In this document: positions 1-25,133 of the stretch, piece by piece
Layout of the letters: each line of letters opens with the position of its first letter
How positions within the stretch are numbered: position 1 is the first letter of the stretch
IMG/VR virus record: IMGVR_UViG_3300043331_000249
Coordinates: 1-25,133 of that record
DNA length: 25,133 bases
Reading direction: 5' to 3' (one strand)
DNA from: a virus
Translations under genes and position numbers: made by a program
Notes under the pieces: generated by a model
Database searches by the model: none
What the model was told of the DNA's origin: nothing
Seen by the model: the letters and a program-made list of their open reading frames with translations, nothing else

Positions 1-690
1 GGCGCCACCTCACAGGACGCCATCTCCATCGTTGGCAAGTGGGGATACCGCGACGACGAGGATCAAGTGGGGGACCTGGCGTCGTCGTTGGCTGCCACCA
101 CCACCGCCACCGCGACGATAACGTGGAACACCCCCCGGATCGGGGTTGGCGACGTACTCCGCATCAACAGCGAGCGGATGATCGTGACCGCCAAGACATG
201 GGTGGACTCCACGCAGAATCTCGCCACCCCTCTCACGGCATCCAAGTCCAACGTGACGGTGGCGGTGTCGGACGGTACTGCGTTCGCGGCGGATGACGTG
301 CTCCTGCTGGACTCCGAACGGATGCTGGTCACCGACGTGGCGGGGAACAACCTGACTGTCAGGCGGGCGTATGACGGGAGCGTCCTCGCCGCACACTCAG
401 GGTCGGATGTCTATACCCGGCGGGGGATCGAGCTGGCCCGTGCGCAGCTCGGAACCACGATCGCCGCACATAGCAGCTCAGACGACGTGCTCCGGTGGGT
501 TCCGCCGTCGCTGATCAACAGCCTGAACATCGCGGAGGCGATCGACCAGATCCACCAGGAGCAGGCGGGGTATGCCCGCACCTCGGGGTCCGGCGACACC
601 CAACGGGAGTTGGCCGCTATCGGCCTGAAGCGGCTCCGGGACGACGCGACCACCCTCTACGGGCGTAAGCTCAGGACGCTGGCGGTGTAA
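1..690 (+). CDS. Head-tail connector/adaptor-like protein, 5' partial
   Basis: The reading frame is open from the first base of the window, so the start lies upstream; the visible part is 229 residues. Early residues include the motif VGKWGYRDD, which recalls gp6-like head-tail adaptors. Next come two copies of a beta-rich unit ending in SERMIVT and SERMLVT, and then a helical C-terminus. A similar unit closes the large minor tail protein at 5766-8540. The next gene is an HK97-gp10-like neck protein, so a connector role fits the position. The assignment rests on position and weak motif memory. A decoration or other neck protein is possible. Confidence 0.5.
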   Translation, partial: GATSQDAISIVGKWGYRDDEDQVGDLASSLAATTTATATITWNTPRIGVGDVLRINSERMIVTAKTWVDSTQNLATPLTASKSNVTVAVSDGTAFAADDVLLLDSERMLVTDVAGNNLTVRRAYDGSVLAAHSGSDVYTRRGIELARAQLGTTIAAHSSSDDVLRWVPPSLINSLNIAEAIDQIHQEQAGYARTSGSGDTQRELAAIGLKRLRDDATTLYGRKLRTLAV

Positions 691-691
691 C

Positions 692-1069
692 GTGGCCGAC
701 AACACCCGCATCTCAGGTCCTATCTTCGATGGTCGGGCTGACGCGGCTGTCCGGGCGTTTATCGATGCGGCGGAGGATGAGATCGGGCAGGAGGGTGTCG
801 ACATGGTACATACGCGCCTTGCCGGGGTCCTGAGGCATCCGACCGGATACTATGAGTCGAAGATCCACACCGAGCGCCAACACGGTGACACCGTGGTTAC
901 TGATGGTGGAGTGATCTACGGCCCGTGGCTGGAGGGCACAGGCAGCCGCAACAGGACAACCCGCTTCAAGGGGTATGCGACGTTCAGGCGGGTACGGGCG
1001 CAGCTCCAGGCGCGAGCCAAGCCGATCGCAGAGCGTGTACTGCCACCCTACCTGAGGAGGATGGGGTGA
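692..1069 (+). CDS. HK97 gp10-like neck / head-tail joining protein
   Basis: This 125-residue protein begins with GTG one base after the upstream stop. It has an alpha-rich N-terminus (DAAVRAFIDAAEDEIGQEG) followed by a segment with YYESKI, VVTDGGVIYGPWLEGT and GYATFRRV. The pattern of a buried GxxYxxxLExGT-like stretch after a beta region is typical of HK97-gp10-like proteins, which help complete the neck or tail end. Its location between the connector and the tail terminator agrees. The stop overlaps the start of the next gene by four bases (GTGA), implying translational coupling. Function is inferred from family pattern and order. Confidence 0.7.
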   Translation: MADNTRISGPIFDGRADAAVRAFIDAAEDEIGQEGVDMVHTRLAGVLRHPTGYYESKIHTERQHGDTVVTDGGVIYGPWLEGTGSRNRTTRFKGYATFRRVRAQLQARAKPIAERVLPPYLRRMG

Positions 1070-1524
1070 CCCTCAACTGCGGTTCTCTTATCGATGCTGC
1101 GGCGAGCCATGCGCTGACGCTCGGCTACTTCGAGCGCGTCAACCAGCACGAGCCGAAGGTCGCGCCGGGCAAGAGCCTAACCGCCGCTGTGTGGGTGGAC
1201 CGCATCCGTCCCGCGCGCCGGGAGTCGGGACTGGACACCACGAGCGCGCTCGTGGTCCTCAACGTCCGGCTCTACACCAGCATGACCAGGGAACCTCAGG
1301 ATGCGATCGATCCTGAGATGACAGCCGCAGTCGACGCGCTGATGACCGCCTACACTGGCGACTTCACCCTGGGCGGCCTGATCAGGAACATCGACATATT
1401 CGGTAAGCAGGGGGTCGCGCTGGAGGCCCAGGCGGGGTACCTAACCCAAGACAGCATCGTCTATCGGGTGATCACAGTCGCGGTCCCGATGGTCGTGAAC
1501 GACGCATGGTCCCAGGCCGAATAG
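1066..1524 (+). CDS. Tail terminator-like protein
   Basis: The GTG at 1066 is chosen because GAGGAGG sits five bases upstream (1054-1060) and the start overlaps the previous stop as GTGA. The 152-residue product starts with a helix (LIDAAASHALTLGYFERVNQHEP), followed by alternating strands, a DPEMTAAVDALMTAY helix and a hydrophobic strand near the end. That size and alpha-beta plan, placed between the gp10-like neck gene and the tail tube gene, match tail terminators that cap the tail and join it to the head. A longer frame running upstream overlaps the neck gene and lacks a good ribosome-binding site, so it was not used. Confidence 0.65.
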   Translation: MTLNCGSLIDAAASHALTLGYFERVNQHEPKVAPGKSLTAAVWVDRIRPARRESGLDTTSALVVLNVRLYTSMTREPQDAIDPEMTAAVDALMTAYTGDFTLGGLIRNIDIFGKQGVALEAQAGYLTQDSIVYRVITVAVPMVVNDAWSQAE

Positions 1525-1546
1525 GAGGGGCAGGTGGCGAAACCGC

Positions 1547-2290
1547 GTGGCTAAGCAGACGGGCCTCGGAGACAACCTATACGTAGCCGGCTACGACCTG
1601 AGCGGCGACATCAACAGCCTGGGTCGAGTCGGCGGAGGCCCAGCCGCCCTGGATCTGACCGACATAACCCAGAGCGCGGTTGATCGGGAGGGCGGGGTGA
1701 GAGACGGCGCGGTCGAGGCAGTTGCCTACTTCAACAAGGCGACGGACCGTGCCCACCCCCGGTTGAAGTTGCTACCGACCACCGACGTGATCATCACCTA
1801 CTGCCGTGGGACGACGTTGGGGAACCCGGCCGCCAGCCTGGTGTCGAAGCAGATCAACTACGACGGGACCAGGGAGGATGACGGGAGCTTCAGGTTCGCT
1901 GTGCAGGCGCTGGCGAACGGGTACGGGCTACAGTGGGGGGAGCTGCTCACCGCAGGGAAGCGTACGGACGGCAGCGCCACCAACGGGACCGGAGTCGACT
2001 TTGCGGCGTCGACGGCGTTCGGTCTGGTCGCCTACCTCCACGTGTTCGCGTTTACGGGCACGAGCGTGACTGTCAAGCTGCAGGAATCCAGCGACAACGC
2101 GGTGGGCGATCCGTACGCCGACGTGACTGGAGGCGCGTTCGCTGCAGCGACGGGGGTGACGTCCGAGAGGGTCGCCACCTCCTCCAGCCAGACGATCGAG
2201 CGGTGGCTGCGCGTAGTCACCACAGGCACATTCAGCAACGCGGTGTTCGCGGTGATGGTGGCTAAGCACACTGTCGCCACGGTGTTCTAG
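1547..2290 (+). CDS. Major tail (tube) protein
   Basis: The 247-residue product begins MAKQTGLGDNLYVAGYDLSG, a usual opening for siphovirus tube proteins of high-GC hosts. The first half carries the tube-like domain, including the motif TREDDGSFRF around residue 110. From about residue 150 there is a second beta-rich domain (VTVKLQESSDNAVGDPYADVTGG), probably an Ig-like or jelly-roll surface decoration. The GTG start at 1547 lies 17 bases after the obvious AGGAGGGG, so the ribosome-binding site is not ideal. The shorter protein at 2751-3161 shares its N-terminus and the REDDGS motif. Tail tube is the likely role; which of the two is the main subunit is inferred from size and order. Confidence 0.72.
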   Translation: MAKQTGLGDNLYVAGYDLSGDINSLGRVGGGPAALDLTDITQSAVDREGGVRDGAVEAVAYFNKATDRAHPRLKLLPTTDVIITYCRGTTLGNPAASLVSKQINYDGTREDDGSFRFAVQALANGYGLQWGELLTAGKRTDGSATNGTGVDFAASTAFGLVAYLHVFAFTGTSVTVKLQESSDNAVGDPYADVTGGAFAAATGVTSERVATSSSQTIERWLRVVTTGTFSNAVFAVMVAKHTVATVF

Positions 2291-2303
2291 GAGGGCAACT
2301 ACC

Positions 2304-2747
2304 ATGGCCCGGGTATTCAGGCCCAGTCCCGCGCTCCCCGTGGGGGCGGTGACCACATTCCGGATCCGAGCCCCTCAGGCGACTCACTGGCGTGACGCTA
2401 CATGCGCCGAGATCGACTGTGCCCGCTGGAGGGGCGGGTTCTTGGTGCGGGTGGACGAGGGCGACGACCTCGGGCAGGTCCAGGCACACTACATCCGCCA
2501 CGACCGTAGCAGGCGCCACCACGAGCAGCGGCTCCCCCACGGGCTGACTGAGTTCCGGTTCGAGCCCGGTACGTCGTGTTTCGAGGCGCATCGGGTCAGG
2601 GTCGACCGACAGGAGATATACACCGTATACCCCGGCGACTGGCGGGGCAAGACCGGTGACGTCCGACGACACACCCGACCCGCCGACTGGGTGGACCAGT
2701 TTGCCGAGCATCAGGACAGGATCAAGACCCGAATCGAACGGGGGTAG
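2304..2747 (+). CDS. Conserved-looking hypothetical tail-region protein
   Basis: The 147-residue product starts at ATG 2304 after GAGGG, 13 bases beyond the tube gene. It opens MARVFRPSPALPVGAVTTFR, contains the pair CAEIDC and a later single Cys in GTSCFEAH, and is rich in Arg, His and Asp with no membrane segment. I recall similar proteins with a CAExxC motif in tail operons of Streptomyces-type phages, without a firm function. The location between two tube-like genes suggests a tail or tail-assembly role. A metal site formed by Cys and His is possible but unproven. Confidence 0.6.
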   Translation: MARVFRPSPALPVGAVTTFRIRAPQATHWRDATCAEIDCARWRGGFLVRVDEGDDLGQVQAHYIRHDRSRRHHEQRLPHGLTEFRFEPGTSCFEAHRVRVDRQEIYTVYPGDWRGKTGDVRRHTRPADWVDQFAEHQDRIKTRIERG

Positions 2748-2750
2748 GGC

Positions 2751-3161
2751 ATGGCTAAGGAAACCGGCCTAGGTTGGTCCACACTGACGGTGGACAGCAG
2801 CGCCGGGAACGACAACAACGACATCAAGAACGACGTCACCAACTTCGAGTTCGCCACCCCGCGCGAGGTGCAGGACGTGACCGGGGTGGACAAGTCGGCC
2901 ATGGAGCGTCTGCTCCTGCTTGCCGACTTCACGATCACGCTCAACGGCGTGTTCAACGACGCGGCCAGCAAGAGCCACGTCACCTTCAAGACAGTGCCCT
3001 CGACGTCGGTGTTGAGGACGGTCGCGCTGGGGGTTTCCGGGCAGACCCTCAGCAACGAGTGTCTGTTCACTGACTACAGCCTCACCCGCGAGGACGACGG
3101 GAGTTTGGTTTGGACGGCGCCCGGTGTCCTCGCTGACGGCACCGTCCCCACCTGGAGCTGA
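2751..3161 (+). CDS. Second tail tube-like protein
   Basis: This 136-residue protein starts MAKETGLGWSTLTVDSSAGN and contains SLTREDDGSLVWTAPGVLADG. Both segments match the larger tube protein upstream (MAKQTGLG and TREDDGSF), so the two look like paralogues. The product lacks the extra C-terminal beta domain of the larger copy. Segments such as ATPREVQDVTGVDKSAMERLLLLADFTITLNGVF are typical of siphovirus tube subunits. It may be a second tube subunit or a tail-initiation/completion protein. ATG 2751 lies after GGGGGTAGGG, four bases past the upstream stop. Confidence 0.65.
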   Translation: MAKETGLGWSTLTVDSSAGNDNNDIKNDVTNFEFATPREVQDVTGVDKSAMERLLLLADFTITLNGVFNDAASKSHVTFKTVPSTSVLRTVALGVSGQTLSNECLFTDYSLTREDDGSLVWTAPGVLADGTVPTWS

Positions 3162-3167
3162 CCCAAC

Positions 3168-3452
3168 ATGCGTTCCTTCATCCCCATGGCTGTCGAGGTT
3201 GGCGACCCGATCACGCTCACTACCCTCACCGGAGCGACTGTCGAGGGGGAGGTGGCGGAGGTCGTACGGGATTCGGACGGGAACGTGCTTGCGCTGGCGG
3301 TCCGGGATGATCCCAGCCGACCTGATCCCGTCTGGTTCCGAGGCGACATCATCGGGTTCTGGCGTCTGGGCGCCGGGGTCCGTCAGGTCGGAACCAACAA
3401 CGTCGTGCCGGTCGACCCCCGCATGATGCAGCGGCTTAGGGAAGGTCGCTGA
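3168..3452 (+). CDS. Hypothetical tail-region protein
   Basis: The 94-residue product starts at ATG 3168, seven bases after the tube-like gene, with GGAGC of the previous gene's end as a weak ribosome-binding site. It is beta-rich (ITLTTLTGATVEGEVAEVV, GNVLALAVRDD) and could form a small barrel. It has no membrane segment and no recognised motif. In related phages a small gene often separates the tube gene from the tail chaperones. One copy of the 11-mer repeat lies inside it and is read there as GEVA. Confidence 0.6.
   Translation: MRSFIPMAVEVGDPITLTTLTGATVEGEVAEVVRDSDGNVLALAVRDDPSRPDPVWFRGDIIGFWRLGAGVRQVGTNNVVPVDPRMMQRLREGR
3247..3257 (+). repeat. 11-mer repeat GGGAGGTGGCG, copy 1
   Basis: Read as GEVA in the 3168 gene. 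The repeat occurs 13 times in 25 kb, where rough base-frequency arithmetic predicts well under one. Confidence 0.75.
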
Positions 3453-3453
3453 A

Positions 3454-3879
3454 GTGGGGTCGTTTAGCCGGCCCAAACGAACCTACAAGCTGGTCTTCCA
3501 GCAGCCCGACCTCCAGGGCCTGGAAGTCAGGGTCCGGTCCCTGCCGTTGGGTCGGTACCTGGAGATGGCCTCGATCGCGAACGCCACACGGGGTGAGCAG
3601 ATCGAGCATCTTCCGGCGGCGTTCGAGGCGCTAGGCGAATGCCTAGTCGACTGGAACCTGACTGAGGAGACGGATAAGCCGGGAATCGAGCGTCCGGTGC
3701 CGTGCTCGCTGGAGGGCCTGTACAGCCAGGAACCCGACATCGGACTGGCGATCTTCGTTGCCTGGTTCGAGGCTATGTCCTCAGTGTCAGGCCCTTTAGT
3801 TCCGCCATCCTCCAGTGGCGGGCCGTCGCCGGTGGCCTCACTCAAGATGGAACCACTATCACCAAACCAATGGAGCTGA
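3454..3879 (+). CDS. Tail assembly chaperone, short form (gpG-like)
   Basis: The 141-residue product begins at GTG 3454, one base after the upstream stop. It lies directly before the tape-measure region, the usual place of gpG-like chaperones that hold the tape measure during tail assembly. It is acidic and helical in its middle part (LPAAFEALGECLVDWNLTEE). The last 26 residues after GPL are low-complexity Ser/Pro/Gly, as expected when the true functional extension is in another frame. The slippery heptamer CCCTTTA at 3792-3798 is in the right phase for a -1 shift into the next frame. Confidence 0.75.
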   Translation: MGSFSRPKRTYKLVFQQPDLQGLEVRVRSLPLGRYLEMASIANATRGEQIEHLPAAFEALGECLVDWNLTEETDKPGIERPVPCSLEGLYSQEPDIGLAIFVAWFEAMSSVSGPLVPPSSSGGPSPVASLKMEPLSPNQWS

Positions 3880-4013
3880 GCGAGGCTGAGCTGGTCCTCG
3901 CCCTGTGCGAGCGGTTCGGCTGCCTCCCGTCGGTCTTGTACGAGGAGGACGCCGACCTGATGAGGCTGCTGCATATCGAGGCGCTGGGACGACCGGACGA
4001 CAAGGGAGACTAG
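3454..4013 (+). CDS. Tail assembly chaperone, frameshifted long form (gpGT-like)
   Basis: The long form is read from 3454 to 3798 in the first frame and then continues, after a -1 slip on CCCTTTA (3792-3798), from 3798 to the TAG at 4011-4013. The predicted fusion is about 186 residues. The second frame has no good start of its own near its open region, but its translated sequence is protein-like (MELSEAELVLALCERFGCLPSVLYEEDADLMRLL, shown here only as landmarks MELSEAE and EEDADLMRLL). This matches the gpG/gpGT arrangement of most siphoviruses. What is seen is the heptamer, its phase and the overlap; that slipping occurs is inferred from the family. Confidence 0.75.
3792..3798 (+). promoter_or_regulatory. 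Slippery heptamer for -1 frameshift
   Basis: CCCTTTA is phased as C CCT TTA in the gpG-like frame and fits XXXYYYZ. The -1 frame then runs to 4013 without a stop. Confidence 0.75.
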
Positions 4014-4250
4014 GTGCTGAGATCGGGGTTCAAGAGGCCATGGGAGCCGGTAGTCTGGCTGGTTACTGCCCTATGGGCCTGGGGCCTCTCGTGGTGGATC
4101 CTAAGCGAAACCCCGTCGTCGGTTGAGTGGGCGGCTGAGCTGAGATTCGCCACCCTCCTCCTGTGCCTGGGTATCGCAATCACAATCACGGTGTGGTATC
4201 CGACTGCGCTGATGAATACGCTGACGGGGGGGCGCCGTGAACGAAGTTGA
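4014..4250 (+). CDS. Small two-helix membrane protein
   Basis: The GTG at 4014 directly follows the chaperone stop. The 78-residue product has two hydrophobic segments, about residues 13-30 (VVWLVTALWAWGLSWWIL) and 43-65 (LRFATLLLCLGIAITITVW), a short polar link and a basic C-terminus (GGRRERS). The end overlaps the tape-measure start by 14 bases. The gene sits where other phages sometimes carry small tail-associated membrane proteins. The function is not known; it could be an accessory holin-like or tail protein. Confidence 0.6.
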   Translation: MLRSGFKRPWEPVVWLVTALWAWGLSWWILSETPSSVEWAAELRFATLLLCLGIAITITVWYPTALMNTLTGGRRERS

Positions 4251-5769
4251 GATCGTCGTCACAGGCGACGACAAGCTCGCCGGGGGGTTTTTTAACCGGA
4301 TCCGGGCGACGGCCAGGAAGTTCGGCCGCGACGTCGGCAAGGACGTCAACGACGCGGTAGGTAAGTCAGGCACCGAGGCGCGCGGCAACTTCCTCAAGAA
4401 CCTATTCACCCCCGACCCTGAGCTGGTGTCCCGGTTCACAAAGCCATTTGCGTCGGCGATCGCTACTCCGGTAGGTGCGGCGATCGCAGCCGCACTGGGC
4501 GTCGTCCTAGCCGGCACCCTAGGTCCCGTTATCACTGCCGCTGTGGGGGCGGCGTTGCTCGGGGTGGGCGCACTGGCGCTGTTCGGCGGCAAAGCCGACC
4601 GGGATAAGGCCCGTGCCGATCTGGAGGCAGCGAAAGCCGACGTCAAGGACGCTCAGGCCGAGGCCAAGAAGGGCGGAGAGGCCGCCAAACAGCGGCTGGC
4701 CGAAGCGACCAAGGCGCTCGCTGAGGCGCAGAAGACCGTAGGCAAGAACAAGGCGTTCGACCAGCTTGACTCGTCGCTAACCAAGGTCGGCGAGACGCTC
4801 AAGACCGTAACCCAGCGTGCGGCGATGCCGCTGCTCAAGCCGTTCGCCGCTGCGTTAGGCGCCATCGATAAGGCCATCAGGTCGATGGAGCCGGCCCTAA
4901 ACGCGATCTTCAAGCAGCTAGCCCCCACGGTCAAGCCGCTAGTCGACGGGCTGCTTGGCCTAGTCAAGAACGCGCTCCCTGGGTTAACCGCCGCGATGCC
5001 GGGTATCCAAACTGCGTTTGCTGCCTTGGCTGAGACGCTGCCTGGGGTTGGTACCGCCCTGGCGATGTTCCTCACCTCCATCTCGGAGAACCAAGAGGGC
5101 ATTGATATGGTAATCAAGGGCATCATGTACTTCGCGACCGGGGTACTGCCCCTGCTCGGGAAGTTCCTGTCTTTCGCTACGGGGCGGCTGGTGGCGCTGG
5201 TCCACGGCGTACAGTCGGGTATCGCTGCGTTCGGCCGGTTCAAGACCGCCGTCCGTGAGCGTGTCGCGGCGGTCGTTGCCTATGTGAGGGACGTACCCGA
5301 CAAGATCCGGCGTTTCTTCGGCAACGCGGGGGTGTGGCTCCAGCGAGCTGGTCATGCCATCATGGAGGGCCTGATTGCCGGCATCCGGGCGAAGGTGGGC
5401 GAGTTGCAGGCCGCCCTAGCGGGCATAACCGCCATGATCCCGCGCATCAAGGGACCGCTCGACAAGGACAAGCGGATCTTGGAGCCGGCTGGTCGGGGGA
5501 TCATGGACGGCCTGTTGGCTGGTATTGACTCCAGGTTGGGCGCGCTGAAGGGCCGACTGGGGGGGATCACCGCCGACCTGCCGAATATGGCCACCCCCGG
5601 GGGAGGTGGCGGAATTGCAGGCTCCGTTCGTGGTGGAGGTGGAGGCCCCATCGTCATCCAGCTAGTCATAGGCGACCGGGAACTCGGTCGGGTGCTGGTC
5701 GATCCGCTGAGGAAGACGATCAAGTCGCTGGGCGGCAACGTCCAGGTCGCACTGGGGACCAGCCGATGA
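4237..5769 (+). CDS. Tape measure protein
   Basis: The 510-residue product starts at GTG 4237. It has a polar N-terminus, a long Ala/Gly/Val-rich hydrophobic stretch at about residues 72-118, a Lys/Ala/Glu coiled coil at about 120-170, then amphipathic helices with SISENQEGIDMVIKG. The C-terminal region carries the phrases GPLDKDKRILEPAGR and IMDGLLAGIDSRL, typical of tape measures of high-GC-host phages, and ends with a Gly-rich linker. It sets tail length. At about 1.5 angstroms per residue the tail would be roughly 75 nm, so this is a short tape measure. Order directly after the frameshifted chaperone confirms the call. Confidence 0.88.
   Translation: MNEVEIVVTGDDKLAGGFFNRIRATARKFGRDVGKDVNDAVGKSGTEARGNFLKNLFTPDPELVSRFTKPFASAIATPVGAAIAAALGVVLAGTLGPVITAAVGAALLGVGALALFGGKADRDKARADLEAAKADVKDAQAEAKKGGEAAKQRLAEATKALAEAQKTVGKNKAFDQLDSSLTKVGETLKTVTQRAAMPLLKPFAAALGAIDKAIRSMEPALNAIFKQLAPTVKPLVDGLLGLVKNALPGLTAAMPGIQTAFAALAETLPGVGTALAMFLTSISENQEGIDMVIKGIMYFATGVLPLLGKFLSFATGRLVALVHGVQSGIAAFGRFKTAVRERVAAVVAYVRDVPDKIRRFFGNAGVWLQRAGHAIMEGLIAGIRAKVGELQAALAGITAMIPRIKGPLDKDKRILEPAGRGIMDGLLAGIDSRLGALKGRLGGITADLPNMATPGGGGGIAGSVRGGGGGPIVIQLVIGDRELGRVLVDPLRKTIKSLGGNVQVALGTSR
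5601..5611 (+). repeat. 11-mer repeat GGGAGGTGGCG, copy 2
   Basis: Read within the Gly-rich linker of the tape measure gene, in another frame than copy 1. Confidence 0.72.
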
Positions 5770-8540
5770 TGGCGTTCCCGCAGGATGTGCTGGGCCTGAC
5801 GGTCGAGCTGGACCTAGACGGCACATGGACCGATATAACCGATATGGTCCAGCGGCGGACTGATCTGACGATCTTCCGTGGTCGGACCTCGGAGGGCAGC
5901 AACGTCGATCGATCCACCCTAGACGCCAGCATCAACAACCAAGACGGCAACTTCAGCCCCCGGAATCCGGTGGGGGATTACTATGGGTTGATCGGCCGGA
6001 ATACGGGGTTGAGGGCGAGACTCAACCCCGCGCCCCGAGGCTACCTGCTGTTCAACACCGCCACCAGCGAGGTCAGCACCCCGGACTCGGCGAACCTGAG
6101 TATCACTGGCGACATCGACGTCAGGGTCGAGGTTACGATCCCGTATCTGCCGCCTGACGGTACCGCGCTCGACTTCGCGTCGAAGTGGGAGGTCAGCGGC
6201 AGCCAAGGCAGTTGGTATTTCTATTTGAACAGCGACGGGACGATCGTGTTCGTCTGGACGACCAACGGAACCGGCGGCGCCCGTGTATTCACGACCTCGA
6301 CCGTGGCGGCGTTTACAGGGCCTGGCCGGCTGGCCGTACGGGCGACTCTCGACGTCAACAACGGCGCAGGCGGCAAGACCACGACGTTCTACACCAGCGA
6401 CTCGATCAGCGGCTCGTGGACCCAGCTCGGAGCGCCGGTCACCACCGCAACAACGACCTCCATCTTCGACTCGACGGCCAAGGTGCGGTTGGGGATGTCG
6501 CAGCTCAATACGGGCGGCGTGTTCGGGTTCCGGATCCATGCGTTCGAGCTGTATCAGAACATCGCCGGTACGATCCGCGCCGATGTGGACCTTGACGACG
6601 AGGTTCCTACCGGTTCGGAGGGGGGGACCTTCACTGACGGCCAGTCGCTCGTATGGACTATGACAGGGGATGTGTCGATCGTTACCCCCGAGATCCGTTT
6701 CGTAGGGGAGGTGGCGGAGTGGCCGCAGGAATGGGACCTAACCGGCACCGACGTATACACCCCAATCCAAGCCAGCGGGATCCTACGTCGGTTGACCCAG
6801 GGCGAATCTCCGCTGCGGTCGACCATGTACCGTGCGATCACGTCGCTAGGTGATACAGTCCGGGCATACTGGCCAGCCGAGGACGACCCCGGGGCGACGT
6901 CGATCGCGTCGGGGATTGGCGGTCCTGCCATGTCGATGAAGTTCACCGCGTCAGACCAGACATTCGATGAGTTCGACTGTAGTGCGCCGCTTAGGGTGCT
7001 GACGGGCGGGCAGTGGGCAGGGACCGTCCCCTCGTATACGGGGACCGGCGACGTGCAGGTATGGTTCCTCATGCGGGTGCCGACTGACGGCGGTTCAGCG
7101 TCGGCGGGTCAGGGGATATGCGCCATCTATACCACCGGGACTATCACCCAGTGGAATCTGACCTACGAGGGCGCGGGTGGCGACCTCAAGCTCGTCGGGC
7201 TGGATTCGACCGGAGCCACCGTATATGACAGCGGCACCTTCGACTTCAACATCGACAACCAGCTCGTGCGGGTGTCGATCGACCTCAACCAGAACGGCGC
7301 CGACATCGACATCGCGGTTACCACGCTGGAGGTGGATGGCATCACCAGCGGCGGGTTCACTGACACCGCAGCAGGCCGGACCATCAGCCGATGCACCCAG
7401 GTCGTAATGAACCGGGGTGGTGACTTGGGTGACATCGTCGTCGGTCACATCGTGGTCAAGGACACGATCTCGGATTTCGAGGCGCTGCAGGCCGAACTGG
7501 ACGCATACAAGGGCGAAACCGCCGGTCGGCGGATCGAGCGGCTGTGCGATGAGGAGGCCATCGCTTTCCGGGCGGTAGGCGACCTGGACGCCACGTCCCC
7601 CATGGGAGTCCAGACCCCCGATACGCTGGTGAACCTGCTCTTGGAGGCTCAGGATGCTGATATGGGGGTCCTGTTCGAGCCTCGGGACCTGTTCGGGTTC
7701 GGATACCGGACTCGGGATTCCCTGATGAGGCAGCCTGCGACCCTGACCTTGGATTACGCGAGCCAGCATCTGTCCAGCCTCAAGCCGACCGACGACGATG
7801 CCAACATCCGGAATGATGTGACTGTGATCCGGTCGGGTGGGTCGTCGGCGAGGAAGGTGCAGGAGGACGGGCCTCTTTCGATCTCGCCACCTCCCTCCGG
7901 GGTGGGACGCTATGATACCGCGCCGACGTTGAATCTGGAGTCGGAGTCGCAGCTCGATGATGCGGCGGGGTGGCTGCTCCACTTGGGGACCGTCGACCAG
8001 GCCCGGTTCCCTGTGGTCGAGGTGGACCTGGCTAGGAGCGTGTTCAGTTCGGATGCTGCGGCTTTGGTTCGGGCGCGGCAGGCGGAGGACCTCGACATCG
8101 GCGACCGGCTCGCCGTCGAGAACCCCCCCGGGTGGTTGCCCCCGGACGATATCAGCCTGATGATCGATGGATACACTGAGGTGTTGTCCAACAAAACCCA
8201 CCGGCTGGCGATCAACTGCAGTCCCGAGACGCCGTGGGGACAGGCCGGAGCCTACGACGCAAGCGACACCAGATACACCAGCGACGGGACGACCCTCAAC
8301 GAGGCGCTGGACACCACCGAGACGGGGATCGACATCACCACGCCAGCAGGTCCGGTGTGGGGGGACGACGACGCCCCGTACGACATCATCGTCGGGGGGG
8401 AGATCATGACGGTGTCGGCCGTGTCCGGTACCACCGCCAACCAGACCCTGACCGTGACGCGCAGCGTCAACGGGGTGGTCAAGTCGCACGCCAGCGGCGC
8501 CGTGGTCGAGCTGGCCCATTACTCAGTATACGTCCCCTAG
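5766..8540 (+). CDS. Large minor tail protein with lectin-like domains
   Basis: The 924-residue product starts at ATG 5766, overlapping the tape-measure stop; a second in-frame ATG follows at 5769. Its N-terminus (VELDLDGTWTDITDMVQRR, then RTSEGSNVDRSTLDASINN) is typical of distal-tail or hub proteins of actinophages. Two beta-rich, LamG-like stretches follow, at about residues 95-280 and 365-585 (landmarks VRVEVTIPYLP, GSWYFYLNSDG, YWPAEDDPGAT). A hub-like part lies near 600-860, and a final beta unit near 870-924 (IIVGGEIMTVSAVSGTT, LTVTRSVNG) resembles the connector repeats. It probably sits at the tail tip and takes part in host recognition. Domain borders are estimates. Confidence 0.8.
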   Translation: MMAFPQDVLGLTVELDLDGTWTDITDMVQRRTDLTIFRGRTSEGSNVDRSTLDASINNQDGNFSPRNPVGDYYGLIGRNTGLRARLNPAPRGYLLFNTATSEVSTPDSANLSITGDIDVRVEVTIPYLPPDGTALDFASKWEVSGSQGSWYFYLNSDGTIVFVWTTNGTGGARVFTTSTVAAFTGPGRLAVRATLDVNNGAGGKTTTFYTSDSISGSWTQLGAPVTTATTTSIFDSTAKVRLGMSQLNTGGVFGFRIHAFELYQNIAGTIRADVDLDDEVPTGSEGGTFTDGQSLVWTMTGDVSIVTPEIRFVGEVAEWPQEWDLTGTDVYTPIQASGILRRLTQGESPLRSTMYRAITSLGDTVRAYWPAEDDPGATSIASGIGGPAMSMKFTASDQTFDEFDCSAPLRVLTGGQWAGTVPSYTGTGDVQVWFLMRVPTDGGSASAGQGICAIYTTGTITQWNLTYEGAGGDLKLVGLDSTGATVYDSGTFDFNIDNQLVRVSIDLNQNGADIDIAVTTLEVDGITSGGFTDTAAGRTISRCTQVVMNRGGDLGDIVVGHIVVKDTISDFEALQAELDAYKGETAGRRIERLCDEEAIAFRAVGDLDATSPMGVQTPDTLVNLLLEAQDADMGVLFEPRDLFGFGYRTRDSLMRQPATLTLDYASQHLSSLKPTDDDANIRNDVTVIRSGGSSARKVQEDGPLSISPPPSGVGRYDTAPTLNLESESQLDDAAGWLLHLGTVDQARFPVVEVDLARSVFSSDAAALVRARQAEDLDIGDRLAVENPPGWLPPDDISLMIDGYTEVLSNKTHRLAINCSPETPWGQAGAYDASDTRYTSDGTTLNEALDTTETGIDITTPAGPVWGDDDAPYDIIVGGEIMTVSAVSGTTANQTLTVTRSVNGVVKSHASGAVVELAHYSVYVP
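6706..6716 (+). repeat. 11-mer repeat GGGAGGTGGCG, copy 3
   Basis: Read as GEVAE in the minor tail gene. Confidence 0.72.
7885..7895 (-). repeat. 11-mer repeat GGGAGGTGGCG, copy 4
   Basis: The plus strand CGCCACCTCCC is read as SPPP in the minor tail gene; it is the only copy without a further C after CCC. Confidence 0.72.
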
Positions 8541-8551
8541 GGGGGTTGACT

Positions 8552-9010
8552 GTGGTCTCATCGGGGGATAAGGTCCGAGCGTCTGATGTTCCGTACCAGA
8601 TGGGGTGTCGGCTGCGGCGCTCGGCTACCCAGAGCATCAACAGCGCATCATCGACCGCAATCTCGTGGGACACTGAGGACGAGGACCTTGGTGGATTCAT
8701 CACCGTCACGAGCACGACGGTCACCATACCAACAGGCCAGAGCGGATTGTATGCCATCACATGCCGGGCGGTTTATACGGCGTCGATGTCGGGGCGGTGC
8801 TTTATCGAGATCGCCCCTACGAGCACCATCCCCAGCATGCCGGCCCAGTTCCGCAACCCCAGCCGCGACACGGAGGACGAATACGCGATCGGTATTACTA
8901 TCCCCCTGCTGGCTGGCGATACGTTCCTCAGTCGGGTATTCCAGTCGGCTGGTGCGGCTCGTAACGTCACTGCCTGGCTGAGCTGCTACCGAGTGGGTCC
9001 GTTCTCATAG
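8552..9010 (+). CDS. C1q/TNF-like tail protein, possible receptor-binding protein
   Basis: GTG 8552 is chosen because GGGGGG ends seven bases upstream; TTG 8546 in the same frame is an alternative. The 152-residue product opens with VVSSGDKVRASDVPYQM, followed by a beta-sandwich pattern: INSASSTAISWDTEDEDLGG, TVTIPTGQSGLYAITC, GRCFIEI, IGITIPLLAGDTFLSRVF and AWLSCYRVG. The phrase 'P.sGlY.it' followed by repeated strands is typical of C1q-like jelly rolls found in phage tail proteins. It lies at the end of the tail operon, the expected place for a tail-tip or receptor-binding protein. There is no direct evidence for the receptor. Confidence 0.65.
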   Translation: MVSSGDKVRASDVPYQMGCRLRRSATQSINSASSTAISWDTEDEDLGGFITVTSTTVTIPTGQSGLYAITCRAVYTASMSGRCFIEIAPTSTIPSMPAQFRNPSRDTEDEYAIGITIPLLAGDTFLSRVFQSAGAARNVTAWLSCYRVGPFS

Positions 9011-9036
9011 CCTAACCCCGGTCCGTGAGGAGCACG

Positions 9037-9252
9037 ATGGCAAGGTGGGCACTGATTCGGGACGTAGGGACGTGGGTAGCGGGTCTGCTCGTGCTGGCTC
9101 ACGAGGTGGTAGCCCGCGAGGACGAGCGTCCCTACGTCCTGATTCTGGTGGCGGGGCTGCTGGGGCTGCCCGTCTTCCTACGCCAGGACGGCCGATCCAA
9201 CCCCCCATCCCCACCGGTCCCCACTCAGGCCCAAGACCACGGGACCTCATAG
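9037..9252 (+). CDS. Small membrane protein (lysis cassette)
   Basis: ATG 9037 follows GTGAGGAGC; an in-frame GTG at 9025 lacks a ribosome-binding site. The 71-residue product has two hydrophobic parts, about residues 9-25 (VGTWVAGLLVLAHEVV) and 33-48 (YVLILVAGLLGLPVFL), then a Pro-rich tail. It opens a run of small membrane proteins before the endolysin, so a holin-like or accessory lysis role is plausible. No specific family is recognised. Confidence 0.6.
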   Translation: MARWALIRDVGTWVAGLLVLAHEVVAREDERPYVLILVAGLLGLPVFLRQDGRSNPPSPPVPTQAQDHGTS

Positions 9253-9356
9253 TGCGGACCCTGAAGGAGCTGTTCCCCGTGGGTAAATGGACCCTGGCTT
9301 GGCTAGTCGCCATAGGGACGTTGGCGCTGGTCGCCGCGCTCACGGGGGGGAGGTGA
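9252..9356 (+). CDS. Very small single-helix membrane protein
   Basis: The GTG at 9252 shares its G with the last base of the preceding TAG. The reading frame gives 34 residues: a basic start (RTLKELFPVGK) and one hydrophobic helix (TLAWLVAIGTLALVAALT). Its position between two membrane-protein genes and the tight overlap support a real gene, while its size and weak ribosome-binding site leave doubt. It could be a holin partner or spanin-like accessory. Confidence 0.45.
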   Translation: MRTLKELFPVGKWTLAWLVAIGTLALVAALTGGR

Positions 9357-9419
9357 ACCACAATCAGGCGACTTGCCGACTGGACTTGGCGCGCTCGACT
9401 TACCACCCGACTTAACCAG

Positions 9420-9707
9420 TTGATCGATCGGGTGTTGGGGTGGCGGTGGGCGCCGTTTGCTTCCTATCTGCTGCTGGTGCTCGCCGTCGCCTATACGTTC
9501 TACGTGCAGGACCAGAACGATAGGGAGAGCGACCAGGCCCAATTCGACGCGTGTGTACAGGCCGACCGCGAACGCCAGTCGCTGTACGATCTGATGACCC
9601 TACGTCCCGTACCGGAGAACACCCCCACTGAGATCAAAATGAAGGTGTTCCGGGCGCAGCTCGTGTTCAGCCAGCCAACCGACTGTGACCGCCTATTAGA
9701 CAGGTGA
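9420..9707 (+). CDS. Membrane-anchored small protein (lysis cassette)
   Basis: The product is about 95 residues if TTG 9420 is the start. It has one hydrophobic helix at about residues 12-29 (FASYLLLVLAVAYTFYV) followed by a polar, externally placed part with two Cys (FDACVQADRERQ and TDCDRLL). The start is uncertain. A strong GGGGGGGAGG at 9344-9353 precedes an in-frame stretch with no ATG, GTG or TTG until 9420, so an ATC near 9363 is a possible unusual start that would add 19 residues. The topology, N-in helix and outer Cys pair, is spanin-like, but no family is recognised. Confidence 0.55.
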   Translation: MIDRVLGWRWAPFASYLLLVLAVAYTFYVQDQNDRESDQAQFDACVQADRERQSLYDLMTLRPVPENTPTEIKMKVFRAQLVFSQPTDCDRLLDR

Positions 9708-9709
9708 CT

Positions 9710-9967
9710 ATGTTCCACCAGCTTAAGATCGCGTCCCGTAACGGAGGGGCAGCGCAGGTCATACTAGACGGCATCGACATCCGCGACGCTGTAACCGGTC
9801 TCAGCCTGAAGCTGGAGGCAGGCCAACCGGCGGAGGTCACCCTACACACCATCCCCGACCATACCTACTTCCACGGCGCAGCCAAGGTCATGCTCCCCCG
9901 CCAAACCCACGAGGCGCTAGTCAGGCTCGGCTGGACACCCCCACCCCCGGAGGGGGGTGGCGAATGA
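9710..9967 (+). CDS. Hypothetical small protein
   Basis: ATG 9710 lies five bases past an AGG; GTG 9704, overlapping the upstream stop as GTGA, is an alternative in the same frame. The 85-87 residue product (FHQLKIASRNGGAAQVILDG, DAVTGLSLKLEAGQPAEVTL) is beta-rich, soluble and ends in a Pro/Gly-rich tail. Similar short genes are common near the end of tail operons in Streptomyces-type phages, without known function. It is overlapped by the next gene as ATGA, consistent with one late transcript. Confidence 0.55.
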   Translation: MFHQLKIASRNGGAAQVILDGIDIRDAVTGLSLKLEAGQPAEVTLHTIPDHTYFHGAAKVMLPRQTHEALVRLGWTPPPPEGGGE

Positions 9968-10149
9968 CACAGCACCAGCCCGACCCGGGCCAAACCGCCG
10001 ACCTAACCGACGACGAGCTGGGAGAGGAGGACCGACGCCGGAGCGAGATCAGCATCGGCGAGCTATACCGCCGCGACCTGGCGGATCCCGCCACTCCCCC
10101 TCCTGATGCCGAGGTCGAGCTTCACCCGCCGGGTGTCGAGGGCGACTGA
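9964..10149 (+). CDS. Hypothetical acidic small protein
   Basis: ATG 9964 overlaps the upstream stop (ATGA), with GGAGGGGGGTGG as ribosome-binding site. The 61-residue product is acidic and predicted disordered (DLTDDELGEEDRRR, PATPPPDAEVELHPPG), without membrane segments or Cys. Its stop shares a base with the endolysin start. The coupling on both sides supports that it is translated. Nothing suggests a specific function. Confidence 0.5.
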   Translation: MTQHQPDPGQTADLTDDELGEEDRRRSEISIGELYRRDLADPATPPPDAEVELHPPGVEGD

Positions 10150-11102
10150 TGGTCGGCAACGCCCGGGTGGTAGAGGATATGAGGGAGGTTGCCCGTGTCT
10201 TCCGGGATATGGGAGGCTCAACCTCCGAGTCAGTAGGCTGGACAACCCGAGGACGCAGCTCCGACATGAACGTCCGGGCGGTGTTGGCTCACCACACCGC
10301 CGCGCCCGTCGACATCACCAACATGCTAATCGACGGGCGGTTTGACCTGCCAGGCCCCCTGTGCAACTGGGAACTCCGGAAGTCGGGGTTGGTGGTGCTG
10401 ATAGCCTCAGGGCGGGCCAACCACGCCGGAGTGGGGGTCCTGCCCAACAACGAGTCCCTCGGGATCGAAGCTACCGGCCCGATCCCGCTGGACAACACCG
10501 GACCCGACGCATTCCCCCAGTACACATGGTATGTTCGGCTGGTAGCGGCTCACTGCATCCACTATGGATGGCCACCCGACCTCGCGCATGCCCCGGGCCA
10601 TAAGGAGACAGCCCGACCCGAGGGACGCAAAGTCAACCCGGCATTCAACATGAGCACATTCCGTGTCCACGTCGCCAACGCGATCACCGCCTACAGAGAG
10701 GGGAGCCTAGTGGCAGTAGACGAGGCGTTTATCGAGGATCAAGCCCGCCGGATCGTGAGGTGGGTCGACCACGGCGACCCTGACGTCACCGGCTCGGCAA
10801 ACAACCTGGCCCAGGTGCGGGCTGACATCGGCAGCAGCCGGACGGCTCTCAACGCCAAGCTCGATACGGTGTTGATGGGGCTGCAGCAGCTCGACGTGGA
10901 CCTGGACGAGCTGCTAGCCCGACCCCCGGCGGAGTTCACCCCCCAACAGATCGAGTTCGTCGTGTCGCAGATCGGTCCGGCGGTAGTCGCCGCAGTACAG
11001 GCCAGCGACCTGATCGACAACGAGGACGCGCAGGAGATCGCGACTGCGGTCCGGACTCAGTTCGTCCAGGGGCTGACGTCGCTGGCTCTGCCACCCGACT
11101 AG
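10149..11102 (+). CDS. Endolysin: N-acetylmuramoyl-L-alanine amidase (Amidase_2 type)
   Basis: The 317-residue product begins at ATG 10149, overlapping the upstream stop by one base. Residues 1-175 look like an Amidase_2/PGRP catalytic domain: HHTA at 48-51, the SLGIEATG segment with E107, GHKET with H151, and GRKVNPAFNM at 159-168. It would cleave the amide bond between muramic acid and L-Ala in peptidoglycan at the end of infection. The third zinc position, normally Asp or Cys in this family, appears to be Asn163. The rest (175-317) is helical, with DEAFIEDQARRIVRWVDHGD and later coiled segments, and probably binds the wall or oligomerises. The holin-like gene follows. Confidence 0.85.
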   Translation: MVGNARVVEDMREVARVFRDMGGSTSESVGWTTRGRSSDMNVRAVLAHHTAAPVDITNMLIDGRFDLPGPLCNWELRKSGLVVLIASGRANHAGVGVLPNNESLGIEATGPIPLDNTGPDAFPQYTWYVRLVAAHCIHYGWPPDLAHAPGHKETARPEGRKVNPAFNMSTFRVHVANAITAYREGSLVAVDEAFIEDQARRIVRWVDHGDPDVTGSANNLAQVRADIGSSRTALNAKLDTVLMGLQQLDVDLDELLARPPAEFTPQQIEFVVSQIGPAVVAAVQASDLIDNEDAQEIATAVRTQFVQGLTSLALPPD

Positions 11103-11112
11103 CTCACCCTCT

Positions 11113-11123
11113 CGCCACCTCCC
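11113..11123 (-). repeat. 11-mer repeat GGGAGGTGGCG, copy 5
   Basis: The plus strand reads CGCCACCTCCC in the gap between the endolysin stop and the holin-like gene, followed by a further C. This copy is outside coding sequence. Confidence 0.75.
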
Positions 11124-11157
11124 CTGCAGGGGCGATTCAGAAAGGAAAGCGCATACC

Positions 11158-11337
11158 ATGGCTCGATACTGGAAGGCGATCTTCGCTCTGGCGAGCGGGG
11201 TTGCGACTGCGATCGTGATGGCCTCGACGGTGGATGGTGCGCCTGAGTGGCTGATCGCGCTGGCTGCGTTGCTTCAGCCGATCGTGGTCCTGTTGGCGCC
11301 GAAGAACGCCGACGCTCCGTCTGCGCACTCGCGGTAG
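11158..11337 (+). CDS. Holin-like small membrane protein
   Basis: ATG 11158 follows AAAGGAAAG. The product has 59 residues: a basic start (MARYWKAI), hydrophobic segment 1 at about 7-24 (IFALASGVATAIVMAS), a short acidic turn (DGAPE), hydrophobic segment 2 at about 31-47 (WLIALAALLQPIVVLLA) and a polar tail. Two short helices, the length and the place just after the endolysin fit actinophage holins, which make holes in the cytoplasmic membrane so the endolysin can reach the wall. The gene is the last of the rightward late operon and is followed by a strong terminator. Other small membrane proteins upstream could share or take this role. Confidence 0.7.
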   Translation: MARYWKAIFALASGVATAIVMASTVDGAPEWLIALAALLQPIVVLLAPKNADAPSAHSR

Positions 11338-11353
11338 CCGACCCCGCTAGGAC

Positions 11354-11390
11354 GCCGTCGCCCCCCGGTTGGTTCCCGGGGGGCGACGGC
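11354..11390. terminator. Bidirectional terminator, 15-bp perfect stem
   Basis: Positions 11354-11368 pair perfectly with 11376-11390 around a 7-base loop. It lies between the convergent ends of the rightward late operon and the leftward gene at 11406. The T tract is poor, as in other terminators of this genome. Confidence 0.8.
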
Positions 11391-11405
11391 CCATGCGGTG
11401 GTCGA

Positions 11406-11588
11406 TCAGCGGCGGATCTCGACGGGCTGGTCGATCGGGAACCGGTCCTGGCCGCCGGTGGAGTAGGCAACCAGCATGTACTCGGTGTCGGTCGCGGAGT
11501 CGGTGTAGGCGAACGCAACTCGAACCTGCGCCAGACGACCGGAGGGGCGGCGGACCTTGTCGTTGTTGCGGATCTCGTTGGCCTGCAT
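11406..11588 (-). CDS. Small protein, paralogue of the 14964 gene
   Basis: The 60-residue product starts at the ATG at 11588 after GGAGGCGC. Its core, from EIRNNDKVRRPSGRLAQV to TGGQDRFPI, matches the 50-residue product at 14964-15116 at about 33 of 49 positions, with conserved RRPSG, VRVAF, EY.LVAY and GGQDRFP. It has eight more residues at the C-terminus. The predicted fold is an all-beta barrel-like unit; the function is unknown. It is expressed leftward from a consensus promoter at 11627-11655. The two copies face opposite directions, which suggests duplication with inversion. Confidence 0.8.
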   Translation of the reverse strand: MQANEIRNNDKVRRPSGRLAQVRVAFAYTDSATDTEYMLVAYSTGGQDRFPIDQPVEIRR

Positions 11589-11626
11589 CTTGCGCCTCCT
11601 GGCGGTTCGTCCCTCTCTCTAAATAC

Positions 11627-11655
11627 ATTATACCACACCCGACGGCGGCTGTCAA
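11627..11655 (-). promoter_or_regulatory. Consensus sigma-70-type promoter for the 11406 gene
   Basis: Reading leftward, TTGACA (11650-11655) is followed by a 17-base spacer and TATAAT (11627-11632), with TGG just before the -10 as an extended element. It is a perfect match at both hexamers. Confidence 0.9.
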
Positions 11656-11665
11656 GTACCAACCG

Positions 11666-11678
11666 CACACCGGGTGTG
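11666..11678. promoter_or_regulatory. Short palindrome upstream of the 11627 promoter
   Basis: CACACCGGGTGTG is a 6-bp inverted repeat around one central G, ten bases upstream of the -35. It could be an operator; no second copy was found, so the call is weak. Confidence 0.25.
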
Positions 11679-11778
11679 GTTTGTGGCGGGGGCTACGGCG
11701 CCACCCGGGGTTACCAGGCCGCTCCATACCGCGCTTGCCAAAGGCGCGGAGCCGCTGACTTGCCTACTTACCCCGCCG

Positions 11779-12114
11779 CTACTCGGACGCGAAGCCGAAG
11801 AACATCCACTCCCGCTCGCCAGTGGGGACTGCCAGCGCAGGACCCCACTTGTCGTCGGCGACCTTGGCCCAGGCCCGGAAGTCCGCAAGCTGCGCTGCGG
11901 GGACCTTGGATTCGTCGTGGTCGTACAGCGCGTACGCCAGCTCGACCCCAGGGAGGGTGGCGATAGGCTGGACCATCACGAAGCCGTCCTTCTCGGCGAT
12001 GGTCCCCGTGTACCCTCCGTGGCCGTGCTCGTACTGAGCCTCGGTGACCAGCGCCCGGAAGGCGGCTTCGGGGGTTTCGCCCTGTCCAGTGACTTCGAAG
12101 TTCGCTGCGCCCAT
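11779..12114 (-). CDS. Hypothetical protein, 111 residues
   Basis: The start is the ATG at 12114, after GAGGAGGCACCTG; the open frame continues upstream but overlaps the promoter, so the longer version is rejected. The product (MGAANFEVTGQGETPEAAFR, then EAQYEHGHGGYTGTIAEK, YALYDHDESKVPAAQ and KWGPALAV) is a small alpha-beta protein. The first 30 residues and the GYTGTIAEKDGFV segment recall small dodecin-like or DUF-type proteins widespread in actinophages and bacteria, but I cannot name the family. A perfect promoter lies at 12151-12180. Confidence 0.75.
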   Translation of the reverse strand: MGAANFEVTGQGETPEAAFRALVTEAQYEHGHGGYTGTIAEKDGFVMVQPIATLPGVELAYALYDHDESKVPAAQLADFRAWAKVADDKWGPALAVPTGEREWMFFGFASE

Positions 12115-12150
12115 CAGGTGCCTCCTCGTGGGGTCTCTCTCGTAACCCCC

Positions 12151-12180
12151 ATTATACCATGCACTGCGTGTTGCTGTCAA
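12151..12180 (-). promoter_or_regulatory. Consensus promoter for the 11779 gene
   Basis: Leftward TTGACA (12175-12180), 18-base spacer, TATAAT (12151-12156), preceded by TGG. A GGGGG-UUC-CCCCC type stem of the upstream transcript (12181-12193) abuts the -35. Confidence 0.9.
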
Positions 12181-12223
12181 CCCCCGAAGGGGGCAGGCTG
12201 GTGGGGACGCAACTCCCCACCAG
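12181..12223 (-). terminator. Double hairpin at the end of the leftward RNA
   Basis: Stem 12198-12207/12214-12223 has 10 perfect pairs and a 6-base loop. Directly after it in the leftward sense, 12181-12193 forms a C5/G5 stem closed by a UUCG-like loop. There is no T tract. Confidence 0.5.
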
Positions 12224-12373
12224 AGGAGCCAGGAGCGCGGGAGGACGCCCGCGTTCGTCCGGATTGCCAACTCGCCCAGTGCGCCCTGAGCCTCACGGTC
12301 CAGTCCCGAGGTTGGCTCCTAACCGGTCCTGCATGCCTCCGTCTCCTGCCGGGTGGAGAGGGGACCTTCCGGT

Positions 12374-12414
12374 GGGACCGTGTTCCGGCGGCTAGCGCCT
12401 GGGGGGATTCCCCC
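12374..12414 (-). ncRNA. Conserved leader motif, leftward copy
   Basis: In the leftward sense it contains a G5-AAT-C6 hairpin, a GGCG/CGCC hairpin and the block GGAACACGGTCCC. The same order occurs in the rightward leader at 14265-14306, where the second stem is GGCT/AGCC: a compensatory change that supports a real RNA structure. Confidence 0.6.
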
Positions 12415-12440
12415 TTCCGGTCCCTCTCCCTTACAAACCC

Positions 12441-12469
12441 ATTGTATCACATCCCCCCCTCCGTGTCAA
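12441..12469 (-). promoter_or_regulatory. Promoter of the candidate leftward RNA
   Basis: Leftward TTGACA (12464-12469), 17-base spacer, TACAAT (12441-12446), preceded by TGA. A diverged copy of the upstream element (12479-12497) lies nine bases beyond the -35. Confidence 0.85.
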
Positions 12470-12478
12470 GTCCCCCCG

Positions 12479-12497
12479 TGTAACGAGCTGGTAACGG
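12479..12497 (-). promoter_or_regulatory. Diverged upstream promoter element
   Basis: In the leftward sense it reads CCGTTACCAGCTCGTTACA, 14 of 19 positions identical to the two rightward copies at 14187-14205 and 14861-14879, and has the same 9-base gap to the -35 as the first of them. Confidence 0.5.
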
Positions 12498-12507
12498 CCG
12501 AAGGGTG

Positions 12508-12535
12508 GGGGACGCCCCGTGCGGGCGACGTCCCC
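12508..12535 (-). terminator. Terminator-like hairpin after the 12548 gene
   Basis: GGGGACG at 12508-12514 pairs with CGTCCCC at 12529-12535, with further C/G pairing inside. It lies 12 bases past the stop of the leftward gene. Confidence 0.55.
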
Positions 12536-12547
12536 TCGGTCGGTCGG

Positions 12548-12775
12548 TCAGCCGGCTGAGCAGCCCCGGCGGTGTCCGCCGGTTGCGCACCCGCATGGCT
12601 GGGTCGCGTCGTTGCCTGCGAGGCTGACGCGGCCTCCGGAGTCGATCTTGTCGACGGCCTTCTGCACCCTCCCGGTGCATTCGTCGCAGCCGCCGCCAGA
12701 GCAGCTTGCGCAGCTTGGCTCGTTCTTGCCCCCCTGCGCCATGGCGACCAGGAGACCGAGCAGGATGGCGAGCAA
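12548..12775 (-). CDS. Small Cys-rich, membrane-anchored or secreted protein
   Basis: A TTG start at 12775 is chosen because GAGGAGGCGC precedes it by six bases and no ATG occurs earlier in the frame. The 75-residue product has a hydrophobic N-terminus (MLAILLGLLVAMA) that could be a membrane anchor or short signal, followed by seven Cys: C22, C25, C30, C33, C61, C63 and C72. The CxxC pairs around SCASC and CDEC suggest a zinc knuckle or disulfides. It has its own promoter at 12812-12841. No family is recognised. Confidence 0.65.
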   Translation of the reverse strand: MLAILLGLLVAMAQGGKNEPSCASCSGGGCDECTGRVQKAVDKIDSGGRVSLAGNDATQPCGCATGGHRRGCSAG

Positions 12776-12811
12776 AAGGCGCCTCCTCGTGGTGGGTGTT
12801 CGTACCTCCGT

Positions 12812-12841
12812 ATTTTACCACGCAACCCACCCTCGTGTCAA
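12812..12841 (-). promoter_or_regulatory. Promoter for the 12548 gene
   Basis: Leftward TTGACA (12836-12841), 18-base spacer, TAAAAT (12812-12817), preceded by TGG. It is divergent from the rightward promoter at 12878, with 36 bases between the two -35 boxes. Confidence 0.85.
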
Positions 12842-12877
12842 CCCCCAACCGCCCTCACGGCGCGTTCGGTCGGGGAC

Positions 12878-12906
12878 TTGACAGACGCTGCGCGTTGTGA
12901 TACAAT
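12878..12906 (+). promoter_or_regulatory. Promoter for the 12947 gene
   Basis: TTGACA (12878-12883), 17-base spacer, TACAAT (12901-12906), preceded by TGA. Confidence 0.88.
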
Positions 12907-12946
12907 GGGTTCAGACAGCGAGCAGACCAAGCGAGGAGGCACCTCA

Positions 12947-13873
12947 ATGGCTCGTCAGTTCCAGACCCAGACCGTCCCCGTCGAGACGCTCCGCCCCGGT
13001 GACTTCCGGCTGCGGGAGAACGGCAAGTACCGCCGCGTGCTGGTCGCCGAGCAGGACAGCGACCCCCGCACCATCCACGTCCGGTACCAGCCCAACGGCG
13101 CCGACCGCATCGCCCGTGGCACCGACGTCACCATCAAGCACCGCGACCCCAAGTGCCACTGCGGCTGCGGCTACCCCACCAAGGGCGGCCTCTGGTTCCC
13201 TGGGCACGATGGTCGGGTGGCTGGGCTCGGCGCCCGTGCGATCACCGGCGACATCGACGCACTGCGCAGCTTGGCCGCGATCGACCCCGTGACGCTCCCC
13301 ACAGGCGGCCCGGGACGGATCGAGCACAACCCGGACACGACCTGCGACGCGAGCTGCCAGTTCGCCCACCGTACGCTGTGCGTCTGCAACTGCGGCGGGA
13401 CCGGACACTACATGGGGTGGGTGCGGATCGGCCAGATGGCGCTCGCCCAGGTCCCCGAGGTCATGACGCCCGCCACGCAGCGCGCCTGGGCGACGTTCGT
13501 CTACGAGGAGGGTCGTAACCGCCCGGCGGCTGCGGTCCGTACCGGCCCGGTGGCCGAGTCCGTCCGGACCTACGACACCGAGCCGCGTCCGAACCTGGTC
13601 GCCCACGAGACGGTCCCGGCGCTGGGCATGGCCAGCGCGCAGATCGTGGAGTCGCCCAACTACGACGAGGAGGACCTGGATGCCTTCCTCCGCCGGGTGA
13701 TCCCGGTCCCCGCTGAGGCTGAGGTTCAGCACGGTGGCGAGTGCATCCTCGGTGGGCAGATGGCGCTGGACCAGCAGGGCAACCGGCAGCGGACCGTGGT
13801 CTGCGCCGAGTGCGGTCGGACGGTCGCGACCTACCCGACCGGCCGGATGTACAAGCACCAGCGTCCGGCGTGA
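12947..13873 (+). CDS. Zinc-finger-rich protein of unknown function
   Basis: ATG 12947 follows GAGGAGGCACC; the open frame extends far upstream but crosses the promoter, so that extension is rejected. The product has 308 residues. It shows Cys clusters at C70/C72/C74 followed by GLWFPGHDGR (81-90), at C133/C137, at C145/C147/C149 with GGTGH (H154), and C286/C289 (CAECGR). These look like at least two metal sites. The CxCxCG..PGHD and CVCNCGGTGH phrases recur, as far as I recall, in actinophage and plasmid proteins of unknown function. DNA or RNA binding is a guess. It forms a single-gene unit ending in a terminator at 13887. Confidence 0.75.
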   Translation: MARQFQTQTVPVETLRPGDFRLRENGKYRRVLVAEQDSDPRTIHVRYQPNGADRIARGTDVTIKHRDPKCHCGCGYPTKGGLWFPGHDGRVAGLGARAITGDIDALRSLAAIDPVTLPTGGPGRIEHNPDTTCDASCQFAHRTLCVCNCGGTGHYMGWVRIGQMALAQVPEVMTPATQRAWATFVYEEGRNRPAAAVRTGPVAESVRTYDTEPRPNLVAHETVPALGMASAQIVESPNYDEEDLDAFLRRVIPVPAEAEVQHGGECILGGQMALDQQGNRQRTVVCAECGRTVATYPTGRMYKHQRPA

Positions 13874-13886
13874 CTCCCCCTCCGAC

Positions 13887-13911
13887 AGCCCCCGGCTCAC
13901 CCCCGGGGGCT
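13887..13911 (+). terminator. Terminator after the 12947 gene
   Basis: AGCCCCCGG (13887-13895) pairs with CCGGGGGCT (13903-13911) around a 7-base loop, followed by TCGGCTTG. The same stem sequence recurs at 14511 and 15135. Confidence 0.8.
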
Positions 13912-13923
13912 TCGGCTTGCCCA

Positions 13924-13953
13924 TTGACAGCCCGCCTGTTGGTGTGGTAAAAT
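13924..13953 (+). promoter_or_regulatory. Promoter for the 13991 gene
   Basis: TTGACA (13924-13929), 18-base spacer, TAAAAT (13948-13953), preceded by TGG. Confidence 0.85.
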
Positions 13954-13990
13954 AGACCCAGGACCCGCCCCAACCAACCGGAGGCGCACG

Positions 13991-14185
13991 GTGGACACCA
14001 AGATCACACTGTACGAAGAGGACACCACGGACGAGCGGGGCGAGCCCCTCGGCACGTCCTGGCCGGACGAGCCGGACGCACTGGCCACCGAGCCCAGGTG
14101 GCTCAAGTGGCGCAGGGACCCCACCTGGCGCGATCAGGACAGCCAGGTCATCCTGGTCAAGGACCCCAGGTGGGACATGGTCTAG
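13991..14185 (+). CDS. Hypothetical acidic small protein
   Basis: GTG 13991 follows GGAGGCGCACG. The 64-residue product (MDTKITLYEEDTTDERGEPL, then PRWLKWRRDPTWRD and KDPRWDMV) is Asp-, Glu- and Trp-rich, soluble and without Cys. It has its own promoter. Expression with other mini-genes points to an early accessory role such as host takeover; this is inference only. Confidence 0.65.
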   Translation: MDTKITLYEEDTTDERGEPLGTSWPDEPDALATEPRWLKWRRDPTWRDQDSQVILVKDPRWDMV

Positions 14186-14186
14186 G

Positions 14187-14205
14187 CCGTTATCAGGCTG
14201 TAACA
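14187..14205 (+). promoter_or_regulatory. Upstream promoter element, copy 1
   Basis: CCGTTATCAGGCTGTAACA occurs here and, identically, at 14861-14879. It contains GTTA and TAAC as an interrupted palindrome and ends nine bases before a -35. Regulator binding is inferred. Confidence 0.6.
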
Positions 14206-14214
14206 TGACGGGAC

Positions 14215-14243
14215 TTGACGGTAACCTCCCGGTGTGATACAAT
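14215..14243 (+). promoter_or_regulatory. Promoter for the 14359 gene
   Basis: TTGACG (14215-14220), 17-base spacer, TACAAT (14238-14243), preceded by TGA. Confidence 0.85.
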
Positions 14244-14264
14244 GTGTTTATAGGGAAGAGGGAC

Positions 14265-14306
14265 GGGGGAAATCCCCCCAGGCTCCAGAAGCCGGAACAC
14301 GGTCCC
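14265..14306 (+). ncRNA. Conserved leader motif, rightward copy
   Basis: It has a G5-AAAT-C hairpin (14265-14279), a GGCT/AGCC hairpin (14281-14284 with 14290-14293) and GGAACACGGTCCC (14294-14306). It matches 12374-12414 on the other strand, with a covarying second stem. Confidence 0.6.
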
Positions 14307-14358
14307 CCCGCTCCTCCTCCCTCCGGCAGTCAGGAACCACCGCCAGGAGGCGCCCGAG

Positions 14359-14496
14359 ATGACCGACCGCGAGTACATGGCCCACTTCCGCACCGTCGTT
14401 GCTCCGTTCGCCACCTTCGCCGACGTTGAGCTGGACCGCCAGGCCGCCATCGAGGACATGGAATACGAGCGGCGCACCTTGGCACCTTGGCTCTGA
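14359..14496 (+). CDS. Hypothetical 45-residue protein
   Basis: ATG 14359 follows CAGGAGGCGCC with 8 bases of spacing. The product (MTDREYMAHFRTVVAPFATF, DVELDRQAAIEDM, EYERRTLAPWL) is short, helical and acidic, with no known family. It lies behind the leader motif 14265-14306 and ends just before a copy of the 11-mer repeat and a terminator. Confidence 0.65.
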   Translation: MTDREYMAHFRTVVAPFATFADVELDRQAAIEDMEYERRTLAPWL

Positions 14497-14497
14497 T

Positions 14498-14508
14498 CGC
14501 CACCTCCC
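14498..14508 (-). repeat. 11-mer repeat GGGAGGTGGCG, copy 6
   Basis: The plus strand reads CGCCACCTCCC one base after the TGA at 14494-14496, outside coding sequence. Confidence 0.75.
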
Positions 14509-14510
14509 CT

Positions 14511-14535
14511 AGCCCCCGGCGGGATGCCGGGGGCT
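14511..14535 (+). terminator. Terminator after the 14359 gene
   Basis: AGCCCCCGGC (14511-14520) pairs with GCCGGGGGCT (14526-14535), loop of 5, then TCGCTTTG. Confidence 0.82.
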
Positions 14536-14547
14536 TCGCTTTGGGAC

Positions 14548-14577
14548 TTGACACCGACCCGCCCCGTATGGTTTAAT
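14548..14577 (+). promoter_or_regulatory. Promoter for the 14611 gene
   Basis: TTGACA (14548-14553), 18-base spacer, TTTAAT (14572-14577), preceded by TGG. Confidence 0.82.
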
Positions 14578-14610
14578 GGGGACGAACACCGACACGAGGA
14601 GGCACCTCAC

Positions 14611-14856
14611 ATGGCTACCTGGCCTACCGCAACCCCCCTGCCCGATGGCGCCCGGCTGCTGGACACCGAACAGGCCGTCGAGGCTATCGTGCTCAGCGAC
14701 CACCCCGAGGCCCACAAGGGCGACATCGAGATAGACAACGCGCTCGTGACCCTCATCCGTGACGGACGTGCCGTGGTCGCCCGGCTGGCCGACGGCACCC
14801 TGATCTTCAACGCCAGCCAGGAGCACCTCGACTCCGTGTTCCCCAACGGCCTGTAA
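14611..14856 (+). CDS. Hypothetical 81-residue protein
   Basis: ATG 14611 follows GAGGAGGCACC; the longer open frame overlaps the promoter and is rejected. The product (MATWPTATPLPDGARLLDTE, then VEAIVLSDHPEAHKGDIEID and RDGRAVVARLADGTLIF) is a small alpha-beta, acidic protein without Cys. No function is recognised. It is a single-gene unit. Confidence 0.7.
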   Translation: MATWPTATPLPDGARLLDTEQAVEAIVLSDHPEAHKGDIEIDNALVTLIRDGRAVVARLADGTLIFNASQEHLDSVFPNGL

Positions 14857-14860
14857 CCGA

Positions 14861-14879
14861 CCGTTATCAGGCTGTAACA
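14861..14879 (+). promoter_or_regulatory. Upstream promoter element, copy 2
   Basis: Identical over 19 bases to 14187-14205; it ends 19 bases before the -35 at 14899, ten bases further than in copy 1. Confidence 0.6.
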
Positions 14880-14898
14880 CCCGACCCCGGTTGGGGAC

Positions 14899-14928
14899 TT
14901 GACAACCGGGGTCGGGGCATGATACAAT
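14899..14928 (+). promoter_or_regulatory. Promoter for the 14964 gene
   Basis: TTGACA (14899-14904), 18-base spacer, TACAAT (14923-14928), preceded by TGA. Confidence 0.88.
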
Positions 14929-14963
14929 GTATTTATCAAGGGGAACAAGACAGGAGACAGGAA

Positions 14964-15116
14964 ATGACCGAGATCCGCGAAGGCCAGAAGATCCGCCGCC
15001 CCTCCGGCAAGCTCGCCACCGTCCGTGTCGCGTTCACCTACATCGACTCCGTGACCGGCATCGAGTACCTCCTCGTCGCATACCGCAACGGCGGCCAGGA
15101 CCGGTTCCCCGTCTGA
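14964..15116 (+). CDS. Small protein, paralogue of the 11406 gene
   Basis: ATG 14964 follows CAGGAGACAGG. The 50-residue product (MTEIREGQKIRRPSGKLATV, then VRVAFTYIDSVTGIEYLLVA and GGQDRFPV) is about two-thirds identical to the core of the leftward 11406-11588 product. It is probably a small beta-barrel. Function unknown. Keeping two copies under consensus promoters on opposite strands suggests a dose- or partner-dependent role, but this is conjecture. Confidence 0.78.
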   Translation: MTEIREGQKIRRPSGKLATVRVAFTYIDSVTGIEYLLVAYRNGGQDRFPV

Positions 15117-15134
15117 TCACCGCACCAACCCAAC

Positions 15135-15158
15135 AGCCCCCGGGGGAGTCCGGGGGCT
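15135..15158 (+). terminator. Terminator after the 14964 gene
   Basis: AGCCCCCGG (15135-15143) pairs with CCGGGGGCT (15150-15158) around a 6-base loop, followed by TTGGCTTG. Confidence 0.8.
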
Positions 15159-15170
15159 TTGGCTTGTAGG

Positions 15171-15181
15171 GGGAGGTGGCG
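15171..15181 (+). repeat. 11-mer repeat GGGAGGTGGCG, copy 7
   Basis: Intergenic, between a terminator and a LacI-like palindrome that starts after exactly 12 bases. Confidence 0.78.
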
Positions 15182-15193
15182 ACCTCACGGTCA

Positions 15194-15207
15194 TGAGAGC
15201 GCTCTCA
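15194..15207. promoter_or_regulatory. LacI/CebR-like operator palindrome
   Basis: TGAGAGCGCTCTCA is a perfect 14-base palindrome, 16 bases before the -35 at 15224. It resembles the CebR-type operator of Streptomyces (TGGGAGCGCTCCCA). No LacI-family gene is visible in the window, so a host or distant phage regulator would be needed. Confidence 0.55.
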
Positions 15208-15223
15208 CGCGGCAGGTTGGTAC

Positions 15224-15252
15224 TTGACGGAGGGTCCCTTGTGGGGTAAAAT
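15224..15252 (+). promoter_or_regulatory. Promoter for the 15286 gene
   Basis: TTGACG (15224-15229), 17-base spacer, TAAAAT (15247-15252). It is the only promoter of the set without TG before the -10. Confidence 0.78.
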
Positions 15253-15285
15253 GGGGAGTCCGGTTCCGAGACGAGGAGGCCCGCA

Positions 15286-15651
15286 GTGCCAGTCGAAGTC
15301 AGCAGGGTGTTAATCGAGTTGCCCGTGGTTGTGGAACACGACCGCGACGGCGGTAACGTGATGTTCCGAGCGCGGTGCCCGTTGGGGTTCACCTACCGGG
15401 GGTCGGCTGACCGTGGGGTCACGAGCTGGTCCCTCCGCCTGTGGGTCAACCCCAACCCGATCCCGTTTGCGCTCAAGACGATGCACCAGGACGGCAAGCA
15501 CGAACCTGACGACGCCGTAACCAGGAGGCTGGTTGCGACGTGGACGGGGATGCTGGTGTCGGCCGTCAAAGCCCAAGCGGGACACGAAGCGACCAAGATC
15601 GCCAACTCGCTCCGTCCTCACCCCCGTCACCCACGCCCGGTTGGTCCTTGA
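15286..15651 (+). CDS. Hypothetical 121-residue protein
   Basis: GTG 15286 follows GAGGAGGCCCGC. The product (VSRVLIELPVVVEHDRDGGN, FRARCPLGFTYRGSADRGVT, then LRLWVNPNPIPFALKTMHQD) is mostly beta at the front and ends in a basic Pro/His-rich tail. No family is recognised. Its TGA stop lies inside the -35 of the next promoter. An upstream LacI-like palindrome could control it. Confidence 0.68.
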   Translation: MPVEVSRVLIELPVVVEHDRDGGNVMFRARCPLGFTYRGSADRGVTSWSLRLWVNPNPIPFALKTMHQDGKHEPDDAVTRRLVATWTGMLVSAVKAQAGHEATKIANSLRPHPRHPRPVGP

Positions 15652-15677
15652 CACCGACCGTGTTGCCGTGTTATACT
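15648..15677 (+). promoter_or_regulatory. Promoter for the 15807 operon
   Basis: TTGACA (15648-15653), 18-base spacer, TATACT (15672-15677), preceded by TGT. The -35 overlaps the stop of the 15286 gene. Confidence 0.85.
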
Positions 15678-15685
15678 GGGGATGT

Positions 15686-15783
15686 AGGGCCGGAAGGTAG
15701 GAGAACCGGATCCGGATCCGGGAGGCACCGAGCCTGCGGGCAGGCCACCACCACCCAGGTGGGCGACCTGATCCTCCGGCCCT
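15686..15783 (+). ncRNA. Multibranched structured leader
   Basis: A 9-bp closing stem (AGGGCCGGA at 15686-15694 with TCCGGCCCT at 15775-15783) encloses a GCCTG/CAGGC hairpin (15732-15736 with 15741-15745), a CAGGT/ACCTG hairpin (15756-15760 with 15766-15770) and a self-complementary GGATCC-rich part (15706-15721). The RBS follows 8 bases later. This could be a riboswitch-like or protein-bound leader. Confidence 0.5.
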
Positions 15784-15806
15784 GCCCCACCGAGGAGGCG
15801 CCTGAC

Positions 15807-15932
15807 ATGACCCTACAGAAGCGGCGGTGGTACCTCACCGGACCCCCGCTCACACCCGACCGACCCAAGCGGGCAACCAAGGACAAGCTCGTCCGGAAGG
15901 TCACACCGCCCCCACCCCGGAAAGGGAGGTGA
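15807..15932 (+). CDS. Small basic protein, 41 residues
   Basis: ATG 15807 follows GAGGAGGCGC. The product (MTLQKRRWYLTGPPLTPDRP, then KRATKDKLVRKVTPPPPRKG) is strongly basic and Pro-rich, so it may bind nucleic acid. It lies behind the structured leader and five bases before the next start, within the same transcript. No family is recognised. Confidence 0.6.
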   Translation: MTLQKRRWYLTGPPLTPDRPKRATKDKLVRKVTPPPPRKGR

Positions 15933-15937
15933 CCGCC

Positions 15938-16591
15938 GTGAGCGGGAATCGCGTCCCCGACGACCAGCGCAAGCGCGCCCGACCCAAGTCGGGGGAGGAA
16001 TGGCACACCATCCTGTCCGGCGTCCATAAGCACCTGGTTATGCTGTCTACGAACGATGCATACACCGGGGGCCTGGACCCGATCATCACCAAGTGGCTGA
16101 AGGACCACAACATCCGGTCCAGCTCGTCCGCGATCGAAACCCGACTCTCGGCAGGTGGGTGGCTGACCTACGACGACAAGAAAGGCGGGACCAGCAACTG
16201 GGTGGTCCGTCCGGCTACCATCTCCCTCCAGGACGCGATCGCAGCCAACGCGCTCGTCCTCGAAGAGGCCAAACGACGCAACCACCAGAGGGGACTGGAC
16301 TCCCGTCGTGAGAGCGCTCCCACAGCCCCGGTTCCGCCACCTCCCCCCGCCCCTGCGCCTGACGACCACGCGGCCTGTCACGCGCTAATCACCGACCTGG
16401 AACGCCGGTTGGCCGACCATGAATGCCCCACCCCCGAGTCGATGGTAAGCTGCGACGACCATGATACGACAATCGCCGACCTGGAGCATCAGCTTGCCGA
16501 CGCAAAGGCGCTGATCAAGACGCTGATGGGCGACCCCAAGTCGGCTGAGCTGATCCGGACGGCGATCCGCATGGCCGACCTGATCCGATAG
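15938..16591 (+). CDS. Hypothetical protein, possible winged-helix domain and coiled coil
   Basis: GTG 15938 is preferred over GTG 15929 because GGGAGG then lies 8 bases upstream. The 217-residue product has a globular N-terminal part (EEWHTILSGVHKHLVMLSTN, IITKWLKDHNIRSSSSAIET, RLSAGGWLTYDDKKGGTSNW) whose helix-helix-wing look suggests a winged helix. Next come a Pro-rich linker near residues 124-137 and a C-terminal coiled coil with two similar heptad runs (LITDLERRLADH and TIADLEHQLADAK). A DNA-binding or scaffold role is possible. It contains both a LacI-like palindrome and one 11-mer repeat. Confidence 0.68.
   Translation: MSGNRVPDDQRKRARPKSGEEWHTILSGVHKHLVMLSTNDAYTGGLDPIITKWLKDHNIRSSSSAIETRLSAGGWLTYDDKKGGTSNWVVRPATISLQDAIAANALVLEEAKRRNHQRGLDSRRESAPTAPVPPPPPAPAPDDHAACHALITDLERRLADHECPTPESMVSCDDHDTTIADLEHQLADAKALIKTLMGDPKSAELIRTAIRMADLIR
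16309..16322. promoter_or_regulatory. LacI/CebR-like operator-like site inside a gene
   Basis: TGAGAGCGCTCCCA has one mismatch from palindromy and combines halves of the site at 15194 and of CebR operators. It lies in the 15938 gene, exactly 12 bases before an 11-mer repeat. Confidence 0.45.
16335..16345 (-). repeat. 11-mer repeat GGGAGGTGGCG, copy 8
   Basis: The plus strand CGCCACCTCCC is read as part of a Pro-run in the 15938 gene. Confidence 0.72.
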
Positions 16592-16601
16592 GAGGACCCC
16601 A

Positions 16602-16976
16602 GTGACCTCCCTGGAGACGCTGGCGGAGCAGATGAAGCAGAACCGCCGAATCGCCGAGCTACACCGCAACCAAGACCACCTGGCAGCGACCCTGGGGTTG
16701 CTGATCAAGAGCATCGAGGAGCGTATGCGGGTGGGTCTGCTACCCGCCCCCCTGCAGACCGACCTCAAGGTCGCCAAAGCCATCCTGTCCGACCTGGGGT
16801 ACGGCAAGCCGCTCTGCGAACGGTGCGCGGAGGTGATCGGCCGACCAAACCAACCCGCCCGATGGCGTGTCCTCGCTCCCGGCGGAGAGCCCCTCCTCCT
16901 ATGCGACGCATGCCGAACCTACCTCATGGTGGGGAACGAACGGGCGATGACGGAGGCGCAGCCGCTTCCGACTTGA
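16602..16976 (+). CDS. Hypothetical zinc-ribbon protein
   Basis: GTG 16602 follows TAGGAGG. The 124-residue product has a helical first half (MTSLETLAEQMKQNRRIAEL, HLAATLGLLIKSIEERM) and a C-terminal zinc-ribbon-like set of Cys: C72/C75 (LCERC) and C101/C104 (LCDAC). It could be a DNA- or protein-binding adaptor. It belongs to the operon started at 15648. The TGA stop is embedded in the next -35. Confidence 0.68.
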   Translation: MTSLETLAEQMKQNRRIAELHRNQDHLAATLGLLIKSIEERMRVGLLPAPLQTDLKVAKAILSDLGYGKPLCERCAEVIGRPNQPARWRVLAPGGEPLLLCDACRTYLMVGNERAMTEAQPLPT

Positions 16977-17001
16977 CACCGCAGCGTCGGTGTGGTATAC
17001 T
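16973..17001 (+). promoter_or_regulatory. Promoter for the 17048-19051 operon
   Basis: TTGACA (16973-16978), 17-base spacer, TATACT (16996-17001), preceded by TGG. Confidence 0.88.
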
Positions 17002-17047
17002 GGAGTCAGATGGCATCCTATCCGCTCTCACAGGAGGAGCACCCGCC

Positions 17048-17770
17048 ATGAGCAACCAGACCGCGACCGTCGACGCCAACCACCCGGACGGCGCCGACCC
17101 CAACGGCGACGGCGCCGACCCCAGCAAGCCGATGGCGACCACGGACACCGCCCCCACCGTCAAGACCCGCAAGCGCACCAAGTACGAGGACGCGGGCGTG
17201 GGTGAGCTGAGGATGGCCGACGGCCGTCCCTACCTCAACGAGACCAACGGCCGGTTCCACGTCGGTCGCGACGCCACGCTCAAGCGGGACCTCGTCGCCC
17301 GCCAGCTCGACTTCGAGGCCAAGCAGGCGGAGCTGCCCGAGGGCGAGCGGACCGACCCGACCTCCACCCCCGAGTACCAGATGCTCGCCAAGCTGGAGTG
17401 GCTGTCCTCGCTGGAGGCCAGCCAGGCCGCCCGTGCCAACCGCGCCAACCGGAAGGCCGCCAAGGCCGCCGAGCGCGAGCAGGCCAAAGCCGCCAAGGAC
17501 GCGGCCAAGGCCAACGAACCCACCGTCGACCGCATCGAGCAGGGCAAGGCCAACAAGCAGGCCGCGCACGCCACCGTGGACAAGGTCGTCGTCGTCGGCG
17601 GCAGCGCCAAGCGGCCCGAGTTCGGTCGGGTGCTGAGGGTCCGCCGGTCGGTCGAGGACGACATCACGTCCCCGTGGATCGCGGTTGTCGGTGTCCCCAC
17701 CGACCAGCGCAACCCCGAGGGCGACTTCACCGAGGTCGAGAAGCCCGTGACCGAGCTGCAGTTCGCCTGA
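17048..17770 (+). CDS. Hypothetical coiled-coil protein, 240 residues
   Basis: ATG 17048 follows AGGAGGAGCACC; the longer frame upstream overlaps the preceding gene and the promoter. The product has a disordered Asp/Pro/Gly-rich N-terminus (NHPDGADPNGDGADP), a globular part with KYEDAGVGELRMADGRPYLN, an Ala/Lys/Arg-rich helix near 130-175 (landmark AKAAEREQAKAAKDAAKAN) and a C-terminal beta part (VDKVVVVGGSAKRPEFGRVL, RVRRSVEDDITSPW). No family is recognised. It heads an operon that ends with the Cas4-like nuclease, so a replication or recombination role is possible. Confidence 0.7.
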   Translation: MSNQTATVDANHPDGADPNGDGADPSKPMATTDTAPTVKTRKRTKYEDAGVGELRMADGRPYLNETNGRFHVGRDATLKRDLVARQLDFEAKQAELPEGERTDPTSTPEYQMLAKLEWLSSLEASQAARANRANRKAAKAAEREQAKAAKDAAKANEPTVDRIEQGKANKQAAHATVDKVVVVGGSAKRPEFGRVLRVRRSVEDDITSPWIAVVGVPTDQRNPEGDFTEVEKPVTELQFA

Positions 17771-17794
17771 CGTCGCCGACCAACCGGACCCCCC

Positions 17795-17838
17795 GCGACC
17801 CTGGCCGTCGGACTCCCGTCCCCGATGGCCAGGGTCGC
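17795..17838 (+). terminator. Strong intercistronic hairpin
   Basis: GCGACCCTGGCC (17795-17806) pairs perfectly with GGCCAGGGTCGC (17827-17838), and five inner pairs extend the stem. No T tract follows and an RBS comes 9 bases later, so partial termination or RNA processing is as likely as full termination. Confidence 0.55.
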
Positions 17839-17862
17839 GTCATATGAGGAGGCGCTCCCCCG

Positions 17863-18189
17863 ATGATCGAATATCAGTCAGGCGACTTAGCCAGGCTGCT
17901 AGCTGACGCCCCACCCCACGACCCCGGCACCAACCTGATCAGCACGGTGATGCCACAGGACCAGGCTAACGAGATGGAGGACGACGTACACGCGCTGTTC
18001 ATCGTGGGTTGCATGTCGCACCAGGCGGCGCCACCCCCCGACTGGGCCGAGCGCGTCGTCTGTTCAGTCACCCAGGCAGCCTACCTGCTGGGCAGGCGGC
18101 ACGGAGCCGAGGACGCATTTCGGGCGGCAGACCAGCTCGCCAACCTGGACCCCCGGCAGTTCGAGGGAGGTAGCGGCCTTGGGCAGTGA
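17863..18189 (+). CDS. Hypothetical protein, 108 residues
   Basis: ATG 17863 follows GAGGAGGCGCTCCCCCG. The product (MIEYQSGDLARLLADAPPHD, VMPQDQANEMEDDVHALFIV, then SVTQAAYLLGRRHGAEDAFR) is helical and acidic. Its end overlaps the nuclease start by 11 bases, so the two are probably co-translated. A partner of the nuclease is conceivable, without direct evidence. Confidence 0.65.
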   Translation: MIEYQSGDLARLLADAPPHDPGTNLISTVMPQDQANEMEDDVHALFIVGCMSHQAAPPPDWAERVVCSVTQAAYLLGRRHGAEDAFRAADQLANLDPRQFEGGSGLGQ

Positions 18190-19051
18190 CCTCGAACCGC
18201 ACGTCGTGTCATGGTCCGAGCTGGACGACGGACGCCAATGCCCGCACAAATGGGACCTCGCGTGGCAGGACAGGTGGCGCCAGCCAGACGACGCGGACTC
18301 GCCACCTCCCCTCGCCATGGGCACCCTCGGCCACAAGGTGCTGGAGGCGCACTATCGGGCGCTGATGGACGGAGCCACCCTCAGTCACGCAAGAGACGCT
18401 GGACTGGCGCAGCTCGCCACCTCCCCCCGGAGCCCCTACGCAGACGCGATCGAATGGGTGTACGGCCGGTTTATCGAGCTGTACGGCGCGGACCGGCAGT
18501 GGCGGATCATCGGCGTCGAGGAGCGGATCGAAATCCCGCTGGATGCGCGGTTCCGTCTGAAGACCCGAATCGACCTGCTGGTCGAGGATCGGAGCCGCCA
18601 GAACGCGCTGGTCCTCGTGGACTGGAAGTTCAGCAGCCGCCTGCTAGGCGACCGTGAACTGGCGTTCGATGATCAGTTCGGGTTGTATCAGGCTGCGATG
18701 CGGGACTCAGGGCGGCCGGTCCTATACTGCCTGTACGGGCAGAACCGCGTCCCCCCGAGGGGGAGGTTGCCTTTGGATCCGGAGCAGCCGCTGGATACGT
18801 GGTTCAGCCGGGTGCCCCTATACCGCACCGACGTCGAGATGGACCGGATTATCGATGAGGCGCTGGATGAGTACCACACGCTGTACGACGGGAAAGTGAC
18901 TGGCAGCCTGCCTCGCCGTCCGGACACCGACCGATGCAAGTGGCGGTGCAGGTTCACCGTCCCGTGCCTGCACGGGCGGAAGCACGGACCACAACGCGAG
19001 GTCGAGCTGCTGGAGGCGCACGGCTTCGTCCAGGACCACACAAGGCACTGA
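18179..19051 (+). CDS. Cas4/RecB-like PD-(D/E)XK exonuclease with Cys cluster
   Basis: TTG 18179 is chosen because GGGAGG lies eight bases upstream. The 290-residue product shows a complete PD-(D/E)XK order: C21 (RQCPHKW), H52 (GTLGHKVLEAHYR), D132 (KTRIDLLV), D148 and K150 (LVLVDWKFS), and the QFGLYQ motif at 166-171. Three C-terminal Cys (C253, C257, C263 in CKWRCRFTVPC), with C21, could hold an Fe-S cluster as in Cas4 and AddB-like nucleases. It is likely a DNA exonuclease making ssDNA for recombination or replication. The Sak4-like ATPase and ssDNA-binding-like protein are nearby. Confidence 0.8.
   Translation: MGSDLEPHVVSWSELDDGRQCPHKWDLAWQDRWRQPDDADSPPPLAMGTLGHKVLEAHYRALMDGATLSHARDAGLAQLATSPRSPYADAIEWVYGRFIELYGADRQWRIIGVEERIEIPLDARFRLKTRIDLLVEDRSRQNALVLVDWKFSSRLLGDRELAFDDQFGLYQAAMRDSGRPVLYCLYGQNRVPPRGRLPLDPEQPLDTWFSRVPLYRTDVEMDRIIDEALDEYHTLYDGKVTGSLPRRPDTDRCKWRCRFTVPCLHGRKHGPQREVELLEAHGFVQDHTRH
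18300..18310 (-). repeat. 11-mer repeat GGGAGGTGGCG, copy 9
   Basis: The plus strand CGCCACCTCCC is read as SPPP in the nuclease gene. Confidence 0.72.
18415..18425 (-). repeat. 11-mer repeat GGGAGGTGGCG, copy 10
   Basis: The plus strand CGCCACCTCCC is read as LATSP in the nuclease gene, in a different frame from copy 9, only 115 bases away. Confidence 0.72.
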
Positions 19052-19075
19052 CCGGCGTGCAGCCCCCGTTCGGGA

Positions 19076-19105
19076 TTGACAATCGCCCAGTCCGCGTGGT
19101 ACGAT
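19076..19105 (+). promoter_or_regulatory. Promoter for the 19139 gene
   Basis: TTGACA (19076-19081), 18-base spacer, TACGAT (19100-19105), preceded by TGG. Confidence 0.82.
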
Positions 19106-19138
19106 AGGTCATCGCCGACCCCCGCCTAGGAGGCGCAA

Positions 19139-19381
19139 ATGGATCAGCCCGTCTGCGGTCAGACACCCAAGCGCGAGCTGATGATCGTCGTCCAGCTCAC
19201 CGTCGCCGACTACCGCGACGAACCACCCACCGAACGCGACATCCGCAACTACATCGACACCAGCCTGACCGAGTGCGAGTACCACGAGAGCGACTGGCAC
19301 GTGCACGGCGCCAGAGTCACAGGGTGGGGACCTCAGGGCAGCACCCGCACCGTGACCGACATCAGCACCGAGGCCGTCTGA
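19139..19381 (+). CDS. Hypothetical protein, 80 residues
   Basis: ATG 19139 follows AGGAGGCGC. The product has a polar start (MDQPVCGQTPKRELMIVVQL), a helix (ERDIRNYIDTSLTECEYHES) and a strand-rich end (DWHVHGARVTGWGPQ). The size and alpha-beta plan would suit a small regulator, but no family is recognised. It is a single-gene unit. Confidence 0.65.
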   Translation: MDQPVCGQTPKRELMIVVQLTVADYRDEPPTERDIRNYIDTSLTECEYHESDWHVHGARVTGWGPQGSTRTVTDISTEAV

Positions 19382-19394
19382 CGCCGGTTCCCGA

Positions 19395-19424
19395 TTGACA
19401 GCCGACCCCCGCCCGTGGTACAAT
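19395..19424 (+). promoter_or_regulatory. Promoter for the Sak4-like gene
   Basis: TTGACA (19395-19400), 18-base spacer, TACAAT (19419-19424), preceded by TGG. Confidence 0.88.
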
Positions 19425-19432
19425 GAGGGTGG

Positions 19433-19463
19433 CTCGCGCTGGCCTCATAAGCCAGAGGGCGAG
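19433..19463 (+). ncRNA. tRNA-Met anticodon-arm-like leader element
   Basis: A CTGGC/GCCAG stem (19439-19443 with 19451-19455) holds the 7-base loop CTCATAA, the anticodon loop of CAU tRNAs. A second stem, CTCGC/GCGAG (19433-19437 with 19459-19463), encloses it. The block resembles the D-arm to variable-loop part of an initiator tRNA, but acceptor and T arms are absent. Confidence 0.5.
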
Positions 19464-19481
19464 TTAGGGGACGGCAATCTC

Positions 19482-19522
19482 CCGGCAGGCCCCCGTCCGT
19501 GTCTTGCCGGACCGGACGGGGG
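19482..19522 (+). promoter_or_regulatory. Two crossing stems, attenuator- or pseudoknot-like
   Basis: Stem A pairs CCGGCAGG (19482-19489) with CTTGCCGG (19503-19510), one G-U pair. Stem B pairs CCCCCGTCCG (19490-19499) with CGGACGGGGG (19513-19522). The stems cross, so they form an H-type pseudoknot or compete. They lie upstream of the RBS at 19545. Confidence 0.5.
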
Positions 19523-19556
19523 TGCTGTTGTTCCAGAACCCCACGAGGAGGCGCAG

Positions 19557-20480
19557 TTGGCACGCACGAGGAAGCCACTGAAGGAAGCCCGAGAGCCATG
19601 CCGGGTCACCTACTACGGCCCGAACGGCAGCGGGAAGACAACCGCCGCAGCTCACATGGCCCACCTAGGGGAGGTGGCGGTGGTCGCGGCGGAGCCGGGA
19701 TTCCGCAGCCAGCGACTGGCGACCCTCGGGATCCCCGTCGACAACCTCCAGCTCGCGCTGGCGACCTACGACCCCACCGTCCCCGACGTCACCGCCAACA
19801 ACCTCGACACGCTGTTCATGGACATGAGGCAGGAATATCAGGAGAGCCGGACGACCGCCCCCGTGGGCCTCCTGCTCGACACCGTAACCGAGGTTCAGGC
19901 GCTGACGACCGACGAGGTTCGGATCGAGGAGCTAGCCCGAGCCAAGCGACAGAACAGCAGCTACGACGAGAGCGACTGGTTTGTCGACGTCGGATGGCAC
20001 GGGATCGTCGTCACCCGGGTGAACCGGCTGTTGAGGCAGTTCCGGGACCTGCCGTGCCACTGGGCGCTCGTCTGCCAAGAGGAACACCGCGAGCCGTTCC
20101 GTGGCAAGGGCAGCAGGAGCGTCGGACCGGCAGTCAGCCCCGGAGTCCAACAGGCCGTCATGGGGTACTCGGACTTCGTGATCGAGCTGGAGACGCTGGA
20201 CAACCCCGACGACTCCAAGAACCCATGGAGGATCGGTTGGACGGTCCCCCACGGCAGCCCCACCCACAAGGCCAAGGACCGAGACGGGGTGTTGCCCGCG
20301 CGGATGGCGTTCCCCACCTTCACCCGGGTGATGTCGTACTACACTGGGGAGCTGACCGCCGCAACCGACGACCTCCAGAGGGAGCTGGATGACCTGATCG
20401 CATCGGGCGACCTGGCCCCAGCCGACACCCGACCCCGCAGGGTGAGGGCCAGCGAACTCGCCGCAGCCAAGACGCGATGA
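19557..20480 (+). CDS. Sak4-like RecA-fold ATPase (putative recombinase)
   Basis: TTG 19557 is chosen because GAGGAGGCGC precedes it; the open frame extends upstream across the promoter. The 307-residue product has Walker A GPNGSGKTT at 21-29, a RecA-like core, and Walker B APVGLLLDTV with D108. Later landmarks are ELARAKRQNSSYDESDW and LVCQEEHREPFRGK. This matches AAA_24/Sak4-type phage ATPases that help single-strand annealing or strand exchange. A Cas4-like nuclease upstream and a DUF669-like protein downstream form the expected recombination group. Expression follows a long leader with tRNA-like and crossing stems. One 11-mer lies inside. Confidence 0.78.
   Translation: MARTRKPLKEAREPCRVTYYGPNGSGKTTAAAHMAHLGEVAVVAAEPGFRSQRLATLGIPVDNLQLALATYDPTVPDVTANNLDTLFMDMRQEYQESRTTAPVGLLLDTVTEVQALTTDEVRIEELARAKRQNSSYDESDWFVDVGWHGIVVTRVNRLLRQFRDLPCHWALVCQEEHREPFRGKGSRSVGPAVSPGVQQAVMGYSDFVIELETLDNPDDSKNPWRIGWTVPHGSPTHKAKDRDGVLPARMAFPTFTRVMSYYTGELTAATDDLQRELDDLIASGDLAPADTRPRRVRASELAAAKTR
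19669..19679 (+). repeat. 11-mer repeat GGGAGGTGGCG, copy 11
   Basis: Read as GEVAV in the Sak4-like gene. Confidence 0.72.
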
Positions 20481-20499
20481 GCTGCCCGCCTGTTCCGAC

Positions 20500-20528
20500 T
20501 TGACACCGCCGGACCGGGATGGTATGAT
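20500..20528 (+). promoter_or_regulatory. Promoter for the 20643 gene
   Basis: TTGACA (20500-20505), 17-base spacer, TATGAT (20523-20528), preceded by TGG. Confidence 0.85.
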
Positions 20529-20546
20529 GGTGCTGGCCCTGGATCG

Positions 20547-20615
20547 TGGTCGCCCCCCACGTCGCCGTCAAAGACCAGGATAAGACGGCGACAGTGCGCG
20601 GGGTGAGACGCACCC
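20547..20615 (+). ncRNA. Structured leader with possible pseudoknot
   Basis: GTCGCCGTC (20561-20569) pairs with GACGGCGAC (20584-20592). GACCA in its loop (20573-20577) is complementary to TGGTC upstream (20547-20551). A second hairpin, GGGTG/CACCC (20601-20605 with 20611-20615), precedes the RBS. Confidence 0.45.
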
Positions 20616-20642
20616 TGTCAATGCCCTAGGAGGGGAAGCACG

Positions 20643-21098
20643 ATGGCCAAGCTGGACAGTGCGACGCAGGAGCAGGTCGAGGAGGCCGCTGCCTGGGGTG
20701 ACGAGCCGATCGGCAGGCTCCTGCCGGAAGGATGGTACGTCGCCAGCCTCATGGAGGTCAACGACCTCGGAGGCGAGACCGGACGGTGGGACTGGGTCTT
20801 CACCGCGCTCCGCGACTACGACATGAAGACGGGCGAGATCGGCTCGCCACGCGCCGGACGCGCCTGGTGGACCACCACCACCACCCCCGAGTCGATCGGC
20901 AAGCTCAAGTCGACGTTCGCCGCGTTCGACGCGACGGTCAACACCGACACCGACGAGCTGCTGGACGAGGAGATCCTGATCTACCTCGACCAGCACATCA
21001 GCAACAAGGGGAAGAAGAAGGGCGAGATGGTGAACGGCACGAGCGCGATCAAGGCGCTCCCCAACGCCACCGCCAGGACCGCCGGACCGCGCATCTAG
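20643..21098 (+). CDS. DUF669-like putative ssDNA-binding protein
   Basis: ATG 20643 follows AGGAGGGG. The 151-residue product (landmarks LLPEGWYVASLMEVND, TGRWDWVFTALRDYD, RAWWTTTTTPESIGKLKS, LDEEILIYLDQHISNKGKKK) follows the DUF669 pattern: a 'PeGwY.a' strand, an OB-like core, then a helix before a later strand with Asp/Glu and Lys-rich loop. DUF669 proteins often accompany phage recombinases and nucleases, so ssDNA binding is plausible. The neighbours support this. A weaker alternative is an unrelated OB-fold protein. Confidence 0.6.
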   Translation: MAKLDSATQEQVEEAAAWGDEPIGRLLPEGWYVASLMEVNDLGGETGRWDWVFTALRDYDMKTGEIGSPRAGRAWWTTTTTPESIGKLKSTFAAFDATVNTDTDELLDEEILIYLDQHISNKGKKKGEMVNGTSAIKALPNATARTAGPRI

Positions 21099-21108
21099 GT
21101 CGGCACCA

Positions 21109-21152
21109 GGACCCTGCCCCCCCAGCCTCCCTGCGGTTGGGGGGGCAGGTCC
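21109..21152 (+). terminator. Strong hairpin after the 20643 gene
   Basis: Positions 21109-21124 pair with 21138-21152 (15 pairs, one bulged C, G/C-rich), followed by GTTTGAGG. The RBS for the next gene follows at once, so read-through is probable. Confidence 0.65.
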
Positions 21153-21169
21153 GTTTGAGGAGGCGCATC

Positions 21170-21499
21170 GTGGGCGAGCTTGGAAGACGAATGACCATGG
21201 CGGCGCGCGTGGTCAATCAAGGACCGACGATCGCGGGACGAGACGAGTGGCCCAGGTCCCGCTGGTGGTGGTGGAGGTGGGGATACACAGCAAAGGCGCT
21301 GTGGTGCTGCCTAACCGATCGATACCACGACACCATGTCGATCGACAGGCAGTACGGACGGCACGAGCACGTCCTCGTCGCCATGTTCGACTACCACGAG
21401 AGCCACACGATCGACGGCGTTATGCGGTCGTGGGCCGAGGTGCAGGTCGCGGTAGGGCGACGCAACTGGCATCTCCACGTCGATACGAGCGGAGACTGA
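21170..21499 (+). CDS. Hypothetical protein with a Trp-rich stretch
   Basis: GTG 21170 follows GAGGAGGCGCATC; ATG 21191 is an alternative start in the same frame. The 109-residue product has RSRWWWWRWGYTAKALWCC near residues 29-47, then a beta-rich region (EHVLVAMFDYHESHTIDGVM, EVQVAVGRRNWHLHV). It lacks a signal peptide. The run of Trp and Arg is unusual and could be a membrane-active or nucleic-acid-binding part. It shares a transcript with the next gene. No family is recognised. Confidence 0.62.
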   Translation: MGELGRRMTMAARVVNQGPTIAGRDEWPRSRWWWWRWGYTAKALWCCLTDRYHDTMSIDRQYGRHEHVLVAMFDYHESHTIDGVMRSWAEVQVAVGRRNWHLHVDTSGD

Positions 21500-21501
21500 C
21501 C

Positions 21502-21849
21502 GTGGCGAACATCACCGAAGCGACGATGGTCGACAACGACCTGACCTTCGATTCGAACGGGCAGGTCAAGACAGAGACAGGGCAGGATGCGATCTGGTGC
21601 GGTTGTGGTCGGGTGTGGACTGCCGCTCGTGAGGCGCACTGTGCGGGGTGCCATCTGCACTTCAGCTCGGACAGCGCGTTCGATGCCCACCGCAACCCGG
21701 CGCCTCGGCTGGGGCCATACGACGAGGCTGTATTGTGTAAGTCAGAGACCGAGCTGCGGGAGTCTGGTCGGCTAGTCGAGAAGGCCAGCCGGTTTGGCCG
21801 GCTGTGGGCGCGGCCTGGCTCGTGGGGCGGCCCAGAGCTGCGCCCGTAG
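21502..21849 (+). CDS. FDXHR-type zinc-binding protein
   Basis: GTG 21502 lies three bases after the upstream stop. The 115-residue product contains the FDXHR hallmark: IWCGCGRVWTAAREAHCAGC (C33, C35, C47, C50) followed by FSSDSAFDAHR, with F60, D61, H63 and R64. Such putative zinc-binding proteins are widespread in actinophages and plasmids; their function is unknown. The rest is polar, with a C-terminal basic part (FGRLWARPGSWGG). It is the last gene before a very GC-rich structured gap. Confidence 0.75.
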   Translation: MANITEATMVDNDLTFDSNGQVKTETGQDAIWCGCGRVWTAAREAHCAGCHLHFSSDSAFDAHRNPAPRLGPYDEAVLCKSETELRESGRLVEKASRFGRLWARPGSWGGPELRP

Positions 21850-21965
21850 CGGCCCCCGCGCGCCTACGGGGCGGGCCTCCGAGGCCCGCAGATAACCGCC
21901 GCCGTAGCGCGCGGCGCCGGGCGCCGGGGGCTCCGCCGCCGGGAACCCCCCGCCCCCCCGGCTGT
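21850..21965 (+). other. Extremely GC-rich structured gap
   Basis: It has no gene. A stem GCGGGCCT/AGGCCCGC (21871-21878 with 21882-21889) lies within an outer partial pairing of CGCGCGCCTACGG with CCGTAGCGCGCG. Further GGCGCC-rich repeats follow. It may be a terminator complex or a folded RNA. Confidence 0.45.
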
Positions 21966-21968
21966 GGA

Positions 21969-21998
21969 TTGACACAGCACCCTCGAGCATGGTAAACT
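21969..21998 (+). promoter_or_regulatory. Promoter for the 22028 operon
   Basis: TTGACA (21969-21974), 18-base spacer, TAAACT (21993-21998), preceded by TGG. Confidence 0.8.
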
Positions 21999-22027
21999 GG
22001 GGATATCGAGATGGACGAGGAGGCGCC

Positions 22028-22204
22028 ATGGTGGACTGGGCATCAGCCCGCGACAGGGCAGCCGACATCCGCGACCAGGCCAGACTGGACGGCAAGCTAG
22101 CCAAACACCCCACCACGCTCGGGCTGGATAACCTGAAGGTGGTCCTGCTCCCCGACGAGACGGGCGAGATCACCGACCAATACCCCCCGGAGGACCGTGC
22201 GTGA
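22028..22204 (+). CDS. Hypothetical small protein, 58 residues
   Basis: ATG 22028 follows GAGGAGGCGCC. The product (MVDWASARDRAADIRDQARL, then LDNLKVVLLPDETGEITDQY) is acidic and mixed alpha-beta, with no Cys or membrane part. The stop overlaps the next start as GTGA, which supports both genes. No function is recognised. Confidence 0.62.
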   Translation: MVDWASARDRAADIRDQARLDGKLAKHPTTLGLDNLKVVLLPDETGEITDQYPPEDRA

Positions 22205-22368
22205 CCGACAAAGCGGCCAACATAGCCCAGGGTCGGTATTGGTATCGGACCAGGAAGGCCCGCCGATACTGGACTCAGCGATGGGTCCCCGACCCCAACC
22301 ACCCGTACGGCGGATACTGGGACAAGCGATATCGAGGCCCCAACCCCAACCCCCCGGAAGCGAGGTGA
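22201..22368 (+). CDS. Small basic aromatic-rich protein, 55 residues
   Basis: GTG 22201 has GGAGG seven bases upstream (22189-22193) and overlaps the previous stop as GTGA. The product (landmarks RYWYRTRKARRYWTQRW and GGYWDKRYRGPNPNPP) is rich in Tyr, Trp and Arg, strongly basic, with a Pro-rich tail. Such composition suits nucleic-acid binding, but no family is recognised. Confidence 0.58.
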   Translation: MTDKAANIAQGRYWYRTRKARRYWTQRWVPDPNHPYGGYWDKRYRGPNPNPPEAR

Positions 22369-22371
22369 TCG

Positions 22372-22566
22372 ATGCACCGAGACGACGAGCGCCCCTCCCC
22401 CATCTCACGGCACATGCGGTACGGCAGGGGGAGGGGCATCGTCGTATCGGCGCTGACGATCATCCCCCCGGTTAACGGCGGCGCGCTCCATGAGCAAGCA
22501 CTGGCCTTAGGTCGGCCTAACCCCCCCGATGCTGGTTGCCACTTGACACGAGGGCATCCAGCATGA
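22372..22566 (+). CDS. Possible small protein, 64 residues (doubtful)
   Basis: ATG 22372 lies three bases after the previous stop with GCGAGG seven bases upstream. The frame runs into the next promoter and stops at the TGA of its extended -10 (22564-22566). The product (MHRDDERPSPISRHMRYGRG, then GIVVSALTIIPPVNGG) has weakly protein-like composition. If it is real, the gene and promoter overlap by about 24 bases. An untranslated gap is the alternative. Confidence 0.35.
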   Translation: MHRDDERPSPISRHMRYGRGRGIVVSALTIIPPVNGGALHEQALALGRPNPPDAGCHLTRGHPA

Positions 22567-22572
22567 TACAAT
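22543..22572 (+). promoter_or_regulatory. Promoter for the 22619 gene
   Basis: TTGACA (22543-22548), 18-base spacer, TACAAT (22567-22572), preceded by TGA. Confidence 0.85.
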
Positions 22573-22580
22573 AACGGGGT

Positions 22581-22603
22581 GGTCGGGGGACGGTCCCCCG
22601 ACC
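22581..22603 (+). promoter_or_regulatory. 5'-terminal leader hairpin
   Basis: GGTCGGGGGA (22581-22590) pairs with TCCCCCGACC (22594-22603). It starts eight bases after the -10 and abuts the RBS, so the mRNA would begin with a tight stem. Confidence 0.6.
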
Positions 22604-22618
22604 CGAGGAGGAGGCGCC

Positions 22619-22930
22619 GTGATCAAATCACTCGCCGTCGCAGCCGCCCTGGTTGCGACTCTCGGCACCGTCGCCGATTCATGCTCTCTGGATGGGGGGG
22701 GCGACCGCAGCACCGAACGGAAGTCGCCCCCCGTCTGCCCACCGGACTTCGACCTCCGGCGGATCAGCAACCGGGAGTTCGTCTGCACCGTCGACGGCAC
22801 ACCCAACATCCCCGTCTCGGCGCGGTGCCCGCGCGGATGGACCATCCGGTCCGTCTCGGAGCAGCGGATCCGACCCCCCGATCGGCGGGCATTCACCACC
22901 GCCGTGAGGTGGCGCTGCCTGGATCTCTAG
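22619..22930 (+). CDS. Exported Cys-rich protein with a duplicated motif
   Basis: GTG 22619 follows GAGGAGGAGGCGCC. The 103-residue product has an N-terminal signal-like segment (MIKSLAVAAALVATLGTVAD) followed by C22; the site VADSC is a poor lipobox. The mature part has C40, C56, C70 and C100 and two similar units spaced 30 residues apart: CPPDFDLRRIS at 40-50 and CPRGWTIRSVS at 70-80. Disulfides within or between units are likely. An envelope-located role, such as superinfection exclusion, is conceivable. No family is recognised. Confidence 0.65.
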   Translation: MIKSLAVAAALVATLGTVADSCSLDGGGDRSTERKSPPVCPPDFDLRRISNREFVCTVDGTPNIPVSARCPRGWTIRSVSEQRIRPPDRRAFTTAVRWRCLDL

Positions 22931-22947
22931 GGGCGTCTAGCTCGATC

Positions 22948-22977
22948 GGCCACCCGACTCTACGGGGGAGGGTGGCC
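22948..22977 (+). terminator. Hairpin after the 22619 gene
   Basis: GGCCACCC (22948-22955) pairs with GGGTGGCC (22970-22977). There is no T tract. Of the gene-free 22931-23203, the rest holds an ACTTAA/TTAAGT palindrome, a promoter and a leader hairpin. Confidence 0.5.
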
Positions 22978-22995
22978 GCCCACTATCCCGCGATC

Positions 22996-23013
22996 ACTTA
23001 AGCCCCGTTAAGT
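22996..23013. promoter_or_regulatory. AT-containing palindrome upstream of a promoter
   Basis: ACTTAA and TTAAGT flank GCCCCG, about 43 bases before the -35 at 23057. TTAA is rare here, so an operator is possible. Confidence 0.3.
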
Positions 23014-23056
23014 CCGGGGTGTCCCCGCTGTCCGACGCTGCGCGGCCTGTTGGCCC

Positions 23057-23085
23057 TTGACGGCCAGGTCGCCCCATGGTAGACT
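23057..23085 (+). promoter_or_regulatory. Promoter for the 23204-23287 operon
   Basis: TTGACG (23057-23062), 17-base spacer, TAGACT (23080-23085), preceded by TGG. Confidence 0.75.
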
Positions 23086-23142
23086 GGGGCTTTGGCGCCG
23101 GTCCTCTCCCGGCTTGCCGCATCCACCCCCCGGATATAGCAA

Positions 23143-23177
23143 AGGGGACCGGGGGGCTTCTGGAACCCCGGTCCCCT
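23143..23177 (+). promoter_or_regulatory. Strong leader hairpin
   Basis: AGGGGACCGGGG (23143-23154) pairs with CCCCGGTCCCCT (23166-23177), 12 perfect pairs, 11-base loop. It lies between the promoter and the RBS at 23189 and could act as an attenuator or stabiliser. Confidence 0.6.
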
Positions 23178-23203
23178 CTGCCAGATGCGAGGAGGCGCTC
23201 GCA

Positions 23204-23290
23204 ATGGACCCGGACAGGCGATCCATATACGCAGTGTATCACGGGCGTTATCGGCCCGTCAAGCTCGAAGATGCACGGAGCCCAGAGTGA
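23204..23290 (+). CDS. Leader-like 28-residue protein
   Basis: ATG 23204 follows GAGGAGGCGCTC. The product is MDPDRRSIYAVYHGRY followed by RPVKLEDARSPE. Its stop overlaps the GTG of the primase-helicase gene (GTGA), so it may serve translation coupling or be a small protein. Evidence: good RBS and overlap; no family. Confidence 0.5.
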   Translation: MDPDRRSIYAVYHGRYRPVKLEDARSPE

Positions 23291-25133
23291 CCGTGGCCAG
23301 CGACCGACTCGCGGTCGCACGCCAGCAACTCCAGCTCGGCATCGGCACCCTCCCAGCCAAGTACCAAGGCAAGCGCGTCATAGTCGACTGGACCGAGTAC
23401 CAGGACCGGCTGCCCACAGACACCGAACTGACAGGCTGGTTCGGCAACGGCGAGGTCCGGAATCTGTGGGTCCTGTGTGGCCGGATCAGCAGGCTACTCA
23501 TCCTCGACCTCGACAACCAGACCGCCCTGGGGTGGTGGCGGACCCACCTCAGCACCTACGACCTCGACCTGGACACACTACCCTACGTCCAAACCAGCCG
23601 AGGACGGCATTACTGGTTCCGCACCCCCGCCGGGGTCGAGGTGCCGCACTGGACCAACAAACGCGACGACGAGCGGCATTTCGAAGTCAGAGGCGACGGC
23701 CTAGGTACCATCTGCCCCCCCTCCACACATGCCACCGGCTACGAATACGAATGGATCGGCGGCGGACCGACCGACGCCCCCGAAATCGACCTCGACCAGC
23801 TCGGTGCGTTCGCCAAGCCGACCCCAGACGCGGATCTCGCCACCTCCCCCCGCACCACCACCGACGACCCCCAACCGCCGCACAGGATGATCGAGCGTCA
23901 AGCGGCTAAGGTCGCGTCAGCGACCGAACCAGGCCGGAACCACGCACTCAACGACGCCGCACTGCACCTCGGCCACTACACCCCCCACCTGCTGTCCGAA
24001 GGTGACGTAACAACCGCGCTGGTCGGGGCAGCCAAGGTCAACGGCCTGTGGGATGACGACGGGGAACGTGCCGTATTAGCCACCATCCGATCGGGACTTA
24101 GGGCGGGGATGCGAGAACCACGCCAGAAGCCCAACCCCAACGAGCACCTCACCGACCTCGGCAACGGACGTCGGCTGGTCAACCAACACGGTCGGGATTT
24201 GCGGTTTGTGCCGCCGTGGCGAGACTGGCTTGTGTGGTCCAACCGAGGATGGACTCGGGACGCTACGCTCGAAGTCCACCGCCGCGCCAAAGCCACCGCC
24301 CTCGCCATCTACGCCGAGACAGCCGAACCGGGCCTCGACGCCGACCAACGCAAAGCCATCTTCAACTGGGCTAAGCAGAGCGAATCCGAGTTCAGGGTCA
24401 AAGCCATGCTCGCCATGGCCCAATCCGAACCTGGCATAGCCATCCAGATCGAGCAGCTCGACCAAGACCCGTGGCTGTTCAGCACCCAACTCGGCGTGAT
24501 CGAGCGTGACGGCACACTCCGACCCCACAACCGCGACGACCTGATCACCAAGCTGAGCCCCGTGGTGTACGATCCCGACGCCAGATGCCCCCGGTGGCTG
24601 GCGTTCCTCGACCACGCCATGGACGGCGACCAGGAGATGGTGTCGTTCCTCCAGCGCGCAGTCGGCTACTCTATGACCGGCATCACCAGCGAGAAATGCC
24701 TGTTCGTCATCCACGGGCCGACCGACACCGGGAAGACCGTCTTCGTAGAGACAGTCCGGGCACTGATGGGCGAATACGGCCACGCCATGAAAGACGACGC
24801 CCTGCTGATGTCCAAACGCGGGTACGGCGGTAACAACGACGACATCGCCGACCTCAGGGGAGTCCGGTTCGCGAGCCTAAGCGAGACACCCGACGGCGCC
24901 CGACTCAACTCCGCCCTAGTCAAGCAACTAACCGGCGGCGGGGTTATGCGCGCGATGCGCAAATACGAACATGCGTTCGAGTTCACACCGACCACGACGT
25001 TCTGGATCGATACCAACCACCGACCCCACGTCAGTGCCGACGACGACGCCATGTGGAACCGCGTCAGACTCATCCCATTCGGGGTTGTGGTGTCGAAGGA
25101 CCAGATAGATCGCCACCTCCCCCAGCGGCTCCA
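23287..25133 (+). CDS. Prim-pol / SF3 helicase replication protein, 3' partial
   Basis: GTG 23287 overlaps the previous stop as GTGA; GTG 23293 is an alternative. The frame is open to the window end (615 codons visible). The N-terminal part shows prim-pol motifs: LILDLDN with D74 and D76, SRGRHYWF with H108, and FEVRGDGLGTICPPSTH. The C-terminal part has a D5/P4-like SF3 helicase: Walker A GPTDTGKT starting at residue 477, FASLSE as the Walker B-like motif, the sensor FWIDTNHRP, and an Arg in WNRVRLIPF. It probably primes and unwinds DNA at the phage origin. The last 11-mer lies just before the window end. Confidence 0.82.
   Translation, partial: MTVASDRLAVARQQLQLGIGTLPAKYQGKRVIVDWTEYQDRLPTDTELTGWFGNGEVRNLWVLCGRISRLLILDLDNQTALGWWRTHLSTYDLDLDTLPYVQTSRGRHYWFRTPAGVEVPHWTNKRDDERHFEVRGDGLGTICPPSTHATGYEYEWIGGGPTDAPEIDLDQLGAFAKPTPDADLATSPRTTTDDPQPPHRMIERQAAKVASATEPGRNHALNDAALHLGHYTPHLLSEGDVTTALVGAAKVNGLWDDDGERAVLATIRSGLRAGMREPRQKPNPNEHLTDLGNGRRLVNQHGRDLRFVPPWRDWLVWSNRGWTRDATLEVHRRAKATALAIYAETAEPGLDADQRKAIFNWAKQSESEFRVKAMLAMAQSEPGIAIQIEQLDQDPWLFSTQLGVIERDGTLRPHNRDDLITKLSPVVYDPDARCPRWLAFLDHAMDGDQEMVSFLQRAVGYSMTGITSEKCLFVIHGPTDTGKTVFVETVRALMGEYGHAMKDDALLMSKRGYGGNNDDIADLRGVRFASLSETPDGARLNSALVKQLTGGGVMRAMRKYEHAFEFTPTTTFWIDTNHRPHVSADDDAMWNRVRLIPFGVVVSKDQIDRHLPQRL
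23838..23848 (-). repeat. 11-mer repeat GGGAGGTGGCG, copy 12
   Basis: The plus strand CGCCACCTCCC is read as LATSP in the prim-pol/helicase gene. Confidence 0.72.
25111..25121 (-). repeat. 11-mer repeat GGGAGGTGGCG, copy 13
   Basis: The plus strand CGCCACCTCCC is read as RHLP in the prim-pol/helicase gene, a third frame. Confidence 0.72.

Follow-up and report, generated by a model that had tools for sequence, protein, structure and literature searches.

Two divergent cassettes of an uncultivated phage share a promoter and a candidate functional leader RNA

The window analysed here spans an entire virus record (25,133 bases; IMG/VR record IMGVR_UViG_3300043331_000249), probably a fragment, in which a protein scan recognized tail genes, an amidase endolysin, a Cas4/RecB-like exonuclease and a Sak4-like protein. 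The 924 aa tail protein is at most ∼35 % identical to proteins of Streptomyces phages (e.g. phiSASD1, Dubu and Chymera) and up to 55 % identical to those of uncultivated viral contigs, and the exonuclease shares at most 36 % identity with those of Streptomyces, Microbacterium, Gordonia and Arthrobacter phages; we infer that the host is an actinobacterium. Between positions 10000 and 25133 we identified 19 sigma-70-like promoter sites, where 1.3 were expected. These mostly occur as one promoter per gene and in most cases carry a TG before the -10, such that nearly every gene in this region seems to possess its own near-consensus promoter. At several of the 19 sites a GGTT motif was additionally observed a few bases 5′ of the -35. 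Using a strict pattern, at least three such promoters were found in 0 of 84 relatives of this phage identified by their tail protein.

Two divergent, outward-facing cassettes are located at 12497–12346 (minus strand) and 14187–14329 (plus strand), each comprising an upstream element, a near-consensus sigma-70 promoter and a predicted leader RNA (Table 1). The inverted pairs and the alignment agree in placing them where a first-pass annotation of this DNA had reported them. The shared leader described in that annotation is likewise present, but reaches farther than had been noted, to a CGGCAG motif at 12346 (minus) and 14329 (plus). Three features had not been reported previously: a third upstream element, a pairing between the outer ends of the leader and a pair of inverted paralogous genes. 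As the third element sits before a promoter that has no such leader, the upstream element and the leader are separable.

Table 1. Position and strand of the features in and around the two cassettes
Feature	Position	Strand	Remarks
Inverted pair 1	12370–12414/14266–14310		45 nt, 87 %
Inverted pair 2	12417–12451/14233–14267		35 nt, 86 %
Inverted pair 3	12465–12499/14185–14219		35 nt, 77 %
Upstream element, left copy	12480–12497	−	CCGTTACCAGCTCGTTAC
Upstream element, right copy	14187–14204	+	CCGTTATCAGGCTGTAAC
Third upstream element	14861–14878	+	Before promoter 14899–14928, which lacks such a leader
Left promoter	12441–12469	−	TTGACA-17-TACAAT, TG before -10
Right promoter	14215–14243	+	TTGACG-17-TACAAT, TG before -10
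Left leader RNA (predicted)	12346–12432	−	87 nt, predicted start to CGGCAG; alignment, folds
Right leader RNA (predicted)	14251–14329	+	79 nt, up to CGGCAG; alignment, folds
Left core	12374–12424	−	GGGACCG/hairpin 1/A/hairpin 2/GGAACA/CGGTCCC; fold
Right core	14260–14306	+	GGGAC/hairpin 1/A/hairpin 2/GGAACACG/GTCCC; fold
13-codon frame after left leader	12293–12334	−	MQDRLGANLGTGP; probably not a real gene
Two strong GC hairpins	12180–12223	−	No U-run, just before next promoter; sequence, fold
45 aa ORF behind right leader	14359–14496	+	
10 bp GC hairpin after 45 aa frame	14511–14535	+	Terminator-like, no U-run; fold, repeat family
60 aa protein, left paralogue	11406–11588	−	
50 aa protein, right paralogue	14964–15116	+	68 % identical to left paralogue

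The genes downstream of the two cassettes differ, as had been claimed. On the right there is a 45 aa frame, for which no protein family was found, whilst on the left there is no convincing gene: among the frames following the leader, only the 13-codon one has a plausible ribosome site. The two GC hairpins on the left are a possible end for that transcript. The hairpin behind the 45 aa frame belongs to a set of repeated, terminator-like AGCCCCCGG...GGGGGCT hairpins without U-runs that follow genes at 13887–13917, 14511–14541 and 15135–15165, with a start-to-start spacing of 624 both times. The paralogous small genes flank the cassettes on the outside, in the same inverted arrangement, and have no relative in the collections searched. 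The 308 aa protein encoded between the cassettes (12947–13873, plus strand) contains several cysteine/histidine clusters and is possibly zinc-binding; no family scored above the cut-off. An attenuator with a classical terminator was rejected, as the cassette region holds no U-run terminator; an inversion switch of the segment between the copies was also rejected, as the repeats look too imperfect for site-specific switching and the cassettes would face outwards either way.

Local alignment of the two cassettes gave a score of 103, against a mean of 19.5 and a maximum of 31 in 1000 dinucleotide shuffles. Conservation in this pairwise alignment, from which all identities between the cassettes were taken, is markedly uneven. 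Identical positions make up 66 of the 76 aligned columns of the leader, 16/22 of the upstream element, 9/9 around the -35 and 12/12 at the extended -10, and only 2/13 in the first part of the promoter spacer; downstream of the leader the copies do not align better than shuffled sequences. At fourfold sites of the flanking paralogous genes, 11/21 positions are identical. The leader is thus more conserved than the spacer (Fisher p=6e-7) and the fourfold sites (p=0.0014), both tests presupposing that the pieces were duplicated jointly and being open to recombination between the copies, which could mimic constraint. On the strength of these differences, selection seems to have preserved the leader beyond mere copying, which points to an RNA element with a function, one that was genuinely duplicated and of which no further copy has so far been found. 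To this extent the uneven conservation, together with the lack of anything alignable downstream, upholds the proposal that this is a functional leader RNA and not just a copied gene; the structure attached to that proposal is less certain than stated, in that the complete right leader prefers an outer helix.

We consider it improbable that the segment is held simply as DNA, be it as an operator or another protein-binding site near the start, or that it was recently homogenized by recombination between the copies, with no function as RNA. All of the evidence is DNA sequence, GGGACCG/CGGTCCC is also an inverted repeat at the DNA level, a single pair of copies is compatible with gene conversion, and covariation is nil. 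A conversion tract would, however, have to include the -35 and the -10 and yet skip the spacer between them.

The first-pass annotation had further described a covarying hairpin. Whilst the change from GGCG/CGCC to GGCT/AGCC in the second stem is correctly observed, it is one single changed pair; a two-sided change in 1 of 10 pairs was reached by 256 of 500 shuffles, and by simple count 4/9 of random double changes of a G–C pair still pair. With only two sequences no claim of covariation is possible, and we rejected it as evidence. Retention of the structure is only suggestive (p about 0.07–0.08): with the observed changes placed at random, a fold as stable as the real other copy arose in 7–8 % of trials.

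In the folds of both cores (z -2.6 and -1.5) an outer stem encloses two hairpins separated by a single base. At -40.5 and -35.2 kcal/mol (z -1.9 and -1.6), the complete leaders fold only modestly better than dinucleotide shuffles, of which 10/200 and 11/200 matched their stability. In the complete left leader hairpin 1 is kept inside a long outer helix, whereas in the right one a longer outer helix takes up the G-run and the G-run/C-run hairpin 1 is lost; the two adjacent stem-loops are a feature of the core folds, from which the complete right leader departs. The segments that hairpin 2 shares with the outer stem may alternatively pair as a small CCG-GAACA-CGG hairpin, which makes the predicted fold provisional. 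Against mononucleotide shuffles both leader starts are structured (z -3.4 and -2.9), with ribosome sites at +87 and +95, whilst most other promoters in the window have a ribosome site within 12–26 nt and a start without marked structure. Structured starts were also seen at two more promoters, 20500 and 22543. The former precedes a different long, strongly folded leader (20500–20640; z -2.2, ribosome site at +93) before a 151 aa gene at 20643; at the latter a 10 bp hairpin (GGTCGGGGGA/TCCCCCGACC, 22573–22610) lies between the promoter and the ribosome site of the gene at 22619.

The two leaders might serve as a protective 5′-terminal structure, the folded beginning shielding the transcript from 5′-end-dependent decay and leaving the polymerase unaffected. 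Consistent with this, the structure starts at about +3 in both copies, the outer helix encloses each leader in full, and the arrangement is gene-independent; for protection alone, though, the sequence of the hairpin would be free to change, yet GCCGGAACACGGTCCC and TCCCCCCAGGC are identical in the two copies, and the phage's other genes mostly do without such a structure. We regard this explanation as somewhat unlikely. A protein- or ligand-binding regulatory leader, acting as an attenuator or translational switch, is in our judgement unlikely. For it speak the pyrimidine arm of the right copy (CTCCTCCTCCCTCC), for which the 5′ arm and the ribosome site of the 45 aa frame are alternative pairing partners and which partly moves onto that site when the 5′ arm is removed in silico, the conserved sequence of predicted single-stranded segments, and the upstream element, which suggests co-regulation; the left copy, however, keeps the leader though it has no convincing gene to control, and Rfam returned no known riboswitch.

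Indeed, a search of Rfam, riboswitches included, gave nothing above the gathering threshold and only sub-threshold matches, mostly to microRNA models. No relative of the leader was found among phage records by DNA search, nor by protein-led searches using the endolysin, the 308 aa protein and the 50/60 aa paralogues. Viral contigs were searched with three leader patterns and one element pattern (exact and gapped), and on inspection no match had an adjoining hairpin and promoter; the same was true for one leader pattern in bacterial genomes, among the matches listed. The leader was present in none of 80 relatives found via the tail protein, and the covariance-model search that had been proposed as a check yielded no further copy among the 84 structural (tail-protein) relatives, the model giving the two copies 78 and 70 bits and no other site more than 23. 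These collections may omit records very close to this one. One weak match of the model, at L037:23407-23468 in Streptomyces phage Chymera (19.2 bits, where the true copies score 70–78), has several pairs broken and no obvious promoter and was treated as chance, and model matches of 15–23 bits in loci selected by pattern are expected from the selection itself.

As the same leader precedes both the 45 aa frame and a region with no convincing gene, it is unlikely to serve solely for controlling a specific gene, which leaves a role in acting on the polymerase or the transcript itself; in the most likely reading it functions in cis, whatever gene lies behind it. One might instead see the left transcript, and perhaps both, as an independent RNA, either a trans-acting regulator or one for replication. 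There is no convincing protein-coding frame on the left, the two hairpins could end an RNA of ∼250 nt, and RNA-based origins are known in mycobacterial phages (PMC7157519). Nevertheless, the right copy leads into a normal-looking gene, and the known phage origin RNA adjoins parABS, whilst neither parA nor parB was recognized among the proteins scanned (part of the frames); we deem this reading improbable, too.

We tentatively favour, at a probability well short of even, a read-through function, in which two sigma-70 promoters start structured leaders that act in cis so that a modified polymerase reads on. Each of the two divergent promoters would launch a transcript with the same leader RNA, whose structure would begin some three bases downstream of the predicted start. 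Once folded, the leader, unaided or together with a protein of the phage or the host, would modify the transcribing RNA polymerase independently of the following gene, and this polymerase would read through the GC hairpins within ∼300 bases downstream on both sides, in the manner of the put elements of HK022 or the nut elements of lambda. Four points are predictions from the DNA: that these promoters are transcribed, the precise fold, action in cis and read-through. Read-through was ranked first because of the putL/putR-like layout and because GC hairpins follow on either transcript, with transcript protection second. The hairpins downstream are devoid of U-runs and the genes beyond them are served by promoters of their own, so that read-through could be dispensed with. 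Also against it are the nil covariation support, the lack of any leader relative in our searches, the modest z values of the complete folds against dinucleotide shuffles, the only suggestive structure retention and the preference of the right copy for a fold without hairpin 1. That the leaders represent a factor-independent, put-like family of antiterminator RNAs, serving both divergent operons of an actinobacterial-type phage and unlike the lambdoid ones in sequence, seems to us quite doubtful. If the leader does act on polymerase, it would provide an RNA-based way to alter transcription in a phage group for which we know of none, and could be carried as a short part into GC-rich hosts; should it only protect RNA, it would be a useful but ordinary stabilizer.

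Lambda-type nut sites are leader elements on two divergent early transcripts. The elements described here also lie on two divergent transcripts, although we identified no boxA/boxB or N-like protein. In cluster A mycobacteriophages an RNA-based origin has been described, with a non-coding RNA immediately upstream of parA (PMC7157519); the likeness is that of a non-coding RNA in an actinobacterial phage, whilst here there is a pair, and no par genes were recognized among the proteins scanned (part of the frames). The put sites of HK022 are two similar RNAs of ∼70 nt, putL and putR, with two stem-loops each, behind two early promoters (PMC9378689); put RNA confers anti-pausing and anti-termination and binds the zinc-binding domain of beta′. 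The present phage differs in being of the Streptomyces-phage kind rather than lambdoid, in that the leader ends also pair and so close the element, and in that both leaders stand at the very start, whereas ∼270 nt separate putR from its start. In layout, however, the two systems are alike: two similar RNAs of ∼70–80 nt, each behind a phage promoter (predicted here), with paired stem-loops (here in the core folds) and with folding that, as in putL, starts at about +3 in both leaders.

Follow-up and report, generated by a model that had tools for sequence, protein, structure and literature searches.

The operator of the Escherichia coli thrS gene imitates the anticodon arm of its own tRNA, tRNA-Thr, and when its anticodon-like sequence was changed to that of methionine, control passed to methionyl-tRNA synthetase (MetRS) (PMC9976931). 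Anticodon arms are also the substrates of VapC toxins, which cut them, that of tRNA-fMet included (PMC7180214). In mycobacteriophages, tRNA anticodon loops are a frequent location of attP/attB cores, some of which are short and do not reconstruct the tRNA (PMC10865867). The phage locus described here shares with the thrS operator a 5' mRNA leader hairpin that reproduces a tRNA anticodon arm in both its loop and its stem. It differs from it in that the gene served is one for a recombinase rather than a synthetase, and in that only one arm is present. On balance, and by a slim preference, we read it as a generic folded 5' leader of a Sak4-like gene, in which the likeness of the first hairpin to tRNA-Met came about by descent or by chance.

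The window, that is, the whole stretch of DNA that was analyzed, is a virus record of 25,133 bases, probably a phage fragment, whose genes resemble those of actinobacteriophages (Streptomyces, Arthrobacter, and Gordonia phages). The gene in question (19557..20480, plus strand, TTG start, 307 aa) encodes a Sak4-like ssDNA annealing or RecA-like recombinase with the Walker A motif GPNGSGKT; the protein matches the profiles phrog_124 (E = 8e-16) and AAA_24, the former confirming the assignment of the leader to a Sak4-like gene that an earlier note on this DNA had made. It is preceded on the same strand by the ribosome-binding site GAGGAGG (19545..19551, as read from the sequence), whose GAGGAGGCGC motif also stands before several other genes. 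Upstream of the leader lie a PD-(D/E)XK exonuclease gene (18179-19051; phrog_1218), a small ORF (19139-19381), and then, immediately before the leader, a sigma-70-type promoter, TTGACA-N18-TACAAT (19395..19424, plus strand), which agrees with the consensus at 11 of 12 positions and has a TG-type extended -10 element. Judging from the -10 spacing, transcription is expected to start at about 19431, which gives the Sak4-like gene a leader of approximately 125 nt.

RNA folding of this leader yields three successive hairpins on the plus strand. Hairpin 1 (19430-19466) consists of an outer 8-bp stem (19430-19437 with 19459-19466; TGGCTCGC/GCGAGTTA) that includes two G.U pairs, an asymmetric internal loop (G / AGG), and an inner 5-bp stem, CTGGC (19439-19443) with GCCAG (19451-19455), enclosing the 7-nt loop CTCATAA (19444-19450). 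Both stems dominate the ensemble, with pair probabilities of 0.65-0.98. The earlier description of a CTCATAA loop closed by CTGGC/GCCAG within a CTCGC/GCGAG stem was thus correct, the latter being the inner 5 bp of the 8-bp stem. Hairpin 2 (19467-19482; GGGGA-CGGCAA-TCTCC) is small and has a pair probability of ~0.6. Hairpin 3 (19483-19531) is long, and combines stem B (19489-19499 with 19513-19523) with a base extension, CGGCAG/CTGTTG. The promoter, hairpin 2, and this extension had all escaped the earlier note. A 12-codon frame with a GTG start (GTG GCT CGC ... AGT TAG; 19429-19467) exactly covers hairpin 1 and, were transcription to begin at 19429, could serve as a leaderless mini-ORF; it is probably a product of chance. 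The generic reading draws support from the promoter directly upstream and from the start of a hairpin with high pair probabilities at about the first transcribed base, but the leader as a whole folds with an energy only moderately better than that of shuffled sequences (z = -1.9), which counts against it.

The earlier note had further described two stems that cross downstream of hairpin 1. Both pairings exist: stem A (19482-19489 with 19503-19510, plus strand) has 8 bp, including one G.U pair, and stem B, taken as 19490-19499 with 19513-19522, has 10 bp, or 11 with the pair 19489/19523, so that the maximal forms of the two compete for base 19489. The full stems cannot coexist. Formed together, they would be connected by loops of 0, 3, and 2 nt; they are therefore alternatives rather than parts of a pseudoknot; an H-type pseudoknot was rejected on these loop lengths and on stability. 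In the ensemble of the full leader, the pairing probability of stem B is ~1 versus ~0 for stem A, and in folds of the growing chain, stem A is never the minimum-energy form. Crossing stems of 8 and 10 bp arose within 61 nt in 1 of 500 shuffles and within 127 nt in 38 of 500, and stems of such size also cross at about four other places in the G+C-rich window. As for attenuation, which the earlier note had also suggested, the competing stem exists, but it goes unpopulated, and stem B is followed by the tail TGCTGTTGTT and by no consensus intrinsic terminator.

The tip of hairpin 1 carries the sequence of a tRNA-Met anticodon arm. Its 18-mer core, TGGCCTCATAAGCCAGAG, was searched for among the 2.9 million viral contigs of IMG/VR and matched exactly in 67 of them: ARAGORN calls tRNA-Met in 54, a T-arm motif is visible by eye in 12, and the remaining match (L040) runs into the end of its contig. 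The resemblance of the arm to tRNA-Met, as first noticed, is thus sustained by 66 of the 67 matches, and the collection holds no confirmed non-tRNA occurrence of the 18-mer. A longer stretch of 21 nt, CGCTGGCCTCATAAGCCAGAG (19437..19457, plus strand), is identical across the anticodon arm in the tRNA-Met genes of Streptomyces phage Blueeyedbeauty and the Arthrobacter phages Atuin and Racecar, tRNA-Met genes being the best BLAST matches of the leader among cultured phages; the best plasmid matches examined (H117 and H119) are tRNA-Met genes as well. Unlike these genes, the leader has no acceptor stem, D-stem 5' strand, or T arm, and the absence of acceptor and T arm agrees with what had been reported at the outset. 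ARAGORN finds no tRNA gene in the window, and Rfam returned no match at the gathering threshold and no tRNA match with E up to 10. An intact or split tRNA was rejected on these two results, and no complete cloverleaf is present.

Such a fragment could be the remnant of a captured or former phage tRNA-Met gene that lost all but its anticodon arm by truncation and now sits in the leader, a history that we consider unlikely. The non-chance match of the 18-mer would fit it, as would the fact that many phages carry tRNA-Met genes with such an arm and that the best alignment, to the tRNA-Met of contig L007, runs from the 3' strand of the D-stem to the variable loop with 32 identities in 36 columns, including a 2-nt insertion. 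However, when the 18-nt core was kept and only the flanks were shuffled, the observed score was attained in 107 of 1,000 shuffles, and the D-arm to variable-loop order read into the leader by the earlier note is hence not significant outside the core. The loss of every other tRNA arm also speaks against a relic, as does the lack of a match between any protein of the window and the flanks of the tRNA-bearing contigs. In another sequence (L115, reverse strand, from ~6867), a copy of the Met anticodon arm, GGCCTCATAAGCC, lies slightly upstream of an intact tRNA-Met and is possibly a tRNA remnant.

The missing 3' half of the tRNA also bears on another explanation, namely, that an integrase targeting the anticodon loop of a host tRNA-Met uses the arm as its attP core. 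The mycobacteriophage cores at tRNA anticodon loops provide a precedent (PMC10865867), but there is no phage tRNA-Met in the window and no tyrosine integrase among the scanned ORFs. An attP site was rejected for want of an adjacent integrase, with no PF00589 match within the 25-kb record, and we regard this explanation as very improbable.

How far the likeness exceeds accident can be gauged from several counts. When the whole window was shuffled 200 times and both strands were scanned, no anticodon-arm hairpin with the loop CTCATAA appeared, and none occurs in 731 kb of DNA from related phages; together with the lack of a confirmed non-tRNA occurrence of the 18-mer among the viral contigs, this weighs against a leader hairpin that merely happens to read like tRNA-Met. 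It also tells against the generic reading, since an exact match of 18-21 nt to tRNA-Met in a leader hairpin is improbable by chance (the loop alone was met in 0 of 200 shuffled windows) and so leaves room for a specific role. On the other hand, a hairpin fixes half of its stem letters, which reduces the independent match to ~16 nt, and generic anticodon-arm-like hairpins occur in the window at close to the chance rate, with 2 and 3 per strand versus 1.5 expected. A 19-nt piece of the leader sequence is found within an unrelated ArsR coding gene of plasmids, which indicates that chance matches of such length do exist. The feature was, moreover, picked out of a scan of unstated size. We judge the resemblance to be non-random at the level of one window, while over a large scan chance could still produce it; as a full account of the arm, chance appears to us distinctly unlikely.

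Comparisons with related phages offer a view of what else precedes genes of this type. The Sak4-like cassettes of Arthrobacter, Gordonia, Micrococcus, and Streptomyces phages arrange the exonuclease, small ORF, Sak4, and following small gene largely as seen here, and some have a dedicated promoter before Sak4; their leaders differ in being short and in having neither the tRNA-like arm nor the long third hairpin. Of the ~45 Sak4 loci compared, four (L070, L072, L085, and L087) have a recognizable promoter and a short leader upstream of Sak4, and in all but L072, the leader contains a small hairpin without CTCATAA, as would be expected if leaders of this kind were generic. Searches with Sak4, the next gene, the exonuclease, and the tail protein uncovered no closer relative above 37% identity, the nearest reaching ≤35% for Sak4 and ≤37% for the tail protein. 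Within 350 nt upstream of Sak4, CTCATAA is absent from all of the ~45 Sak4 loci compared (25-35% protein identity), and the leader was not found upstream of Sak4-like genes in these other phages. The earlier note had looked to relatives that keep the gene and lose the stems as the observation that would speak against it; this is the situation in these loci, at a protein identity of 25-35%, where untranslated leaders would not be expected to persist in any case. The exact 27-mer of the leader is absent from the bacterial genomes searched, and the region of the third hairpin has no meaningful match in cultured phages. A pattern of promoter plus Met anticodon arm was matched elsewhere in five viral sequences and three genomes, and all except one genome match (L123) are tRNA genes or scattered unrelated loci.

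Another reading is that the arm is put to use. A host factor that reads CAU arms, such as MetRS or a VapC-type nuclease cleaving the anticodon loop of initiator tRNA, might bind or cut the leader and so control the expression of Sak4, which we hold to be quite improbable. The same low standing applies to the wider proposal that a recombinase mRNA carrying a faithful tRNA-Met arm at its 5' tip may let MetRS, the initiation machinery, or a host anticodon nuclease control the leader or be decoyed by it. In favor of such use, the loop and the 5-bp stem are identical to those of a real tRNA-Met, a stable stem at the 5' end of the mRNA presents the arm at its exposed tip, and the thrS operator and the VapC toxins are precedents for recognition of this kind (PMC9976931, PMC7180214). 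However, the arm stands upstream of no Sak4 relative, and it is thus not conserved in homologous leaders across the ~45 loci at 25-35% identity. Nor is it close to, or in competition with, ribosome binding, the arm (19439-19455) lying ~90 nt upstream of the ribosome-binding site (19545-19551). The promoter-plus-arm patterns found elsewhere occur in approximately the number that we estimate for chance, and an arm of this type is absent from the phage's other leaders. Of the tRNA-mimic leader originally proposed, then, the resemblance of the arm to tRNA-Met and the link to a Sak4-like gene survive, whereas the crossing fold and the D-arm/variable-loop order do not; a tRNA-mimic switch in the Sak4 leader is a possible but improbable reading.

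The remaining leaders of the phage place that of Sak4 in a broader context. Between 11600 and 23300, both strands carry ~18 near-consensus promoters (TTGACN-N17/18-TANNNT), mostly with TG before the -10 element. In most cases a small gene comes immediately after the promoter, and so dense a set is unusual for a single phage. The leaders in the right-hand part of the window are either ~29-46 nt long or ~106-132 nt long and strongly folded, and the Sak4 leader is one of six of the long type. The five others, driven by the promoters 12469-, 14215+, 15648+, 20500+, and 23057+, are 106-132 nt long and of different sequence, and a 10-bp hairpin lies in the short leader that the promoter 22543+ drives. 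None of the other leaders of the phage contains a tRNA-Met-like arm. Strongly folded leaders are therefore common in this phage and do not depend on tRNA content, a point that favors the generic reading of the Sak4 leader. Among the long leaders, only 12469- and 14215+ (~110 nt each) look related; they share the core GAGGGAC..GGGGGAA(A)TCCCCCCAGGC..GCCGGAACACGGTCCC, which can fold as a multi-branched structure. This core has no Rfam match above threshold and was not found in other viral leaders, its six matches having no promoter context and lying in apparent coding DNA. The leader of the gene that follows Sak4 (20529-20642) forms a 9-bp hairpin, GTCGCCGTC/GACGGCGAC; CCAGG within its loop is, by eye, complementary to an upstream CCTGG, making a contact between the loop and the 5' strand possible. 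The leader at 23086-23205 has a 12-bp G+C-rich hairpin between its promoter and ribosome-binding site and faces a minus-strand promoter at 23262.

In bacteria, a hairpin that begins with the first bases of a transcript is a well-known safeguard against 5'-dependent decay of the mRNA, and a long hairpin can insulate a ribosome-binding region. Under the generic reading, the Sak4-like gene would be a separately promoted early gene of an actinobacteriophage with a three-hairpin 5' untranslated leader. The stable hairpin 1 at its extreme 5' end would shield the mRNA against decay that depends on the 5' end, and the long hairpin 3 may insulate or tune the ribosome-binding region and any upstream read-through. 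Neither role would call for the CAU loop, and the tRNA-Met-like tip of hairpin 1 could be a small captured tRNA fragment or the result of convergence, and need not act as a mimic.

An arm that is only a resemblance would make the Sak4 leader another example of a folded phage leader. An arm in use would amount to a tRNA-mimic control element, tied to recombination, in the mRNA of a DNA phage. With such an element, one could ask directly whether phages use their own mRNAs to sense or decoy defenses that cut tRNAs, VapC released during phage defense being an example of an anticodon nuclease that such a mimic might engage.
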